From Allosphingosinicella indica (lineage in GTDB: Bacteria; Pseudomonadota; Alphaproteobacteria; Sphingomonadales; Sphingomonadaceae): DNA of 64,000 bases. The notes under the pieces were generated by a model. It worked only from the letters and a program-made list of their open reading frames with translations, made no database searches and was not told the DNA's origin. The first letter of the stretch is position 1. Every line of letters starts with the position of its first letter. Positions 1 to 64,000 of this stretch are shown one piece after another. The stretch lies in NCBI RefSeq assembly GCF_900177405.1, contig NZ_LT840185.1:1541501-1605500 (forward strand), read 5' to 3'. A program made the position numbers and the translations under genes.

Positions 1-1
1 T

Positions 2-811
2 CCGATCGGGCCGTCGATCGACGCCGTCGTCGGCCGGCTGAATGCGCAGGAGCTTGAGGTCCGCACCTACCTTCGCGACCACGATCTGCTCACCGTGCCG
101 GACTGGGCGGGTCATTATAATGCGATGGGCTTTCCGGCCTATCTGGCGCCGATCGGCTGGCTCGGCCGCACCTTCGATCTCACCGATCGGGTCCGCGTCG
201 GCCAGAATGCCACCGTCTATCTGCCCGAGCCGTCGCCATCGCTCGGCTATTTCAATCTGTCGATCACCCGCGATCCGCGCCCGATCATCGTCCACGAGGG
301 GGTTCCGGGCCATTTCTTCCAGCTTACTTTGAGCTGGCGCCACCCCAATCCGCTGCGCCGCTATTATTATGACAGCGCCGCCAACGAGGGCACCGGCTTC
401 TATGCCGAAGAAATGATGCTGCAGGCCGGACTGTTCGACGATTCCCCGCGCACGCGGGAGATCATCTACAATTTCGCGCGGCTGCGGGCGTTGCGCGTGG
501 AAGTGGACGTCAAGCTGGCGCTGGGCGAATTCACGATCGCCGAAGCTGCGGATTGTCTAGCCGCTGCGGTGCCGATGGACCGCGAGACGGCGGAGGAGGA
601 AGCGGTGTTCTTCGCCGCATCCCCCGGCCAGGCGATCAGCTATCAGATCGGCAAGCTGCAGACGCTGGACTTCCTGACCGAAGCGAAGACGCGCCTCGGC
701 GATCGGTTCAGCCTCAAGCATTTTCACGACTATCTCTGGCTCAACGGCAACGTGCCGATCGCGCTGCAGCGTGAGGAATATCTGGCGACGGCCGGGAAGG
801 GCGCCGAATGA
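2..811 (+). CDS. DUF885 family protein, C-terminal part
   Basis: The reading frame is open through the left edge, so only the C-terminal ~270 residues are present. The HEGVPGH motif near position 292-312 is the H-E-x-x-P-G-H signature of DUF885 proteins, a family of putative zinc-dependent peptidases that are usually exported. The rest of the domain follows, including the ISYQIGKLQ segment. The stop overlaps the next start as ATGA, so the two genes are probably translationally coupled. A second, full-length DUF885 gene lies 2.8 kb downstream in the same direction, and a similar peptide or N-acyl substrate for both is plausible. The substrate cannot be read from the sequence. Confidence 0.88.
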   Translation, partial: PIGPSIDAVVGRLNAQELEVRTYLRDHDLLTVPDWAGHYNAMGFPAYLAPIGWLGRTFDLTDRVRVGQNATVYLPEPSPSLGYFNLSITRDPRPIIVHEGVPGHFFQLTLSWRHPNPLRRYYYDSAANEGTGFYAEEMMLQAGLFDDSPRTREIIYNFARLRALRVEVDVKLALGEFTIAEAADCLAAAVPMDRETAEEEAVFFAASPGQAISYQIGKLQTLDFLTEAKTRLGDRFSLKHFHDYLWLNGNVPIALQREEYLATAGKGAE

Positions 812-1287
812 CCATGATCCGGATCACCGAAGCGCGTTCGGGCCTGTCGGCGCGCTGCGATTTGCTCGAACGCGAAGCCCCCGTGTCCTCCGCCTTTCTC
901 GCCGATCTGGCGGCGCGGCGGGCGGGGTTCGATGCAATCCACGCGATGTGGACCGGCCCCGAAATCTCGGTGCCGATGCCGGCATCCATCTTGCCCGAAG
1001 GCATGGCGGCGCCCGCGATTCCGGAGGAGAATGCCACCTCCTATCCCGACGCCGGCGATCTGGTGCTGGCCTATCTGACCGCGGGCAGCGTGCAGGGGCT
1101 TCCGCCCGGCGATTTCTACGACATCGGCGTCTTCTATGGTGCAGGCGGGCGGCTGCTGATGCCGTTCGGCTGGATCAAGGCGAACGTGTGCGCGCGCATC
1201 GTCGCGGATGATCTCGCCAAGGCGCAGGCGGATTTCAAGACGATCCGCCGGAATGGCGCCTGCACGATCACGTTCGAGCCGGCCTGA
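808..1287 (+). CDS. DUF3830 family protein
   Basis: This 159-residue protein resembles DUF3830, a small cyclophilin-like fold family without an established reaction. The recognisable part is the central ENATSYP stretch followed by a glycine-rich strand region. No signal peptide or membrane segment is visible, so it should be cytoplasmic. It starts inside the stop codon of the DUF885 gene and is followed after 19 bases by a transporter. Family members are often found beside amidohydrolases and transporters, which fits a role in uptake and breakdown of an organic substrate, but the function is unknown. Confidence 0.75.
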   Translation: MTMIRITEARSGLSARCDLLEREAPVSSAFLADLAARRAGFDAIHAMWTGPEISVPMPASILPEGMAAPAIPEENATSYPDAGDLVLAYLTAGSVQGLPPGDFYDIGVFYGAGGRLLMPFGWIKANVCARIVADDLAKAQADFKTIRRNGACTITFEPA

Positions 1288-1306
1288 GCGAGCAGGGGTA
1301 GCCCAT

Positions 1307-2197
1307 ATGGAATTTGCCGATCTGATGGCCTTGATGGGGGACTGGCTGCTGCCGGGCTCGCTCGTGTGTATCATGCTCTCGATGGGCCTCTCGCTCGTCG
1401 CCGACGATTTCCGTCAGGTGTTCCGCAACAAGCGCGCGCTGATCATCGGCCTGTGCTCGATGCTGATCGTGCCGCCGATCATCGGCCTCTTCATCGCATT
1501 CACCGTCGCGCCGACCCCGGCGCTGGCCGTCGGCTTCATCCTGCTCGCGACGACGCCGAGCGGCATGCTCTCGAACCTGTTCACCGACATGGCCAAGGGC
1601 GATCTCGCGCTGTCCATGTCGATGACGCTGCTGCTGAGCATGATCTACATCCTCGTCATCCCCTTTTACGCGCACTTCGCGATCCTGCATTTCATGGGCG
1701 TCGAGGCCGAGATCGAGGTGCCGATCGCGTCCTTCTTCTGGGACATCTTTTCGATCACCGTGCTGCCGGCCGCGACGGGTTTCGCGATCCGCGCCTTCCG
1801 CCCGGAATTCGCGCTGTGGATCAAGCCCTACATCAAGAACATCGCGATGATCGTGCTGTTCACCTCGTTCGGCTTCATCCTCGTCGATCAGATCCCGGTC
1901 CTCCGCGAAAATCTCGGCGCGCTCTTCTGGATCACCGTGTTCCTCAACGTCGCGATGCTGGCGGTGGTGCTGACGCTGGTGAGCTTCGCCAAGCTCAACC
2001 GGCGGGAGAATATCGCCATCGGGATCGAGCATCTCATGCGCCAGGAGGGGACGGCGATTTTCATCGCGGTCTCCATCGTCGGCAACAACGAGATGTCGCT
2101 GCCGATGATCATGAACACTCCGGTCGCGCTGGCCGTCGTTCTCGCCTTCGTCGCCATCGCGCGGCGCAGGGCCCCGGCGGCCGCGGCGGCCGCTTAG
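1307..2197 (+). CDS. bile acid:sodium symporter (BASS) family transporter
   Basis: The 296-residue product is hydrophobic throughout, with about nine predicted membrane segments. It resembles the BASS/SBF family, which takes up organic anions with sodium. The ATG at 1307 is preceded by an AGGGG ribosome site. An upstream in-frame extension overlaps the previous gene and lacks membrane character, so I did not use it. The C-terminal tail is alanine-rich. The gene lies in a same-strand run with the DUF885, DUF3830 and FAD-oxidase genes, suggesting import of a compound processed by them. The transported substrate is not determinable. Confidence 0.85.
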   Translation: MEFADLMALMGDWLLPGSLVCIMLSMGLSLVADDFRQVFRNKRALIIGLCSMLIVPPIIGLFIAFTVAPTPALAVGFILLATTPSGMLSNLFTDMAKGDLALSMSMTLLLSMIYILVIPFYAHFAILHFMGVEAEIEVPIASFFWDIFSITVLPAATGFAIRAFRPEFALWIKPYIKNIAMIVLFTSFGFILVDQIPVLRENLGALFWITVFLNVAMLAVVLTLVSFAKLNRRENIAIGIEHLMRQEGTAIFIAVSIVGNNEMSLPMIMNTPVALAVVLAFVAIARRRAPAAAAAA

Positions 2198-2326
2198 CTT
2201 CAATGTGTCCTTCGGGCACCAAGGGTTCGGTTCGATGACAGTGCAGTGTTTCCTGGCCTTCGGGGGGGCGATCGTCCTTTCCGGCACAGGCCCCGTATCG
2301 CCGGTGTCCGCGGCGCGGAGCGTTTC

Positions 2327-3601
2327 GTGAAGGCCGCGAGCCGGCTCGCGCTGTGGCGGCACACCGCGCCCGCCGGGCCGTCCCTTACGCAATTGCAGGG
2401 GGATGTGGATACGGACGTGCTCGTCATCGGTGGCGGCATCGCGGGCATGTCGACCGCGCTGCACCTCGCCGAGGCCGGCGTTGCGGTCGTGGTGGTGGAG
2501 GCGGGTGAACCCGGCAGCGCCGCCACCGGCCAGAGCGGCGGTCTCATCGCGCCCGATTACATCCGCCACACGCCGGACAGCATCGCCGCGCAATTCGGGC
2601 CGGAAGCGGGCGAGCGGCTGACCGCCATGCTCGGGCGTTCGGCGCAGCATTGCTTCGATCTCATCGCGCGCCACGATATCGACTGCGACGCCCGGCAGGA
2701 CGGTTTCTACACCCCCGTCCATCAGCACGATCTTGCCGAACAGCAGCGCCGCGTTGCCGGGCAATGGCAGTCGCGCGGTTTCGACGTATCGTTCGTGGAG
2801 CAGGCCGGCGCGGAGGACGCGCTCGGCACCGATGCCTATCGCGGTGCGCTGCGCTTCGGGCAGGGTGGCAGCATCAATCCGCTCGCCTACGTGCGCGGCT
2901 TGACGGAAGCGGCGATGGCGGCGGGCGCATATGTCTATCGCGACACGGCTGTCCGCGATCTTTCGCGCGCGGCGGACGGGCGCTGGCATGCGCGCGCAGC
3001 AGGCGGATCGGTCCGCGCCTCGCGGGTCGTCCTTGCCGCCAACGGCGGGAATGCCGGGCTGCATCGCGCCATGCGCCGCGCCGCGCTTCCGCTCAACGTC
3101 GTCGAGTTCGCGACCACGCCGCTTCCTGCCGCATTGCGTGACCGTATCCTCCCGCACGGCGGCGCGTTCACCGACAAATCCTCCTACATCTTCTCGGCAC
3201 GTTACGACGGCGACGGGCGGCTGATATCGGCTTTCCCGCGGACGTGGTGCGTGCGCGGTCCGCGTGCCTATCACAAGGAAGCGCGGCGCCGCCTGACCAA
3301 GCATTTTCCGGCATTGCACGGCGTGGAGATCGAAAGCCTGTGGGAAGGCATCGCGTGGATCAACACGTCGTTCCTGCCCGAAGTCTATGATCTCGGCGAC
3401 GGCGCCGTCGCGATCCAGGCCTGCAACGGGCGGGGCATCTCCACCAACACCGTGATCGGTGCGGAGCTGGCCGCCGCTTTGGCGGGTGACGATCTTTCGG
3501 CGCTCTCGGTGTCGGTGCGCTCTCCCGCCGCCATCCCATTCTATCCGCTCGCCGCGCGCTCGCCGGAGCTGATGATGACGCTCGCCTATCTTGCCGACTG
3601 A
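2327..3601 (+). CDS. FAD-dependent oxidoreductase (DAO family, PuuB-like)
   Basis: The protein carries an N-terminal Rossmann dinucleotide-binding motif (VIGGGIAGMSTALHLAEAG) and the C-terminal GRGIS-type FAD contact of the DAO superfamily, which also contains gamma-glutamylputrescine oxidase and glycine oxidase. I chose the GTG at 2327 because a GGAG ribosome site lies about 7 bases upstream; an ATG at 2246 would add 27 residues without domain similarity. The product is about 424 residues, normal for the family. It sits between a transporter and a DUF885 hydrolase and likely oxidises an amine or amino-acid derivative released or imported by them. The substrate is inferred only from family membership. 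Confidence 0.87.
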   Translation: MKAASRLALWRHTAPAGPSLTQLQGDVDTDVLVIGGGIAGMSTALHLAEAGVAVVVVEAGEPGSAATGQSGGLIAPDYIRHTPDSIAAQFGPEAGERLTAMLGRSAQHCFDLIARHDIDCDARQDGFYTPVHQHDLAEQQRRVAGQWQSRGFDVSFVEQAGAEDALGTDAYRGALRFGQGGSINPLAYVRGLTEAAMAAGAYVYRDTAVRDLSRAADGRWHARAAGGSVRASRVVLAANGGNAGLHRAMRRAALPLNVVEFATTPLPAALRDRILPHGGAFTDKSSYIFSARYDGDGRLISAFPRTWCVRGPRAYHKEARRRLTKHFPALHGVEIESLWEGIAWINTSFLPEVYDLGDGAVAIQACNGRGISTNTVIGAELAAALAGDDLSALSVSVRSPAAIPFYPLAARSPELMMTLAYLAD

Positions 3602-3611
3602 AGGAGGAAGG

Positions 3612-5357
3612 ATGCACAGCAGGGTCTCCGGCAAACGCAGGTTGCTGATCCTTCCGCTGGCCGCATTGCTGCTAGCAGCAGCCCCGCCTCCGTCGCTGCC
3701 CGACCTGATCGCCGATTACGAACGCTTCACGACGCGCTTCCCGATGGAAGCGGGACGGTCCGATCCCGCGCGCGGGGTGGATGGCTGGCCGCAGGAGAGC
3801 CTAGCGGCGATGACCGAGCGGAAGGCCGGTCTCGTCGCGATGCAGGCACGGCTTCGCGCGGTCGATGCGACTGGCCTGTCCGCCGACGCGGCGGCGGACC
3901 GCGACTATCTCGGCAAGCTCATCGCCTGGCGCATCGAGGGCCTCGATTTCGACGAGCGGCGCTTCGCTTTCGTCGCGCACGAAGGCTTCTACAACACGCC
4001 GTATAACGCGGCGCGTGGCGTCACCGTGCGCGACGCGGCGGAGGCCCGCGCCTGGATCGCGCAATTGAACGCGGTGCCCGCATATTTCGCCGAGCAGCGC
4101 GTCAATATGGAGCGCGGCATGGCGACCGGATGGACCAATCCGGCATCGGTGGTCGATGTCGCGGTCACGATTCTGCGCAACTACATTGCCCGCCCCGCCG
4201 CAGAGGATCCGCTGCTCGATCCCATCAAGGCCGCCAAGCTCGATCCGACCCTGCTTGCGGAAGCAACGAAAGTGATCGAAACCGTCGTCCGGCCCGCGCA
4301 GCGCGAGGCCTTGGCGTTCATCGATGGCCCGTATCGGGCAGCAGCGCGCCCCGGGATCGGCATCGCATCGGTGCCTGACGGGCGGGCCTATTATGATTTC
4401 CTGCTGCGCTATTACACCACCACCGATCAGACCGCCGAACAGATCCACGCGACCGGCCTTGCGGAGGTGCGCCGCATCCGCGCCGAGATGGATACGGTCA
4501 TCAAGGCCGCGGGCTTCGAAGGCAGCTTCGCGGAGTGGCTCGATTTCCTCCGCACCGATCCGCGCTTCTACGCGACCAGCCGCGAGCAATTGCTCGACCG
4601 CGCGAGCATCATCGCCAAGCGCATCGACGCGGTGCTACCCCGCTATTTCGGACTGCTCCCGCGGCAGCCCTTCGCCGTCGTGCCGGTGCCGCGCGACGTG
4701 GAGGAGGGCTACACCACCGCGCGCTATGGCGGCGCCGATTTCGGCAAGGGCTTTCCGGGCCGCTTCCTCGTCAACACGTCGCACCTCGATCAGCGGCCGT
4801 TCTACGAGCTGCCCGCGCTGACGCTGCACGAAGCCGCGCCGGGCCATCACACCCATTTCGCGCTGACCAGCGAGAATCCGGACCTCCCCGCCTTCCGGCG
4901 CCAGCGGGACATGCTAGCCTATCGCGAAGGCTGGGCGCTCTATGCCGAGCGGTTGGGCCACGAAATGGGCATCTATCGCGACCCTTATGAGACCTTCGGC
5001 ACGCTCTCGACCGAGATGTGGCGGGCGTGCCGAATGGTCGTCGATACTGGGATCCACGTGATGGGGTGGAGCTATGAGCAGGCGCGGGCTTGCTTCGTCG
5101 AAAATACCGCGCTTGCCGACATCAACATCGATACCGAGCTGCTGCGCTACATCGGCGCGCCGGGCGGCGCCGTCGCCTACAAGGTGGGCGAACTGACGAT
5201 CGTCGGGCTACGCGCCCGCGCCGAGCAGAAGCTTGGAAAGCGGTTCGACATCCGCGGCTTCCACGATCTCATCCTCGCGCAAGGCCAGGTGCCGATGAGC
5301 ACGCTGGAGGGACTCGTCGATCGCTGGATCGCGGAGCGTGCCGCAGCGGCGGACTGA
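3612..5357 (+). CDS. DUF885 family protein, exported
   Basis: This is a full-length DUF885 protein of 581 residues. The ATG at 3612 follows a strong AAGGAGG ribosome site and opens a signal peptide with a basic n-region and a leucine/alanine core, ending near residue 25. The HEAAPGHH motif and the downstream REGWALYAE segment are the conserved metal-site features of the family. A periplasmic peptidase or amidase role is inferred from the family. The gene follows the FAD oxidase by ten bases and is the last of the same-direction run; the next gene converges on it after 8 bases. Confidence 0.92.
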   Translation: MHSRVSGKRRLLILPLAALLLAAAPPPSLPDLIADYERFTTRFPMEAGRSDPARGVDGWPQESLAAMTERKAGLVAMQARLRAVDATGLSADAAADRDYLGKLIAWRIEGLDFDERRFAFVAHEGFYNTPYNAARGVTVRDAAEARAWIAQLNAVPAYFAEQRVNMERGMATGWTNPASVVDVAVTILRNYIARPAAEDPLLDPIKAAKLDPTLLAEATKVIETVVRPAQREALAFIDGPYRAAARPGIGIASVPDGRAYYDFLLRYYTTTDQTAEQIHATGLAEVRRIRAEMDTVIKAAGFEGSFAEWLDFLRTDPRFYATSREQLLDRASIIAKRIDAVLPRYFGLLPRQPFAVVPVPRDVEEGYTTARYGGADFGKGFPGRFLVNTSHLDQRPFYELPALTLHEAAPGHHTHFALTSENPDLPAFRRQRDMLAYREGWALYAERLGHEMGIYRDPYETFGTLSTEMWRACRMVVDTGIHVMGWSYEQARACFVENTALADINIDTELLRYIGAPGGAVAYKVGELTIVGLRARAEQKLGKRFDIRGFHDLILAQGQVPMSTLEGLVDRWIAERAAAAD

Positions 5358-5365
5358 GCTGCGCC

Positions 5366-7252
5366 TCAGGCAGCGGGGATCACATCGAAGGCGATCGTCA
5401 ACCGGTCGGCTTCCTCGTCGAACGGCACCGTGCCGTGATAGAAATAGGAGGGGAAGAGGACGAGCTTGCCGACCTCCGGCCGCTCCACCCGCGCGATGCT
5501 TTCGCGTGGCCCGAGGTTAAGTGCCGACTCGCCGAACTTGAGCCAGCCCTGATGGCCTGACCCATCCACGGCCTTCGGCAGCGCGACATAATAGCAGGAG
5601 CTGATCCAGCCTTCCGGGTGAACGTGGTTCACATGATGCCCGCCGCGCCGCAAGCGCACCGACCATGAGCCCGAGAAAGCGAAACGCTGCGATTTCCGGC
5701 GCAGAAACGGATGATCGGAGTCGTCGGGCAGGGCGGCGATATAGCGCGCGACCTCCGCCTCGATCATCGCCTGCACCGCCCGGATCTCCGGAATGTCGCG
5801 GCCGAACAGGTCGTCAGTCGTCTGCGTCCCGCCGCGCAGCGTCTGATCGAGCGGATGCCGCGTCGCGGCGTGAAGATCGGCGAGGCGCGCGGCAAGGCGG
5901 GCGTTGAACGAGTCGATGTCCGTCCCGTCCGGGGGCGTCAGCGGGGCAGCGTGGACGAAGCGGTCAAAATTGTTGAGCCAGTCCGCGCGCGGATCGCCGA
6001 GGAAGCGCCAGCACAGTCCGCGATAGGCCAAGGACTGCTGGTCCGCGCCCTCATCCGCGCCAAGCTCCGACAGCGCGTCTTCGTAGCGCGCGAGGATGAT
6101 GAGCGCGCGCGCCGTCTCCCGCCGCAGCGACGCATCATCGGGGGCCATCCGCCGCCCGGCCGCCCATTCGGCCAGCGCGGCGTCGACCTGCCCCTGACCC
6201 CAGAGGGCCTGACCCATGCGCAGCCGCAGTTCGGCGCCATCGACGCCGCGCGCAAATCCGTTGCCCAGCGCCGCCGCCGCCTCGCTCTGTTCGCCGCGGA
6301 GGTTTAGCTGGTGGGCGAGATCGGCGAGCAGCCCGGCGTCATCCGAATGTCGGTCGAGCGTTTCGCGATAGCTGGCAAGATGAGCGGCATTATTCCCCAC
6401 CTGCCAGCACAGGCGCGCGAGCGAGGCGTGCGCGTCCCGGTCTAGCGGCCGTAGCGCGATCGTCCGGCGATAGGCTTCCGCGGCACCGGTGACGTCGCCG
6501 AGGTCCTGGAGGCAATGGCCGAGATTGTAGTGGATCTCGGGCGACGCGGGATCGGCCGTCGCACAGGTGCGCAGCAGCGCGGCGGCCTCCCCGGGCTGGC
6601 CGGAGAGCCGCAGCGCGACCCCTAGGTTGTGCATCGTCGCGACATGGCCGGGACGGAGCGCCAGGGCATTGCGAAAGGCAGTCACGGCTTCGGCCAGCCT
6701 GTTTTCCGCGCGAAGCGCGCTGCCGAGTACAGCCCACATCTTGGCATGCCGGGGAGCGTTGCGCACCGCTCGTTCCAGCACATCGCAGGCTTCGCGCGTA
6801 TCGCCGCGCGCAATCAGCGCCATTCCCAGATGCGCCGTCGCATCGTGGTTGCCCGGCGCCATTTTCACCGCCTCGCGATAGGCGCGCACGGCGGCATCGA
6901 TCTCGCCGAGATCGAGCAAGGCATTGCCGAGGTTGCTGAGCACATGGGGCTGCGCGGGGTTCGCCCGAAGCGAGCGCTGAAACCAGCGTACCGCTTCTTC
7001 ATTGTCGCCGCCACGGCGCGCGATCATGCCCTTAAGCTGGAGCGCGTCGGGATGAGAGGGGGACGCGGCCAGCAATTCGTCCAGCAACGCCCGCGCCGCC
7101 GGCAACGCGCCGGCCTGGCCAAGCTGCATGGCGCGCTGAAGCATGGCGTCGGTTTGCTGCGGGGACAATTGCGTCGCGATGTCCTGCTCTACGTCCGGCG
7201 ACCATCGCGGACATCGCACTCTGTCACAGCCCAACGCGATACGCAAAATCAC
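5366..7252 (-). CDS. TPR protein with C-terminal 2OG-Fe(II) oxygenase-like domain
   Basis: The 628-residue protein has two parts. Residues ~30-400 form a long array of tetratricopeptide repeats (for example LGNALLDLGEIDAAVRAY). The last ~150 residues resemble the putative 2OG-Fe(II) oxygenase family PF13759, with an HVHPEGW iron-site segment, a later FYHGT histidine and a C-terminal arginine-containing strand. Such proteins may hydroxylate a partner bound by the TPR array; no partner is visible here. The start is uncertain: the GTG at 7252 is the longest option, a GTG at 7219 and an ATG near 7144 are alternatives, and none has a clear ribosome site. Confidence 0.82.
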   Translation of the reverse strand: MILRIALGCDRVRCPRWSPDVEQDIATQLSPQQTDAMLQRAMQLGQAGALPAARALLDELLAASPSHPDALQLKGMIARRGGDNEEAVRWFQRSLRANPAQPHVLSNLGNALLDLGEIDAAVRAYREAVKMAPGNHDATAHLGMALIARGDTREACDVLERAVRNAPRHAKMWAVLGSALRAENRLAEAVTAFRNALALRPGHVATMHNLGVALRLSGQPGEAAALLRTCATADPASPEIHYNLGHCLQDLGDVTGAAEAYRRTIALRPLDRDAHASLARLCWQVGNNAAHLASYRETLDRHSDDAGLLADLAHQLNLRGEQSEAAAALGNGFARGVDGAELRLRMGQALWGQGQVDAALAEWAAGRRMAPDDASLRRETARALIILARYEDALSELGADEGADQQSLAYRGLCWRFLGDPRADWLNNFDRFVHAAPLTPPDGTDIDSFNARLAARLADLHAATRHPLDQTLRGGTQTTDDLFGRDIPEIRAVQAMIEAEVARYIAALPDDSDHPFLRRKSQRFAFSGSWSVRLRRGGHHVNHVHPEGWISSCYYVALPKAVDGSGHQGWLKFGESALNLGPRESIARVERPEVGKLVLFPSYFYHGTVPFDEEADRLTIAFDVIPAA

Positions 7253-7387
7253 GTGTAATTGAACTCGAATGTTAGTCGAGGCGTGTGCGACTGCCTCGGA
7301 TCGGGCGTAATCCGCGACCGTCGCGTGCCGCAGGCCCCGGCCTAGCTATCGGGCGGATAGGTCTCACACGCCTGGACAGGCCCGCCT

Positions 7388-7861
7388 TTACTCGATCGGC
7401 AATTTGCTCAGGTTCTGGCTGATCCTGTGCAGGACTTGCAGCAGATAGGCGATATCGCGGTCGCTCACGCCCTCCATCGCACGCGCGAACTGCCGGCCGA
7501 CGATGGGGGTCAGCTTTCCCAGCTTCTGCTGGCCGGCGGGCGTCAGGGTGACTTCCGTTATCCGGTTGTCCTCGCGATTGGGCGAAGTCTTCACCAGCCC
7601 CTGCTCGATCATCCGGTCGATGATCCGGCTGACGGTCGGGCGCTTGATCAGGGCCGCCTCGGCCAGCGCACCGATGCTCGCGGGCTGATGCTCGCGCAGC
7701 ACGGTCATGATGCGATAGATCGGCTTGGACATGCCGTGCTTGTGCAGCACCTTGTCCATGTCCTCGTGATATTTGTAGTCGGCATGCGCCATCAGATAGA
7801 ATGGCGAGTTCTCGAGCCTGAACTCCGGATTGCTGGGGTCGTAAGCACTACGGTCACTCAT
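7388..7861 (-). CDS. MarR family transcriptional regulator
   Basis: The 157-residue protein is a MarR-type winged-helix repressor. It has the family order of an N-terminal dimer helix, the recognition helix region KRPTVSRIIDRMIEQGLV, and the wing sequence ending REDNRITEVTLTPAG. It lies upstream of, and in the opposite direction to, the MFS/TonB-receptor/esterase cluster, so it is a candidate regulator of that cluster, perhaps binding an aromatic or carboxylic inducer. A TetR regulator inside the cluster is the other candidate. The gene ends in TAA. Confidence 0.92.
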   Translation of the reverse strand: MSDRSAYDPSNPEFRLENSPFYLMAHADYKYHEDMDKVLHKHGMSKPIYRIMTVLREHQPASIGALAEAALIKRPTVSRIIDRMIEQGLVKTSPNREDNRITEVTLTPAGQQKLGKLTPIVGRQFARAMEGVSDRDIAYLLQVLHRISQNLSKLPIE

Positions 7862-8394
7862 CGAGCGGAAAGCCTTCCATCATGCTTCTGCCTAACAACC
7901 GCCATGCCGCGCGCATCGTGCGTCGCGTCATGTCCAAGCTTATTAGCAGCTAGTCATTACTTGGGGAGGGGAAATCAAAGGCATAAGCTGTGACATTCGG
8001 GATGCGGCGCCCGCGTAAATATCTGGCCACCCCGCATCCAAGACAGCGCATGCACGACATTTCCGGCGATGTAAAAGTGATAAATCACATGAAATGTGCT
8101 TCGTTATGGGTGGATTGCGCCCCGGCGCCGGCGGGAAGCGCGCCAGAGCCATGCCGCCAACACATGATATTCACACGCTCGATAGTGAGTGTTGACAGCG
8201 GTGCGTTTCGCTTGCAGTCTCTGGATCGAGACCTGGCCGGCAAGAGTCGGGTCCGCGACAGGAGAGGGACGGATGACGCTTGGCGGATTGTATCGCCGTG
8301 GGGTCGGCGGCTGCGATAGGATCGCGGCGGAGCCTTCATCGCATCGCCTTCCGATCCGGCCCTGCGGACCATCCCTTTTTGCGCGGCCGACACG
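7862..8394 (+). other. non-coding promoter and leader region
   Basis: No convincing gene is present in this 533-base gap between the divergent MarR and MFS genes. It contains an imperfect TTAGC/GCTAG palindrome near 7940, which could be the MarR operator, and the operator-like repeat with an embedded TTGACA box at 8169-8197. If transcription starts just after that box, the MFS mRNA would have a leader of roughly 170 bases. I saw no clear riboswitch or attenuator in it. Confidence 0.6.
8169..8196 (+). promoter_or_regulatory. operator-like repeat with -35 box, copy 1
   Basis: This 28-base sequence is repeated at 9806-9833 with 24 identical positions. Both copies contain a central CGATAG-Y-GAGT core with imperfect dyad symmetry around GATA and end in TTGAC, which continues into a -35-like TTGACA at 8192. 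A weak -10 candidate (CAGTCT) follows at 17 bases. A repressor or activator binding here would overlap the promoter of the MFS gene. Confidence 0.6.
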
Positions 8395-9735
8395 ATGACC
8401 GCCATTCCCGCATCGGTCGATCCGCTTTCCGGGCCGCCCGGCCCGCCGCCGATGGCACCGGCCCGGCCCGATCGCTACGCCTGGGTCGTTCTCGCCTTCC
8501 TGTGCTTCGTCTACGTCCTGAACTTTCTCGATCGGCAATTGCTGTCGATCCTCGCCAAGCCGATCCAGGACGAGATGGGGATCACGGACGGGCAGATCGG
8601 CCTCATCAGCGGACTCTATTTCGCGATCTTCTATTGCCTGGTGTCGATCCCCGTCGCGTGGCTTGCGGACCGGACCAATCGCGTCCGCGTGCTCTCGCTC
8701 GCCTGCGCCTTGTGGAGCGCGGCCACGATCGCCTGCGGGCTTGCGCGCACCTATCCGCAACTCGCCGTCGCGCGGATGACTGTGGGGCTGGGCGAGGCAG
8801 GCGGTGTCCCGCCGTCCTATGCGATCATTTCCGATTATTTCCCGCGCGGCACGCGCGGCACCGCGCTCGGCCTGTTCAATCTCGGTCCGCCGATCGGCCA
8901 GGCGTTGGGGGTCGCATTCGGCGCGTCGATCGCCGCCGCCTATAGCTGGCGTGACGCCTTCATCGCGATCGGCGGGGTCGGCGTCGTCACGGCGCTGATG
9001 GTCTGGATCTTCGTGAAGGAGCCCAAGCGCGGCGGCCTCGATGCGCCGAGCCCCGGCGCCGCTACCGTGGCAGTGGAAGCGCCCGCGCCGTTCCTCGCGA
9101 CCTGCCGCATGTTCTTCACCCGCCGGGTGCTGCTGCTGGTGGCGCTCGCCTGCGGGGCGACGCAGTTCGTCACCTACGCATCGCTCAACTTCACCATTCT
9201 CTTCCTGATGCGCGAGAAGGGCATGACACTGAACGAGGTGGCGCTTTACTATGCGCTGCTCATCGGCATCGCGACGAGTGTCGGCATGTATGTCTCGGGC
9301 CGTCTGATCGACCGCTTCGTGACGCGGACCAAGAAGGTCTATGCCTGGGTGCCGGCGATCGGGCTGCTGTGCGCGGTGCCGCTGTTCGTCGGCTTCGTAC
9401 GGGCGCCGACCTGGCAGATGGCGCTGCTGTTCCTCGCGCTGCCGATGGGCCTCAACTATTTCTACCTCTCGCCCGCGGTGGCGCTGGTGCAAGAGGAGGT
9501 GCGGCCCAACCAGCGCGTGCTCGCCGGCGCGCTGCTGCTGCTGGTGATGAACATGATCGGCCTCGGCCTCGGCCCGACCTATCTCGGCGCGGCGAGCGAC
9601 TGGTTCCGCGCCAGCTTTCCGGACAATTCGCTGCAGATGGCCTTCTACACGCTCGTACCCTTCTATTTCCTCGCGGTGCTGCTGTTCATAGCGCTGTCGC
9701 GAGCGATCGCGCGCGAAGAACAGGCCGCGGCATGA
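8395..9735 (+). CDS. MFS transporter (spinster-like group)
   Basis: The 446-residue protein has about 12 membrane segments and the major-facilitator signature after the second helix (AWLADRTNRVRVL) plus FLDRQLLSILAKPIQ in the first helix, typical of the spinster/hexuronate-type MFS proteins that are common beside sphingomonad TonB receptors. It probably moves the esterase products or the intact substrate across the inner membrane. It is preceded by operator-like copy 1 and followed by the TonB receptor, which has its own copy 2. No strong ribosome site precedes the ATG. Confidence 0.9.
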   Translation: MTAIPASVDPLSGPPGPPPMAPARPDRYAWVVLAFLCFVYVLNFLDRQLLSILAKPIQDEMGITDGQIGLISGLYFAIFYCLVSIPVAWLADRTNRVRVLSLACALWSAATIACGLARTYPQLAVARMTVGLGEAGGVPPSYAIISDYFPRGTRGTALGLFNLGPPIGQALGVAFGASIAAAYSWRDAFIAIGGVGVVTALMVWIFVKEPKRGGLDAPSPGAATVAVEAPAPFLATCRMFFTRRVLLLVALACGATQFVTYASLNFTILFLMREKGMTLNEVALYYALLIGIATSVGMYVSGRLIDRFVTRTKKVYAWVPAIGLLCAVPLFVGFVRAPTWQMALLFLALPMGLNYFYLSPAVALVQEEVRPNQRVLAGALLLLVMNMIGLGLGPTYLGAASDWFRASFPDNSLQMAFYTLVPFYFLAVLLFIALSRAIAREEQAAA

Positions 9736-9805
9736 ACGGGAGGCAGGCACAGACACGCTGACGCCGGGCGTCGGTCGCGCAACACCACGACTTGCTCGGA
9801 AAGAC

Positions 9806-9833
9806 ATTCACACACGCGATAGCGAGTATTGAC
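9806..9833 (+). promoter_or_regulatory. operator-like repeat with -35 box, copy 2
   Basis: This is the second copy of the 28-base sequence found upstream of the MFS gene (24 of 28 positions identical). It ends in TTGAC (TTGACT at 9829-9834), followed at 17 bases by CGAAAT as a possible -10. The TonB receptor start lies about 50 bases further on. Two copies at equivalent positions before adjacent transport genes suggest one shared regulator. Confidence 0.6.
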
Positions 9834-9906
9834 TTGGCACAACCCTAAGGTCGAAATTGAAAACAAGTGGGCGAAAACGACCCACGCGCAACAGGAGGGG
9901 ATAAAG

Positions 9907-12189
9907 ATGAAGGCCATGCTTTTCGCATCGGTGTCGGCGGCAGCCGTCATGCTGGTTCCGGGCGCCGCCTGGGCGCAATCGGAGAATGCCGGCGAAACCG
10001 TCGAGACTGCCGAGCCGCGGTCCGCGACGATGGACAATCGCGACATCATCGTCACCGCGACGCGGCGCGAAGAGAAGCTGCAGGACGTACCGCTCAGCAT
10101 CACCGCCTTCGACCAGGAAGAGCTGAACAAGCTTGGCATCGTCGGTTACGAGGGGATTGCGCAGAACACGCCCGGTATCGTGGTCAATCGGCCAACGCAG
10201 AACTTCAACAATTTCACCGCGCGCGGCATCAACACCAACGGCTACAGCGCGGGCCTGCAGAGCGCCGTCGCCATCTATATCGACGAGCTGCCGATCTCGG
10301 CAAACGGCAACTCGACCATCCTCGATCCCAACCTCTATGATGTCGAGCGCGTCGAATTCCTGCGCGGGCCGCAGGGCACCTTGTTCGGATCGAGCTCGCT
10401 GGCGGGCGCGATGCGCATCCTCAACAAGAACCCCAACCTCAACAATTTCGAAGCTTCGGCGCTGGTCGATTTCGGCCTGACCGGCTCGGATTCGCTCCGC
10501 CAGCGCTACAACGGGATGATCAACGTTCCGCTGATCGACGATCAGCTGGGTTTCCGCGCGGTGGGCTATTACCGCAACGAAGACGGCTGGGTGAACAACA
10601 TCGGCACCGGCATCGAGGATTCGAACAGCCTGGAAGCTTATGGTGGCCGCGCGATCCTGCTGATGAAGCCGTCCGATCGGCTGACGATTCGGCTGCTTAC
10701 CTCCTACGAAAAGAGCAATCCTGCCGATTCCGCGCTCACCAACCCGGCGCTCGGCAAATATGTGCGGCGGTCCGACCGCCCCGATCTCTTCCAGGGTGAG
10801 CTCACCAACTACAATGTCACCGTCAATTACGATTTCGATTTCGCGGAGCTGATCAGCTCGACCACGCTGTCGAACTACGACGCGTCCTTCTACGTCGATC
10901 TCGCCGGCACGTTCGGCCAGCTCATCCCGTTCGCGCTCGACGCGTTCGGCTATGACGACCTCTTCGTCCAGGAATCGCGCCTCGTCTCCAAGACCGACGG
11001 GCCGCTCGAGTGGGTCGCGGGCTTCTTCTATTATTCGAAGCGGCGGACGGTCGATTTCGATTACCGTTCGTCGGTCGAATTCCTCCAGGCGCGCGGGCTC
11101 ACCGGGTTACCGGACGAATATTATCAGCGGTTCAACAGCTATGCCGACCAGAAGGAGATCGCCGGGTTCGGCGAGCTGACCTATCGCTTCAGCGACGATT
11201 TCTGGGTCACCGGCGGCATCCGCTACGGCAACACCACGGTGCAGGCCTTTACGCGCGAGGGCGGCTATAACAGCAACTATCTCGCCGCCGCGCTGGGCGG
11301 TTTCTCCAACATTCCACTGACGGTGACGCCGATCGCGGCCGAGATCGGCCGCAAGGTCGAGGATGACCGGATATCGTGGAAGGCGAGCGTGTCGTGGCGG
11401 CCGTCTCCCGACATCACCACCTATGCCACGGTCGCGACCGGCTTCCGCCCGCCGGTGGTCAACGCCCGCGCCGGCCTCGTCAGCGCGCTCGACCCCACCG
11501 ACATCGTCATCCCGGACGGCGCGAAGTCGGACAAGCTCATCAACTATGAGGTGGGCGTGAAGGGCCGCTGGCTGGGAGGCGATCTCACCGCCAATATCGC
11601 GGCTTATTATATCGACTGGAGCGACATCCAGGTCCAGGCCAACCGCGTTTCGGACACCATCCAGTTCGCCACCAACATCGGCGGCGCGGAAAGCTACGGC
11701 GTGGAATTCGAGTTCATGGCGCGGCCCGTGCAGGGGCTGAGCCTGATCTTGAACGGCTCGGTCAACGAGACGAACATCAACGATCTAACCCCGGGCGAGG
11801 CCGCGATCTCGGGCGCGGTGCTCGGCGGGCGACTGGCGTCTCCGCGCTTCCAGGGATCGGGCACGATCCGCTACGATTTCCCGGTCTCGGCGACGTCCAA
11901 CGCTTATGCGTCGGTCAACGTCTCCCACGCCGGCTCCTTCCCGAACCAGTTCCCGAACGTGCCCGGCCGGCCCACTCAGGTGAGCCCGACCTACGGCTTC
12001 ACCGACGCTTGGACCAACGTGAACCTCTATGCGGGCGTCAACGTCGGCGATCTCGATCTCACCGCTTATGTCGAGAATGTGCTGAACGATTCCTCGATCA
12101 CCTACATCCACCCCGAAGCCTTCCTCGACAGCCGGTTCGCGCGGTTGCGTCCGCGCACCGTGGGGATACGCGCCGGCTATCGGTTCTGA
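9907..12189 (+). CDS. TonB-dependent outer-membrane receptor
   Basis: The 760-residue protein starts at the ATG at 9907, which follows an AGGAGGGG ribosome site. It opens with a signal peptide ending AWAQ, then a TonB-box-like DIIVTATRREE, a plug domain (VERVEFLRGPQGTLFGSSSLAGAMRI split by the usual spacing), and a beta-barrel ending in the aromatic GIRAGYRF. It imports a bulky or scarce substrate using TonB energy. Receptors of this FecA/CirA-like sphingomonad group often serve organic compounds rather than iron. Its position between the MFS transporter and two esterases points to an ester substrate. Confidence 0.95.
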   Translation: MKAMLFASVSAAAVMLVPGAAWAQSENAGETVETAEPRSATMDNRDIIVTATRREEKLQDVPLSITAFDQEELNKLGIVGYEGIAQNTPGIVVNRPTQNFNNFTARGINTNGYSAGLQSAVAIYIDELPISANGNSTILDPNLYDVERVEFLRGPQGTLFGSSSLAGAMRILNKNPNLNNFEASALVDFGLTGSDSLRQRYNGMINVPLIDDQLGFRAVGYYRNEDGWVNNIGTGIEDSNSLEAYGGRAILLMKPSDRLTIRLLTSYEKSNPADSALTNPALGKYVRRSDRPDLFQGELTNYNVTVNYDFDFAELISSTTLSNYDASFYVDLAGTFGQLIPFALDAFGYDDLFVQESRLVSKTDGPLEWVAGFFYYSKRRTVDFDYRSSVEFLQARGLTGLPDEYYQRFNSYADQKEIAGFGELTYRFSDDFWVTGGIRYGNTTVQAFTREGGYNSNYLAAALGGFSNIPLTVTPIAAEIGRKVEDDRISWKASVSWRPSPDITTYATVATGFRPPVVNARAGLVSALDPTDIVIPDGAKSDKLINYEVGVKGRWLGGDLTANIAAYYIDWSDIQVQANRVSDTIQFATNIGGAESYGVEFEFMARPVQGLSLILNGSVNETNINDLTPGEAAISGAVLGGRLASPRFQGSGTIRYDFPVSATSNAYASVNVSHAGSFPNQFPNVPGRPTQVSPTYGFTDAWTNVNLYAGVNVGDLDLTAYVENVLNDSSITYIHPEAFLDSRFARLRPRTVGIRAGYRF

Positions 12190-12197
12190 GGGGAGAA

Positions 12198-13841
12198 ATG
12201 GGCGTGATGCAGGCTCTGGTAAAATGGGCGATCGCCGCTGCGGCGGCGGCGCTCGCGCTTCCCGCAACGGCGCAGCAGCCGGTCGAGATCGATGCGCCGG
12301 CGGGTGCTGCACGCGGCACGCAGGCGGACGGGCTAAAGCTGTTCAAAGGCCTGCCCTATGCGCAGCCCCCCGTCGGCGAGCGCCGCTGGCAGGCGCCTGC
12401 CGATCTGCCGCGCTGGAGCGGCGTGCGTGATGCGACGCAATTCGGCGCGTCGTGCATCCAGCCCGCGCGGCGCGGCGAAAGCATCTATGCCGACGATGTC
12501 GGCACGACGAGCGAGGATTGCCTGACGCTCAACGTCTGGGCGCCGGAAAATGCCAGGAACGCGCCGGTGTTCGTCTGGATCTACGGCGGCGCGCTGACGA
12601 CGGGCGGGACGCGCTTCCCGATGTACGACGGCGCCGCGCTCGCCAAGCAGGGGCTGGTCGTCGTCTCGATCAACTATCGTGTCGGCGCGCTCGGCTATCT
12701 CGCCCACCCCGAGCTCAGCGCGGAATCGGCCGATGGCGTCTCGGGCAATTACGGACTGCTCGATCAAGTCGCCGCGCTGCGCTGGATCAACCGCAACATC
12801 GCGGCGTTCGGCGGCGATCCGAAGCAGGTCACGATCGCCGGGGAGTCGGCGGGGGCGCTCAGCGTCATGTATCTGATGGCCTCGCCTTCCGCGCGCGGCC
12901 TCTTCCACCGCGCGATCGCGCAGAGCGCCTACATGCTCTCGACGCCCGAGCTTCGAGCCGAGCGCTTCGGTGCGCCGCCGGCGGAAGCGGTTGGCGCCTG
13001 GCTGCAGGGCCAACTCAAGGCCGGCAGCCTCGCCGATCTCCGCGCCATGGACGCGCAGGCGCTGACCGAGGCGGCGGTGACCGCGGGATACATCCCGTGG
13101 GGGACGATCGACGGGAAAATTCTGCCGGCCCAGCTCGTCGATATCTTCGATCGCGGCGAGCAGGCGCCGGTGCCGGTCCTCGCCGGGTTCAATGAAGGCG
13201 AAATACGCTCGCTTCGCATCCTGCTGCCGCCCAAGCCCGCCGATGCAGCGGCTTATGAGGCGGCGATCCGCAAGGGCTATGGCGATCTCGCCGATGCCGC
13301 GCTCCGCCTCTATCCGTCGGCGAACATCGAGGAGAGCATGCTCGCGACGACGCGTGACGCGATGTACGGCTGGACGTCGGAGCGGCTCGCCGCGAAGCAG
13401 TCGGCGATGGGCCAGCCCTCCTTCCTCTATTATTTCGATCACGGCACGCCGGCGACCGAGGCCGCGAACCTCCACGCCTTCCATGCGATGGAGCTGCCCT
13501 ACATGTTCGGCACGATCCGCCAGACCGCGCCCGACTGGCCGGCGATCCCCGACACGGCGGCGGAGACCGCTTTGTCGCAGGCGATGGTGGAATATTGGGC
13601 TTCCTTCGCGAAGAGCGGCCGTCCGCAGGCCAAAGGTCAGCCCGCGTGGAAGCCCTATGGCGAGGATCAGGCCTACATGCATTTCGCCGGCGCGCCGCGC
13701 ACCGCCGCCGATCCGCTGCCCGGCCATTTCGAGCTGCACGAGGAAGTCGTCTGCCGCCGCCGCGCCGCGGGGATCGGCTGGACGTGGAACGTCGGAGTGA
13801 TCGCGCCGGACATGCCGCCGCAGGCGCCGGGGTGCCGATGA
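12198..13841 (+). CDS. type B carboxylesterase, exported
   Basis: The 547-residue protein is a type B carboxylesterase/lipase (alpha/beta hydrolase). It has the GLPYAQPPVGERRW entry motif, the EDCLTLNVWAP segment, the oxyanion-hole YGGA and the nucleophile elbow GESAG. A catalytic histidine is expected in the FHAMELPYMFG segment. A signal peptide ending ATAQ places it in the periplasm. The ATG at 12198 follows GAGGGGAGA, only 8 bases after the receptor stop, and the gene end overlaps the acyl-CoA ligase as ATGA. This is consistent with hydrolysis of an imported ester whose acid is then activated by the ligase. Confidence 0.93.
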   Translation: MGVMQALVKWAIAAAAAALALPATAQQPVEIDAPAGAARGTQADGLKLFKGLPYAQPPVGERRWQAPADLPRWSGVRDATQFGASCIQPARRGESIYADDVGTTSEDCLTLNVWAPENARNAPVFVWIYGGALTTGGTRFPMYDGAALAKQGLVVVSINYRVGALGYLAHPELSAESADGVSGNYGLLDQVAALRWINRNIAAFGGDPKQVTIAGESAGALSVMYLMASPSARGLFHRAIAQSAYMLSTPELRAERFGAPPAEAVGAWLQGQLKAGSLADLRAMDAQALTEAAVTAGYIPWGTIDGKILPAQLVDIFDRGEQAPVPVLAGFNEGEIRSLRILLPPKPADAAAYEAAIRKGYGDLADAALRLYPSANIEESMLATTRDAMYGWTSERLAAKQSAMGQPSFLYYFDHGTPATEAANLHAFHAMELPYMFGTIRQTAPDWPAIPDTAAETALSQAMVEYWASFAKSGRPQAKGQPAWKPYGEDQAYMHFAGAPRTAADPLPGHFELHEEVVCRRRAAGIGWTWNVGVIAPDMPPQAPGCR

Positions 13842-15424
13842 CCGACGGCACGACCCAGCGCTACGCGCTGACGGTAGACAAGTTCCTTCTCCATGCCGCC
13901 AAATGGCATCCGAGCGGCCAGGTCGTCACCGCGCGGGGCGAGGGGGCGGTGGACCGGATCGCCTACCCCGCGCTGCTCGATCGCGCGCGCCGCGTCTCAG
14001 CGGCACTGGCCGCGCGGGGCGTGACGCAGGGCACGCGCGTCGCCACGCTCGCCTGGAACACGCAGGCGCATCTTGAGGCATGGTACGCGATCATGGGGAT
14101 GGGCGCGGTCTGCCACACGCTCAACCCCCGCCTGTTCGCCGCGCAGAGCGCCGCGATGCTCGCGCAATCGGCAGCCCGGGTGTTGATCGCTAGCGCCGAT
14201 CTCGCGCCGCTGGTCCGCGACATCCTCGCCGCCGCGCCGGCGATCGCCGAGGTCATCGTGATCGACGGCCCGGCCGAGGCGATGGCGGAGGCCGCGGCGG
14301 GCCGCCCGGTTGCGACCCTGGACGATATCGCCGCTGCGGACGTCGATCCAATCGCTTGGGGCGGCTTCGACGAGAGTGCACCCTGCGGTCTCTGCTTCAC
14401 CTCTGGCACCACCGGCGCGCCGAAGGGCGTCAGCTACACGCACCGCGGCAATTATCTCCACACAATGCGCCAGTTGCAGGCGGACGTCTCGGGCATCACC
14501 GCGCGCGATGTCGTGCTGGTCGCGGTGCCGATGTTTCACGCCAACGGCTGGGGCCTGCCCTTCTCGGTCCCCGCCGCGGGGGGATCGCTGATCCTTCCCG
14601 GCCGCCATGCCGACGGCGCCAGTCTGGTCGACCTGATCGCGGAAGAGGGCGTGACGATCGGCGTCGGCGTTCCCACCGTCTGGCTCGGGCTCATGGACCT
14701 GCTCGACGAGACCGGCCGCTCGCTGCCGTCGCTCGAGCGGATCATGGTCGGCGGCGCGCCGATGCCGCCCGCGCTCATGCAGCGGATCGAGGATCGCGGT
14801 ATCGCGGTGCAGACCACCTGGGGGATGACCGAGCTTTCGCCGCTCGGCACAGCGGCGCCTGCCGCCTCGGCCGATCGCGACGCCGGCCGCTCCGGCCGCC
14901 CCGCGGTCGGGGTCGATCTCATGCTTGCCGACAGCGAGGGCAACCCGCTGCCCGATCAGCGCGACGGGGAAGGGCGCCTGCACGTCCGCGGCCCCTCGGT
15001 CGTCGAACGCTATTTCGGCCATGACGAGCCGGCGACGCGCGACGGCTGGTTCGACACCGGCGATCTCGCGCGGATCGACGCTGCCGGAAACCTCACCATC
15101 ACCGGCCGCGCGAAGGATCTCATCAAGTCGGGCGGGGAATGGATCAACCCCAGCGAGATCGAGGCGATCGTCGGCGCGCTGCCCCAGGTCGCGCTGGCCG
15201 CGGTGATCGGCCGGCCCGACCCCAAATGGGGCGAGCGTCCGATCCTGCTGGTCGAGACGCGCGACGGCGCGCCGCTCGCGGACGACGATCTGCTCGCCCC
15301 CTTGCGCGGGCGAGTGGCGCCCTGGTGGATACCCGATGCGGTGATCCATCTCGGCAACATGCCGCTGGCATCCACCGGAAAGATCGACAAAATACGCCTC
15401 AGATCGGAATATGGGCGGGTATGA
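13838..15424 (+). CDS. acyl-CoA synthetase (AMP-forming)
   Basis: The 528-residue protein belongs to the ANL superfamily of adenylate-forming enzymes. The P-loop-like CFTSGTTGAPKGVSYTHRG, the adenine motif TTWGMTE, the hinge DGWFDTGDLA and the C-terminal lysine motif STGKIDKIRLR are all present. It should convert a carboxylic acid, fatty or aromatic, to its CoA thioester in the cytoplasm. The start overlaps the esterase stop as ATGA and its own stop overlaps the TetR start the same way, so esterase, ligase and TetR form one coupled operon. Confidence 0.93.
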   Translation: MTDGTTQRYALTVDKFLLHAAKWHPSGQVVTARGEGAVDRIAYPALLDRARRVSAALAARGVTQGTRVATLAWNTQAHLEAWYAIMGMGAVCHTLNPRLFAAQSAAMLAQSAARVLIASADLAPLVRDILAAAPAIAEVIVIDGPAEAMAEAAAGRPVATLDDIAAADVDPIAWGGFDESAPCGLCFTSGTTGAPKGVSYTHRGNYLHTMRQLQADVSGITARDVVLVAVPMFHANGWGLPFSVPAAGGSLILPGRHADGASLVDLIAEEGVTIGVGVPTVWLGLMDLLDETGRSLPSLERIMVGGAPMPPALMQRIEDRGIAVQTTWGMTELSPLGTAAPAASADRDAGRSGRPAVGVDLMLADSEGNPLPDQRDGEGRLHVRGPSVVERYFGHDEPATRDGWFDTGDLARIDAAGNLTITGRAKDLIKSGGEWINPSEIEAIVGALPQVALAAVIGRPDPKWGERPILLVETRDGAPLADDDLLAPLRGRVAPWWIPDAVIHLGNMPLASTGKIDKIRLRSEYGRV

Positions 15425-16161
15425 GCCAGGCGGGCACATCCCGGGCAGTGGTCGCGCCAGCGATGAGGAAGGGGCGAGTTTTGTCAGCAGTCAGTCAACC
15501 GCGGCGCAAGCGGACCACCAAGGCCGAACAGCGCGCCGAGACGACCGAGCAGATCTTGGACGCCGCGGAAGCTCTGTTCTCCAAGCGCGGCTTCTACGGC
15601 GTTACGCTGAAGGATGTCGCCAAGCAGGTCGGCGTCCACCACACGCTGCTCAATTATTATTTCGAGGACAAGACCAAGCTGTTCCACGCCGTCTCCGCCC
15701 GGCGCGCGGTGGTGACGGTGGAGCGGCGGATGCAGGCGCTCGACGAATATGACGCGGCGACCGGCGGCAAGCCCACGGTGGAAGGCGCGCTCCACGCCTT
15801 TCTCGACACCGATCTCGATCTCTACATCGAGGGCGGCGAGGGCTGGCGCAATTATGCCGCGCTCGGCGCCTTGATGTCGAACTCGCCCGAATGGGGCGCG
15901 CAGTTGATGAATGAGCATTTCGATCCGGTCGTGCTGCGGCTGATCGAGCTGCTCCGGAAGGCCTTGCCCGGCTGCCCCGACCGCGACCTGTTCTGGGGCT
16001 ATCATTTCGTCACCGGCGCGCTGATGCTGACGCTGGCGCGCACCGGCCGCATCGACCGGCTTTCGAACGGCCTCTGTGATTCCGACGATTATGCGGCGGT
16101 GAAGGCGCGGATGGCGCGCTTCATGGCAGCGGGCTTCCTGGAGATTTGCAAGCCCGCCTGA
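15421..16161 (+). CDS. TetR family transcriptional regulator
   Basis: The 246-residue protein has a basic N-terminal extension followed by a TetR DNA-binding helix-turn-helix (ILDAAEALFSKRGFYGVTLKDVAKQVGVHHTLLNYYFEDK at about residues 44-84). The rest is a helical ligand-binding domain. The start is the ATGA overlap at 15421; later ATG and TTG codons (15463, 15481) are alternatives that would trim the basic extension. Being co-translated with an acyl-CoA ligase, it may sense the acyl-CoA or the parent acid and act on the shared operator-like sequence upstream of the transport genes. Confidence 0.92.
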   Translation: MSQAGTSRAVVAPAMRKGRVLSAVSQPRRKRTTKAEQRAETTEQILDAAEALFSKRGFYGVTLKDVAKQVGVHHTLLNYYFEDKTKLFHAVSARRAVVTVERRMQALDEYDAATGGKPTVEGALHAFLDTDLDLYIEGGEGWRNYAALGALMSNSPEWGAQLMNEHFDPVVLRLIELLRKALPGCPDRDLFWGYHFVTGALMLTLARTGRIDRLSNGLCDSDDYAAVKARMARFMAAGFLEICKPA

Positions 16162-16226
16162 ACAGGGCGCCCGCAAATCGCACCCTGCATGCGCACAACA
16201 CTAACTGACGAGAGAGCGAGTAATAA

Positions 16227-17129
16227 GTGAGCGAAGCAATGCGATTGAATGGACGTGTCGCCATCGTGACCGGTGCGGGCGGAGGGCTGGGCCGGTGTCA
16301 CGCGCTGATGCTCGCCCGCCACGGCGCCAAGGTGGTGGTCAATGATGTCAGCGCCGCGCTCGCCGAAGGCGTCGCCGATGAGATCGCTGCGGCCGGCGGC
16401 ACAGCGATCGGCATCGCCGCGTCGGTCACTGACGTCGATGCGGTGGCCGCGATGGCGGATCGCGCGATCGACGATTGGGGGCGGATCGACATCCTCGTCA
16501 ACAATGCCGGCATCCTGCGCGACAAGAGCTTCGCCAAGATGACGCTCGACGATTTCCGCGCGGTCGTCGACGTGCATCTGATGGGCGCCGCGATCTGCAC
16601 CAAGGCGGTGTGGGAGATCATGCGCGCGCAGCAGTTCGGCCGCATCGTGATGACGACCTCCTCGTCGGGACTCTACGGCAATTTCGGCCAGGCCAATTAC
16701 GGCGCCGCCAAGATGGCGCTCGTCGGCCTGATGCAGACGCTGGCGCTGGAGGGCGAGAAATACGGCATCCGCGTCAACTGCCTCGCTCCCACCGCGGCGA
16801 CGCAGATGACCGGCGGCCTGATGGCGCCCGAGGCGCTGGCGAAACTGGCTCCCGATCTGGTCAGCCCGGGTCTGCTGGCGCTCGTCGCCGAGAATGCGCC
16901 CACCCGCGCGATCCTGTGCGCGGGCGCCGGCCATTTCGCGCGCGCCTTCGTCACGCTCACGGAGGGTGTCCAGATCGGCGGCGGCACGGATGCGGCGGAG
17001 CGAGTGATCGAGGCATGGGACGCGGTCGGCGATCGGCGCGGCGAGATCGTCCCCGATTACGGCTTCACCCAGGCCGAGCGCGAGCTCGCCAAGGCGGGCT
17101 TTGCGGAGACGCTGATCGCCGCGCGCTGA
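16227..17129 (+). CDS. SDR family dehydrogenase (3-hydroxyacyl-CoA dehydrogenase-like)
   Basis: The 300-residue protein is a short-chain dehydrogenase/reductase. It has the cofactor motif TGAGGGLGR, NNAGI, a catalytic serine (TSSSG) and Y-x-x-x-K (YGAAK). Its length and C-terminal extension resemble the dehydrogenase part of multifunctional (3R)-hydroxyacyl-CoA enzymes. A GTG start at 16227 follows a GAGAGAGCGAG ribosome site; the ATG at 16239 is an alternative. It would fit beta-oxidation-like processing of the CoA ester made by the upstream ligase. Confidence 0.9.
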   Translation: MSEAMRLNGRVAIVTGAGGGLGRCHALMLARHGAKVVVNDVSAALAEGVADEIAAAGGTAIGIAASVTDVDAVAAMADRAIDDWGRIDILVNNAGILRDKSFAKMTLDDFRAVVDVHLMGAAICTKAVWEIMRAQQFGRIVMTTSSSGLYGNFGQANYGAAKMALVGLMQTLALEGEKYGIRVNCLAPTAATQMTGGLMAPEALAKLAPDLVSPGLLALVAENAPTRAILCAGAGHFARAFVTLTEGVQIGGGTDAAERVIEAWDAVGDRRGEIVPDYGFTQAERELAKAGFAETLIAAR

Positions 17130-17162
17130 CGCGGTGCCGGGGGGCAAACGGGAGAGACGAGC

Positions 17163-19154
17163 ATGCGGATGACCGGACGATGGGCGCGCCTCCTGGCCTG
17201 GCTGCTGCTCGTCGGCCTCGGCACCGCAGCGCCGGCCACCGAACCGCCGGTCGTGACGGTGGCGGACGGCCGTCTCGCCGGCATCCGCGACGGTGCGCTC
17301 CGCGTCTTCAAGAACATCCCTTATGCCCGCCCTCCCGTCGGCGAAATGCGCTGGCGCGCGCCGGAGCCGCCGCAAGCCTGGACCGGCATCCGCGCTGCGA
17401 CCGATTTCGGACCGCGCTGCGTCCAGCCGCCACTGCCGAAGACGAGCCTCTATTACAGCCCGATCGCGGCGATGAGCGAGGATTGCCTGACGCTCAACGT
17501 CTGGGTGCCCGACAAAGCCGAGCGTGCGCCGGTGATCGTGTGGATCCACGGCGGATCGCTGCGCATCGGCGGCAGCGCCGAGCCGCTTTACGACGGCGCC
17601 GCGTTCGCGCGCCGGGGGATCGTCTTCGTGTCGATCAACTACCGGCTCGGCGTGCTTGGCTGGCTCACGCATCCCGGGCTCAGCGCGGAATCGCCGCACA
17701 ATGCGTCGGGCAATTACGGGCTGCTCGATCAGATCGCCGCTCTGCGCTGGGTGCAGGCCAATGCCGCCGCTTTCGGGGGCGATCCAGGCAATGTCACGAT
17801 CATGGGCGAATCGGCGGGCGCGCTCAGCGTAACCCACCTGCTCGTCAGCTCGCTCGCCGAGGGGCTGTTCCACAAGGCGATCGCGCAGAGCACCAACCTG
17901 CGCGCCATGCCCGAACTGAAGCGCGCCGCCTACGGGCTGCCGCCTGCCGAAGCGACCGGCGCTGCGCTGGCAAAGGAGGTCGGCGCGCCGAACCTCGCGG
18001 CGCTGCGCGCGATGGACGCCGAGGCGCTTGCCGCCGCTGCGCTCCGCGCCCGCTTCGATGCACGCACCGTGCTCGACGGCTGGGTGCTGCCGCGCCAGTT
18101 GCTCGACGTGTTCGATGCGGGCGAGCAGGCCAGGGTGCCGCTGCTAACCGGCTTCACCGGCGGTGAGATGCGCGCCGGGCTGATCACGCTGCCACCGATC
18201 CCGGCCGATGCGGCAGCCTATGAGGCAGCGGCTACCGCGCGCTACGGCAAACAGGCACCCGCCTTCCTCGCGCTCTACCCCGCGTCGGACCTGCGCGAGA
18301 GCATGCTGGCGACGCTGCGCGATGGCGTGTTCGGCTGGTCGAGCGAACGGCTGGTCCGCGATTACGCGGCGGCGGGCGTGCCGGCCTATCTCTACCGGTT
18401 CGACCGCTGTGATCCGGCATCCGAGGCGCGCGATCTCTGCGCCTTCCATGCGAGCGAATTGCCCTATGTCTTCGGCCAGACCGGCCCGGACGCGCCGCTC
18501 CCCGACACCTGGCCGCGGCTCGGCGGGTCGGTCGACGCGGCACTGTCCGATGCGATGATCGACTATTGGGTGCAGTTCGCGCGCACCGGCAACCCCAACA
18601 GCGGCGGACTTCCCCGCTGGCCCGCCTATGCGGAGGGCGAGGGCTATATGCGCTTCGCCGACCAGCCCGAGCCGGGCCGCGACATGCAGCCCGGCATGTT
18701 CGAATTCCACGAACGCTGGTTCGGCGCCCGCCGCGCGCGCGGCGAGAACTGGATCGACCAGATCGGCCTGGCCCCGCCGGCGGAGAAGCCGCAGCCGCCC
18801 TCAATCCTCCGCGCGGGCGGCGAAGTCCATGAAGTTGCGCGCGGCGTCGCGATCGGCAGGGTCGGCGAAGGCGACGTCGAGATCGGGCGCCTCGCCGAGC
18901 ATGAAGAGCACAGCCCAAAGCGCGAAGCGGCGGCCGCGATCACGCTCCAGCCCGAGATCGACCCGCATCCGCTCGATTCCTGCCGCCAGCGCCGGCGGCG
19001 TCACCCGGGCGAGATCCGCAGAGCCAAAATATTCGCGGAACTGATCGTCGAAATTCATGGGCGGCCCTCCTCTCCGTCCTCGGGCTTTGCGCGCTCGGGC
19101 ATGCCTTCGATCTCGGTGTCGTCTAGGCCTTGCAGCGGGGTGCCCGAGAGGTAG
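17163..19154 (+). CDS. type B carboxylesterase with antisense-encoded C-terminal extension
   Basis: Residues 1-545 form a type B carboxylesterase very like the one at 12198-13841. There is a signal peptide, NIPYARPPVGEMRW, EDCLTLNVWVP, the HGGS oxyanion hole, the GESAG nucleophile elbow and a FHASELPYVFG histidine region. The family domain ends near the EFHERWFG segment, but the frame has no stop there and runs on for about 118 residues, lying antisense to the small gene at 18801-19058 and to the end of mnhG. The extension is arginine-rich with no recognisable domain. Either the natural stop has been lost or the sequence contains an error near 18800. The gene continues the catabolic run 33 bases after the SDR gene. 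Confidence 0.88.
   Translation: MRMTGRWARLLAWLLLVGLGTAAPATEPPVVTVADGRLAGIRDGALRVFKNIPYARPPVGEMRWRAPEPPQAWTGIRAATDFGPRCVQPPLPKTSLYYSPIAAMSEDCLTLNVWVPDKAERAPVIVWIHGGSLRIGGSAEPLYDGAAFARRGIVFVSINYRLGVLGWLTHPGLSAESPHNASGNYGLLDQIAALRWVQANAAAFGGDPGNVTIMGESAGALSVTHLLVSSLAEGLFHKAIAQSTNLRAMPELKRAAYGLPPAEATGAALAKEVGAPNLAALRAMDAEALAAAALRARFDARTVLDGWVLPRQLLDVFDAGEQARVPLLTGFTGGEMRAGLITLPPIPADAAAYEAAATARYGKQAPAFLALYPASDLRESMLATLRDGVFGWSSERLVRDYAAAGVPAYLYRFDRCDPASEARDLCAFHASELPYVFGQTGPDAPLPDTWPRLGGSVDAALSDAMIDYWVQFARTGNPNSGGLPRWPAYAEGEGYMRFADQPEPGRDMQPGMFEFHERWFGARRARGENWIDQIGLAPPAEKPQPPSILRAGGEVHEVARGVAIGRVGEGDVEIGRLAEHEEHSPKREAAAAITLQPEIDPHPLDSCRQRRRRHPGEIRRAKIFAELIVEIHGRPSSPSSGFARSGMPSISVSSRPCSGVPER
18801..19058 (-). 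CDS. small hypothetical protein at end of mnh operon
   Basis: This 85-residue protein is acidic with one short hydrophobic helix (FALWAVLFMLG). I do not recognise a family. Its start overlaps the mnhG stop by four bases, so it is probably the last gene of the Mrp antiporter operon. The whole gene is covered on the opposite strand by the C-terminal extension of the esterase frame. Tight coupling to mnhG favours this gene over the antisense extension. Confidence 0.6.
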   Translation of the reverse strand: MNFDDQFREYFGSADLARVTPPALAAGIERMRVDLGLERDRGRRFALWAVLFMLGEAPDLDVAFADPADRDAARNFMDFAARAED

Positions 19155-19405
19155 GTGGCGCGGCCGAGGAGCTGGGCAGTGATTGGCAGGGTGAAGAGCA
19201 GGAACAGCACAGTCAGCACGCCGGTCGAAACCTGTGCGTCCGACCCCGCAAGCACGCCCGCCATGACGAGCACGGTGCCGAGCGTTCCCGCCTTCGTGGC
19301 GCTGTGCATGCGTTGCAGCGGATCGGCGAGGCGGACGACGCCGATGGCGGCGATCAGCATCAGCAGCACGCCTGCGACGAGCAGGATGGCGGCGAGGATA
19401 TTCAC
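19055..19405 (-). CDS. mnhG: Na+/H+ antiporter subunit G
   Basis: The 116-residue protein has three membrane helices and the MnhG signature (VRLADPLQRMHSATKAGTLG). Start and stop are set by overlaps: the GTG at 19405 overlaps the mnhF stop as GTGA. It is a small membrane subunit of the Mrp multisubunit monovalent cation/proton antiporter, which exports sodium and helps control internal pH. The C-terminal ~30 residues are an acidic tail beyond the family core. Confidence 0.93.
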   Translation of the reverse strand: MNILAAILLVAGVLLMLIAAIGVVRLADPLQRMHSATKAGTLGTVLVMAGVLAGSDAQVSTGVLTVLFLLFTLPITAQLLGRATYLSGTPLQGLDDTEIEGMPERAKPEDGEEGRP

Positions 19406-19677
19406 CGGTCGCGCGCCTTGCGTTCGAGGAAGATCGCGAAGGCGGCGGTGCCGACGAAGTTGATGAGCGAGAGGCCGAGAGCGATGTCGAGGAAGGTGCC
19501 GCGGCCGGTGGAGACTGCGGTGAGCCCGGCGAAGGCGATGCCGATTGCGGTCAGCATGTCGAAGGCGACGAAGCGGTCGGCGAAGCTCGGCCCCTTGACC
19601 AGCCGCCAGCAGATCAGCGCCAGCGCGCCACACAGCACCACCGCGAGAATGTCGGCGAGAGGGCCGAGCGCGATCAT
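19402..19677 (-). CDS. mnhF: Na+/H+ antiporter subunit F
   Basis: The 91-residue protein has three membrane helices and the MnhF/MrpF core (VKGPSFADRFVAFDMLTAIG). Its start overlaps the end of mnhE by four bases. It is a required small subunit of the Mrp antiporter complex in the inner membrane. Confidence 0.93.
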   Translation of the reverse strand: MIALGPLADILAVVLCGALALICWRLVKGPSFADRFVAFDMLTAIGIAFAGLTAVSTGRGTFLDIALGLSLINFVGTAAFAIFLERKARDR

Positions 19678-20009
19678 GCCTCGAGCTCCGCAATGCGGCG
19701 TTCGTAGAGCCGCCGGAACTTGGCGATCGTCGCGTCGGCATCATGCAGATCAAGGATGTGGAGATGCAGCGTCTGGCGGTCCTCCGAGACGTGCAGGCAG
19801 GTCGATCCCGGCGTCAGCGAGGTGAAGTAAGCGAGCATCGCCACCGCCCAGGGTTTTTGCAGTTTCGTGGGCATGACGAGGATCGCGGGTCTGACGCCGA
19901 TCCGGGGCGAGAGGACGATCCGCGCCACCGTCCCGGTCGAGGCGAACAGATCCCAGACGAAGCTCAGCAGCAGCATCAGCAGCGCGCGGGCTTTGGCGAA
20001 CAGCCTCAT
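19674..20009 (-). CDS. mnhE: Na+/H+ antiporter subunit E
   Basis: The 111-residue product has an N-terminal membrane region and the MnhE segment with SLTPGSTCLHV. The ATG at 20009 overlaps the mnhD stop. It is somewhat shorter than typical MnhE (about 160 residues), lacking part of the N-terminal helix pair, but the core is intact. It belongs to the same inner-membrane Mrp complex. Confidence 0.9.
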   Translation of the reverse strand: MRLFAKARALLMLLLSFVWDLFASTGTVARIVLSPRIGVRPAILVMPTKLQKPWAVAMLAYFTSLTPGSTCLHVSEDRQTLHLHILDLHDADATIAKFRRLYERRIAELEA

Positions 20010-21487
20010 GCGAAGACCCCCATCCGCGCAAGCGCGCCGGCGGAGAGTTGCGCGGCCTCGTGCAGCCAGCCGGGGTAAAGGCCGATGGCGAGCGTCGCGA
20101 GCGAGAGCAGCGCCATGCCGGCGAGCATCGAGGGCGGCAGGCGCTTGGCGGGGCGGTCGGGCAGCTCCTTCCAGCAGGCGGCGGACCAGAAGATCGCGAC
20201 CGAGAAGATGGTCAGCACCGCGGCGAGGATCGCGGCGGCGAGCAGCGCGTAATCGCCCGCGTCGATCGCCGCGCGGAACACCAGCATCTTGGCCCAGAAG
20301 CCCGAGAAGGGCGGGATGCCCGCCAGCGACAGCATCGGCACCGCGAAGACGAAGCCGAACAAGGGATTGGCGCGCAGCATTCCGCCGGTGGTCGAGAGCA
20401 GCCACGATCCCGTCGCGCGGTGGATCGCGCCCGCGCCGAGGAAGAGGTTGGTCTGGACGATCATCGAATGGACCATCGCGAAGACCGCCGCCTCGACGCC
20501 CTCGCGCGTGCCGGTGGCAAGGCCCGCCATCATGTAACCGACCTGCGCGACGATATGGTAGGCGAGCAGCCGCCGCATGTCGTTCTGCGCCAGCGCGGCG
20601 ATCGAACACAGCAGCATCGTCGCCCCCGCGATCCAGCCGAACAGAGGCGCGATATGGCGCGCGCCGATGCCGCCCGCGCCGACGGCGAACACGCCAGCGA
20701 AGATCAGCAGCAGCGCGTAGAAGCCCATCTTGGTGAGTAGCCCGGCGAACAGGCCGGAGGCGGAGATGGGTGCGGGCCCGTAAGACGACGGCAGCCAGAC
20801 GTGGACCGGCGCCAGCCCGGACTTGAGCGCCAGCCCGCCGAGCAGCAGCGCGGCCGCCGCGGCGGTGGCGATGGTCGGCGGCGCGGGGGCGAGCCGGGCG
20901 GCGAGCGTCGCGAGATCGAGCGTCCCCGTCGCGCCGTAGAGGATGCCGATGCCCGCCAGGATCGCGGTCGCGCCGACGATGCCGAAGGTCGCGTAGCGCA
21001 TCGCCGCGCCGATCTGCATCTGCCGCCTGTCGAGGCTGATGAGGCCGATCGCGGCGAGCAGCGCCAGCTCGAACCAGACGTAGAGGTTGAAGAGATCGCC
21101 GGTGAGGAACGCGCCGTTCACCGCGCCGACCATCGCGAGCAGCAAAGCGTCATGCCCGCCGTGGCGCCGCCGCCCGCCGATCGCCGCATGGCTGTAGATG
21201 GCGACGGCGAGCGCGATGAGCAGCGTGGTCGCCACCAGCACCGCGCCCGGCATCCGCGCCGCGAAGGAGACGCCGAACCCCTGGGGCCAGCCGCCGAAGA
21301 CGGTGGCGGCGAGCGTGCCGCCGTCCATCGCGCGCTGGAGCAGCGCGATCGAAAGCGCGAAGCTCGCGGCAAGCGTGGCGAGGGTCAGCGCCTCGCTGGC
21401 GCGCGGGCGATGGCGCAGCAGGATCGCGGCCGCCGCGGCGAGCAAAGGCACCACCACCGGTGCGACGAGCAGCCAGGCGTCAGCCAT
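20006..21487 (-). CDS. mnhD: Na+/H+ antiporter subunit D
   Basis: The 493-residue polytopic protein is a proton-pumping NADH-dehydrogenase-like (ND2/ND4/ND5 family) subunit. The Proton_antipo_M core carries KSGLAPVHVWLPSSYGPAP with the membrane lysine used in proton translocation, followed by HIVAQVGYM. I placed the start at 21487 (MADAWLL), overlapping the mnhC stop. With MnhA it forms the ion-translocating pair of the Mrp antiporter. Confidence 0.94.
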   Translation of the reverse strand: MADAWLLVAPVVVPLLAAAAAILLRHRPRASEALTLATLAASFALSIALLQRAMDGGTLAATVFGGWPQGFGVSFAARMPGAVLVATTLLIALAVAIYSHAAIGGRRRHGGHDALLLAMVGAVNGAFLTGDLFNLYVWFELALLAAIGLISLDRRQMQIGAAMRYATFGIVGATAILAGIGILYGATGTLDLATLAARLAPAPPTIATAAAAALLLGGLALKSGLAPVHVWLPSSYGPAPISASGLFAGLLTKMGFYALLLIFAGVFAVGAGGIGARHIAPLFGWIAGATMLLCSIAALAQNDMRRLLAYHIVAQVGYMMAGLATGTREGVEAAVFAMVHSMIVQTNLFLGAGAIHRATGSWLLSTTGGMLRANPLFGFVFAVPMLSLAGIPPFSGFWAKMLVFRAAIDAGDYALLAAAILAAVLTIFSVAIFWSAACWKELPDRPAKRLPPSMLAGMALLSLATLAIGLYPGWLHEAAQLSAGALARMGVFA

Positions 21488-21854
21488 GCGGCGGCGCCTC
21501 CCAATCGTCGGGCTGGTCGAGCGTCTCCAGGTCGCGCGCATCGAGCGACTTGGTGCCGCGCCACGCGCGCAGCACGATCGCGGCGAGCACCAGGGTCAGC
21601 GCGAAACCGATGACGATCGCGGTGAGGATAAGCGCCTGAAGAAGCGGATCGGCGGATTCGCCCAGCCGCTTTGCGCCCTCGGCCACGATCGGCGGCTGAT
21701 CGGTCGAGAAGCCGCCGGCGCCGAACAGCGCGAGATTGACCCCGGTGGAGAGCAGCGCGAGCCCGAGCAACGTCCGCACGAGATTGCGCGAGAGCGTCAT
21801 GTGCAGCGCGCAGGCCATGATCGCGGCGGCGCAGAAGGCGTAGAAGATCGTCAT
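21480..21854 (-). CDS. mnhC: Na+/H+ antiporter subunit C
   Basis: The 124-residue protein is a NuoK-like subunit with three membrane helices and the conserved GLALLSTGVNL segment. The ATG at 21854 overlaps the mnhA stop by four bases. A longer upstream extension in frame has no membrane character and lies within mnhA, so I excluded it. Confidence 0.94.
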   Translation of the reverse strand: MTIFYAFCAAAIMACALHMTLSRNLVRTLLGLALLSTGVNLALFGAGGFSTDQPPIVAEGAKRLGESADPLLQALILTAIVIGFALTLVLAAIVLRAWRGTKSLDARDLETLDQPDDWEAPPHG

Positions 21855-24592
21855 CGCGCGCCCTCCTTCTGCAGCCCGAATAGGAAGGAGAGGACGGCGC
21901 CGAGCACCACCAGATAGACGCCGATGTCGAAGATCATCGTCGTGCCGAGCTTGGGTAGCATACCGCCCGGCTCCCACCACAGATGTGTCAGGAACGGCGC
22001 GCCGCCGGGGACGAACATGCCGGGCAATCCGCTGGCGACGCCGAGCGCGAGGCCGATGCCGACGAGGGTGAGCGGCTGGAGCCGCAGCGCCTTCTCCGCC
22101 CGCGCCGCACCGTGGGCGAGCGAGAGGACGGCGAAGGCGAGCGCGGCGGCGAGCCCGCCGACGAAGCCGCCGCCCGGCTGGTTATGGCCGCGGAAGAGGA
22201 TGATCACCGAGGCGGCGATCAGCATCCAGAACAAGGGTCTGCTCGCCGCCGAGAAAGCGAAATGGACGGTGCGTGCTTCCTCGGCATCACGCGCCGCGCC
22301 GCGGCGGCGGGCGAGCAGCGATCCGGCGAGCACCGCCGCGATCGCGATCACCGCCGTTTCGCCCATCGTGTCGAAGGCGCGGAAATCGACGAGGATTACG
22401 TTGACGACGTTGGCGCCGTGGCCGGCGATATAGCTCATCCGGCCGAACCAGTCGGAGGCCTCGGAGGCGGTGCGGCCCGCGCCCATGTCGATCAGCGCCG
22501 CGAACAGCACGATGCCGAATGCGCCGGCGATCAGCAGGTCGCGGCCATGCTCGCTACGGCTGCGCGTCGCCGCGCCGGCCAGCGGCAGCGCGAGCAGCAG
22601 CGCGGTCAGCAGCACCACCAGCAGCGCCTCGACGGTGAACTGGGTGAGCGCGAGATCGGGCGCGCCGTTGAACAGGAAGGTGATCGCGATGGCGAAGCCG
22701 GTGATGCCGACGCCGACCAGCGCGGCGAGCAGGTTGCGGCTCGCGGCGGCGACGATCGCGCCGGCGACCGCCATCAGCCCGACCAGTATCTCGGCATAGC
22801 GCACCGGCCCCTCGATCGCGGGCACGCGGATCTCCGCGCCCGATGCGACGAACGCCCAGACGAGGAAGAAGGTGAACGCCACAATCGCGGTGGCGACATA
22901 GCCGCGCAGATCGCCATGCTCGATCCACCGGGTCAACCGCGCGCCGCCCTGCACCAGCCGGAACAGGCTCTTCTCCCACAGGCTCTCGACCGAATAGCGT
23001 TCGATCCGCTCGCGCGAGCGGAGCAGCAAATGGATACGCCGCCAGAAGCGGATGATAAGGATGCCGATCGACACCACCACCGCGCTCAGCGCCAGCATTG
23101 GCGTCAGCCCGTGCCAGACCGAAAGGTCCACGGCGACCGTCTGGCCATAGACCTCGATCACCGCGGGTCGGATAGCGACGCGGGTGATCCATTCGGGATC
23201 GAGGCTGATGGTGAGGCCCATCGTCGCGAGCAGCAGCGGCGGCAGCACCAGCGAGAAGCTCTCGCCATGGAGCATCTCGACCGGCTGCGCGGGCTTCATG
23301 AAGAAGGGGCGGAGCGTGATGACGCCGGCGACGCCGACCATCACCGCATTGACCAGCACGGCGATGGCGAGCGGCACCAGCTCCCAACTGCTCGCGAGCT
23401 GCGCCTCGAACAGGAACTCCTTGGAGATGAAGCCCAGGAACGGCGGGATGCCGGCCATCGAGAGGCTCGCGCCGACGCAGGCCGCGGCAGTGAGCGGCAG
23501 CGGCTTTCTGAGGCCCCCGAGCGAGCGCAGCACCCCCTTGCCGGTCGCGTGCAGCACCGATCCCGCGCAGAAGAACAGCGCCGCCTTGTAGAGCGCATGC
23601 GCGAACAGGAAGCCGATCATCGCCACCGACGCGCGCGGCCCGTCGAGCCCGACGAGCAGCACGAGGATGCCGAGCGAGGCGATCGTCGAATAAGCGAGCG
23701 CGGCCTTGAAGCTTTCCGCCCGCAGCGCCTGAACCGCGGCGACGATCATGGTCAGGCAGGCGACCGCAACCAAGGTGCCGCGGCCCCATTCGGTCATCGC
23801 GATCACCGGCTCGAAGCGGGCGAGGAGGTAGATGCCGAGCTTCACCATCGTCGCCGAGTGGAGATAGGCGGAGGCCGGCGTCGGCGCCTGCATCGCGTTG
23901 GGCAGCCAGAAGTGGAACGGGAATTGCGCGGACTTGGTGAAGGCCGCGAGCATGATGCCCAGCAGGATCGGAACGCCCAGCGGATGCGCCACGATCTCGT
24001 CGCCGCGGCGCACCGCCTCCGCCATCGAATAGGTGCCGGTGACATGGCCGATCATCACCGCCGCGACGACGAGGCCAAGCCCGCCGATCGCCGTTACCTG
24101 GAGCGAGAGGATCGCGGCGCGGCGCGAGCGCGAGCTCTTGTGATCGAAACCGATCAGCAGGAACGAGAGGATGCTGGTCGCTTCCCAGAAGAGGATCATC
24201 AGCAGCAGATTGTCGGCGAGGACGGTGCCGAGCATGGCCGTCATGAACAGCAGGATCAGCGTGAAGAACCGCGCGCGGTCGCGGCGCGACTTGTTGGTGA
24301 GATAGCCGCCCGCATAGATGGTGACGAGCCCGCCGATCCCGGTGATCAGCAGGCAGAAGAGGAAGGAGAAACCGTCGAGGCGGAGCGTCAGGTCCAGCCC
24401 CAGCGACGGCGCCCATTGCCAGCCCTCGCCGCGCACCCAGCCGCGCTCGACAATCGGCGCGAGCGCGACGAGGCCGGCGAGCAGCCCGAACGGCAGCAGC
24501 GCGACGACGAAGCCCGCGCCGCGTCCGATGATCCGGGCGGCCAGCGGGAACAGGCAGCTTCCCAGCAGCGCGATGAGCAGCAGGATCAGCAT
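21851..24592 (-). CDS. mnhA: Na+/H+ antiporter subunit A, fused to subunit B
   Basis: The 913-residue protein starts at the ATG at 24592, where the first membrane helix begins. Residues ~110-400 form the NuoL-like proton channel core with KSAQFPFHFWLPNAM. The region around 600-700 is the MrpA C-terminal domain, and residues ~770-905 contain MrpB with its signature FRGHNQPGGGFVGG. A fused A/B subunit is known from alphaproteobacterial Mrp (Pha) systems, and no separate mnhB is present. It is the first gene of the A(B)-C-D-E-F-G operon, whose adjacent stops and starts all overlap by four to eight bases. Confidence 0.95.
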   Translation of the reverse strand: MLILLLIALLGSCLFPLAARIIGRGAGFVVALLPFGLLAGLVALAPIVERGWVRGEGWQWAPSLGLDLTLRLDGFSFLFCLLITGIGGLVTIYAGGYLTNKSRRDRARFFTLILLFMTAMLGTVLADNLLLMILFWEATSILSFLLIGFDHKSSRSRRAAILSLQVTAIGGLGLVVAAVMIGHVTGTYSMAEAVRRGDEIVAHPLGVPILLGIMLAAFTKSAQFPFHFWLPNAMQAPTPASAYLHSATMVKLGIYLLARFEPVIAMTEWGRGTLVAVACLTMIVAAVQALRAESFKAALAYSTIASLGILVLLVGLDGPRASVAMIGFLFAHALYKAALFFCAGSVLHATGKGVLRSLGGLRKPLPLTAAACVGASLSMAGIPPFLGFISKEFLFEAQLASSWELVPLAIAVLVNAVMVGVAGVITLRPFFMKPAQPVEMLHGESFSLVLPPLLLATMGLTISLDPEWITRVAIRPAVIEVYGQTVAVDLSVWHGLTPMLALSAVVVSIGILIIRFWRRIHLLLRSRERIERYSVESLWEKSLFRLVQGGARLTRWIEHGDLRGYVATAIVAFTFFLVWAFVASGAEIRVPAIEGPVRYAEILVGLMAVAGAIVAAASRNLLAALVGVGITGFAIAITFLFNGAPDLALTQFTVEALLVVLLTALLLALPLAGAATRSRSEHGRDLLIAGAFGIVLFAALIDMGAGRTASEASDWFGRMSYIAGHGANVVNVILVDFRAFDTMGETAVIAIAAVLAGSLLARRRGAARDAEEARTVHFAFSAASRPLFWMLIAASVIILFRGHNQPGGGFVGGLAAALAFAVLSLAHGAARAEKALRLQPLTLVGIGLALGVASGLPGMFVPGGAPFLTHLWWEPGGMLPKLGTTMIFDIGVYLVVLGAVLSFLFGLQKEGAR

Positions 24593-24818
24593 GTCGGAAA
24601 AGCGCCCCGCGGAACGGCGGACAGTGGCCGGGGCAAATCGTCGAAGATGATCGTCCTCCGGCGTGAAAAGAGCGATGCGGGTTGCGGAGCGCGCGGCCGG
24701 CGAGCGGAGCGGCAAGAGCCGCGCTCCCCGGACGGCGCGCCCCGATAATGCCGATCAGCCGCGATTAGGCAACGCCGCGGGGGCGATTTTCCGGGATTTC
24801 TTCGAAGGACATGAAAAG

Positions 24819-24846
24819 CCCCGGCCGCGATGGGCCGGGGCGATAG
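24819..24846 (-). terminator. rho-independent terminator of the BA14K-like gene
   Basis: An 8-bp perfect stem (GGCCGGGG/CCCCGGCC) with a 6-base loop is followed on the minus strand by GC and TTTT. It lies directly downstream of the minus-strand gene ending at 24851. Confidence 0.8.
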
Positions 24847-24850
24847 AGGA

Positions 24851-25174
24851 TCAGCGTTTCTTCATCGCCGAGTGCGGGCAGCTTTTCATGTCGCCGTTGG
24901 GCGCGCGATATTTGTTCGTCGCGGGGTCATAGCCCTGATAGCGGTCCTGGCAGCTCCGCACATGATCCGCCCATTCGGCGTCGGTGCCGGTAAAGCCGTC
25001 TGGCCTGTCGCCGCTGTCGGCCACCGGTCCGGGCGGCGGCGTGGTGCCCTCGGGCGCCGGCATGGTGCGATCGACCGGCGGCGGCGTCTGGTCCTGCATC
25101 GGTGCCTGCCCGGCCTGCGCCAGTGCGGGCGATGCCATGAGGATTGCGGCGTAAAGGCCGAGGAAAATGCGCAT
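24851..25174 (-). CDS. BA14K-like small exported protein
   Basis: The 107-residue product begins with a signal peptide ending ALAQ, followed by a proline/threonine-rich linker. Residues ~70-100 read C-x-x-R-Y-x-x-Y-D-P-A-T-N-x-Y and end in a second cysteine, the pattern of the BA14K family. That family was first described in Brucella as an immunoreactive envelope protein. The two cysteines could form a disulfide in the periplasm. The gene is monocistronic with its own terminator. The function is unknown. Confidence 0.72.
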   Translation of the reverse strand: MRIFLGLYAAILMASPALAQAGQAPMQDQTPPPVDRTMPAPEGTTPPPGPVADSGDRPDGFTGTDAEWADHVRSCQDRYQGYDPATNKYRAPNGDMKSCPHSAMKKR

Positions 25175-25304
25175 GTGTCTGCTCCTTTTCGAGCGAGGCC
25201 CCTCCGCGCTTTCCCGAATATAGCGGCTTGGCGGCGGCAAGTCCCCGATGCGGGTTAGTCTTCCGGGCGCCCTACCCCTCTTAGGGAGCGGCCCGCCGCA
25301 AGCC

Positions 25305-25490
25305 TCAGGCGGCGAGGCAGGGGCGTTCGTCGACCGTCGCGACGAGGCGATCGCCCTGCCAGACTTCGAGCAGCAATCCGCGCGCCAGCGGCAGAATGTA
25401 GGAAACCGCTGCATCGTCGTCCTCGAAGCGGCACGTCTCGCATGCGCGAGATCCATCAAGCGGCTGACGCACCACGACATAGTCCTGCAT
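25305..25490 (-). CDS. small hypothetical protein with CETC motif
   Basis: This 61-residue frame encodes a compact protein with one C-x-x-C pair (ACETC) and mixed strand-like sequence. Codon use fits the surrounding genes and the ATG at 25490 has a weak AAGGG upstream. There is no signal peptide or membrane segment. I do not recognise a family. It is divergent from the YciF-like gene. It could be real or a chance frame. Confidence 0.45.
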   Translation of the reverse strand: MQDYVVVRQPLDGSRACETCRFEDDDAAVSYILPLARGLLLEVWQGDRLVATVDERPCLAA

Positions 25491-25590
25491 GTTGAAGCCC
25501 TTGGAAATGGAACCCGGCGACCAAACGCGACCGCCGATCCGCGAGTTCCGCAGCGCAGCATAAGATTCGTACTAACCTGCATTGCTTTGG

Positions 25591-25616
25591 GGAACGGGCG
25601 GCCGATGCGCCCCGTT
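25591..25616 (+). promoter_or_regulatory. EcfG-type general stress promoter
   Basis: GGAAC at 25591-25595 and CGTT at 25613-25616 are separated by 17 bases. This matches the GGAAC-N16/17-CGTT consensus recognised by the alphaproteobacterial general stress sigma factor EcfG. The start codon of the ferritin-like YciF-type gene lies about 45 bases downstream. Confidence 0.75.
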
Positions 25617-25661
25617 GGCGGCCCACGGGTGGGCACCGAGACCAATCAGAAGGAAACCATC

Positions 25662-26171
25662 ATGGGACTGTTCTCCAAGGACATCACAACGCTTGACGAC
25701 CTCTTCGTCCACACCTTGCAGGACATCTATTATGCCGAGAATCAGATCACCAAGGCGCTGCCAAAGATGATCGGCAAGGCGACGAGCCCCGAGCTCAAGC
25801 AGGGCTTCGAGATGCATCTCAAGGAGACCGAAGGCCAGATCGCGCGGCTCGAGCGCGTGTTCGAGATGCACGGCCAGAAGCCCAAGGCGGTGCAATGCCC
25901 GGCGATCGACGGCATCATCAAGGAGGCCAATGAGGTCGCCGGTGACATCGCCGACAAGGACGTGCTCGATGCGGCGCTGGTCGCTTCGGCGCAGGCGGTC
26001 GAACATTATGAGATCACGCGCTACGGCACGCTGATCGCTTGGGCCAAGCAGCTCGGCCGCGACGATTGCGCCGCCGTGCTCGCCGAGACGCTGGAAGAAG
26101 AAAAGGCGACCGACATCAAGCTCAGCAAGATGGCCGAAACCAAGGTCAACCGTCAGGCCGAACTCGCCTGA
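25662..26171 (+). CDS. YciE/YciF (DUF892) ferritin-like stress protein
   Basis: The 169-residue protein is an all-helical DUF892 member. It has the family start (TTLDDLFVHTLQDIYYAENQI), a repeated EMHLKETEGQIARLERVFE helix and a C-terminal ETLEEEKATD helix, giving the paired glutamates of a ferritin-like di-iron fold. Such proteins accumulate under stress in many bacteria. The ATG at 25662 follows an AGAAGGA ribosome site. The EcfG-type promoter in front of it supports control by the general stress response. Confidence 0.92.
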   Translation: MGLFSKDITTLDDLFVHTLQDIYYAENQITKALPKMIGKATSPELKQGFEMHLKETEGQIARLERVFEMHGQKPKAVQCPAIDGIIKEANEVAGDIADKDVLDAALVASAQAVEHYEITRYGTLIAWAKQLGRDDCAAVLAETLEEEKATDIKLSKMAETKVNRQAELA

Positions 26172-26177
26172 CGCGAC

Positions 26178-26215
26178 GGGGCCCGCGGTCTGTCGTCCGG
26201 CCGCGGGCCCCTTCT
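26178..26215 (+). terminator. terminator after YciF-like gene
   Basis: A perfect 11-bp stem (GGGGCCCGCGG/CCGCGGGCCCC, 26178-26188 and 26201-26211) with a 12-base loop begins 7 bases after the stop codon and is followed by a short T-rich stretch. It is a strong intrinsic terminator for the YciF-like gene. Confidence 0.85.
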
Positions 26216-26345
26216 ACTGTCCGGAACCGAACTGGCGGCTGTTCGCATCCGGACGGATGCGGCGGCGGAGCGACGGGTTTCTCTCGGGGCCCGCGCTGGC
26301 GCGGAAGTTGCAGCGCCGGGATATATCGAACCCGGGAGAAACGCC

Positions 26346-27008
26346 GTGACCTTATCGCCCACCTCCGCACCGCGCATGCTGCGCGGCCTCGCCCTTGGCC
26401 TGCTTGCCGCCGCCGTGACGTTGCCTGCGCTTCTGCCGACCACTACCGCCGTCGCTGCTGAGCGTACACGCGAGCGGGTGGCCTATGTGCTGTTCCACGC
26501 CGGCGAACGCGGCAGCATGATGAGCGGTGACACGGACGATCTCCGGCGCGCGCGGGCCCAGCGCGCGGGGACCGAGGCGCTGCTCTACGTCCGTTCGGGC
26601 GGCAGCCATTACGTCATCCGCGAGGCGGCGACGCTGCGCGCGGCGGAGCGTATTTTCGCGCCGCAACGCGATCTCGGCGCGCGCCAGGGTGCGCTCGGCA
26701 AACGGCAGGGCGCGCTCGGTGCGCAACAAGCCGAGCTCAGCATGCGCCAGGCGGAAATCGGCATGCGCCAGGCCCGCGCTGCCGTGTCGCTGGCCAGCAC
26801 CGGAGCCGCCCGCCCGGATGTCAATGAGCGCGAACAGCGCGCGCTGGAGCAGAAGCAGGAAGCGCTCGGCCGCCAGCAGGACATGCTGAGCCGCGAACAG
26901 GACGCGCTCTCCCGCGAACAAACCCGCATCGCCGCCCAAACCGACCGCGAACTTCGTGCGCTGATCGAAGAGGCGGTGCGGTCCGGGGCTGCACGGCGGA
27001 TCGGCTGA
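26346..27008 (+). CDS. exported coiled-coil protein with LGxRQ/QQ heptads
   Basis: The 220-residue product starts at a GTG with a hydrophobic signal segment ending AVAAE. Residues ~45-105 form a compact region (FHAGERGSMMSGDTDDL through SGGSHYVIREAAT). Residues ~110-200 are a regular series of seven-residue units of the form LGxRQGA, LGxQQAE, IGMRQAR and LSREQDA, predicting a coiled coil. My impression is that the same combination occurs as the C-terminal periplasmic part of sphingomonad BlaR1/M56-type peptidases; here it is free-standing. No enzyme motif is visible. Confidence 0.7.
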   Translation: MTLSPTSAPRMLRGLALGLLAAAVTLPALLPTTTAVAAERTRERVAYVLFHAGERGSMMSGDTDDLRRARAQRAGTEALLYVRSGGSHYVIREAATLRAAERIFAPQRDLGARQGALGKRQGALGAQQAELSMRQAEIGMRQARAAVSLASTGAARPDVNEREQRALEQKQEALGRQQDMLSREQDALSREQTRIAAQTDRELRALIEEAVRSGAARRIG

Positions 27009-27025
27009 CGCCCGTTCGTCGCGCA

Positions 27026-27066
27026 AAAAGAAAGGGCGCCGGGGTTGTCCCCGGCGCCCTTCTTGT
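27026..27066. terminator. bidirectional terminator
   Basis: An 11-bp stem (GGGCGCCGGGG/CCCCGGCGCCC, 27034-27044 and 27049-27059) with a 4-base loop is flanked by AAAAAGAAA on one side and TTCTTGTTT on the other. It can terminate both the coiled-coil gene on the plus strand and the convergent protease gene on the minus strand. Confidence 0.88.
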
Positions 27067-27081
27067 TTCCGTCGTGCCCGA

Positions 27082-29268
27082 TCAGGCGGCGACGTTGACC
27101 GTCAGGATCAGGTCGTCGGCACGGATGGCCGTGGCGCCGACGTTGATCTGGAAGTCGGCGACGCCATCGCCGTTGACGTCACCGGCGATGATCGTCGAAC
27201 CGCGATCCACGAACGTGCGGAGCTCGCCGGCGGTGCCGGAGAAAGCCGCGTTGCCGATGAAGTTGAACTGCTCGTTCACCGCATCGACGTTGATGTTCGG
27301 GTCGATGCCGGTCAGGTCGATCTTGTCGCCCTGGCCGCGGCGGAAGTCGACGATCGTGTCGTAGCCGCCGAGATCCGAGAAGCGGAACGTATCCGCACCC
27401 GCACCGCCGTACAGCTTGTCGTCGCCCGCACCGCCATCGAGGACGTCATTGCCGGCATCACCGTAGAGCGTGTCGTTGCCGGCATCGCCGAACAGGATGT
27501 CGTCGCCGGCGCCGCCCATGATGGTGTCGTTGCCGTCACCACCACGGATCGTGTCGTTGCCGCCATCGCCGAACAGCTGATCGACGCCGTCGCCACCATC
27601 GATCGTGTCGTCACCGTTGCGACCGTAGATGATGTCGTTGCCGGCGCCGCCGTTCAGGACGTTGTTGCCGTCGCTGCCGGTCAGCACGTCGTTGTGCCGG
27701 CTGCCGGTGACGCCTTCGATCGAGATCAGGACGTCGCCAGCCGCACCGCCCGACACGAGGCCGTTGGCGAGGTTGACGCTGACTGCGGTGCCCGAGGTCT
27801 GATAGCTGACGATGTCGTTGCCGGCGCCGCCGTCGATGCGGTTGGCCGCGCCGTTGGCGACGATCGTGTCGTCCCCGCCGCCGCCGACCGCATTCTCGAT
27901 GATCGAATTGTACGCAATCGAGATGTTATCGCGCATCAGACCGTCGGTGTAGGTGGCACCGAACAGCTCGATATAGAGATCATAGGTTGCCTGCGTACGC
28001 GGCGCGAGGCCGGCGGCCGCACGGCGGGCGTTGATCTCGTCGAGCGTCGGGATGTCTTCCGAATAGAAGCCACCGGCGCTGCTGAATGCACCCGGGTTCA
28101 AATCGATGAACGAGCGGGTGTTGTAGCCCGACAGATCGAGGGTGTCGTTGCCGCCGGCATCGTAGATCGAAATCACCGGGTTCGGATTCTTGGTGAAATC
28201 GTACATGTCCTTACCGGCATTGCTGTTGAAGCCGTAAGTCGTGTTGCCGGTGCGGGTATTCTCCTCGACGCCATAGATACGCTGCGCCGCCAGGATGTCG
28301 TGGATCATCGGCGTCGAATTGTAGCTGTACGTCAGGTTTTCCCAGTTGACGTGCGCCGCGCCGGTCTCTTCCGCGTCCCAGTAGGACATGATCGAGTACA
28401 TGCGCGAATCCTGATAATATTCCGCGCCATTGTCATAGGTCACGTCGAAGCCGGGGCCAAAGTTATAGGCACCCGGGTGCTCGAGGCCGATCGCGTGGCC
28501 GATTTCGTGAACCAGCGTGTTGAGGCCGTATTGACCCGGCAGGAACTGGAAGTTCGACGCCTGGTTCGGGTTCACGAACACGTCGCCGGCGATCTCGTAG
28601 TAGCTGACGTCGTCGCCTTCGAAGTTCTTGAACCCTTCTTCCGACCCGTAATCATAGGGCAGATAGGCCGCGGCCTGCGCCGGGCCCGTCGTGGTGTTCA
28701 TGAAGTTGAGGTCGCCCTGCTGGAACGACGTTTCCTGGAAATTGACCTTGATGATGTCGTCCCAGAGGCCAATCGCTTCGCGCGTGGCGGTGCGCTGCGC
28801 CGCGGTGAAGGGCGAGAAGCCCTGCGCGACGCTGAGGCCAAGCGCGAGATTGCCGGCCGGCGTGCGATAGACATAAGGCTCGGGCAGGCTGGCCAGCGTC
28901 TCGTAGAAGCCGAAGGTCAGCGTGGTCAGCGGGCCGGTCGCGCCGGGGCCGCCTTCCGACGGCAGGCCGGCTTCGCCGCCCATCGCCTTGGTGACGGGCA
29001 GCCAATAATATTGGTTGTTGGCATAGCCCTGCGCGCCGTCCCAGTTGGCGCCCGACTCGAAGCCGCCGATAATCCCGTCGCCGCGGTTGAGGTAGTAAGC
29101 GACCTCTTCTTTGGTGAAGACCGGCTTGCCGCGGATCGTGCCGCCCTGGCCGTCGACATTGGCCTGTGAGGCGCGCACCGCGGCGACATAGGCGTCCGAA
29201 TATTCGTTGTTGAGGTCGCGCGTGCTGCGATCGCCCTCGAACTCGATGTCTTTCAACGTACCAACCAT
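27082..29268 (-). CDS. serralysin-type M10 metalloprotease with RTX repeats
   Basis: The ~728-residue protein has a metzincin zinc site HEIGHAIGLEHPG near residue 255, with the downstream Met-turn (YSIMSYWD) typical of serralysins. Residues ~480-690 hold tandem GGxGxDxLx/U nonapeptides that bind calcium, followed by the C-terminal M10 domain. There is no signal peptide, as expected for type I secretion of an extracellular protease; no ABC/HlyD/TolC genes are nearby. Of the three adjacent starts (TTG 29274, ATG 29271, ATG 29268), the last has the best spacing from the GGGAGG ribosome site. Confidence 0.93.
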   Translation of the reverse strand: MVGTLKDIEFEGDRSTRDLNNEYSDAYVAAVRASQANVDGQGGTIRGKPVFTKEEVAYYLNRGDGIIGGFESGANWDGAQGYANNQYYWLPVTKAMGGEAGLPSEGGPGATGPLTTLTFGFYETLASLPEPYVYRTPAGNLALGLSVAQGFSPFTAAQRTATREAIGLWDDIIKVNFQETSFQQGDLNFMNTTTGPAQAAAYLPYDYGSEEGFKNFEGDDVSYYEIAGDVFVNPNQASNFQFLPGQYGLNTLVHEIGHAIGLEHPGAYNFGPGFDVTYDNGAEYYQDSRMYSIMSYWDAEETGAAHVNWENLTYSYNSTPMIHDILAAQRIYGVEENTRTGNTTYGFNSNAGKDMYDFTKNPNPVISIYDAGGNDTLDLSGYNTRSFIDLNPGAFSSAGGFYSEDIPTLDEINARRAAAGLAPRTQATYDLYIELFGATYTDGLMRDNISIAYNSIIENAVGGGGDDTIVANGAANRIDGGAGNDIVSYQTSGTAVSVNLANGLVSGGAAGDVLISIEGVTGSRHNDVLTGSDGNNVLNGGAGNDIIYGRNGDDTIDGGDGVDQLFGDGGNDTIRGGDGNDTIMGGAGDDILFGDAGNDTLYGDAGNDVLDGGAGDDKLYGGAGADTFRFSDLGGYDTIVDFRRGQGDKIDLTGIDPNINVDAVNEQFNFIGNAAFSGTAGELRTFVDRGSTIIAGDVNGDGVADFQINVGATAIRADDLILTVNVAA
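27400..27690 (-). repeat. RTX calcium-binding repeat tract
   Basis: This part of the protease gene encodes about ten consecutive glycine/aspartate-rich nonapeptides (for example GGDGNDTIM and GGAGDDILF). At DNA level it is an imperfect tandem repeat of about 27 bases. Confidence 0.85.
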
Positions 29269-29348
29269 CATCAACCTCCCATTATCGATCTTGCTTCAGA
29301 TCCTGTCGCCGCCGGGGATGCGATGTGCCGCGCCCCCTTCCGGCCATC

Positions 29349-29376
29349 AAAAAAGCCCCGCCGTTCCCGGCGAGGC
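29349..29376 (-). terminator. terminator without an assigned gene
   Basis: A 9-bp stem (GCCTCGCCG/CGGCGGGGC with one wobble position) and a 4-base loop is followed on the minus strand by six T residues. No convincing minus-strand gene ends just before it. The nearest minus-strand gene upstream (29807-30832) has its own terminator, so this one may end a small transcript of 200-370 bases. Confidence 0.7.
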
Positions 29377-29380
29377 TTGC

Positions 29381-29745
29381 TGAACCTTAAGAGCGCTGCG
29401 GCGATAATAGGCATAGCCGGTCGCCGCGATGCCGCCCGTAAAGGACGTCCCGCCGCTAAAACCGATGCTCACGCCTTGAACCGTCAGCTTCGTCGCTCCC
29501 GTGCAACCGGGCCGCCTGCAGGCCGCCCGTCCGGATTGGGATGAAGCTGCCGCGCAGCCTTTCCCCACCGCCGGCATCATCGCCGCCGCGGCGCGACTGT
29601 CAACCAGAAGTTAACAATCTCGCTTTTCTGGGAATTTACCCAATCCGTTCGTCCCGCGATGGGACGATTTCCAGGGTGCGAAACGGACGGAATGCGAACG
29701 ACTCGCGGGCCGCGACGCGGGACTCGCCCGGTCCGGCATGCGCCC
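29381..29745. other. intergenic stretch, no convincing gene
   Basis: A 77-codon minus-strand frame (29347-29580) crosses this region, but its stop lies inside the T-run of the terminator at 29349, so a terminated mRNA would lack it. No ribosome site is clear. The stretch 29600-29650 is AT-rich compared with its surroundings and could hold promoters. Confidence 0.5.
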
Positions 29746-29780
29746 AAAAAGAAAGGGCGCGCCGATCACGACGCGCCCTT
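29746..29780 (-). terminator. terminator of the ferritin-like lipoprotein gene
   Basis: The stem AAGGGCGCG/CGCGCCCTT (29753-29761 and 29772-29780) is followed on the minus strand by TCTTTTT. It lies 27 bases beyond the stop of the minus-strand gene at 29807. Confidence 0.85.
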
Positions 29781-29806
29781 CGAGTACAGGCGAGGAGGCG
29801 CCTGGG

Positions 29807-30832
29807 TCAGTTGTCGGCGCTGGTCCGGAACGCGATGTTTGTGCCGTTGACGCCGGCCGGGAAGAACCCGCCCATCGTCACCGCTTCCTTGTTGAGATAG
29901 ACGATGTTGAGCACCTGGCCGACGGTGCGGCTGAAGGCGATGCCGTTGGCGTCGAGCGGCACGATGTTGGATTCATCGGCGGTGCCGGTGATGCCCTGAT
30001 CGAGATCGGTCGGCCCGTCGAGACTATCGCGCGCGTCGGAAATCGCGTCCGCCGAAGTGCGCAGCTCCGGTATCGCGACGCCCTTGGCATAAAGCGCGGT
30101 ACGCACCAGACCGGCGTGATAGGCCTCGGCCGCGAGGATGCCCGCCGCCGCTTCGAGGAAGGTCTTGCTGGTGATGAGCGGCGAGGCGCCCTTGTACGCG
30201 GTGACGCCGACATCCTCGAAGATATAGGCGCCGAGCAGGAAGTTCTCGTCATTGGCGTACGGATCGAACGACGCGCCCGCGCCGATCAGCCCCGCCGCGC
30301 GCGCCGCGCTGGAGAAGGCGCCGTTGGGGTCGGAACTGATATCGAGCGCCGGCTGCGAAACGGCGGACGCACCGAGCGCGGCACGCAGAAACTCGACGTG
30401 CGCGCGCTCGTCATTGGCGATCTCGCGGGCATATTGGCGGACGACTGGATCGGTGAAATTGACCTGCGCGCCGCCGGTGACGGCGCCCTGCGTGCCGGTG
30501 CCGGTCAGGATGCTGGCGGGCAGGCCCGTGCCGTAAGACGCGAAATAATAGAATTGCGCCTCGAGATATTCGAGGTTGAGCGCGAAGTTGAGGATGTCCG
30601 CATCGGTGAAAGCGGGCGTCGGGCTGGGCGTCGGCGTCGGTGCGGGCGTGGGTGTCGGGCTGGGTGTGGGGGTCGGAGAATTGTCGTCCCCGTCACAGGC
30701 GGCAAGGAGACCGACACCGCCCATCGCGACGGCAAGACCGCCGGCGGCGCGGAAGAAATCGCGCCGGTCCTCGCGGCGCTTCACGCGCGCGTCGAACGCC
30801 TCGATCAGCAGATCGTCGTTGGTCTTGGTCAT
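29807..30832 (-). CDS. Tat-exported ferritin-like domain lipoprotein
   Basis: The 341-residue protein has a twin-arginine signal (RREDRRDFFRAAGG) followed by a hydrophobic stretch ending in a lipobox-like LLAAC. Next comes a threonine/proline repeat linker (PTPTPSPTPTPAPTP) and a ferritin-like helical domain with NLEYLEAQFYYFA, NDERAHVEFL and AEAYHAGLVR, the carboxylate/histidine pattern of a di-metal site. It should fold in the cytoplasm with its metal and be exported to the periplasm. The ATG at 30832 follows an AGGAGG. It diverges from a SigK-like sigma/anti-sigma pair, which may control it. Confidence 0.9.
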   Translation of the reverse strand: MTKTNDDLLIEAFDARVKRREDRRDFFRAAGGLAVAMGGVGLLAACDGDDNSPTPTPSPTPTPAPTPTPSPTPAFTDADILNFALNLEYLEAQFYYFASYGTGLPASILTGTGTQGAVTGGAQVNFTDPVVRQYAREIANDERAHVEFLRAALGASAVSQPALDISSDPNGAFSSAARAAGLIGAGASFDPYANDENFLLGAYIFEDVGVTAYKGASPLITSKTFLEAAAGILAAEAYHAGLVRTALYAKGVAIPELRTSADAISDARDSLDGPTDLDQGITGTADESNIVPLDANGIAFSRTVGQVLNIVYLNKEAVTMGGFFPAGVNGTNIAFRTSADN

Positions 30833-30914
30833 CGCATACCTCCTGTTGGCGTCATCTCTTCGCGAGCGCGCGCAAGGAGTTACGAGGATGCGGCGCGCTC
30901 GGACGCATTTCGGG

Positions 30915-30950
30915 CGAAAGAATTTCGTTTGATCCGAAACATTTGTTTCG
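30915..30950. promoter_or_regulatory. paired inverted repeats between divergent promoters
   Basis: Two adjacent perfect dyads, CGAAA-GAA-TTTCG (30915-30927) and CGAAAC-ATTT-GTTTCG (30935-30950), lie in the 132-base gap between the ferritin-like lipoprotein and the sigma factor gene. They are placed where they could bind a regulator of both promoters, or contain face-to-face -35 elements of the sigma factor itself. Confidence 0.5.
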
Positions 30951-30964
30951 TAGCGTCGGCCCGA

Positions 30965-31576
30965 ATGAGCGGCGAATCCCCTCCCGATACTCCGTCCGCA
31001 GACGGGCCGCGCCCCGCCGGAGAGGATGCCGATGCGGCACGCGCCGCGCTCGCCGAGGCGCTCCGCCGCGTCGCCGACGGAGACCGTAGCGCTCTGAAGC
31101 TGGTCTACGACCGCACCGCTCCGAAACTCTACGGCATTTGCCTGCGTATCTTGACCGACAGGGGCGACGCGGAGGAGGCCCTGCAAGACGCATTCCTCAA
31201 GATCTGGCGCAACGCCGGCAGCTTCGATCCGAAGCGCGCGAGCCCGATCACCTGGCTGGCGACGGTAACGCGCAACCGCGCGGTAGACCGCTTCCGCGCG
31301 CGCCGGCCGGTCAACACGCGGCCGATCGACGCGGCAAGCGAGATCGCCGCGACGGACGCGCCCGCCGATGCCGTCATCGAGCGCGATCAGGAGGTCGCCG
31401 AACTCATCGCTTGTCTGAAGCAATTGGAGGAGAAAGACGAGGCGCTGATCCGCGCCGCTTTCCTGCAGGGATCGACCTATTCCGAACTGGCGGAGCGCGG
31501 CGGCATCCCGCTCGGCACCGTCAAGAGCCGCGTCCGCCGCGCGCTCGCCAAGCTCCGGGGGTGCCTGACACCATGA
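30965..31576 (+). CDS. ECF sigma factor (SigK-like)
   Basis: The 203-residue protein has sigma region 2 (DRTAPKLYGICLRILTDRGDAEEALQDAFLKIW in consecutive blocks, with the conserved AEE-LQD-F helix) and region 4 (YSELAERGGIPLGTVKSRVRRALAKLR). It lacks regions 1 and 3, as ECF factors do. It directs RNA polymerase to a small regulon. The gene end overlaps the anti-sigma gene as ATGA, giving stoichiometric co-translation. Its divergent neighbour, the ferritin-like lipoprotein, is a plausible target. Confidence 0.93.
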   Translation: MSGESPPDTPSADGPRPAGEDADAARAALAEALRRVADGDRSALKLVYDRTAPKLYGICLRILTDRGDAEEALQDAFLKIWRNAGSFDPKRASPITWLATVTRNRAVDRFRARRPVNTRPIDAASEIAATDAPADAVIERDQEVAELIACLKQLEEKDEALIRAAFLQGSTYSELAERGGIPLGTVKSRVRRALAKLRGCLTP

Positions 31577-32283
31577 CCCGCGAACGCGACGACGACATCT
31601 TCGCCGCTGAGCTCGCGCTGGGCGTGCTGGAAGGCGCCGATCGTGCCGAAGCGGAGGCGCGCGTGCGCGCCGATCCGGATTTCGCGGCGGCAGTCGATCG
31701 CTGGCACGCGCGGCTGCTGCCGATGCTCGGCACCGAGGCCACGCCGCCGGCGGAGCTGTGGGAGCGGATCGCGCCGACGCTTGCGGCCAACGACGTGTCC
31801 GATGCGCCCGGCAATGCCGCCGCGCTACGCCGCTGGCGCGCCTTCTCGTTTGTGGCGAGCGCCGTTGCGGCGGTGCTGGCGCTGGTGCTCATCCTGCAGC
31901 CGGGGCGGACGCCGCCGGTTGTTCCACCGCAGCCCGTCGAGACGCAGGCGGCGCGCATGGTCGCCGCGCTCGAGGGCGACGAAATGCCGATGGCAGTCGC
32001 GATCGGCATCGAGAAGGCGGGCGCCGAACTGCTGATCACGCCGGTGCGGATGGCGGACGATGATCGCGCGCGCGAATTGTGGGTGATCCCCGCCGACGGC
32101 ACGCCGCGCTCGCTCGGCCTGATCGCGGGCGATGCGCCGGGCCGGATGGCGGTCGCGGCGCCGATGCGCGCCTATCTGAGCGAGGGCGCGACGCTCGCCA
32201 TCTCGCTGGAGCCCGCAGGCGGATCGCCGACCGGCGCGCCGACGGGGCCGGTGGTGGCGACCGGCAAGTTGCTCACCGTCTAG
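31573..32283 (+). CDS. anti-sigma factor (RskA-like)
   Basis: The 236-residue protein has an N-terminal anti-sigma segment (ELALGVLEGADRAEAEARV), one membrane helix at about residues 92-112 (SFVASAVAAVLALVLIL) and a C-terminal periplasmic RskA domain (ELWVIPADGTPRSLGLI). It should hold the sigma factor at the membrane until a signal triggers its release. The start overlaps the sigma stop; its own stop overlaps that of the convergent GST gene by four bases. Confidence 0.92.
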   Translation: MTRERDDDIFAAELALGVLEGADRAEAEARVRADPDFAAAVDRWHARLLPMLGTEATPPAELWERIAPTLAANDVSDAPGNAAALRRWRAFSFVASAVAAVLALVLILQPGRTPPVVPPQPVETQAARMVAALEGDEMPMAVAIGIEKAGAELLITPVRMADDDRARELWVIPADGTPRSLGLIAGDAPGRMAVAAPMRAYLSEGATLAISLEPAGGSPTGAPTGPVVATGKLLTV

Positions 32284-32927
32284 GCGGCGCGCGCTTTCTC
32301 GAGGAACGCCGTCTCGCGCTCCGCCCATTGCGTGAAGCTTGGGCGGGCGAGGATGGCGTCGATGTATGCGGCGAGCTTGGGCCGAGCGCTGCGCCAATCG
32401 AGCGCGAGGTGGGCGAAGTTCACGAAAGGCGCCGCGACCGCGATGTCGGCGAGAGTCAGCCGGTCCTCGACCAGGAAGCCGCTCTCGGGGATGACGCCCT
32501 CCAGATAATCGAGCAGCGGCGGGAATTCGGTCGCTTCGGCCTCGTCGGCCATCGCCGCATTGCCCGGCCGCTTCAGGAACAGCGGGCTGACGATGCGATT
32601 GAAGAACATCTTGCCGCCGCAGCTCATCAGCAAGGTGTCGGCGAATTCCTCGAACCAGATGGCCTTCGCGTGTGCCTTGGCTTCGGTGGGAATGAGGTTG
32701 GTATCGGGGTTCAGCGCATCGAGATAGGTGATGATCGCGCTGGAATCGGCGAGGGTGAAATCGCCGTCGCGGAAGGCGGGGATTTTGCGGAAGGGGCTGG
32801 CCTCCAGAAACTCCGGATCCTGCGCGTTGAGGCCGGTGGGCTTCAGTTCGAGCGCGATGCCTTTCTCCGCGGCGAAGACCAGCACCTTGCGCACGAACGG
32901 CGACAGCGAAGAACCGTAGAGGATCAT
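32280..32927 (-). CDS. glutathione S-transferase family protein
   Basis: The 215-residue protein has the N-terminal thioredoxin-like GST domain (LYGSSLSPFVRKVLVFAAEKGI, with the DSSAIITYLD glutathione-binding turn) and a helical C-terminal domain. It is cytoplasmic. Serine or cysteine-independent chemistry cannot be decided from the sequence. No operon partner is evident. Confidence 0.9.
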   Translation of the reverse strand: MILYGSSLSPFVRKVLVFAAEKGIALELKPTGLNAQDPEFLEASPFRKIPAFRDGDFTLADSSAIITYLDALNPDTNLIPTEAKAHAKAIWFEEFADTLLMSCGGKMFFNRIVSPLFLKRPGNAAMADEAEATEFPPLLDYLEGVIPESGFLVEDRLTLADIAVAAPFVNFAHLALDWRSARPKLAAYIDAILARPSFTQWAERETAFLEKARAA

Positions 32928-33012
32928 CGAGCGTACTCCCGGAAATGGATTGCGTTTTGCAACCTAGCGCGGCGTGATGGGGTTGGGAAGAGCGCGGCGC
33001 CATCCTCTTCTC

Positions 33013-33093
33013 GTTATTCCGGCGAAGGCCGGTATTCAGTCCGCTGACAAGGATTCGTTTGAAGGGCTGGATCCCGGCCTTCGCCGGGATGAC
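33013..33093. repeat. intergenic inverted repeat element
   Basis: Two 27-base arms (33013-33039 and 33067-33093) are reverse complements at 23 of 27 positions and share the core GGCGAAGGCCGG. They are separated by 27 bases. Short palindromic elements with this kind of core are common between genes of sphingomonads and caulobacters. Here the element lies between two minus-strand genes and could fold in RNA. Confidence 0.75.
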
Positions 33094-33112
33094 GGTCAAG
33101 AAGGTGGCGCGC

Positions 33113-34387
33113 CTAACGCTTCATCGGCGGGCGGGCGCCGTAGGTGAGCCAGCGCCAGACATATTCCATCGGGCCGAAGCGGAAGCGGGCGAGCCAGAGG
33201 ACCGCGAAGGCGATCTGGAATGCCCAGATCGCGGCGACGATATAGTAAAGCTCGTGCCGCTGGAGCTGGCCGTACCAGCCGAGGCCGAGGAAGAGGATAC
33301 CGCAGATCGCCGACTGCATCATGTAGGAGGTGAGCGCCATCCGCCCGACCGCGGCGAGCGCGCGGCGCAGCGCCGGGATCGCGCCCAAGCGGACGAAGAG
33401 CAGCAGCAGCCCGAGATGCCCCATGGTAAGCGGCAGGCGGCCGAGATCGTAGCTGATATTGGCCTCGGCAAAGGCGGAGGCCGCGAAGGCGCCGTCGATG
33501 ACGTGCTTGGTCTCGATGATGTTGACGGGAATGCCGATGCCGTAGCCGATCGCCACCATCGCCAGATAGACGCTGCCCGGCCGCTCCAGCGTCAGCACGC
33601 CGAGGCCGAACAGGCCCATGCCGATCAGCATCATCCCGAAGGCGTCGAAGAAGTAGCGGATCAGCCCCCAGGTCTGAAAATAATAAGTGATGCGGGCGAG
33701 ATAGGGGAAGGCGGCGGCATAGCCCTGAGTGCGCGCCTTGATGTCGGCCTGCATCGAATCCGCGGAGGATTCATATTCCACCCGCTCGGCGTCCCAGCGT
33801 TCGAGCGCGGCGGTCTGCGCGGGACTGAGCTCTTCGCCAGCGGCCTGCGCCTCGATCGCGGGCCGGGCGGCGCGCTCGGCGTTGAGCATCAATGTCGCAT
33901 CCCACAGGTTCCACGCCGCGCTCGCCACCAGCATCGCCAGCCCGAGCGCGAGGAGGCGTTTGGGGGCCATGTGGCGGAAGGCGTAGAGGCCGAAGGCGAT
34001 GACGCCGTAGCTGAACAATATGTCGCCGAACCAGAGCAGCAGATAGCCGTTCACCATCCCGAAGACGATCAGCCAGAAATTGCGGCGGAACCAGAGCGGC
34101 GCGCTGTCGCCGCCCTTGGCCTCCAGATTGCGCGTGAAGAGGATCGCGCCGGCACCGAACAGGATCGCGAACAGCGCGCGCTGGGTGCCCTCGAAGCCGA
34201 CCTGGATGACGATCCAGCTCCACAGGTCCGGGCCGCTGCTGCCGCCCGCATTGGCGGGATTGACGTAAGAATCGGGCAGCCCGAAGCCGGTGATGTTGAG
34301 GAGGAGGATGCCGAGCAACGCGGCGCCACGCACGAAATCGAGCGCCTCGATCCGGTCCCGCGCGGGTGCGGCTGATTGTTCCCCCAT
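33113..34387 (-). CDS. DUF418 family membrane protein
   Basis: The 424-residue protein opens with the DUF418-type sequence IEALDFVRGAALLGILLLNI and has about ten membrane segments. The C-terminal DUF418 region contains GRMALTSYMMQS and ends near RFRFGPMEYVWRWLTYG. The ATG at 34387 gives a normal-length protein. DUF418 proteins (YeiB-like) are inner-membrane proteins of unknown transport or acyl-transfer role. A soluble loop of about 60 residues between helices 5 and 6 (residues ~165-225) is somewhat long. Confidence 0.9.
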   Translation of the reverse strand: MGEQSAAPARDRIEALDFVRGAALLGILLLNITGFGLPDSYVNPANAGGSSGPDLWSWIVIQVGFEGTQRALFAILFGAGAILFTRNLEAKGGDSAPLWFRRNFWLIVFGMVNGYLLLWFGDILFSYGVIAFGLYAFRHMAPKRLLALGLAMLVASAAWNLWDATLMLNAERAARPAIEAQAAGEELSPAQTAALERWDAERVEYESSADSMQADIKARTQGYAAAFPYLARITYYFQTWGLIRYFFDAFGMMLIGMGLFGLGVLTLERPGSVYLAMVAIGYGIGIPVNIIETKHVIDGAFAASAFAEANISYDLGRLPLTMGHLGLLLLFVRLGAIPALRRALAAVGRMALTSYMMQSAICGILFLGLGWYGQLQRHELYYIVAAIWAFQIAFAVLWLARFRFGPMEYVWRWLTYGARPPMKR

Positions 34388-34451
34388 CGCCGCCAATGTC
34401 GCGCGAAGCGCGGCGGGCGGCAAGCCGCATATTGGGGAGGAGGTCAGTCGC

Positions 34452-35237
34452 TCAGTAGCGCCGCCGTTCTTCCCTCGTGGCGCAGGCGCTCTGGTCGCCG
34501 GCGCGGCAGGCGCGGACGCGGGCTTCCCAGGCGGCGCGGTCGCGCTCCATGTTCTGGCGCGCCTCGTCGAGCGTGCGCCGATAATCGGCGTCCTGCGCCT
34601 CCATCTCGGCCTGGCGCGCGGCGATCTGCGCCTCATATTCGGCGGCGCGCGCTTCGCGGGCGCGGAGGATCTCCTCGGCACGGGCGGCCATGCGGCGGTC
34701 CGCCTCGGCCAGCCGGGCGCGTTCATTCTCTTCCCAGATCGCCTGCTGCTGCTCGGCGGTGAGGATCACGGGCTCGGCCGGTTCGGCGGCATCGTCTGTG
34801 TAAGGATTGACGCCCTCGGCATCGGCGACGGCGACCGGCTCGGCGGCGGGATCGTCCTCCGTCTCGGCGAGATCGCCGCCGAGGCGCGGGGCGTTGGCGG
34901 GATCGTCGGTCGGCGGGCCGAACGGCATGTCGGCGGGCCGCTCGCCGCCGCCATAGGGGCCGGAGACGACCTGGCTGGGTGGCAGATCGGCGATGCCGAT
35001 GCCGCTCGACGTGCGCGAGGTAACGACGGGCTGGACCGGGCCGGGCGGCATTGCCGAAGGCGGCGGCGGAGTTACGCGCGGCGCGAACGGCGCGTCGGCC
35101 TCGGGCAGCGGGACGGCACCATCCTCAGGGGGCAGCGATTCGAGAATGTCGCCGAGCCGCCCGTCGGATTGCTGGGCGGCGGCGGGCATCGCGAGCGCGG
35201 CGGCGGCGACTCCGGCAAAGGCGAGGAGAAAGCGCAT
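34452..35237 (-). CDS. exported hypothetical protein with charged coiled coil
   Basis: The 261-residue product starts with a signal peptide ending PAAAQ. Residues ~30-140 are proline- and acid-rich and likely disordered. Residues ~145-245 are a highly charged helix rich in A, E and R (for example NERARLAEADRRMAARAEEI), predicting a coiled coil. The C-terminus has two cysteines (VRACRAGDQSACAT). I do not recognise a family. The start at 35237 was chosen for the signal peptide; earlier ATGs exist. It lies 47 bases upstream of a debranching-type glucosidase stop, without evident coupling. Confidence 0.65.
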   Translation of the reverse strand: MRFLLAFAGVAAAALAMPAAAQQSDGRLGDILESLPPEDGAVPLPEADAPFAPRVTPPPPSAMPPGPVQPVVTSRTSSGIGIADLPPSQVVSGPYGGGERPADMPFGPPTDDPANAPRLGGDLAETEDDPAAEPVAVADAEGVNPYTDDAAEPAEPVILTAEQQQAIWEENERARLAEADRRMAARAEEILRAREARAAEYEAQIAARQAEMEAQDADYRRTLDEARQNMERDRAAWEARVRACRAGDQSACATREERRRY

Positions 35238-35284
35238 GGGGTATTTCACTACCACAGGCCGCATGATCGGTCGATGAACGGCGG

Positions 35285-37507
35285 TCATTTGGAGACGACG
35301 AGCCGCGCCGGGCCGGAGCGCGCCACCACCTGCGCCGCAATGTCCTGCCCCGCGCGGTGGAAGGCGAGCGTCATCGCCGAGCTGCCGAGCCGCAGCTCGG
35401 GCAGGCGCACGCTATCGAGGAAATCGGGGAAGAACGGCCGGTCGATGGCGAGCGCACCCGCGGCATGATCGAGATCGACGCCGATCGCCGCGCCGAGCAG
35501 CGCGAAGGGCGCCGCCGCCGCCCAGGCTTGCGGCGAGCAGGCGACCGGATAGCCGGTAGGGCCACGCTTGCGGCGGCGCGGGAAGCCGCAGAAAAGCTCG
35601 GGCAGGCGGTGGAGCTCGTCATAGGTCGCGGCCTCGAACAGGCCGTGGAGGACACGCGCGGCTTCCGCCTTGTGGCCGTAGCGGGCGAGGCCCATCGCGA
35701 TCAGCGCATTGTCGTGCGGCCACACCGATCCGTTGTGATAGGACATCGGATTGTAGCGCGCCTCGCCCGCCGCGATGGTGCGGATCCCCCAGCCGGTGAA
35801 GAAGCGCGATCCGGTGAGCAGTTTCGCGACACGCGCGGCGCGATCGGGCGCGGCGATGCGGGCGAAAAGGGCATGGCCGGCGTTGGAGGAGAGGACGCGG
35901 CACGGCTCCTTCCGCCCGTCAAGCGCGAGCGCGTAGCAGCCCATCTCCTCGATCCAGAAACGGTCCTCGAACGCGGTGCGGATCGCTTCCGCCTTGGCGG
36001 CATGGGCCTCGGCGCCGGGCTCGCCCAAGGCGTCGGCGAGGAGCGCAGCGGCCTCGTGCGCGGCGAAGACATAGGCCTGGACTTCGCACAGCGCGATCGG
36101 GCCTTCGGCGCCACGGCCGTCGGCGTGGAAGATCGAATCGTGGCTGTCCTTCCACCCCTGGTTGGCGAGGCCGCGGTCGGTCATCCGGTGATATTCGACG
36201 AAGCCGTCGCCGTCGGGATCGCCCCAATCGGTGATCCAGCCCATCGCAGCCCGGATGTTGGGCCAGATGCTGCGGATCGTCTCGAGATCGCCGGTGCGGC
36301 GGAAATAGAGGCCGGCGAGCATGACGAAGAGCGGCGTCGCATCGACGGTGCCGTAATAGCGGCGGAACGGCACTTCGCCGAGAATGGCCATTTCGCCGCC
36401 GCGCATCTCGTGGAGGATCTTGCCGGGCTGCGCGTCCGCCGCTTCGTCCACCTCGGTCGCCTGTGTGCGGGCGAGCACGAGGAGCACGTCGCGCGCGATC
36501 GCGGGGGCGATCCACAGCAGCTCGATCGCGGTGATGAGGCCGTCGCGGCCGAAGATCGTGGAATACCAGGGGACGCCGGCGTAAGGATAAAGCCCGTGCG
36601 GCGTCTTGGTGATGAGCATCTCGAGATCGGCGGCGGAGCGGCCGAGCACGCTGTCGAACATCTCGTTCGACGTCTCCACCTGGCGGAGCGCGGCGGTGCG
36701 CTTGCGGCCCGATCGGCGGAGGCCGCGATAGGCGGCGATGGGGCTGGGCGGATCGGCGGCGGGGGCATCGCCGATCGCGCAATGGACGCGGGTGAGGATC
36801 GTGGCGCGGTCGCGCTCGGTGAGATCGACCAGCCAGCGCGCGCCGAGGGGGCGGAGCTCGTCCGGCGCGGGCTCGAACTGGATGGTGGTGGTGCGCGCGA
36901 TCTCGTCGAGCCCGACGTAGGAGAAGCGGACGGTGGCGGGATCGACCACCGTGGCGCTCAGCGTGCCGCGCTTAAGCCTTATGTCGCCGCGCACCTCGAA
37001 CAGATCGGCGAAATCGGCGTCGAAGCGGAGATCCGCAGGGATGGTGAGGCCGGGTCCGCCGAAGCGGCGGATGAGGATGCGCTCGTAGGCGGCATCCTCC
37101 CAGAGGAATTTGAGGCGGCTGGCGAACAAGGTCTCGCGCGGCAGCTCCATCCCCACCGGCGCGGCGCCGGCGGGCGCGGCGCTGACGTGGAGATCGGCAT
37201 TGGAGGTATCGACGATGAGCGCGCTGTTGTCGTCGAGCACCACGGAATCGAGCAGCAGCGGCGGCTTGCCGCCGAGCCGGAATTCGAGCCGCGAGAGGAA
37301 GCGGGTGTCGTGGAAATAAAGGCCGTGGGCGCCATGCTCCTCGCCCCGGAAATCGCCGTAATTGTCAAACACGCCAAACAGATCGTCCCGCTTCAGCGTG
37401 CGAAGCGGCTGATCGACCAGCGATTTCTCGACCTCGATATGATAATCGTCGGGGGCCGATTGCGGCGCGATCGTCTTCCAGCCGGAATCCGTATCGGCAT
37501 CAGCCAT
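35285..37507 (-). CDS. amylo-alpha-1,6-glucosidase-type glycoside hydrolase
   Basis: The 740-residue protein has an N-terminal glycogen-debranching-type domain (LKRDDLFGVFDNYGDF, then YFHDTRFLSRLE) and a C-terminal (alpha/alpha)6 barrel with PWYSTIFGRDGLITAIELLW, NQGWKDSHDSI and YHNGSVWPHDNALIA. The acidic residues in these segments are the likely catalytic ones. It would hydrolyse alpha-linked glucans in the cytoplasm. Its start overlaps the end of the GT4 glycosyltransferase by eight bases; this pair (glycosyltransferase plus debranching-like hydrolase) is often associated with trehalose or glycogen-like metabolism under stress. Confidence 0.9.
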   Translation of the reverse strand: MADADTDSGWKTIAPQSAPDDYHIEVEKSLVDQPLRTLKRDDLFGVFDNYGDFRGEEHGAHGLYFHDTRFLSRLEFRLGGKPPLLLDSVVLDDNSALIVDTSNADLHVSAAPAGAAPVGMELPRETLFASRLKFLWEDAAYERILIRRFGGPGLTIPADLRFDADFADLFEVRGDIRLKRGTLSATVVDPATVRFSYVGLDEIARTTTIQFEPAPDELRPLGARWLVDLTERDRATILTRVHCAIGDAPAADPPSPIAAYRGLRRSGRKRTAALRQVETSNEMFDSVLGRSAADLEMLITKTPHGLYPYAGVPWYSTIFGRDGLITAIELLWIAPAIARDVLLVLARTQATEVDEAADAQPGKILHEMRGGEMAILGEVPFRRYYGTVDATPLFVMLAGLYFRRTGDLETIRSIWPNIRAAMGWITDWGDPDGDGFVEYHRMTDRGLANQGWKDSHDSIFHADGRGAEGPIALCEVQAYVFAAHEAAALLADALGEPGAEAHAAKAEAIRTAFEDRFWIEEMGCYALALDGRKEPCRVLSSNAGHALFARIAAPDRAARVAKLLTGSRFFTGWGIRTIAAGEARYNPMSYHNGSVWPHDNALIAMGLARYGHKAEAARVLHGLFEAATYDELHRLPELFCGFPRRRKRGPTGYPVACSPQAWAAAAPFALLGAAIGVDLDHAAGALAIDRPFFPDFLDSVRLPELRLGSSAMTLAFHRAGQDIAAQVVARSGPARLVVSK

Positions 37508-38606
37508 AAGTGCCCGCTCCCGCCATATCCAAGCCCCGGCTCGCGGCGAATGCATCACCCGCGAATGCGGGCGGCGGCAGCGTGCCGAGCCCGGCGAGGC
37601 TCTCGTAGAGCGCGACATAATCGCGCGCCATGCGGTGCGCGGTGAAGCGTGCCTCGAACGCGCGGCGCACCGTCTCGCGCGGGATGGCGCGGACGAAGGG
37701 GACGGCGTCCACCGCTTCCTCGACCGAGGAGACGATGGCGCCGGTGACGCCGGGCTCAATCACTTCGGGCACCGAGCCGTTGGCGAAGGCGATGACCGGC
37801 GTGCCCGCCGCCATCGCCTCGATCATCACCAGCCCGAACGGCTCGGGCCAGTCGATCGGGAAGAGCAGCGCGGCGGCATTGCCGAGAAATTCGGGCTTCT
37901 CGGCATCGCCGATCTCGCCGATGAACTCGACGTCGGCGCCCTCCAGCAACGGCGCGATCCGCTCCTCGAAATAGGCCTTGTCGGCATTGTCGATCTTGGC
38001 GGCGATGCGCAGCTTCATGCCGGCGCGCCGAGCGATTTCGATCGCGCGATCGGGGCGCTTCTCGGGCGAGATGCGGCCGATGAAGGCGAGATAATCGCCG
38101 CCCGCGGGCGCGAAGGGGATCAGCGCATCGGGCATGCCGTGATAGACGGTGCCGATGAAATTGGCCTGCGGGATGGGCGCGCGCTGATTGTCCGAGATGG
38201 AGACCAGGTTCTTCTCTGGAAACGCATCGTGGATCGGCCAGAAATCGGGAAGATCCTGGCGGCCGTGGAGCGTGGTGAGGCACTTGCCCGCGAGGTGGCG
38301 GAACATCGGATATTGCAGCAGATCGACGTGGAAATGGAGGATGTCGTAGCGGTCCGCCTCGCGCAGCACGCGATCAAGCATCGCCAGCGTGGCAGCGGCG
38401 TGGTCGTTGATCCCGGCGAGGCGGAGGCCCGCTTCGCTGCACGGCACCAGCCGCGCGGAGGTGACGGAATCGCCTGAGGCATAGAGCGTGACATCATGGC
38501 CGAGATCGACCAGCGCCTCCGTCAGCCACCAGATCACCCGCTCGGTGCCGCCGTAGAGCTTGGGGGGAACAGCCTCGGCGAGCGGGGCGATCTGCGCGAT
38601 CTTCAA
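37500..38606 (-). CDS. GT4 family glycosyltransferase
   Basis: The 368-residue protein has the two-Rossmann fold of GT-B glycosyltransferases. The N-terminal domain begins KIAQIAPLAEAVPPKLYGGTERVI. The C-terminal donor site has GRISPEKRPDRAIEIA and the EPFGLVMIEAMAAGTPVIAF loop, with the E-x7-E motif of GT4 enzymes. The likely start is the TTG at 38606, immediately before the first strand; the preceding in-frame sequence has no homology to the family. A GGAG lies about 13 bases upstream. It is transcribed ahead of, and overlaps, the debranching-type hydrolase gene. Confidence 0.88.
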   Translation of the reverse strand: MKIAQIAPLAEAVPPKLYGGTERVIWWLTEALVDLGHDVTLYASGDSVTSARLVPCSEAGLRLAGINDHAAATLAMLDRVLREADRYDILHFHVDLLQYPMFRHLAGKCLTTLHGRQDLPDFWPIHDAFPEKNLVSISDNQRAPIPQANFIGTVYHGMPDALIPFAPAGGDYLAFIGRISPEKRPDRAIEIARRAGMKLRIAAKIDNADKAYFEERIAPLLEGADVEFIGEIGDAEKPEFLGNAAALLFPIDWPEPFGLVMIEAMAAGTPVIAFANGSVPEVIEPGVTGAIVSSVEEAVDAVPFVRAIPRETVRRAFEARFTAHRMARDYVALYESLAGLGTLPPPAFAGDAFAASRGLDMAGAGTYG

Positions 38607-38906
38607 GGGGCATACTCCAACAGGCGGCAGCGAGGGCGCGGCCGAAGCGGAAAACGCCGCGCGGCGCGGGCGCGTTCCTGCGGCGGAGGGCATGGCTGTC
38701 GATTTCGTCGCGGTTTCCGTCACTTTCGTCGCGTGCGGAACGGCTCCGTCGTGGCGGCGCGCGCGCCGGTCGATGATCGCGCGCGGCGTCGCGGGGGCGG
38801 GGCAGGATGCTTTTCGCAAGGACAGGCCACGGTCGACGCCTCAAGGAAGCGGCCGGACCACCTTAGCCCCAAAGGCCGACCGCGACCGGCCGCCGATACC
38901 TGGAGT
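38607..38906 (+). other. gene-free region with possible small RNA
   Basis: No protein gene is supported in this 300-base stretch. Its right part can fold into a strong hairpin (GCGGCCGG near 38849 with CCGGCCGC near 38886) and leads straight into a plus-strand terminator at 38907. With no plus-strand gene upstream, a small structured RNA of about 100-250 bases is a reasonable explanation. Confidence 0.4.
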
Positions 38907-38943
38907 GACCGCTCTGCCGGGGGAGGGAGAGCGGTCCTTTTTT
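38907..38943 (+). terminator. plus-strand terminator without an assigned gene
   Basis: GACCGCTCT (38907-38915) pairs perfectly with AGAGCGGTC (38928-38936) around a 12-base loop and is followed by a C and seven T residues. The reverse strand has no T tail, so it works only on the plus strand. The only upstream genes are on the minus strand. Confidence 0.85.
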
Positions 38944-38992
38944 GTTTGGGCTGTCTTGGCTAAGCTGCGCGCAAAACAGCGTTGAGCGTAGA

Positions 38993-39226
38993 ATGCCCGT
39001 CTGGAAATATATCTGGCTCAGGCCTTTGATTCTCGCCACGGTGACTGTCGTCGTCATCACGACATCGGTCTGGATCAGCGGAAGTTCGAATGCCGCGACG
39101 TTCGCTGAAGCCGGGCGGCGCGCGGCAATTGGCTTCGTGTTCATGTATATCTTGCTTGTCATTTGTGCTGCCGCGGAATGGCGTTGGTGCGCAAAGCCCC
39201 TAAAGGCGGATGACGAACCCAAGTGA
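38993..39226 (+). CDS. small two-helix membrane protein
   Basis: The 77-residue protein has two hydrophobic helices (LILATVTVVVITTSVWI and AIGFVFMYILLVICAAA) joined by a short polar loop and ends in a charged tail. No family is recognised. It is the first of three tiny same-strand genes that lie between a terminator and an IS element. The base composition is lower in GC than the backbone, suggesting acquired DNA. Confidence 0.6.
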   Translation: MPVWKYIWLRPLILATVTVVVITTSVWISGSSNAATFAEAGRRAAIGFVFMYILLVICAAAEWRWCAKPLKADDEPK

Positions 39227-39253
39227 ACCCTACCGGGCGAGCGGGAGATTGGC

Positions 39254-39508
39254 GTGCAGGTGTCGAGCGATATGATCTGGCTGTTGGCGATAATCGCACT
39301 GCTGGTGGTGGCGCTGATCTGGCAGGTCGCCGATTCCGCGCGCAGCGTTAGACGCATGCAGATTGAGCTATACGACCGTCTCTTTGGGAACTTGGGCGAG
39401 ATTGGGCGTCAGCTTGGCAAGATAGAAGAAATGTTGCGCAGTTCGGCTGATTATCGCGCAAGGCGCGCCGATGAAACTCAGCCAGACCGTGTGGACCCGA
39501 AGATATGA
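39254..39508 (+). CDS. small single-helix membrane protein with coiled tail
   Basis: The 84-residue product begins at a GTG with a GGGAG site upstream. Residues ~7-25 form one membrane helix (MIWLLAIIALLVVALIWQV). The rest is an amphipathic helix (MQIELYDRLFGNLGEIGRQLGKIEEML) and a polar tail. Its stop overlaps the next start as ATGA. No family is recognised. It could be a bitopic regulatory or toxin-like peptide, but this is only a guess. Confidence 0.6.
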   Translation: MQVSSDMIWLLAIIALLVVALIWQVADSARSVRRMQIELYDRLFGNLGEIGRQLGKIEEMLRSSADYRARRADETQPDRVDPKI

Positions 39509-39669
39509 AGGAGCCTTGCGAGCACTGCGGCAGACTTATGCACGGCCCGGAGATGTTTCCAACGTGCGACCGGTGCACAACCGTGTTCGCCTACCGATGG
39601 CTTCGCGTAGTCGTGCCCGCTATTTTTGCTATCGCAATGCTTGTCATAATTCTGAACCAAACAGGATAA
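39505..39669 (+). CDS. 54-residue zinc-ribbon membrane protein
   Basis: This short frame starts with the ATGA overlap at 39505 and encodes 54 residues. Two C-x-x-C pairs (PCEHCG and TCDRC, about 14 residues apart) form a likely zinc ribbon, followed by a single hydrophobic helix (VVVPAIFAIAMLVIIL). The coupling to the previous gene and the clear two-part design support it as real. No named family is recognised. It ends in TAA about 50 bases before the IS1595-type element. Confidence 0.6.
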   Translation: MKEPCEHCGRLMHGPEMFPTCDRCTTVFAYRWLRVVVPAIFAIAMLVIILNQTG

Positions 39670-39716
39670 TATAGTTGACATCGTGACGCTGATCTGGCAC
39701 TAGGTAGGCGATTATG

Positions 39717-40761
39717 TAGTTTACAAACCCACCGATTGATGCCATAAGGAAGCATCAACGGAGCGGTTCACCATGTCGGTTCTTTCTTCCCCTCACTTCC
39801 ACGACGAAGCCAAGGCTTTCGAGTATCTGGAAAGCATCGTCTGGGCTGACGGAGTGACCTGTCCGCACTGCGGCGTTGTCGCCGGTCGCGTCTATGATCT
39901 GGCGGGCGTCCGTTCCAAGCCGAGCAAGAAGAGCCCGGAGGGCGTTGTCCGCCACGGCCTCAAGAAGTGTGGCGAGTGCCGCAAGCAGTTCACCGTCAAG
40001 GTCGGCACTGTTTTCGAGCACGCCCGCATGCCGCTTCACAAGATGCTACAGGCCGTTCACCTCATGGTGTCGAGCAAGAAGGGCATCAGCGCCCACCAGC
40101 TCGCTCGCGTTTTGGAAGTCCAGTATAAGAGCGCTTGGTTTCTCGCTCACCGCATCCGTGAAGCGATGCGCTCTGGCGATCTCGCTCCGTTCGGTTCGGG
40201 CGGCGGCGCTGTCGAGGTGGACGAAACCTATTTCGGCAACCGCAAGGGCGTTCAGAAGGGCCGTGGCGGTCACGCTCACAAGCTGGGCGTCCTGTCGCTG
40301 GTGGACCGCGCTACCGGCACCATGCGCTCTTTCACGTTCGACAAGTTCCGCGCCGAGCAGGTCCACCCGATCGTCCTCGCCAACATCAGCCGCGAAGCCC
40401 GCCTAATGACGGACGAAGCCCGCATGTATTCCAAGATCGGCAAGCAGTTCGCCGAGCACGGCACCACGCTTCACGGCGGTCACCAGTATGTCCACCCGGA
40501 GGACCGCACCATTCACACGAATACCGTGGAAGGCGCCTTCTCGATCTTTAAGCGCGGCATGCGCGGCGTCTATCAGCACTGCGGCGAGCAGCACCTACAC
40601 CGCTATCTGGCGGAGTTCGAGTTCCGCTATAACAACCGCATCGCGAATGGCGTCGATGATCGCGCGCGTTCGCACGAAGCGGTGCGGGGCATCGTCGGCA
40701 AGCGGCTGACATACGCTTCTTAATCAGGGAAGCATTCGACTTGATAGGTTTGTCAAAGCTA
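39717..40761 (+). mobile_element. IS1595-family insertion sequence
   Basis: The transposase gene is bracketed by imperfect inverted repeats: TAGTTTACAAACC at 39717 and, reversed, TAGCTTTGACAAACC ending at 40761. The resulting size of about 1.05 kb fits the family. I could not find a matching 8-base target duplication at these ends, so the true ends may differ slightly or the copy may be old. Confidence 0.6.
39773..40723 (+). CDS. IS1595-family transposase (ISXO2-like)
   Basis: The 316-residue protein has an N-terminal zinc ribbon (TCPHCG ... KCGECRKQF at ~residues 25-75) and an ISXO2-like catalytic domain. The DDE acids are probably in VEVDETYFGN, MTDEARMY and NTVEGAFSIFKRG, the last giving the D/N-E helix typical of the family. 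The frame is intact, so the enzyme may be active. It sits in the lower-GC accessory region and does not visibly interrupt a gene. Confidence 0.93.
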   Translation: MSVLSSPHFHDEAKAFEYLESIVWADGVTCPHCGVVAGRVYDLAGVRSKPSKKSPEGVVRHGLKKCGECRKQFTVKVGTVFEHARMPLHKMLQAVHLMVSSKKGISAHQLARVLEVQYKSAWFLAHRIREAMRSGDLAPFGSGGGAVEVDETYFGNRKGVQKGRGGHAHKLGVLSLVDRATGTMRSFTFDKFRAEQVHPIVLANISREARLMTDEARMYSKIGKQFAEHGTTLHGGHQYVHPEDRTIHTNTVEGAFSIFKRGMRGVYQHCGEQHLHRYLAEFEFRYNNRIANGVDDRARSHEAVRGIVGKRLTYAS

Positions 40762-40865
40762 TCCGAGTCAAACAGCTTGAACGGGCTTTTTTAAGGGGTT
40801 TTCGTTAGCTTCCGGTTTGGAAGTGACGAAACGCCCCGGAGAGGCTTCGCCAATTCCAGAGGTTA

Positions 40866-40962
40866 CGGACGCGGTGGGATTCGAACCCACGGGGGCGATG
40901 CTGTGATGGGCTACCCCGCCGGATTTTGAGTCCGGAGCATTAAACCGCTCTGCCACGCGTCC
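40866..40962 (-). tRNA. tRNA-Leu (anticodon CAA)
   Basis: The minus strand folds as a class II tRNA. The acceptor stem is GGACGCG/CGCGTCC, the anticodon stem CCGGA/TCCGG encloses loop CTCAAAA (anticodon CAA, reading TTG), and the T arm is GTGGG-TTCGAAT-CCCAC. No CCA is encoded. The variable arm is about 28 bases with a GGGG/CCCC stem, longer than the usual 11-23. Confidence 0.92.
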
Positions 40963-41010
40963 ATATTCTCTAAGCCCCCGGCCAGCTACCACTGGTCGGG
41001 GGCTTCACCT

Positions 41011-41406
41011 TTATCCTACCGCCCGTAACCCCTGTTCAAAAGGGGATTCTGCCTTCGGGGCGAACTGCTTCTCATAGTAGCGCTCACCGCTGTAAACGAG
41101 CGCGCCAGCAGATTTCAGCCGAGACAGGATCGAGCCCACGCTGTCCTTCGCAACCGTGGGCACCTTCTCGCGCACCATGTCGTCCACCTCCGCCGAGGTG
41201 GCGCCAGCAAATCCCACGCTACGCATAATGTCGATTACAAGCGGCTTCACTGGGGAGGATCGCTTGCGCGCGACGGCGGCGGGCTCCCCGCTGAAGCTGG
41301 ATCGGAGCTTAAGGAGCACCTCTTCTTGGGCGCGAAGCCGTTCGATCTCGGACCTGATACGGGCCAGCTCTGCGTCTATCATCTGCATTTGCTCTTTCGC
41401 GTTCAC
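41011..41406 (-). CDS. coiled-coil protein with winged-helix-like C-terminus
   Basis: The 131-residue protein begins at a GTG (41406) with AAAGGA about 8 bases upstream. Residues ~5-40 form a coiled coil (MQMIDAELARIRSEIERLRAQEEVLLKL). Residues ~55-118 look like a winged helix, with ATSAEVDDMVREKVP, SVGSILSRLKSAGALVY and a short wing. No family is recognised. The gene lies on the same strand between two leucine tRNA genes, 28 bases after one and 48 bases before the other, and is probably co-transcribed with them. It ends in TAA. Confidence 0.65.
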   Translation of the reverse strand: MNAKEQMQMIDAELARIRSEIERLRAQEEVLLKLRSSFSGEPAAVARKRSSPVKPLVIDIMRSVGFAGATSAEVDDMVREKVPTVAKDSVGSILSRLKSAGALVYSGERYYEKQFAPKAESPFEQGLRAVG

Positions 41407-41430
41407 GATTATATCCTTTGAAAGTGACAA

Positions 41431-41518
41431 TGGTGCCCGCAGCCGGACTCGAACCGGCACGCCCCGGAGAGGACTTTGGTTTTAAAGACCACTGCGTCTA
41501 CCATTCCGCCATACGGGC
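41431..41518 (-). tRNA. leucine-type tRNA with UUA anticodon (ochre-suppressor candidate)
   Basis: The minus strand matches the layout of tRNA-Leu(UAA): acceptor GCCCGTA/TGCGGGC, discriminator A, encoded CCA, D stem GCG/CGC, a class II variable arm and a GCCGG/CCGGC T stem. With A26 fixed, the anticodon stem is GTGGT/ACCAA (four pairs and a G-A mismatch at 27-43) and the 7-base loop is CTTTAAA, so positions 34-36 read UUA, which pairs with the stop codon UAA. A single A-to-T change at position 35 from an ordinary UAA anticodon would give this. It could be a suppressor, a decayed Leu tRNA or a sequence error. Confidence 0.8.
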
Positions 41519-41559
41519 ACGGGCGTATGGTAAATTGCCTCCGGAGATTCCGCAAGAGG

Positions 41560-41565
41560 TGTCAA
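41560..41565 (-). promoter_or_regulatory. TTGACA box upstream of the tRNA unit
   Basis: TTGACA on the minus strand lies about 42 bases before the 5' end of the leucine-type tRNA. No canonical -10 follows, but weak -10 boxes are common in alphaproteobacteria. A second TTGACA lies at 41604-41609. Confidence 0.4.
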
Positions 41566-41631
41566 CCGTGCTGAAAGTGCCGGAAAACTCCCGTTTCCGT
41601 CACTGTCAAGAAGTTGAAAGGACCCATTGTT

Positions 41632-41781
41632 ATGACGATTTCACCTGACCCTGCGCCGGGGCAACTCGACAAGTTCAAGCAGGCCGCTCGCGACCTAGAG
41701 ACGGACGATGACCCGGAGCGCTTTCGGGAGCGCGTAGGGAAGCTGGTGAAGCAGAAGCCGGTGGAGAATGGCGATGAGTAA
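41632..41781 (+). CDS. 49-residue hypothetical protein
   Basis: This short gene encodes a very polar, charged peptide (core DKFKQAARDLETDDDPERFRERVGKLVKQKP) that is probably helical. AAAGGA precedes the ATG at 9 bases. Its last codons overlap the start of the next gene (ATGAGTAA), indicating coupling. No family is recognised. Confidence 0.55.
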   Translation: MTISPDPAPGQLDKFKQAARDLETDDDPERFRERVGKLVKQKPVENGDE

Positions 41782-41983
41782 CCCAGAGACTGTTGGAGAT
41801 GGCATGGCTCTCGTCGCCGATACCCAGCGGCTACTACGTCGAGCCGACGAGGCGCTTGGGCAAGCGCCCTTAATGGGTCCGAAATTGCTCGGCGAACTGG
41901 TAGGGTCGACCGCCCATTTGAACGACGCGCTTCGGGAGAATATCGAGGCGATGGAAAAGGCTGTCGAAAAGCTCGGTCGCTAG
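41774..41983 (+). CDS. 69-residue hypothetical helical protein
   Basis: The product is a soluble helical peptide of 69 residues (LVADTQRLLRRADEALGQA, then LGELVGSTAHLNDALRENIEAMEKAVEKLGR). The ATG at 41774 overlaps the stop of the preceding 49-residue gene; an ATG two codons earlier is also possible. A pair of tiny overlapping genes resembles toxin-antitoxin or anti-defence gene arrangements, but no sequence family supports that. Confidence 0.55.
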   Translation: MSNPETVGDGMALVADTQRLLRRADEALGQAPLMGPKLLGELVGSTAHLNDALRENIEAMEKAVEKLGR

Positions 41984-41990
41984 GAACCTT

Positions 41991-42338
41991 TTACCGGCTT
42001 CGAAACAGATATTTCCCGACTAACAGCCAAAAGCCGAACACGGCCGCCGTCGTGGTTGTGAAGACAGCCACAAAAGCTCCATCGGACAGCCCTAAGCCGA
42101 GCGGCTTCAAGGAGAATTGCGCGATCGTTAGAACGATCAGGAAGCCGACCCAGGCTTGGGTAATGCCGTAGGCGTGGTCGGCGTAACGCATGCGCTCGCC
42201 TACGTCTTGCTCTTCGGAATCGTTTTTAATCCGCTTCTCGCGAAGGTCTTCGAGCTGTCTCTTCTCGGCTGAACTCGACGGCTCGCGAGCGACCTCAAAA
42301 GTCTCCTCGTTACTTACGTCAGGTAAGGTTGGCGGCAA
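41991..42338 (-). CDS. small membrane protein beside Panacea gene
   Basis: The protein has a charged helical N-terminal part (SSSAEKRQLEDLREKRI ... EEQDVGERMRYADHAYG) followed by two membrane helices (AWVGFLIVLTIAQF and FVAVFTTTTAAVFGFWLLVGKYLF). The threonine-run helix ending in GKYLF recalls a small phage- and defence-associated membrane family. The start is uncertain: an ATG at 42443 overlaps the Panacea gene by 125 bases, a TTG at 42338 overlaps by 20, and an ATG at 42191 would leave only the membrane part. It is the likely partner of the Panacea protein. Confidence 0.6.
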   Translation of the reverse strand: MPPTLPDVSNEETFEVAREPSSSAEKRQLEDLREKRIKNDSEEQDVGERMRYADHAYGITQAWVGFLIVLTIAQFSLKPLGLGLSDGAFVAVFTTTTAAVFGFWLLVGKYLFRSR

Positions 42339-42882
42339 GACGCTTAAAGTAGGCTCGGGTTGTGGCGTCGGGGATGGGATGGTGCTGTGGGACTCGATAT
42401 TCTCGCGCCGCCGCCTCAATCTGCCAAGGGGTCCCCACCTCATGCGTCATATCCGAAAGCTGGAGGGCATTGAGGTGCCCGTAACGGTTCCACACCCAAT
42501 CGACCCAACTGCGCGCCACGTCATCGGTCGCAGGTATCGTGGGGGGCGTGCGGTTAGGGCCTCCCACGGGTTTAGTAATGGGCGCGCTACCGAACGGCCG
42601 GAGAGCGCCGTAGAGCGAAGAAAATACAGGGCCATGCCTCCAAACCTGCGGCGGTTCATTTAGCACAGGCTGCGGATTGTAGGCGAGCCACCAGCCGTAG
42701 GCATAAAACGCCAGCTTCTGGAGCTTCATATGGTCAAGCGTATTGCTTGATCCATATCGCTCCACAAACGTGTTGGCCAAGGCTAGCGGTGTGTATTGCA
42801 CCTTTGCAATGTAGGATTGTTCTGCGCTTTCGTCGAGCGCTATCCCTTTAGCCCACTTGGTGAGGCACGCCCAAAGGCCCAT
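42319..42882 (-). CDS. Panacea (DUF4065, SocA-like antitoxin) domain protein
   Basis: The 187-residue protein carries the Panacea domain at about residues 50-160. The helix MKLQKLAFYAYGWWLAYN and the VWRHGPVFSSLYGAL segment are its signature. Panacea proteins include the Caulobacter antitoxin SocA and the PanA antitoxins, which neutralise many unrelated toxins encoded beside them. Here the adjacent same-strand gene encodes a small membrane protein that overlaps its end, an arrangement expected for a toxin-antitoxin pair. The N-terminal ~30 residues precede the domain and have no recognisable role. Confidence 0.82.
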   Translation of the reverse strand: MGLWACLTKWAKGIALDESAEQSYIAKVQYTPLALANTFVERYGSSNTLDHMKLQKLAFYAYGWWLAYNPQPVLNEPPQVWRHGPVFSSLYGALRPFGSAPITKPVGGPNRTPPTIPATDDVARSWVDWVWNRYGHLNALQLSDMTHEVGTPWQIEAAAREYRVPQHHPIPDATTRAYFKRLAANLT

Positions 42883-42961
42883 TCCCCACCTCCCCTCTGT
42901 GGGTTTGTAAAAGACAGATACGCCACTAGGTATCCACGCTGAAGAATTGCGAGTCGGGCAG

Positions 42962-42989
42962 GGCTCTCGGGTGACCGGGGGCCTTTTTT
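42962..42989 (+). terminator. plus-strand terminator upstream of GTA remnant
   Basis: GGCTCTCGG (42962-42970) pairs with CCGGGGGCC (42975-42983), including two G-T pairs, around GTGA and is followed by six T residues. As at 38907, no plus-strand gene lies upstream. It may be left over from a gene displaced by the accessory region, or end a short RNA. Confidence 0.75.
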
Positions 42990-43019
42990 CGTTGCGCCCG
43001 GCGTTTGGTGGGGTGGGCG

Positions 43020-43556
43020 ATGGTGGCGAAGCGGAGGGCGGTGCGGGGCGCGGTGCTGCGCGGCGGGGCTCGGCCCCGGATCGTGGCGGTGGCGCGCGAG
43101 CGGTGGGACAAGGCGACCGAGGACGCCTTCTTCATGGCGCTGGCGGAGGGGTGCAACGTCAGCCGTGCGGCGGCGGCGGCGGGGGTGAGCGACAGTGCGG
43201 CCTATCGCCGGCGGCGGACGCGGGCGGCGTTCCGCGCGCGCTGGGCGGCGGCGCTGAGCGAAGGCTATGCGCGGCTGGAGCTGGTGCTGCTGGAACGCGC
43301 GATGCAGGGCGTGGTGAAGGAGATCACTCGGCCCGACGGCAGCACCGACGTGGTGCGCGAATATTCGAACCAGACGGCGCTGGCGCTGCTCCGCATGCAC
43401 CGCGACGCGGCGCATGCCGCGGACAGCGAGCCGGAGGGCGCGGAGCTGGCGGAGCTGCGGGCGAAGATCGAGGGCAAGCTGAAGCGGCTGAAGGCGAAAC
43501 TGGCGGCGGGGGCGGCGGGGGTTGCTGAGGCGTCCGACCCTCACCGCTGCGACTAG
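43020..43556 (+). CDS. GTA/phage small terminase-like protein
   Basis: The 178-residue protein has a basic N-terminus, a helix-turn-helix-like region (FFMALAEGCNVSRAAAAAGVSDSAAYRRRR) and a C-terminal charged helix. This matches the small gene that precedes the terminase in alphaproteobacterial gene transfer agent (GTA) clusters. It would recognise DNA for packaging. Its last seven codons lie in a dispersed repeat element, so the C-terminus may have been altered by that insertion. Confidence 0.75.
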   Translation: MVAKRRAVRGAVLRGGARPRIVAVARERWDKATEDAFFMALAEGCNVSRAAAAAGVSDSAAYRRRRTRAAFRARWAAALSEGYARLELVLLERAMQGVVKEITRPDGSTDVVREYSNQTALALLRMHRDAAHAADSEPEGAELAELRAKIEGKLKRLKAKLAAGAAGVAEASDPHRCD

Positions 43557-43610
43557 GCATTCCCTTCGGGACTGCCAAGTCTCGCTCCTCTCCCGCGGGC
43601 GGGAGAGGGT
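43538..43610. repeat. dispersed intergenic repeat, inverted copy
   Basis: This ~73-base sequence is the reverse complement, with a few differences, of 44998-45073. Both contain a CTCTCCCGC/GCGGGAGAG hairpin, GAGCGAGACTTGG and CGCAGCGGTGAGGGT. It overlaps the end of the small terminase gene. Confidence 0.8.
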
Positions 43611-43673
43611 TGCCGGGGGCGAGCGGGAGAGGGTGGCGGCTGGGCTGCGGGCGATCGGACATCGGAGAGAGTG

Positions 43674-44996
43674 ATGCACGGGTTGGACGTGGGGCGGGTG
43701 CGGGCTTTGCTCGGCGCGCTCGACGAAGGCGGGTGGCGCGATTTCCTGGGCGGGATGACGGCGAGCGACCTGCTCAGGATGGACGCCTGGTTCGAGCTAT
43801 GGGCCGACCGCCGCCAGCTCCCCCGGGACGCGGAGGGCTGGCGCACCTGGCTGATGATCGCGGGGCGCGGCTTCGGCAAGACGCGGGCCGGCGCGGAATG
43901 GGTGCACGGCATGGCGACGGCGCGTACCGGTTGCCGGATTGCGCTGATTGGCGCGAGCGCCGCGGAAGTGCGCAGCGTGATGATCGAGGGGCCGGCGGGG
44001 CTGCTCAACGTCGCGCGCTGGCGCGGCGCGCGGGTGCCGCGCTGGGAGCCGAGCCTGGGCAAGCTCTCCTGGCCCAACGGCAGCGTGGCTTATGTCTATT
44101 CGGGCGAGCATCCGGACGGGCTGCGCGGGCCGGAGCATCACTTCGCCTGGTGCGACGAGCTGGCGAAATGGGCGCGGGCCGAAGAGACGTGGCACAATCT
44201 GCAGATGGGGCTGCGCGCCGGGCACCGGCCGCGCGCGATGGTGACGACGACACCGCGGCCGCTGAAGCTGCTCGATGCGATCGCAGCGGCGCCGCGCAGC
44301 GTGAAGACGCGCGGCAGCACCGACGAGAATGTCAGCCTGGACGAGGATTTCGTCGCGATGATGCGCGCCACCTATGGCGGCACGCGGCTCGGCCGGCAGG
44401 AGCTGGACGGCGAGATATTGAGCGAGGCGGAGGGGAGCCTGTGGCCGCGCGACCTGATCGAGCGCAGCCGTGCGCCGGCGCCGGCGGCGCTGGCCCGCGT
44501 GGTGGTGGCGGTCGATCCGCCGGCGAGCGCGCGGGGCGATGCGTGCGGCATCGTCGTCGCGGGGCTGGCGCGCAGCGGCACCGGCTATGTGCTCGCCGAT
44601 GCGAGCGTTGGTGGCCTCCGCCCCGACGGCTGGGCGCGCGCGGTGGAGGCGGCGGCGGAGGCGTGGGGCGCATCGCGAGTGATCGCCGAGGCGAACATGG
44701 GCGGCGACATGGTGGAGAGCGTGCTGCGCAGCGCCGGGGTGACGCTGCCGGTGCGCGCGGTCCACGCGCGGCGCGGCAAGAGCGTCCGCGCCGAGCCGGT
44801 GGCGGCGCTGTTCGAGCGCGGACTGGCGAAGCTCGCCGGCGCCTTCCCCGCGCTGGAGGACGAGATGGCGGGGATGACCTTCGGCGGGGATTATGAAGGC
44901 CCGGGCCGATCGCCGGACCGGGCGGACGCGATGGTATGGGCGCTGACCGATCTGATGCTGGGGAGGAAGGCGGAGCCGCGGGTGTGGGTGGCGTAA
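43674..44996 (+). CDS. GTA terminase large subunit
   Basis: The 440-residue protein is the DNA-packaging ATPase of a gene transfer agent. The Walker A-like GRGFGKTRAGAEW is near residue 65, a Walker B-like region (FAWCDELAKW) follows near 160, and TTTPRPLKLL gives the coupling motif. The C-terminal nuclease domain shows VVAVDPPAS and a final SPDRADAMVWAL. The ATG follows GGAGAGA. The gene appears intact although the rest of the GTA cluster is largely deleted. Confidence 0.92.
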   Translation: MHGLDVGRVRALLGALDEGGWRDFLGGMTASDLLRMDAWFELWADRRQLPRDAEGWRTWLMIAGRGFGKTRAGAEWVHGMATARTGCRIALIGASAAEVRSVMIEGPAGLLNVARWRGARVPRWEPSLGKLSWPNGSVAYVYSGEHPDGLRGPEHHFAWCDELAKWARAEETWHNLQMGLRAGHRPRAMVTTTPRPLKLLDAIAAAPRSVKTRGSTDENVSLDEDFVAMMRATYGGTRLGRQELDGEILSEAEGSLWPRDLIERSRAPAPAALARVVVAVDPPASARGDACGIVVAGLARSGTGYVLADASVGGLRPDGWARAVEAAAEAWGASRVIAEANMGGDMVESVLRSAGVTLPVRAVHARRGKSVRAEPVAALFERGLAKLAGAFPALEDEMAGMTFGGDYEGPGRSPDRADAMVWALTDLMLGRKAEPRVWVA

Positions 44997-44997
44997 T

Positions 44998-45150
44998 TCC
45001 CTCTCCCGCTTGCGGGAGAGGAGCGAGACTTGGGCGGTCCTGACGGGAGCGCACTAGTCGCAGCGGTGAGGGTGGTGCGGAGGCGCTTTATGCTCGCTGC
45101 GCTCGCACCCTCACCCCAACCCTCTCCCGCAAGCGGGAGAGGGAGAGCGG
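44998..45150. repeat. dispersed intergenic repeat, double copy
   Basis: One copy of the repeat seen at 43538-43610 runs from 44998 to 45073. A partial inverted copy (CACCCTCACCCCAACC then CTCTCCCGCAAGCGGGAGAG) ends at about 45150, making the whole block roughly palindromic. The two blocks flank the terminase gene in opposite orientation. Confidence 0.8.
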
Positions 45151-45184
45151 CGCAAGGGTGTCCGTTATTCTGGAGAGCAAGGCC

Positions 45185-45538
45185 ATGAAATGGTTCGGGC
45201 GGAAGGCCGCGGCGGTGCCGCGGCCTTTTCTTGTGGAGCGGTGGGGCGGGGCGGCGGCGGAGCCGTGGCCGCGATCCTACGAGGCGCAGGTGCGCGCCGC
45301 CTATCTCGGCAATCCGGTGGCGCAGCGCGCGGTGCGGCTGGTGGCGGAAGGGCTTGCCGGCGTGCCGCTCTATGCGCTGGCGGGCGAGGCGAAGGCGGCC
45401 GCTCTGGTCCGCGCGCCGGGGCTGATGGAGGCGGCGGCGGCGCATCTGCTGCTCCACGGCAACGCCTTCCTGCAGATCGTCTGCGACGCGGCGGCGATGC
45501 CGGCGGAGCTGTTCGCGCTGCGCCCCGAGCGGGTGGGC
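45185..45538 (+). pseudogene. GTA portal protein, truncated 5' part
   Basis: About 118 residues of an HK97-type GTA portal protein are present, from the start MKWFGRK through the conserved NPVAQRAVRLVAEGLAGVPLY and HLLLHGNAFLQIV to LRPERVG. A normal portal has about 380-400 residues. After 45538 the frame continues as nonsense to 45961 because the DNA is now the end of a tail-protein gene in another frame. The gene is non-functional. Confidence 0.85.
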
Positions 45539-46067
45539 GCGCGTGTTCCGGCTCTCCCGCCTGCTGCGCGGGCGGCGCGGCACCGAATGGGCGGCCGGAG
45601 ACCATGCCGTTGGAGCCCGTTTCATTCTTCTGGAAGCGCCGACGCTGGCCACGATCGATCTTCCAGCATCGCGCATCGGCGGATCGCTTTCCGTAATGGC
45701 GGAAGGGCTGGGCGACGCGGGTGCGCCGGTCGTCGCTTCCGTGACGATCGAGGGCGCGATGTTGCGTCCGCCGTCGCCGGTGCATCTCACGGCCGAGCAT
45801 CTGGCCGGCGGCGATATCCGATTGGCCTGGGTGCGACGCAGCCGCGACGGATGGGACTGGCGCGACGGCGGCGATGTGCCGCTGGGCGAAGATGCGGAGC
45901 GCTATCTGCTGACGATCAACGGACGGGCGGTCCCGCTCGATACGCCCGGCTATCTATATAGTGCCGCTGCACAGGCTGCGGACGGCGGGGCGCCCTTCAT
46001 CGTCGCCGTCCGGCAGACAGGCATGTTCGCGCCATCGCGCGCGACGACGCTCACCCTTTCATCATAG
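45539..46067 (+). pseudogene. GTA host-specificity/tail-fibre protein (gp15-like), 3' part
   Basis: From ARVFRLSRLLRG onward the frame matches the C-terminal end of the large GTA gp15-like host-specificity protein, with ALRPPSPVHL-type strand sequence and IRLAWVRRSRDGWDW. About 175 of well over 1000 expected residues remain. A GTG at 45543 could start translation, but the N-terminal domains are missing. It directly abuts the portal fragment, which marks an internal deletion of the genes from portal to gp15. Confidence 0.82.
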
Positions 46068-46076
46068 GAGACGCGC

Positions 46077-46568
46077 ATGGCCACTACGCCGCGCTTCGCG
46101 CTGCCTCACATTCTTCCCGGGCAAGCGCAGAAGGAGCTTTTCCACAACGAGGCGCTCGCGCGGATCGATGCCGCTTTGCATGCGTCGGTGATCGAGCCGC
46201 CGCGCAATGCGCCGCCCGCGGCACCAGCGGCGGGCGACTGCTGGATCGTCGGAAGCACGCCGAGCGGGGCATGGAGCGGGCAGGCGCATGCCCTCGCCGC
46301 CTGGACCGAAGGCGGATGGCGTTTCGTGGCGCCGAGGCCGGGCATGCAGATCTGGGAGGATGGCGAGGGCCGGCTCCTGCGATGGACTGGCGCGACGTGG
46401 GAAAGTTCCATTTGCGCCGACGCGATTTTCGTCGGTGGGGTACAGGTGGTAGGATCGCGACTTGCGGAGATAGCAACTCCTTCAGGTGGAACGATAATCG
46501 ATGCCGAGGCACGGTCAGCAGTGGAGGAGATTATTGTTGCGTTAAAGTCACACGGCCTGATTGATTGA
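46077..46568 (+). CDS. DUF2793 family protein (GTA-associated)
   Basis: The 163-residue protein has the DUF2793 opening (TPRFALPHILPGQAQKELFHNEALARIDA) and tryptophan-rich strands (GDCWIVG, WTEGGWRFVAP, RWTGATWES). DUF2793 genes commonly end sphingomonad GTA clusters, and the family is thought to belong to the tail fibre or baseplate. It starts nine bases after the gp15-like remnant. It is intact but probably has no particle to act in. Confidence 0.88.
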   Translation: MATTPRFALPHILPGQAQKELFHNEALARIDAALHASVIEPPRNAPPAAPAAGDCWIVGSTPSGAWSGQAHALAAWTEGGWRFVAPRPGMQIWEDGEGRLLRWTGATWESSICADAIFVGGVQVVGSRLAEIATPSGGTIIDAEARSAVEEIIVALKSHGLID

Positions 46569-46772
46569 CTCTCAGGGCTCTGGAAAATGAAACCGGAAGG
46601 GCTGAACTGCCGTTTGCGGTGTGATTGTCGAACCGCGGCAGGCATTCCTTAGGGATAAACTGCGGCATTTCGGCAACAATTGTGGGGATAAGCGTGCTTG
46701 CGCGGAAACTCACCTTACCGTAATGAGTCCAAGGCCGTTCCCGTTGGAACGCACAAGAAAGGGGAAGATTCT

Positions 46773-47891
46773 ATGCGGAAGCTCGCCATAGCTGTGGCGC
46801 TTTCATCCACCGTGCTCGCCACCCCGGCCCTCGCGCGTGATGGCGCCTGGTATGTCGGCGGCGAGTTTGGTGGCATGCTCGTCGAGGATATCAAACTCGA
46901 CGTTGGCGCAACCAACAACGCTGCCATCCTGAACTATGATTACGGGTTCGATGGCGGCGCCTTCGTCGGCTACGACCTCGGGTCGTTCCGCATCGAGGCC
47001 GAAGTCGCTTACAAGCGCGCCGATCTCGAGAGCATCGAGACCGCGCGTCGCATCCTGCTTCCGGGCACGGGTCCGTCGATCACGACCGCTCCGCCGAGTT
47101 TTCCGTTCGGTGGCGGTAACGTCAACGTCCTGAGCTTCATGGCGAACGGTATGCTCGACTTCGGCGACGACGACGGCCTGAACGGCTTCGTCGGCGGCGG
47201 TGTCGGTGTCGCCCGCGTCGAGTCGGACAACCAGCGCGTCTATGCCAATGTCGCGCCGTTCCTCGACGACAGCGACACGCGTCTTGCTTGGCAGGTGTTC
47301 GCCGGCGTCCGCACTGCGGTCACCGACAACATCGACGTCAGCCTGAAGTATCGCTTCTTCAACGTGCCGGACGTTCGCATGGTCGCGTTCAACGGTCAGG
47401 AGACGGAGTTCCGCTACCGCTCGCACTCGCTGCTCGGTGGTCTGATCTTCAACTTCGGCGCGGCTCCGCCCCCGCCGCCTCCGCCGCCTCCGCCTCCGCC
47501 TCCGCCGCCTCCTCCGCCCCCGCCGCCGCCGCCTCCGCCGCCGCCGGTTGGGCCGTTCATCGTGTTCTTCGACTGGGATAAGTCGGACATCACGCCGCAG
47601 GCCGCAGCGATCCTCGACAACGCCGCCGCTGCTTATCAGCAGACCGGTCAGGCGCAGGTCGTGCTCGCTGGTCACGCGGATCGTTCGGGTTCGGCAAGCT
47701 ACAACGTCGGTCTGTCTCAGCGTCGTGCTGACTCGGTCCGCTCGTACATGGCTGGCCGTGGTGTTCCGGATGGTGCCATGTCCACCGAAGCGTTCGGCGA
47801 AAGCCGTCCGCTGGTCGAAACCGCCGACGGTGTCCGCGAGCCGCAGAACCGGCGCGTGGAAATCACCTTCGGTCCGGGTTCGGGCATGTAA
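46773..47891 (+). CDS. OmpA-family outer-membrane protein
   Basis: The 372-residue protein has a signal peptide ending ALAR, an eight-strand OmpA-type barrel (DGAWYVGGEFGG to LLGGLIFNFG, ~residues 21-230), a run of 27 prolines, and a C-terminal OmpA/peptidoglycan-binding domain (FFDWDKSDITPQAAAIL; GHADRSGSASYNVGLSQRRADSV; NRRVEITFG). It anchors the outer membrane to the cell wall. The ATG follows AAAGGGGAAG. Codon use is strongly biased, as in highly expressed genes. Confidence 0.95.
   Translation: MRKLAIAVALSSTVLATPALARDGAWYVGGEFGGMLVEDIKLDVGATNNAAILNYDYGFDGGAFVGYDLGSFRIEAEVAYKRADLESIETARRILLPGTGPSITTAPPSFPFGGGNVNVLSFMANGMLDFGDDDGLNGFVGGGVGVARVESDNQRVYANVAPFLDDSDTRLAWQVFAGVRTAVTDNIDVSLKYRFFNVPDVRMVAFNGQETEFRYRSHSLLGGLIFNFGAAPPPPPPPPPPPPPPPPPPPPPPPPPPPVGPFIVFFDWDKSDITPQAAAILDNAAAAYQQTGQAQVVLAGHADRSGSASYNVGLSQRRADSVRSYMAGRGVPDGAMSTEAFGESRPLVETADGVREPQNRRVEITFGPGSGM
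47466..47546 (+). repeat. 27-codon polyproline tract
   Basis: Twenty-seven consecutive proline codons (mixed CCG, CCT and CCC) link the barrel and the OmpA domain. The tract is a low-complexity CCN repeat that could vary in length between strains. Translation of it should depend on elongation factor P. Confidence 0.95.
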
Positions 47892-47939
47892 GACCGAGGA
47901 CTGCCGCTCCGGCGGCAGTCACCGGACTGGTGAAAGAAG

Positions 47940-47973
47940 GGAGCTGGTCCGCAAGGGCCGGCTCCTTTTCTTT
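47940..47973 (+). terminator. terminator of the OmpA-family gene
   Basis: A stem of about 11 bp with one mismatch (GGAGC-T-GGTCC and GGGCC-G-GCTCC), loop GCAA, is followed by TTTTCTTTT. A second hairpin without a T tail (GACTGCCGC/GCGGCAGTC, near 47899-47920) lies between it and the stop codon. Confidence 0.85.
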
Positions 47974-48066
47974 TGCGTTGGCCGCTGAGGGGGAGCGACC
48001 GCGAGCGCTGGCCCCGAGCCGCTCGCTTTGCTAGGCGGGCGCCGAACTTCCATTCGGGGCGATGTG

Positions 48067-49371
48067 ATGCGGATTGCGATGATCGGTACGGGCTATGTGG
48101 GTCTCGTATCCGGCGCCTGTTTCTCGGATTTCGGCCACGACGTGATCTGCGTCGACAAGGATGCCGAAAAGATCGCCGCACTCGAGCGCGGCGTGATGCC
48201 GATATATGAGCCCGGCCTGGACCGGCTGGTCGCGAGCAACGTGCGGGGCGGGCGGCTGTCATTCACCACCGACACTGCGACGGCCGTTGCGGGCGCCGAT
48301 GCCGTGTTCATCGCGGTGGGCACACCATCCCGCCGCGGCGACGGCCATGCCGATCTCAGCTACGTCTTCGCAGCCGCGGAGGAGATTGCAGCTTCCCTGA
48401 CAGGCTCGACCGTCGTCGTCACGAAATCGACGGTGCCGGTGGGCACGGGGGACGAGGTGGAGCGGATCATCCGCGAGACTTCGCCCGACGCCGAGGCCTG
48501 GGTGGTGTCCAACCCCGAGTTCTTGCGCGAAGGCGCGGCGATCGAGGATTTCAAACGGCCGGATCGGATCGTGATCGGCGCCGACGACGAGCGCGGGCGC
48601 GCGATCATGCGCGAGGTTTACAGGCCGCTCTATCTCAACAAGGCGCCGCTGCTGTTCACCAGCCGCCGTTCGGCCGAGCTCATCAAATATGCGGCCAACG
48701 CCTTCCTCGCGACCAAGATCACTTTCATCAACGAGATGGCGGATCTGTGTGAGAAGGTCGGCGGCGACGTGCAGGACGTGGCGCAGGGCATCGGGCTGGA
48801 CAACCGGATCGGCGGCAAGTTTCTGCATGCAGGCCCAGGCTATGGCGGCTCCTGCTTCCCGAAGGATACGCTGGCGCTGCTCAAGACGGCGGAGGATTAC
48901 GAATCGCCGCTGCGCATTGTCGAGGCCGTCGCGTCGGTGAACGACCAGCGCAAGCGTGCAATGGGACGCCGCGTCATCCAGGCGCTGGGCGGCGACGCGC
49001 GCGGGAAGACGGTCGCGCTGCTCGGCCTCACCTTCAAGCCCAACACCGACGACATGCGCGATGCGCCGTCGATCGCGATCGTGCAGGCGCTGGAAGATGC
49101 CGGCGCTGTCGTCCGCGCGTTCGATCCGGAAGGGGTCGAGCAAGCCAAGCCGCTGATGAAGAGCGTCACCTTCTGCGCCACGCCCTATGACGCGGCGAAC
49201 GGCGCAGACGCCGCGGTGCTTGTCACCGAATGGGACGTTCTGCGCGCGTTGGATCTCCGGCGGCTGGCGGCGAAAATGGCGCAGCCGATCCTCGTCGATC
49301 TCCGCAACGTCTACAGTCCGCAGGATGCCGCTGCTGCAGGCTTCCAATATTCCGGCATCGGCCGCGCTTGA
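48067..49371 (+). CDS. ugd: UDP-glucose 6-dehydrogenase
   Basis: The 434-residue enzyme oxidises UDP-glucose to UDP-glucuronate with NAD+, supplying precursors of exopolysaccharides and glycolipids. The N-terminal Rossmann motif is MIGTGYVGLVSGACF. The catalytic cysteine is in GPGYGGSCFPKDT (~residue 260), and the sugar-binding ELIKYAANAFLATKI and GLTFKPNTDDMRDAPS segments are present. The ATG at 48067 aligns with the family start. It appears to be monocistronic. Confidence 0.95.
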   Translation: MRIAMIGTGYVGLVSGACFSDFGHDVICVDKDAEKIAALERGVMPIYEPGLDRLVASNVRGGRLSFTTDTATAVAGADAVFIAVGTPSRRGDGHADLSYVFAAAEEIAASLTGSTVVVTKSTVPVGTGDEVERIIRETSPDAEAWVVSNPEFLREGAAIEDFKRPDRIVIGADDERGRAIMREVYRPLYLNKAPLLFTSRRSAELIKYAANAFLATKITFINEMADLCEKVGGDVQDVAQGIGLDNRIGGKFLHAGPGYGGSCFPKDTLALLKTAEDYESPLRIVEAVASVNDQRKRAMGRRVIQALGGDARGKTVALLGLTFKPNTDDMRDAPSIAIVQALEDAGAVVRAFDPEGVEQAKPLMKSVTFCATPYDAANGADAAVLVTEWDVLRALDLRRLAAKMAQPILVDLRNVYSPQDAAAAGFQYSGIGRA

Positions 49372-49429
49372 CGCGCGCAACCCATCGGACGACGGCTCGT
49401 TCATTCCGCGACAACAGGAGGACGAGTTT

Positions 49430-49963
49430 ATGAAGGCGATGGTGACGATCCTGGGTGCGGCCGCGATTCTGGCGACGGCGGCATGCACCACGGCAGGAGA
49501 TGGCGGCAGCGCCGAAGTCGTCAGCGCGAATGCCGGGCTGCTCGATGCCGATGGCCAGAGCCGCGGCAACGCGACCGCTTCGCAGGCCGGCAACGATATC
49601 CGCGTGCGGGTGAATGCAATGGGCTTCCCGCCCGGTTCGCACGGTCTTCACGTCCATACCGTCGGCCAGTGCACGCCGCCGAGCTTCGACAGCGCGGGCG
49701 GGCACTGGAACCCGGGCAAGATGCAGCACGGCAAGGACAATGCCTCCGGCCCGCATATGGGCGATCTCCCCAACATCGTGATCGGATCGGACGGGCGCGG
49801 CACTGTCGAGTTCACCATAAAGGGCGCGATGGTGCGTGGTGGCGCAGCACCGATGCTGGATGCCGACGGCGCGGCGATCGTCATCCATGCGACGGCGGAC
49901 GATTATCGCACCGACCCGACCGGCAACAGCGGCGCGCGGATCGCATGCGGCGTGTTCGGTTAA
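49430..49963 (+). CDS. sodC: Cu/Zn superoxide dismutase, lipoprotein
   Basis: The 177-residue protein has a lipobox (ATAAC) and should be anchored in the envelope. The Cu/Zn SOD fold is recognisable by GSHGLHVHTVGQC, the GGHWNPG and PHMGDLPN metal segments, and the closing GNSGARIACGVFG with the second disulfide cysteine. It removes periplasmic superoxide. A CAGGAGGAC site precedes the ATG. Its stop overlaps the convergent acylphosphatase stop. Confidence 0.95.
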   Translation: MKAMVTILGAAAILATAACTTAGDGGSAEVVSANAGLLDADGQSRGNATASQAGNDIRVRVNAMGFPPGSHGLHVHTVGQCTPPSFDSAGGHWNPGKMQHGKDNASGPHMGDLPNIVIGSDGRGTVEFTIKGAMVRGGAAPMLDADGAAIVIHATADDYRTDPTGNSGARIACGVFG

Positions 49964-50244
49964 GCTAGAGTCGTTCTCTTTTCGAAGGCCGGTCCCGCGT
50001 CTGCGGGATCGGCCTTTTCGCTGTCGATCGAATCGACGCGCGCGGCGGGCGGACCCTGACGGCAGCGCGTGATCAGGCCCTCCAGCGCGTCGGCACTCCC
50101 CACCACCAGCGCTTCTACGGTGCTGTCGCTCCGGTTGCGAACCCAGCCGCGCACGCCGAGCGCTTCCGCCTGCTCCGCCATCCACGCACGATACCAGACT
50201 CCCTGGACGCGGCCGCGGATCGTCAAATGGCGGGCAATCTCCAT
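49960..50244 (-). CDS. acylphosphatase
   Basis: The 94-residue protein has the acylphosphatase signature GRVQGVWYRAWM near residue 12, with the catalytic arginine, and the GVRGWVRNRSDSTVEALV segment with the catalytic asparagine. It hydrolyses carboxyl-phosphate bonds in the cytoplasm. Its 3' end converges on sodC with a four-base overlap and contains the sodC terminator hairpin within its coding sequence. Confidence 0.93.
   Translation of the reverse strand: MEIARHLTIRGRVQGVWYRAWMAEQAEALGVRGWVRNRSDSTVEALVVGSADALEGLITRCRQGPPAARVDSIDSEKADPADAGPAFEKRTTLA
49987..50018 (+). terminator. sodC terminator inside the acylphosphatase gene
   Basis: GGCCGGTCCCGC (49987-49998) pairs with GCGGGATCGGCC (50003-50014), including one G-T pair, around GTCT and is followed by TTTT. 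It serves the plus-strand sodC transcript but lies within the C-terminal codons of the minus-strand acylphosphatase gene. Confidence 0.8.
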
Positions 50245-50253
50245 CGCCGCCGG

Positions 50254-52038
50254 CTATATCAGGATGATCGCCAAGCAGGCAGCGACGCCGACGATGATGT
50301 TGAGCGGGACGCCGATCTTGACGAAATCCATGAAGCGGTAATCGCCGGCGACATAGACCATGACGTTGGTCTGATAGCCGATCGGAGTCGCGAAGCAGGC
50401 CGAGGCGGCGATCATGACCGCGATCACCAGCGGGCGCGGATCCACGCCGAGATCGCGCGCGAGATAGATGACAACCGGCGTGACGATCGCCGCGACGGCG
50501 TTGTTGCTGAGCAGTTCGGAGAGCAGCATCGTCATGAAGTATATGAGAAAGACGAGCATCGCGGGGGATGCGTCGCGCAGCATCGGCGTGATCCAATCCA
50601 CCATCAATCGCACGCTGCCCGCTTGCTCAAGTCCGAGCCCGACGGCGAGCATCGCGAAGATGAGGATGAGGACGTCGCCGTCGATCGATGCCCAGGCTTC
50701 CGCTGGATCGATGCAACGGAGGAGCAGGATCGCCGCCGTCGCGAGCACCGCCGACACTGCTATCGGCATCAGGCCGAGGGCCGAAACCGTAATCGCGGCG
50801 GCGAGCGCGAGGATCGCGATGGGCGCGAGATCGGGACGAAATGCGCGATTGGCAATTGGGTTGGCGCCGAGCAGGTGCTGATTGTCGCGCAGCGCCTGGA
50901 CCGAATCCGGACCTGCAGCGATCAACAGGCGATCCGCTGCGCGCAACCGGGCATTGGCGAGATCCGGGCCGGGAAGGTGACGGTAGCGCATGATGCCCAG
51001 TACGCGGACGCGCAATTTGTTGAAGAAGGGAACGTCGGCCAGCCGCCCGCCGATCGAGGGATGGGTCGGCGCGATCATCGTCTCGACGATTTCCTGCTCA
51101 TCATCGACCGGCAGGACGCCTCGGGTGATGCCGACCAAGAAGTCCTTGTTTTGCCGAAGCGTTAGCAGATCCGCGGCTTGCGCGCGCAGTACGATCCGGT
51201 CGCCGGCACCCAAAGCCACGGTTTCAAGATCCGACCAGGAAGTCCGCGAACCCTGAATAATCGCGCGCACCTGCTTCATGCGCCGCTTGATCGGTCCAAT
51301 TTCGCCGGCAAGCTTCCCGATGAGCGCGCTGTCCTCCCGCACAGTCAGTTCGGTAAGATAATCACCGTCCTCGGTGTCACCCATCATGCCCGAGGGCGGA
51401 TCGTTGGGAAGCAGCCAGGGGCCGAGAATAAGCAGCCCGATACAGCCCGCGACCACTGCCGCGGCCCCGTAAGGCGTGATCTCGAAGATGCCGAACGGCA
51501 GCATGCCGGCGTCGCGCGCGAGGCCGTCGACGACGAGGTTGGTCGAGGTGCCGACGAGTGTCAGGCAGCCCCCGAGCACCGCGATGATCGATACCGGCAT
51601 CATCAGCTTCTTGACGCCGAACCCGGTTGCGGTGGCGAGGCGGAAGACGATTGGAATAAGGATCGCAACCACCGGCGTGTTGTTCATAAAGGGCGCGACC
51701 GCGAGCGCGCCGCCGAAAACTTCCAACACGGCGAGCCGTGGATGCCGCTTGGCGCGGGCGACGAAGAAAGAAGCTACCGCATCGATCACGCCCGTGCGGA
51801 CCAGCGCGCCCGAGAGGATGAACATCGCCGCCACGGTGATCGGCGCAGTGTTGGAGAAGACCGAGAAGAAGCCGTCAGCGTCGAGGAGGCCGAGCGCAAG
51901 AAACGCGCATGCACCAAGCAGCGAGATGACCGAAACTGCGTAACGCTCGCGGATGAATTCGACGAACATCACGGCGAGGATCGCGAGACCGATCACCGCC
52001 GAATGCGTATCGATGAATGCCTGGATGCCCCCTGTCAC
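50254..52038 (-). CDS. SLC13/DASS family transporter with two RCK_C domains
   Basis: The 594-residue protein has membrane segments at both ends and two soluble TrkA-C (RCK_C) domains in the middle (~residues 215-290 and 300-385). The N-terminal half has FMNNTPVVAILIP and GTSTNLVVDGLA. The C-terminal half has LLSNNAVAAIVTPVVI and ATPIGYQTNVMVY, the repeated SNT/NTP-type motifs of divalent anion:Na+ symporters. It is likely a sulfate, dicarboxylate or similar anion transporter; the substrate is unresolved. Confidence 0.92.
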   Translation of the reverse strand: MTGGIQAFIDTHSAVIGLAILAVMFVEFIRERYAVSVISLLGACAFLALGLLDADGFFSVFSNTAPITVAAMFILSGALVRTGVIDAVASFFVARAKRHPRLAVLEVFGGALAVAPFMNNTPVVAILIPIVFRLATATGFGVKKLMMPVSIIAVLGGCLTLVGTSTNLVVDGLARDAGMLPFGIFEITPYGAAAVVAGCIGLLILGPWLLPNDPPSGMMGDTEDGDYLTELTVREDSALIGKLAGEIGPIKRRMKQVRAIIQGSRTSWSDLETVALGAGDRIVLRAQAADLLTLRQNKDFLVGITRGVLPVDDEQEIVETMIAPTHPSIGGRLADVPFFNKLRVRVLGIMRYRHLPGPDLANARLRAADRLLIAAGPDSVQALRDNQHLLGANPIANRAFRPDLAPIAILALAAAITVSALGLMPIAVSAVLATAAILLLRCIDPAEAWASIDGDVLILIFAMLAVGLGLEQAGSVRLMVDWITPMLRDASPAMLVFLIYFMTMLLSELLSNNAVAAIVTPVVIYLARDLGVDPRPLVIAVMIAASACFATPIGYQTNVMVYVAGDYRFMDFVKIGVPLNIIVGVAACLAIILI

Positions 52039-52074
52039 GTCGCGTTCAACGAGCGATCGTGCGTTTCGCTCCCG

Positions 52075-52878
52075 TTACGTGGTGGCAATGTCGGGAGCGT
52101 CTTCGGCCTTCATCCCGACGACATTGTAGCCGGCGTCGACATGGTGCGTTTCGCCGGTAACGCCGGATGCGAGATCGGAGAGGAGATAAAGGCCGGCGCC
52201 GCCGACGTCCTCGATCGTGACGTTGCGGCGGAGCGGCGCGTTATATTCGTTCCACTTCATGATGTAGCGGAAATCGCCGATGCCGCTGGCGGCGAGCGTC
52301 TTGATCGGCCCGGCGGAGATGGCGTTGACGCGGATGTTCTCCGGCCCGAGATCCATCGCCAGATATTTGACCGAGGTTTCGAGCGCGGCCTTGGCGACGC
52401 CCATGACGTTATAGTGCGGGATGACCTTCTCGGCGCCGTAATAAGAGAGGGTGAGCAGGCTGCCGCCATCCGGCATCATCGCGCGCGCCCGCCGGGCGAC
52501 CGCGACGAAGCTGTAGGCGGAGATGTTCATCGTCATCAGGAAATTGTCGAGGCTGGTGTCGACATACTTCCCGCGTAGCTCATTCTTGTCCGAAAAGCCG
52601 ATGGCGTGGACGACGAAATCGATCGTCGGCCAGCGTTCCGCCAGCGCGGCGAACGCGCGGTCGAGCGCGTCCATATCGGCGACGTCGCAGTCGATCAGCA
52701 GATCGGAGCCGAGCTGTTCCGCCAGCGGCGCGACGCGCCTCGCCAGCGCTTCCCCTTGATAGCTGAAGGCGAGTTCGGCGCCCTGTTCGCTGAGCGCCCT
52801 GGCAATTCCCCAGGCGAGCGATCGATCGTTGGCCAGGCCCATGATGAGGCCGCGCTTCCCCGCCATCAATCCCGTCAT
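52075..52878 (-). CDS. fabI: enoyl-ACP reductase
   Basis: The 267-residue enzyme catalyses the last reduction step of fatty-acid elongation using NADH or NADPH. The FabI variant of the SDR fold is shown by GLANDRSLAWGIA, HAIGFSDKNELRGKY, and the catalytic Y-x6-Y-x-x-x-x-x-x-K arrangement in LSYYGAEKVIPHYNVMGVAKAALE. Start and stop of the YihY gene overlap at ATGA, so the two are co-translated. Confidence 0.95.
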   Translation of the reverse strand: MTGLMAGKRGLIMGLANDRSLAWGIARALSEQGAELAFSYQGEALARRVAPLAEQLGSDLLIDCDVADMDALDRAFAALAERWPTIDFVVHAIGFSDKNELRGKYVDTSLDNFLMTMNISAYSFVAVARRARAMMPDGGSLLTLSYYGAEKVIPHYNVMGVAKAALETSVKYLAMDLGPENIRVNAISAGPIKTLAASGIGDFRYIMKWNEYNAPLRRNVTIEDVGGAGLYLLSDLASGVTGETHHVDAGYNVVGMKAEDAPDIATT

Positions 52879-53834
52879 TCCCGCTCCTCTCGCGCCCGGT
52901 TGTCGGCCTGGCCGATATTGTCATGCGCATCGCTCGGCGATTCCGCGAGCGCGGCATTGAGTTCGGCCCCAATAACCACGCCCAAGCCTATGATGAAGAA
53001 AAAGATGAGCGCAATCATCACACCGGCAAGGCTGCCGTAAGTGAGGTCGTAGCTGCCGAGCGTAGAGATGACGCGGGGCAGGAGCGCGGTGGTGCCGACC
53101 CACCAGATGCTGACGAGCGCGGGGCCGGGCCAGACGGTCCATTTTCGATAACGCTTCGGCGTTAGCGTGTAGAAGAGCAAGTAGAGCGAGCCGAACAGGA
53201 CGACGGCGGGGAGCAGGCGGAAGAGGTTGAGGAAGACCGTGCTCGCGCCCGGCAGATAGCTGACGACGAATTGCTGAACGCCGGCGAGCATGACCGAGAG
53301 CGCCAAAGCGGTCAGCGCCAGCACCACCGATCCGATGATGATCCCCATCGATCCCAGCCGATATTCCCAGAATGGGCGGCTGTAGGAAATGCCGTAAGCG
53401 CGGCGGATGATGTCGCGGATGGTCTCGATGAAGCTGCCGGTGGTCCAGAGGCCGACCAGCGCACCGACCCAGAGCAATGTGCCGGAGCGGGCGGTGAGGA
53501 CGTCGTTGATCGGCTTCTGCAGCACGTCCGCTACGGTCGGCGGCATCGTCTGGAGGAGGGCGACGATCGTATCGAGGCCGCCTTCGGTGGCACCGAACAG
53601 CCGCGCGACCGCGGCGGCGACGATGACGAACGGGAACAGCGTCAGCAGCGCCAGATAGGCGAGATTGCCGGCGTGGATGAAGCCGTCGCTGTAGACGCCC
53701 ACCACGACGCGCTTGCCGACCTCGAAGGGATAGGTGCCGGGTTTGATCTTCTCGACCTGCTTGTCGAGCCGGGCGCGGGTCTTGGCGAAGCGCTTGCGCC
53801 GCGCTTCGGGCGATTCAGGCGAGATACCAGTCAC
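52875..53834 (-). CDS. YihY/BrkB family membrane protein
   Basis: The 319-residue protein has about six membrane segments and YihY-type sequence (GNLAYLALLTLFPFVIVAAAV, later LGSYDLTYGSLAGVMIALIFFFIIGLGVVIGAELNAAL in blocks). The family was once called ribonuclease BN or BrkB; its actual role in the inner membrane is unknown. It is transcribed just ahead of fabI with an ATGA overlap and just behind a DnaJ-class gene. Confidence 0.9.
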   Translation of the reverse strand: MTGISPESPEARRKRFAKTRARLDKQVEKIKPGTYPFEVGKRVVVGVYSDGFIHAGNLAYLALLTLFPFVIVAAAVARLFGATEGGLDTIVALLQTMPPTVADVLQKPINDVLTARSGTLLWVGALVGLWTTGSFIETIRDIIRRAYGISYSRPFWEYRLGSMGIIIGSVVLALTALALSVMLAGVQQFVVSYLPGASTVFLNLFRLLPAVVLFGSLYLLFYTLTPKRYRKWTVWPGPALVSIWWVGTTALLPRVISTLGSYDLTYGSLAGVMIALIFFFIIGLGVVIGAELNAALAESPSDAHDNIGQADNRAREERE

Positions 53835-53840
53835 GTAGCG

Positions 53841-54788
53841 TTAGACGCCCAACCCGGCCCGCGGGTTTCCTCCGCCGCCTTTCCAGCCTTCGACGAAGGC
53901 CGCGAGATCGGCGTCGTCGGTCGGCACGTCGACCATCAGCGTGACGAGCTGATCGCCGCGGCCCGACTTGCCGTGGAAGCCGCGGCCCTTGAGGCGCAGC
54001 ACCTTGCCGGAGGTGGATCCCTTGGGGATCGCCATCATCACCGCGCCCTCCACCGTCGGGATCTTCACCTTGCCGCCCTGCACCGCCTCGGCGAGCGAAA
54101 TCGGGAGATTGAGCCGCACGTCGTTGCCGTCGCGGGTGAAGAAGCGGTGGGGCGTGACGGCAATGGTGACGATCGCATCGCCGTTGCCGCCCGGCCCGGC
54201 CTGGCCCTGGCCGGAAAGGCGGATGCGGGTGCCGTCCTCGACGCCCTTGGGAAGCTTCACGTCGAGCGTCCGGCCGCCGGAGAGCGTCACCCTTTGCTCC
54301 TTGAGCGCGGCGGCATCCTCGAACGGCACCGACAGGCGATAGGCGACGTCAGCGCCCTTCTGCGGGGGCGCGGACCGGCCGAAGCCGCCGCCGAACCCGC
54401 CGCCGCCGCGCCGCGCGCCGCCGCCTCCGCCGAACAGGCCCTCGAACAGGTCGGAGAGGTCGGGCGCTTCCGCGCCGCCGCCGCCGAACCCCTCGAAACC
54501 GCCGGATCCGGAGCGGAAGCCGCCGCCAGGCTGGCCGCCGCGGCTGAAGCCGAATGGTGCGCGCGGATTGCCCTCGTCGTCGATCTCGCCGCGGTCGTAT
54601 TGCGCGCGTTTGTCCTTGTCGGTGAGGATGTCATAGGCCTGCGTCACCTTGGCGAAGCGCTCGGTCGCCTTGGGATTATCCTTGTTGCGATCGGGGTGCA
54701 GCTCCTTGGCGAGCTTGCGATACGCCTTCTTGATCGCCGCCTCGTCGGCGCTGCGCGCTACCCCCAATGTCGCGTAGAGATCGGCCAT
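53841..54788 (-). CDS. DnaJ-class chaperone (CbpA/DnaJ2-like)
   Basis: The 315-residue protein has an N-terminal J domain with the HPD motif (KELHPDRNKDN, ~residue 34), a long glycine/phenylalanine-rich region (~75-145) and the C-terminal substrate-binding domains (LPKGVEDGTRIRLSGQG; GRGFHGKSGRGDQLV). It lacks the cysteine-rich zinc domain, so it is a type II J protein like CbpA. It stimulates DnaK. Confidence 0.93.
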   Translation of the reverse strand: MADLYATLGVARSADEAAIKKAYRKLAKELHPDRNKDNPKATERFAKVTQAYDILTDKDKRAQYDRGEIDDEGNPRAPFGFSRGGQPGGGFRSGSGGFEGFGGGGAEAPDLSDLFEGLFGGGGGARRGGGGFGGGFGRSAPPQKGADVAYRLSVPFEDAAALKEQRVTLSGGRTLDVKLPKGVEDGTRIRLSGQGQAGPGGNGDAIVTIAVTPHRFFTRDGNDVRLNLPISLAEAVQGGKVKIPTVEGAVMMAIPKGSTSGKVLRLKGRGFHGKSGRGDQLVTLMVDVPTDDADLAAFVEGWKGGGGNPRAGLGV

Positions 54789-54888
54789 TCGCCCCTCATG
54801 TCCTCACTGACGATCCCGAAATGGCCCCGATGGGGCGGCGCCGCAACCCATGCTTGTGCCAAGCGGCGTCCGGCGGCAAGAGGCGGGC

Positions 54889-55470
54889 ATGAGCGAAGAC
54901 CCGCATCTGCTGTTCGATCACTGGATGGCGGAGGCCGAAGCGGCCGAGCCCAACGATCCCAACGCGATGGCGCTGGCCACCGCCGATGCGGCCGGCCGCC
55001 CCTCGGTGCGGATGGTGCTGCTGAAGGGCCACGACGCGCGCGGCTTCGCCTTCTACACCAATCTCGACAGCCGCAAGGGCGGCGAGATCGCGGCCAATCC
55101 CAAGGCGGCGCTGCTGTTTCACTGGAAATCGCTGCGCCGCCAGATTCGAATCGAGGGCGCGCTCGAGGCAGTGAGCGCAGAGGAGGCGGACGCTTATTTC
55201 GCCACTCGATCCCGCGATTCGCAGCTTGGCGCCTGGGCGTCCGATCAATCCCGGCCGCTCGCCGACCGGGAGACTTTCGAGGTGCGCTTCGGGGCGATGA
55301 GCGATCGATTTGCTGGCAGCAATGTGCCGCGCCCGCCGCGCTGGTCGGGCTTCCGGCTGACCCCGGAGCGGTTCGAATTCTGGAGCGACCGGGCGCATCG
55401 GCTGCACGAGCGGCGCATCTTCACGCTTGCCGACGGCGGCGCATGGGCCGAAGGCTTGCTCTACCCATGA
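54889..55470 (+). CDS. pdxH: pyridoxamine 5'-phosphate oxidase
   Basis: The 193-residue flavoenzyme makes pyridoxal 5'-phosphate. The FMN-binding part has [21 protein letters not shown] and the PLP-binding part [11 protein letters not shown], with the C-terminal [11 protein letters not shown] chose the ATG at 54889 because AAGAGGCGGG lies upstream and the family begins here; an ATG at 54850 would add 13 residues. Its stop overlaps the CDF gene start as ATGA. Confidence 0.94.
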
Positions 55471-56408
55471 CTCGCCAGGAAGCCGCCCGCGCCACGATAT
55501 CGGCCGCCATCGCGAGCGTCGCGACGGCGACCTTCCTGCTCGCGCTCAAAGGATTCGCCGCCTGGCACACCGGGTCGGTGGCGATGCTCGGCTCGCTCGC
55601 CGACACCGGGCTCGATCTCCTCGCCTCGCTGGTGACACTCTACGGCGTGCGCATCGCCGCGGAGCCGGCCGACCACGACCACCGCTTCGGCCACGGCAAG
55701 GCGGAGGCGCTGGCGGCGCTGTTCCAGGTCGCCCTGATTACCGCGTCGGCTGGCGCGATCGCGTGGCGCGCGATCGAGCGGCTGGGCGCCGACGCGCCGA
55801 CGACGGATGCCGAGTTCGGCATCGGCGTGTCGATCGTCGCTATCGTCGCGACCTTCGCGCTGCTCGCCTATCAGCGCAGCGTCATCAAGAAGACCGGATC
55901 GATCGCGATCCGCGCCGACAACGTCCACTACCAGAGCGATCTGCTGCTCAACCTCTCGGTGATAGCGGCGCTGGTGCTCGACCAGTTCCTGGGCTTTGCC
56001 AGTGCCGATCCGATCTTCGGCATCGCGATCGCGCTGTGGCTGGCGTGGGGCGCGTTCAAGGCGTCGAGCCACGCGATCGATCAGCTCATGGACAGGGAAT
56101 GGCCGGAGGAAATGCGCGAGCGTTTCATCGCGGTCGCTGCGCAGCATCCGCAACTGCTCGGCATCCACGATTTCCGTACCCGGCACAGCGGATCGCACGA
56201 TTTCGCGCAATTCCACATGCATGTCCCTGCCGACATCACTGTCGCGAAGGCGCATGACATCGTCGAGGAAGTGGAAGAGAATCTGCGGCGCGAGTTCCCC
56301 AATGTCGAAGTGCTGATCCACGTCGATCCCGACGGGCATGTCGATCATCCCGGCAATGCGCTTATCGAGGAAGAAGTCGTTCCCCACTGGTTCGGCAAGC
56401 GCGCATGA
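55467..56408 (+). CDS. cation diffusion facilitator (FieF-like)
   Basis: The 313-residue protein has a six-helix CDF membrane domain with the metal site in [12 protein letters not shown] and [19 protein letters not shown], and a second in [11 protein letters not shown], followed by a cytoplasmic domain ([20 protein letters not shown]). It exports zinc or iron in exchange for protons. It is translationally coupled on both sides, with pdxH and with the PhzF gene. Confidence 0.93.
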
Positions 56409-57193
56409 GCCTGCGGTTCGTCCAGGTCGATGCCTTTGCCGACCGACCGTTCACCGGCAACCCGGCCGCGGTGGTGCCGCTGGAGGCATGGCTTCCCGAC
56501 GCGATAATGCAGGCGATCGCGCTAGAGAATAATCTCTCCGAAACCGCCTTCACCGTGCCGCTGGCCGATGGCGACGCCGATTACGAGCTGCGCTGGTTCA
56601 CCCCGACCACCGAAGTGGCGCTGTGCGGCCACGCGACGCTGGCCAGCGGGCATGTTCTGATCGAAGGCGATGCGGTGCGCTTCCGCACCCGCAAGGCCGG
56701 TGTGCTGACCGTCGCGCGTGACGGCGATGCGCTGACGCTTGATCTGCCGGCGACGCGCGTGCGGCGGGCGGAGGATGCGGCGCTGCTCGCCGCGCTCGGC
56801 ACGCCGGGCGCGGAGGTTTTCCTTTCCTATGAGGGCGCGGAGGAGACAGCGATCGTCCTGCTCCTCGATGCCGACGCGGTGCGCGCCTGCACGCCCGACA
56901 TGGCGGCGCTTCGGGAGATATCGCTGATGGCGATCGTTACCGCGCCGGGCGATGGCGAAATGGACGTGGTCAGCCGCGTCTTTGTGCCGGCCTGGGGTGT
57001 CGATGAGGACCCAGTCACCGGCTCCGCCCATGCCGCGCTCGCGCCCTTCTGGGCGGAGCGGCTGGGGCGTGAGAGCGTCTCAGCCTTCCAGGCAAGCGCA
57101 CGCGGTGGGCGCGTCGATTGCCGCATGGCGAGGGACCGCGTCATCCTCGGCGGGCGCTGCGTCACCGTCATCGAAGGGCTGCTGCTGATCTGA
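56405..57193 (+). CDS. PhzF family isomerase/epimerase-like protein
   Basis: The 262-residue protein has the two-lobed PhzF fold: FVQVDAFADRPFTGNPAAVV at the start, the catalytic glutamate in NNLSETAF, and CGHATLASGH. The second lobe carries VDEDPVTGSAHAALAPFW. PhzF proteins isomerise small acids, but most members have no known substrate. The gene overlaps the preceding CDF gene as ATGA and is followed by a second CDF gene after 2 bases. Confidence 0.92.
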   Translation: MSLRFVQVDAFADRPFTGNPAAVVPLEAWLPDAIMQAIALENNLSETAFTVPLADGDADYELRWFTPTTEVALCGHATLASGHVLIEGDAVRFRTRKAGVLTVARDGDALTLDLPATRVRRAEDAALLAALGTPGAEVFLSYEGAEETAIVLLLDADAVRACTPDMAALREISLMAIVTAPGDGEMDVVSRVFVPAWGVDEDPVTGSAHAALAPFWAERLGRESVSAFQASARGGRVDCRMARDRVILGGRCVTVIEGLLLI

Positions 57194-57195
57194 CC

Positions 57196-58164
57196 ATGCA
57201 CCGCCACGACATCGCCGATCACACCCACGACCACGCCTTTCTCGGCCATGCCCATGCGTCGAACGAGCGGCGGACCTGGTGGGTGGTCGCGCTGACGGCG
57301 GTGATGATGGTGGCGGAGATCGCCGCCGGCTACATCTTCAACTCGATGGCGCTGCTGGCGGACGGCTGGCACATGGCGACGCACGCGGGCGCGCTGGGCG
57401 TCACCGCCGCCGCTTATGCCTTCGCGCGGCGCCGCGCCGGGGACGTGCGGTTCGGCTGGGGCACCGGCAAGGTCGGCGATCTCGCCGGCTTCGCATCGGC
57501 GCTGGGGCTCGGCGCGGTGTCCATCGGCATCGGCATCGAATCGGTCGAGCGGCTGATCGATCCCGGCCGCGTCGCCTTCCGCGAGGCGATCGTCGTCGCC
57601 GTCATCGGCCTGCTCGTGAACCTGGTCAGCGCCTGGCTGCTCGCCGGCGGCGGGCATCATCACGGTCATGGCCATCACGGCCATGATGGGCACGGCCACA
57701 GCCACGGCCACGACAACAATCTGCGATCGGCCTACCTCCACGTCCTTGCCGACGCGCTGACCTCGGTGCTCGCGATCGCGGCGCTGGTCGCAGGGCTTTG
57801 GTTCGGGATCACCTGGCTCGATTCGGCGGTCGGCATCATCGGAGCCGTGGTGATCGCGCGCTGGTCGTGGGGGCTGGCGAAGGACACCGCCTCGGTGCTG
57901 ACCGACACCGTTCCCGACGCGGCGCTGGCCGACACGATCACCGCGGCGATCGAAAGCGACGGCGATGCGCGGATCGCCGACATGCACCTCTGGCAGGTCG
58001 GCCCCGGCAAATATGCGGCGATCGTCTCGCTGGTCGCCGAGCGGCCGCTGCCGCCCACCGATTACAAGGCGCGGCTCGCCGGGCAGAGCCGCATCGCGCA
58101 TCTGACGGTGGAGGCGAACCGCTGTCCCGATCATGGCTGCGGAGCCGGAGAGGCGCCGACTTGA
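57196..58164 (+). CDS. cation diffusion facilitator with histidine-rich loop (DmeF-like)
   Basis: The 322-residue CDF transporter has a histidine-rich N-terminus (MHRHDIADHTHDHAFLGHAH), metal-site helices (NSMALLADGWHMATHAGAL and YLHVLADALTSVLAI) and, between helices 4 and 5, a loop of about 25 residues nearly half of which are histidine. The pattern fits DmeF/CzcD-type zinc, cobalt or nickel exporters. A cysteine/histidine tail (CPDHGCG) ends the protein. It is a different subgroup from the FieF-like exporter two genes upstream. Confidence 0.93.
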   Translation: MHRHDIADHTHDHAFLGHAHASNERRTWWVVALTAVMMVAEIAAGYIFNSMALLADGWHMATHAGALGVTAAAYAFARRRAGDVRFGWGTGKVGDLAGFASALGLGAVSIGIGIESVERLIDPGRVAFREAIVVAVIGLLVNLVSAWLLAGGGHHHGHGHHGHDGHGHSHGHDNNLRSAYLHVLADALTSVLAIAALVAGLWFGITWLDSAVGIIGAVVIARWSWGLAKDTASVLTDTVPDAALADTITAAIESDGDARIADMHLWQVGPGKYAAIVSLVAERPLPPTDYKARLAGQSRIAHLTVEANRCPDHGCGAGEAPT

Positions 58165-59435
58165 GCGAAGAGGACGGCCGCCTCCGCCGCGACATATCCT
58201 TCGCAGGATCGGCCTTCTTGTCGTTCAACGGCATCGTCGGCGCGGGCATCTTCGCGCTGCCCGGCAGTCTGCACGAACAATTCGGCGCGTTCAGCCCTTG
58301 GCTGTTCCCGATGTTCGGCGCGCTGGTGCTGCTGATCGCGCTGCCGCTCGCGCGGCTGGCGGCGCGGGTGCCGGCATCGGGCGGGCCGGTCGCCTACACC
58401 GCGCCCTTCGGCCGCTTCGTGTCGTTCCAGGCCGGCTGGCTCTATTATGTCGCGCGCGTCGCGGCGCTCGCCGCCAACGCCAATGTCTTCGCGACCTATG
58501 CCGGTGCGCTGTGGAGTCCGCTCGGCACCGGCCCGGGCCGCATCGCGGTGCTGCTCGCGCTCACCGCGGCGGTTACCTACGTCAACCTCGTCGGGGTACG
58601 CCGCGCGATCCGCGCGCTCGATGCGCTGACCCTGCTCAAGGCCGCGCCGCTGGTCGCGCTCGCCGGCTGGGGGCTGGCGCTCTATGCCGACGGTGTGCCG
58701 CCGCCCGGCCCGCCGCCGCCGCTGTCGGGAATCGAGGCCGCGGCGCTGCTCACTCTCTACGCCTTTGTCGGCTTCGAAAATTCGGTGGTGCCCGCGGGCG
58801 AGACGCGCAGTCCGCTCAAGACCATCCCGCGCGCGCTCATCACAACCATCGTCGCGACGGCGGCGCTCTATTTCTTCGTCCAGCTCGCCTATGTGGCGGT
58901 GATGCCGGCGGACGCGCACCCCGATGCGCCGCTCGTCGCCTTCGCTTTTGCGCTGGCTGGCCCGGCGGGGGCTGCACTCATCACCGCGGCGGCGCTCGCG
59001 TCGGTCGCGGGCAATATCTCCGGCTCGATGACCTCGACGCCGCGCGTCACCTATGCGCTCGCCGAGGAGGGAGTGCTGCCCGGCTGGTTCGGCCGGGTCA
59101 GCCGCCGCTGGGCGACGCCGGCCAATTCGATCCTGTTCATGGGCGCGCTCGGCGCGTTGCTCGCAGTAACCGGCAGCTTCGTCTGGCTGGCGGTGGTGAG
59201 CACGCTGGCGCGGATGTTCGTCTACGGCCTCAGCATCGCTGCGCTTCCCGCTGCCGAGCGTGCCGCTGTGGGCCGCGCAGGCTGGAGCGTCTACGCACTT
59301 GTCGCAGCGGGCATTGCAGTCGGCCTGTGGGGCGCGGCGCAATCCAACGCGACCGCATGGATCACCCTTGCCGCGCTGCTCGCCGCCGGGATCATCCTCT
59401 ATTTCGCCGCGAGGCGCGCGTCAGGCCGGGCTTAG
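58161..59435 (+). CDS. APC family amino-acid permease
   Basis: The 424-residue protein has about 12 membrane helices and APC-type motifs ([17 protein letters not shown] in helix 1, then [17 protein letters not shown] and [16 protein letters not shown]). The start is the TTG at 58161, overlapping the CDF stop as TTGA, with GGAGAGG about 8 bases upstream. It imports or exchanges amino acids or related amines. Its end overlaps the convergent mnmA gene by 15 bases. Confidence 0.88.
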
Positions 59436-60527
59436 CTCCGCCGCGAAAGTTTCCTCGATCCAGCCGCCGCCGAGGACGCGGTCGCCCTGGTAGAGGACGG
59501 CGGCCTGGCCGGGGGCAACGCCATATTCGGGTGTTTCGAAATGGACCGCACCGTCGGCGAAGCGCGCGGGCGCGGGCTTGGCCATCGAGCGGACCTTGAC
59601 GGTGAGATCGTCGCATTGGTCCTCGCCGAGCCAGTTGATGCCGGAAAGGCGCGCGCCTCGCACCGCGAGCGCGGCCTTGGGGCCGGCGACAACGCGGCGG
59701 GTCTCGGGTTCGATCCGCACAACGTAGAGCGGCTCGGGCTGCCCGCCGATCTCCAGCCCGCGGCGCTGGCCGACGGTGAAATGGATGAGGCCGCGGTGGC
59801 GGCCGATCTCGCGGCCTTCCAGATCGACGATCGCGCCCGGTTCGCCCGCTTCGGGGCGGACCTTCTTCACGATCGACGCATAATCGCCGTTGGGGACGAA
59901 GCAGATGTCCTGGCTGTCGGGCTTGTCGGCGACGAGCAGGCCGAGCGCGCGCGCCGCCTCGCGCACTGCGGGCTTGGGCATGTCGCCGAGCGGAAAGCGG
60001 AGATAGTCGAGCTGGTCGCGGGTCGTCGCGAACAGGAAATAGCTCTGGTCGCGCGCGGGATCGTCCGCGCGGTGGAGTTCGGCGCCGTGCGGCCCGGCGA
60101 CCCGGCGGACGTAATGGCCGGTCGCGAGGCAATCCGCCCCCATCTCGCGCGCGAAGCCCAGGAGATCGGTGAACTTCACACCCTGGTTGCACGAGACGCA
60201 GGGGATCGGCGTGCGCCCCCTCACATATTCGTCGGCGAAGCGGTCGATCACGCCCTCGCGGAAGCGGCTTTCATAGTCGAAGACGTGGTGCGCGATGCCG
60301 AGCCGGTCGGCGACGGTGCGTGCGTCGTAGATGTCCTGCCCGGCGCAGCAGCTTCCGGCGCGTTGCGGCACGGTGCCATGATCGTAGAGCTGGAGCGTCA
60401 CGCCGATCACCTCGGCGCCGGTTTGAACGGCCAGCGCGGCCACCACCGAGCTGTCGACGCCGCCCGACATGGCGACGACGATCCGCGCGCCCTTCGCGGA
60501 GCGGCCGAGCTGGAAATCCGCGTTCAT
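59421..60527 (-). CDS. mnmA: tRNA-specific 2-thiouridylase
   Basis: The 368-residue enzyme thiolates uridine 34 of the tRNAs for Lys, Glu and Gln. The ATP-binding motif [12 protein letters not shown] is near residue 21, the catalytic cysteines lie in [15 protein letters not shown] and [13 protein letters not shown], and the C-terminal beta-barrel ([16 protein letters not shown]) is complete. Confidence 0.96.
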
Positions 60528-60617
60528 CGCCGCGCCCCATAGCGCCTGACGGCCCCCGCGCCCACCCGTAAGCCGCCCTTTACCTCGTCTTCAGCCTTCC
60601 CCGCTAAGACCGGGGAC

Positions 60618-60914
60618 ATGGATTTGAGCGGCTTCCGGGTTCCGTTGTCGGGCGAAAGCGTGGCGCGGCCGGATTTCCGCCTGCTGACGGCCGGCCTGTC
60701 GGCGGCGCAGCGCGCAAGCGTTGCGGCGAAGGCAGCGGCGGCCGCGGCGTCCGCCCGGACGGTGACCGGCCATGCGCTGGTTGACGTTCTGGCGGGCGGA
60801 CCGTGCCGGCGCGAGGCCGTCGCGGTGCAGCGGGGCAGCTTCAATCCACGGGTGGCGGCACTTCTGCGGGCGTCGTCAACCGAAATGACCGGCGCATTTA
60901 CCTTCGCGCTTTAG
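60618..60914 (+). CDS. small hypothetical protein, alanine-rich
   Basis: The 98-residue product has a short N-terminal region and a central alanine-rich helix (AAQRASVAAKAAAAAASARTV). No signal peptide or domain is visible. The ATG follows GACCGGGGAC. It is separated from sciP by 65 bases on the same strand. Codon pattern is compatible with a real gene, but no family is recognised. Confidence 0.5.
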   Translation: MDLSGFRVPLSGESVARPDFRLLTAGLSAAQRASVAAKAAAAAASARTVTGHALVDVLAGGPCRREAVAVQRGSFNPRVAALLRASSTEMTGAFTFAL

Positions 60915-60979
60915 CGTTCCTCAAAGGACGCAGGGCTAGAGGTGAGGCGACGGCAGGACGGTTAGGCTTTGAGGTAGGA

Positions 60980-61279
60980 ATGATCGAGAATCAGAAAATC
61001 CGTCCCGCGCAGGTGATCGGTCCGTTGGGAGAGCCGCTGACGGTGGATTCGCTTCCGCCCAAGGGCACCACGCGATGGGTGGTGCGCCGCAAGGCGGAAG
61101 TGGTGTCGGCGGTGAACGGCGGGCTGCTTTCGGTGGACGAGGTGTGCGAGCGCTACGGCCTCAGCCTCGAGGAATTCGCCGGGTGGCAACGCGCGGTGGA
61201 CCGCTCGGGCATGCCGGGACTGCGCGTGACCCGCATCCAGCATTACAAGTCGCTCTACGAGCGCCAACGCAAATTCTAA
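60980..61279 (+). CDS. sciP: SciP-type CtrA inhibitor (DUF1153)
   Basis: The 99-residue protein matches SciP, a small helix-turn-helix protein that binds the response regulator CtrA and blocks its promoters in G1 phase in Caulobacter. Conserved parts are RYVIGPxGxPLT-like VIGPLGEPLTVDSLP, WVVRRKAEVVSAVNGGLLS and the recognition region VCERYGLSLEEFAGWQ. The ATG follows GAGG. It is found almost only in alphaproteobacteria and supports the assignment of this window. Confidence 0.93.
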   Translation: MIENQKIRPAQVIGPLGEPLTVDSLPPKGTTRWVVRRKAEVVSAVNGGLLSVDEVCERYGLSLEEFAGWQRAVDRSGMPGLRVTRIQHYKSLYERQRKF

Positions 61280-61308
61280 AACCGCGCCGGGTCGACCGGC
61301 ATGGTTCG

Positions 61309-61342
61309 CGAGGGGCTCCGCGATCGCTCGCGGAGCCTCTTT
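61309..61342 (+). terminator. terminator after sciP
   Basis: GGCTCCGCG (61314-61322) pairs with CGCGGAGCC (61329-61337), extended by GAG/CTC-like bases, and is followed by TCTTTC. It separates sciP from the convergent SIMPL gene. Confidence 0.75.
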
Positions 61343-61347
61343 CGCAG

Positions 61348-62079
61348 TCACTGGATTTCGAAGCTGACCTGCAGCGTGGTGCTGATCGTCTGCTCGCCCG
61401 GCGCGATCTTGGCCTCGGCCGCGCCATCGCGGGCGAAGCTCTGCACCGCGACCGGCATCGGATAGGGCGGCTGCGCCCCCGATTCGCTGATCGAGAGGAT
61501 GCGCACCACCCGCTTGCCGAGCGCGCGGGCATATTGATCGGCGCGGGCCTGCGCAGTCTTCAGCGCCTGCTGGCGTGCCTCGTCCATCGCCGCCTCGGGC
61601 TTGTCGATCATCAGGTTGGGGCCGTTGATCTGGTTGGCGCCCTCGGCGACCAGCGCATCAAGGATCTTGCCGGTCTGAGCGATGTCGCGGAAGCGCACGT
61701 CAACCTGGTTGGAGGCGCGATAGCCGGTCAGCACCGGCGGCTGGTTGTCGGCGTAGCGATATTCGGGGTTGAGGCTGATCGTACTCGTCTGGATGTCGCG
61801 CTCGGCGATCCCGGCGCGCTTCAGCGCCGCCATCACCTTGGCCATCTGCGCGGAATTGCCGCGGATCGCCTCGCTCGCCGATTGTGCCTGCGTCACCACG
61901 CCGGCGCTGATTCGCGCCACATCGGGCACGCGGTTGATCTCGCCGGTCGCGACAATGTCGAGGCGCGTGCCGGAAATCGTCTGCACCGGCACGGCTGCGC
62001 CCGGCGAAACCTGCGCGGAGGCAGGCACCGCTGCGGCCGAAAGCGCGATCAGCGAAGCAACGGTCAACGAACGGATCAT
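61348..62079 (-). CDS. SIMPL domain (DUF541) exported protein
   Basis: The 243-residue protein has a signal peptide ending ASAQ and a SIMPL domain: DIVATGEINRVPDVARISAGV at the start, NPEYRYADNQPPVLTGYRASNQVDV in the middle and KTAQARADQYARALGKRV near the end. Bacterial members are envelope proteins of unclear role, some linked to oxidative stress. The ATG at 62079 starts the signal peptide. Confidence 0.9.
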   Translation of the reverse strand: MIRSLTVASLIALSAAAVPASAQVSPGAAVPVQTISGTRLDIVATGEINRVPDVARISAGVVTQAQSASEAIRGNSAQMAKVMAALKRAGIAERDIQTSTISLNPEYRYADNQPPVLTGYRASNQVDVRFRDIAQTGKILDALVAEGANQINGPNLMIDKPEAAMDEARQQALKTAQARADQYARALGKRVVRILSISESGAQPPYPMPVAVQSFARDGAAEAKIAPGEQTISTTLQVSFEIQ

Positions 62080-62175
62080 GTGGATACTCCCTGTGGATTC
62101 GGCCGCATCAACGGCTCGGCCCGCCAAAAGCACGGACCGGCTGCAACGAATCTGAACCGGAACGACAGCTTCCGT

Positions 62176-62436
62176 TCAGCGGCGCGCCGAGATCATTCGG
62201 TAGATCCAGAGTATGAGGATGGCGCCCAGCGTAGCCGCGATCCAGCCGCCCGCCTGACCCTGGCTGTACCAGCCCATCGCATTGCCGATGAAACCCGCGA
62301 CCAGCGCACCGCCGATGCCCAGCAATATGGTGACGATGCAGCCACCCGGATCGCGCCCAGGCATGATGACCTTGGCAAGAATGCCGGCGACCGCTCCGAC
62401 GACGATCCAACCGAGAAAACTGTACGTGCCCAGCAT
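62176..62436 (-). CDS. GlsB/YeaQ/YmgE family small membrane protein
   Basis: The 86-residue protein has three membrane helices with glycine motifs (FLGWIVVGAVAGILAKVIMPG, then GIGGALVAGFIGNAMGWY). This is the transglycosylase-associated (GlsB/YeaQ) family, often induced by stress; its role is unknown. I placed the start at 62436, preceded by GGGAGC on the minus strand. Confidence 0.92.
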   Translation of the reverse strand: MLGTYSFLGWIVVGAVAGILAKVIMPGRDPGGCIVTILLGIGGALVAGFIGNAMGWYSQGQAGGWIAATLGAILILWIYRMISARR

Positions 62437-62686
62437 ATGGCGTTGCTCCCTTTCGCGCGTTCGTAACGCATCCGTATCCAAAGCGGATCGACCCCGCAAA
62501 GGTTGCGACCAAAGTGCACAATTTTTCGACCGCCGTTCATGGAGCGCTCGCACATTCCGGTGTATGGGCGCGCGAGCGGGTCTTGCGAGGGGTTGGGCGC
62601 GATGCACGAATGCCGCTTGAGCTTGGTGCTATATTCGGGTAATACAGTTGTGCGGCTGCAGGGGCCGCTGGCGTTGCGGTGCGGGG

Positions 62687-63886
62687 ATGATGAAGACGAT
62701 GAATTTCGAAACGGCGAGCTGGAAGCGCGATCCGCTGCAGGATGACGATGTCGACGGCGCGGCGATGATCGCACGGCGTAAGCGGCGGATCATCATCGGC
62801 GTGGTGGTGGCGCTGGCCGCCGCGGCACTGGCTTTCTATCTCATCATGGGCCGCGGCGGCGGCGCCGCGCCGGGTGCCGAGCCGGGCGGTCAGGCGATGC
62901 CGACCGTTACGGTGGTCGTGCCGGGCCGCACGCAGGTCGAGCGCGCCATCTCGGCGACCGGATCGCTCGCCGCCCGCCGCGACATGCCGGTCGGCGTGTC
63001 GGGCGAAGGCGGCGAGGTCACCCGCGTGATGGTGGAGCCGGGCGCCTGGGTATCCGCGGGCCAGACGCTCGCGGTGATCGAGCGTTCGGTGCAATCGCAG
63101 CAGGCGCAGCAGCTCGCTGCTTCGATCGACGTCGCCCGCGCCGACGCGCGCCTTGCCCAGCAGGAGCTGGAGCGTGCGCAGAGCCTCGTCGGCCGCGGCT
63201 TCATTTCCAAGGCGGACGTCGAGCGGCGCATCGCGACGCGCGACGCGGCCAACGCCCGCGTGAAGGTGGCCCAGGCGCAGCTCGCCGAAACCCGCGCGCG
63301 GATCGGCCGTCTCGACGTGCGCGCGCCGGCAGCGGGGCTGGTGCTCGATCGCATGGTCGAGCCGGGCCAGGTGGTCGGTCCGGGCTCGGGCGCTTTGTTC
63401 CGCATCGCCATGGGCGGTCAGATGGAGTTGCGCGCGCGCATGTCGCAGGAGGATCTGGCGCGGGTCAGCGCCGGCATCCCGGCGACGGTCACCCCGGTCG
63501 GCTCCAGCCAGTCGTTCACGGGCCAGGTGTGGCAGGTCTCCCCCGTCATCGATCCGCAGACGCGGCAGGGCATCGCGCGCATCACGCTCGCCTATAATCC
63601 TCTGCTGCGGCCGGGCGGCTTCGCCACCGCGCAAATCGTTTCCGGACAGGTCGATGCGCCGCTGCTCCCCGAATCGGCGGTGCAGAACGATGCCAAGGGC
63701 AGCTACGTCTATATCGTCTCGGGCGAGAACAAGGTCGTGCGCCGCGACGTGCAGGTCGGTCAGGTGACGGACAAGGGCGTCACCATTATCGGCGGACTGC
63801 AGGGCAATGAGCCGGTCGTCCAGTCGGCGGGCGCATTTCTCAATCCGGGCGACAAGGTCAATCCGGTCCGCGCTGCGGCGCGCTGA
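62687..63886 (+). CDS. RND efflux periplasmic adaptor (membrane fusion protein)
   Basis: The 399-residue protein has one N-terminal membrane helix (IIIGVVVALAAAALAFYLIM), then the MFP order: a barrel/lipoyl strand (SGEGGEVTRVMVEPGAWVSAGQTLAVI), a helical hairpin (RADARLAQQELERAQSLVGRGFISK), the second lipoyl half (RIGRLDVRAPAAGLVLDRMVEPGQVV) and the beta-barrel. It links an inner-membrane RND pump to an outer-membrane channel. ATGs at 62687, 62690 and 62699 are all possible starts. The pump gene follows after 23 bases. Confidence 0.93.
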   Translation: MMKTMNFETASWKRDPLQDDDVDGAAMIARRKRRIIIGVVVALAAAALAFYLIMGRGGGAAPGAEPGGQAMPTVTVVVPGRTQVERAISATGSLAARRDMPVGVSGEGGEVTRVMVEPGAWVSAGQTLAVIERSVQSQQAQQLAASIDVARADARLAQQELERAQSLVGRGFISKADVERRIATRDAANARVKVAQAQLAETRARIGRLDVRAPAAGLVLDRMVEPGQVVGPGSGALFRIAMGGQMELRARMSQEDLARVSAGIPATVTPVGSSQSFTGQVWQVSPVIDPQTRQGIARITLAYNPLLRPGGFATAQIVSGQVDAPLLPESAVQNDAKGSYVYIVSGENKVVRRDVQVGQVTDKGVTIIGGLQGNEPVVQSAGAFLNPGDKVNPVRAAAR

Positions 63887-63909
63887 ACGGCAGCAGGGAC
63901 GCTGGGCAT

Positions 63910-64000
63910 ATGAACTTCCGCAACATCTCGGCCTGGTCGATCCGCAACCCGGTGACCCCGATCGTGCTGTTCGTCGCGCTGACGCTGGCCGGCATGGTCA
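63910..64000 (+). CDS. RND efflux pump (AcrB/MexB-type), N-terminal start only
   Basis: The first 30 residues are present before the right edge. SIRNPVTPIVLFVALTLAGM is the typical first membrane helix of RND transporters of the HAE1/HAE2 type. It is in the same direction as, and 23 bases after, the adaptor gene, so both form an efflux operon. Confidence 0.85.
   Translation, partial: MNFRNISAWSIRNPVTPIVLFVALTLAGMV

Follow-up and report, generated by a model that had tools for sequence, protein, structure and literature searches.

Within the 64,000-nucleotide stretch of the Allosphingosinicella indica genome analysed here (the window) lies a leucine-type tRNA gene with an anticodon complementary to the ochre stop codon UAA. 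We asked whether this gene is a damaged tRNA-Leu, a recent suppressor mutant or a member of a wider family. ARAGORN reported a single tRNA in the window, a tRNA-Stop with anticodon TTA at position 34 (41431-41518, minus strand), and missed the second tRNA of the locus (40866-40962). The Rfam model RF00005 matched the same gene at 41434-41518 with 57.2 bits (gathering score 29, E 1e-9). All arms of the cloverleaf (acceptor, D, anticodon, long variable and T) are there, along with A73 and an encoded CCA, so that the Leu-type cloverleaf, UUA anticodon and encoded CCA proposed in a first, sequence-only reading are borne out. The gene thus combines the mark of an ochre suppressor, a UUA anticodon (window bases 41485-41483) within a complete cloverleaf, with the leucine identity marks of a class II long variable arm and A73. 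The sole non-standard pair marked by Rfam is G27-A43 (bases 41492 and 41476). Folding by energy alone gave another structure, whose z-score (-1.5) is modest. On the strand of the tRNA, no promoter-like site was seen nearer than about 420 bases upstream, and that one scored just 9/12.

The host genome (2.8 Mb, a single contig scored 100% complete) contains 44 tRNAs by Rfam, both odd tRNAs of the locus counted. Five are ordinary tRNA-Leu genes, with anticodons UAA, CAA, UAG, CAG and GAG, so decoding of UUA codons is independent of the 41431-41518 gene. The tRNA-Leu(UAA) is the only other place in the genome with a DNA match to this gene (74%, E up to 0.001).

Table 1. Features of the insertion element that carries the UUA tRNA, in window coordinates.
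Feature	Position	Strand	Basis or remark
Target-site duplication, left copy, 8 bp, ACTAGGTA	39699-39706		End probe and flank comparison
Left terminal inverted repeat	39707-39731	+	19/25 to L077 end probe; 20/25 to right end
IS1595-family transposase gene, 316 aa	39773-40723	+	Pfam, NCBIfam
Second odd tRNA: Ser-type body, anticodon CAA	40866-40962	-	Rfam RF00005, 57.6 bits
Partner gene, protein of about 131 aa (uncertain start codon)	41011-41406	-	Directly downstream of the tRNA
Leu-type tRNA, anticodon UUA	41431-41518	-	ARAGORN and Rfam
Small gene, 49 aa, motif QLDKFKxAARxLETDDD	41632-41781	+	Divergent from the tRNA
ORF, 71 aa	41768-41983	+	Within the element; no Pfam match
ORF, 150 aa	41991-42443	-	Within the element; no Pfam match
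SocA-like Panacea-domain protein (antitoxin-type domain)	42319-42882	-	Pfam PF13274, E 6.2e-12
Right terminal inverted repeat	42900-42924	-	15/25 to L077 probe; 20/25 to left end
Target-site duplication, right copy, ACTAGGTA	42925-42932		End probe and flank comparison

The tRNA is carried by an insertion element of the IS1595 family (39707-42924, 3218 bp) whose inverted ends are 25 bp long and which is flanked by an 8-bp target duplication. Its limits were found using the 25-bp end of a related element (L077, in genome G112) as a probe (Table 1). Elements of this family have terminal inverted repeats starting with GG and duplicate 8 bp of the target. Accordingly, GG stands at the start of both ends of the window element, next to the duplication. 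The transposase matches PF12762 (E 7.7e-34), PF12760 (E 3.2e-10) and the NCBIfam model transpos_IS1595 (E 9.5e-56), the first and last of which identify it as an ISXO2-like DDE transposase; that of a Novosphingobium element is 79% identical to it. The ends of the G112 element are alike at 24/25 positions, and perfect 8-bp duplications were found at L076, L077, L123 and L177. The duplication at L170 is imperfect and the left end of L076 starts with CG. The sequence-only reading had already listed the transposase and the coiled-coil gene among the neighbours of the tRNA; it had not recognised all of these, together with the inverted ends, as a single insertion element, nor the other wrong anticodons of the relatives. 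The 49-aa gene is common to most of the related IS1595-type elements examined. The SocA-like Panacea gene is extra cargo of the window copy; it lies beside the 150-aa ORF, with which it possibly forms a toxin-antitoxin pair.

Joining the two flanks of the element gave alignments across the junction in three genomes, G006, G008 and G019 (69-83 bases, 77-79%). The gene downstream of the element also aligned in G019 (66%, in order), and weakly in G008. G019 is the best empty site, because the downstream gene aligns there too and the junction motif recurs elsewhere in G006 and in G002; this motif, in which by eye TTGACA precedes GCACTAG, is possibly a promoter-like repeat. Downstream of the element, the window has a gene for a phage-type terminase and L076 one for a phage portal. 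In these two genera (window 39650-43020 and L076 8030-10700) a similar GCACTAG site stands ahead of the terminase or portal gene, which points to an insertion in a common ancestor or, alternatively, to a preferred target.

The gene directly downstream of the tRNA, separated from it by about 15-28 nt in most copies, is predicted to encode a long N-terminal helix followed by a winged-helix domain (coiled-coil/wHTH). Pfam searches with the proteins of the window, L076 and L077 gave no convincing family for this partner. Neither did the partners of the window, L242, L123, L241 and L244 give any match above the curated cut-offs, or with E <0.001, against PHROGs, NCBIfam and PADLOC. No PDB structure was matched by Foldseek at E up to 0.001, and no match was found in named phage or plasmid records for the window protein or the L242 protein. 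VIA-align matched the partner to common wHTH folds, among them that of SelB, an RNA binder. The partner is most likely a DNA-binding autoregulator, a role assigned from its fold, which is a common one and whose SelB match binds RNA.

How far the tRNA recurs was followed by DNA similarity and by pattern. DNA matches (E up to 1e-8) were found in 33/197 related genomes. Four matched places were left out of the comparison, and the UUA anticodon was seen in 2 of the 29 retrieved loci of other genomes, both in other genera of the same family (G105, G112). A pattern combining the Leu D loop with the UUA loop occurred in 4/397 genomes of the family, and a reversed control pattern in 2/397. ARAGORN recognised UUA-type Leu tRNAs in 17/118 named-genome loci, among the matches listed, and in 5/31 viral-contig loci; these scans select UUA and are therefore silent on anticodon choice. 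Among the named genomes are Marivita, Roseovarius, Pelagivirga, Sinisalibacter, Mesorhizobium, Novosphingobium, Rickettsiales, Rubrivivax, Lysobacteraceae and Woeseiaceae; several are metagenome bins. With four family genomes added and L180 set apart, the pattern-found set comprises at least 25 UUA tRNAs, and 9/25 have no partner homologue in the retrieved DNA. The anticodon arm GGUCUUUAAAACC and close variants of it thus occur in other genera and in viral contigs, which indicates an old family rather than a recent mutant and speaks against the single A35-to-U change that had been suggested for the window gene. The locus that was set apart, L180 (3133-3385), comprises Gly, Cys and Leu tRNAs in a cluster, the last with a UUA anticodon and, by eye, a fully paired stem; unlike the family, it is a candidate for a simple A35U change or an assembly error.

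We then compared 34 members, 27 with UUA and seven with other anticodons. L120 (an extra anticodon-loop base), L180 (the tRNA cluster) and L238 and L245 (repeats of L215 and L177) were left out. A73 and U33 are present in 34/34 members and the variable region measures 13-18 nt. Compensatory changes occur at acceptor pairs 2, 3, 4 and 6 and at T pairs 1-3; with the exception of 27-43, any given pair in the acceptor, anticodon or T stem is disrupted in one of the 34 members at most. This pair is missing in 23/27 UUA members, as compared to 0/7 of the others and 14/102 ordinary Leu tRNAs, 13 of these 14 being viral. The difference between UUA members and ordinary Leu tRNAs has a p value of 4e-12 with kinship ignored, a value that overstates independence since the sequences are related. 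A43 is found in 21 of the 27 UUA members, and the G27-A43 mismatch is a class mark of the UUA members. Mutations of 27-43 were reportedly the subject of Schultz and Yarus in 1994, and G27-A43 in E. coli tRNA-Thr that of Komine and Inokuchi in 1990. According to the accessible part of a recent survey (PMC13092985), suppressor tRNAs occur in 0.3% of the genomes analysed there, 4-bp anticodon stems are found in 20.5% of tRNA-Sup(UUA), the missing terminal stem pair is linked to stop read-through, and a 4-bp-stem tRNA-Trp reads through UGA in E. coli.

Anticodon choice was addressed with a profile of the partner protein, a search independent of the anticodon, in the class, order, phylum, one family and viral contigs. 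Matches were found in at least 7/385 genomes of the class, at least 4/396 of the order and at least 1/398 of the phylum (the window's own genome), all three frequencies being lower bounds since no more than 10 candidates were scored in each genome, and in 3/14 of the one family and at seven viral loci. Two further viral scans by partner gave nothing new. All distinct hits were rescored with a profile built solely from UUA-linked proteins (A1), L084 being included as a cut partner. Eleven hits scored 96-186 bits (G000, G105, G1271, L238-L244 and G774, the last at L232). A class II tRNA with a Leu body stands directly upstream in 11/11, and a Leu anticodon in 0/11. Four of these had belonged to the UUA set beforehand and had gone into the profile (G000, G105, G1271 (= L177) and L238 (= L215)). 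The seven new ones carry UUA (L239, L240), UGG for Pro (L241, L242), UCC for Gly (L243, L244) and ACC for Gly (G774), and thus a Leu anticodon in 0/7. For nine further hits, at 30-56 bits (G812, G522, G635, G539, G800, G1342, G1361, G1363 and a second place in G774), the upstream DNA contains no Leu-body tRNA; the wHTH family thus extends beyond the cassette.

As a background, Leu-body tRNAs were parsed from viral contigs by their D-arm pattern; of 120 viral loci listed, 54 held no parsed patterned tRNA (some truncated or odd), and 72 tRNAs remain. Among the matches listed, 62/72 have a Leu anticodon, and a weak partner match (E 0.0016) goes with 1/72. Fisher tests against this background, among the matches listed, gave p 7e-6 for 0/7 and p 2e-8 for 0/11. 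Partners that are 57-58% identical pair with UGG (L242), UCC (L244) and ACC (L232), showing that the anticodon changes while the partner stays. Some minor observations were made in these scans. In G539 (L236 1375-2228) a distant partner (39.8 bits) is followed downstream by two near-identical Leu-body tRNAs with the Ala anticodon UGC. A viral contig (L259 3918-4002) carries a Leu-type body with the Ser anticodon UGA and no partner match. At the viral loci L252, L256, L271, L286, L300 and L322 a Leu-like D arm leads into an abnormal middle part, the sequences being broken, intron-bearing or tRNA-like.

On sequence evidence these tRNAs make up a family, which we call tRNA-LeuX, with a class II Leu body, A73 and a non-Leu anticodon, usually beside a coiled-coil/winged-helix gene; the window gene is a functional-looking member predicted to read UAA. 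Several explanations of such a gene have to be weighed. A sequencing error or a decaying tRNA-Leu pseudogene is hardly credible: the G27-A43 mismatch, taken in the sequence-only reading as a warning of decay, would fit it, but the same arm and the same missing pair are found in independent assemblies, in other genera and in homologous elements, with the other stems kept paired through compensatory changes. Conservation thus speaks against both decay and error. Stop recoding, in which the suppressor would let the element or a co-resident phage make read-through proteins with in-frame UAA, is improbable. UUA is the commonest anticodon, though most members were sought by UUA, and UUA tRNAs are present at viral loci (the 5/31 above); however, no conserved extension lies behind the stops of the transposase, partner and small gene, and the partner-linked relatives with Pro and Gly anticodons would be unable to recode stops. 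Read-through of the element's own genes was considered and rejected, as the stops of these three genes vary and the sequence 3′ to them is unconserved by eye. The earlier hint that neighbouring genes end in TAA lost its weight with related elements, where the equivalents stop at TAA, TAG or TGA. No conserved need for UAA read-through was seen in any of the element genes. A comparison in all frames, with TAA/TAG read as X, gave mostly shadow frames and the tRNA itself among the matches listed.

Phage tRNAs are known as an answer to tRNA-cutting defence, and a spare tRNA body might likewise resist or absorb host anticodon nucleases. Several members do lie in viral contigs, two of them adjoining a phage integrase. 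A decoy for a tRNA-Leu nuclease should nevertheless retain a Leu anticodon, which none of the 11 partner-linked tRNAs does, and it is hard to see what an IS element would gain from a decoy; we regard this explanation as very unlikely. Less easily set aside, although still unlikely, is a tRNA-like RNA acting outside translation, as a processing signal, a decoy or a ligand of the partner, whose anticodon would be free to drift to anything except Leu. The tight spacing between tRNA and partner, the three anticodons found with partners 57-58% identical, and the poor stems and absent CCA of the second tRNA in some elements are all consistent with such a role. Against it, the cloverleaf is intact, U33 and A73 are invariant, and loss of 27-43 is confined here to the UUA class, as selection on decoding predicts.

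We therefore favour, as the probable explanation, a mobile cassette on an IS1595-family element that combines a mis-anticodoned tRNA, predicted to be charged by LeuRS, with a probable regulator. Charging by LeuRS is independent of the anticodon, so leucine is expected at the codon of any anticodon placed on a Leu body. The host LeuRS, already named as the likely charger in the sequence-only reading and supported as such by the identity marks, would charge tRNA-LeuX. Ochre suppressors also read UAG through U34 wobble; the charged UUA tRNA would thus put leucine at UAA and, less often, at UAG, and the missing 27-43 pair may boost its efficiency. The partner, which by position belongs to the same transcription unit, would act as a winged-helix DNA-binding autoregulator limiting expression, as its fold suggests. 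The system would yield controlled read-through where the anticodon is UUA and, in the relatives, missense with Leu in place of Pro, Gly or Ala. In line with this, the available text of PMC11415595 describes anticodon variants of tRNA-Leu as potential mistranslators.

The closest precedent is tRNA-ProX of Streptomyces. As described in the accessible parts of PMC11415595 and PMC10365949, the tRNA-ProX/ProRSx systems of Streptomyces and Kitasatospora share with tRNA-LeuX a mismatch between body and anticodon, several anticodons and an adjoining partner gene; they have a Pro body, A33/A34 and a partner synthetase, and belong to Actinomycetes. In contrast, tRNA-LeuX has a Leu body, U33, a winged-helix partner, mobile elements and a stop-reading class. 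In the window, the class II body is of Leu type and not that of a tRNA-Pro, and no ProRSx-like synthetase adjoins the tRNA, the neighbour being the 131-aa coiled-coil/wHTH protein. According to the same source text (PMC10365949), tRNA-ProX has toxic effects in E. coli, where two of its members conferred carbenicillin resistance. The ochre suppressor and 4-bp-stem tRNAs of PMC13092985 resemble tRNA-LeuX in the UUA anticodon and the missing terminal anticodon-stem pair; the accessible text mentions neither a Leu body nor a transposon or partner protein ('transpos' and 'tRNALeu' each occur 0 times). tRNA-LeuX may help account for the frequency of 4-bp stems among the UUA suppressor tRNAs reported in that part of the survey, and its members offer a natural suppressor set for probing the role of the 27-43 pair.

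Other IS1595-family elements with passenger genes share the same build, namely a zinc-ribbon transposase of the ISXO2-like DDE type, inverted ends and a duplication of 8 bp; the window element is set apart by its cargo of a mis-anticodoned tRNA and a winged-helix gene. No IS1595-type cargo of this kind was found in the titles and abstracts of a partial set of the literature. Likewise, the titles and abstract openings covered, again a partial set with supplements outside it, contained no case of a mobile element that carries a mis-anticodoned tRNA with a Leu body. Taken singly, suppressor tRNAs, mistranslating tRNA families and IS cargo have all been described before; their combination and the variable anticodons appear to be new. 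Toxin-antitoxin operons with a DNA-binding autorepressor are a known system, to which tRNA-LeuX is similar in being a short mobile operon of two parts, one of which probably binds DNA; it differs in that its putative effector would be a tRNA. A bolder and only tentative proposal, which we hold to be unlikely, is that the cassette represents a new class of mobile system, in which a mis-anticodoned tRNA effector (reading stop, Pro, Gly or Ala codons as Leu) would be held by a co-transcribed winged-helix protein. It would then be toxin-antitoxin or abortive-infection-like, with mistranslation released on element loss or phage attack. To our knowledge, natural tRNAs that deliberately breach the genetic code have been described in very few bacterial families. 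A compact and mobile system, in which a single tRNA body goes with various wrong anticodons and the same partner, would show mistranslation to be a trait that can be traded.

Finally, the window element carries another odd tRNA downstream of the partner gene, with G73, a very long variable arm and no encoded CCA. Its anticodon CAA corresponds to the Leu codon UUG, the Ser type and the anticodon being assigned by eye. No second tRNA was seen in the L076 element. In L077, L078, L177 and L245 the second tRNA downstream of the partner has an Arg-like body (by eye) with CGU, and elsewhere its anticodon is GCU (L085, L239, L232) or GGU (L147).
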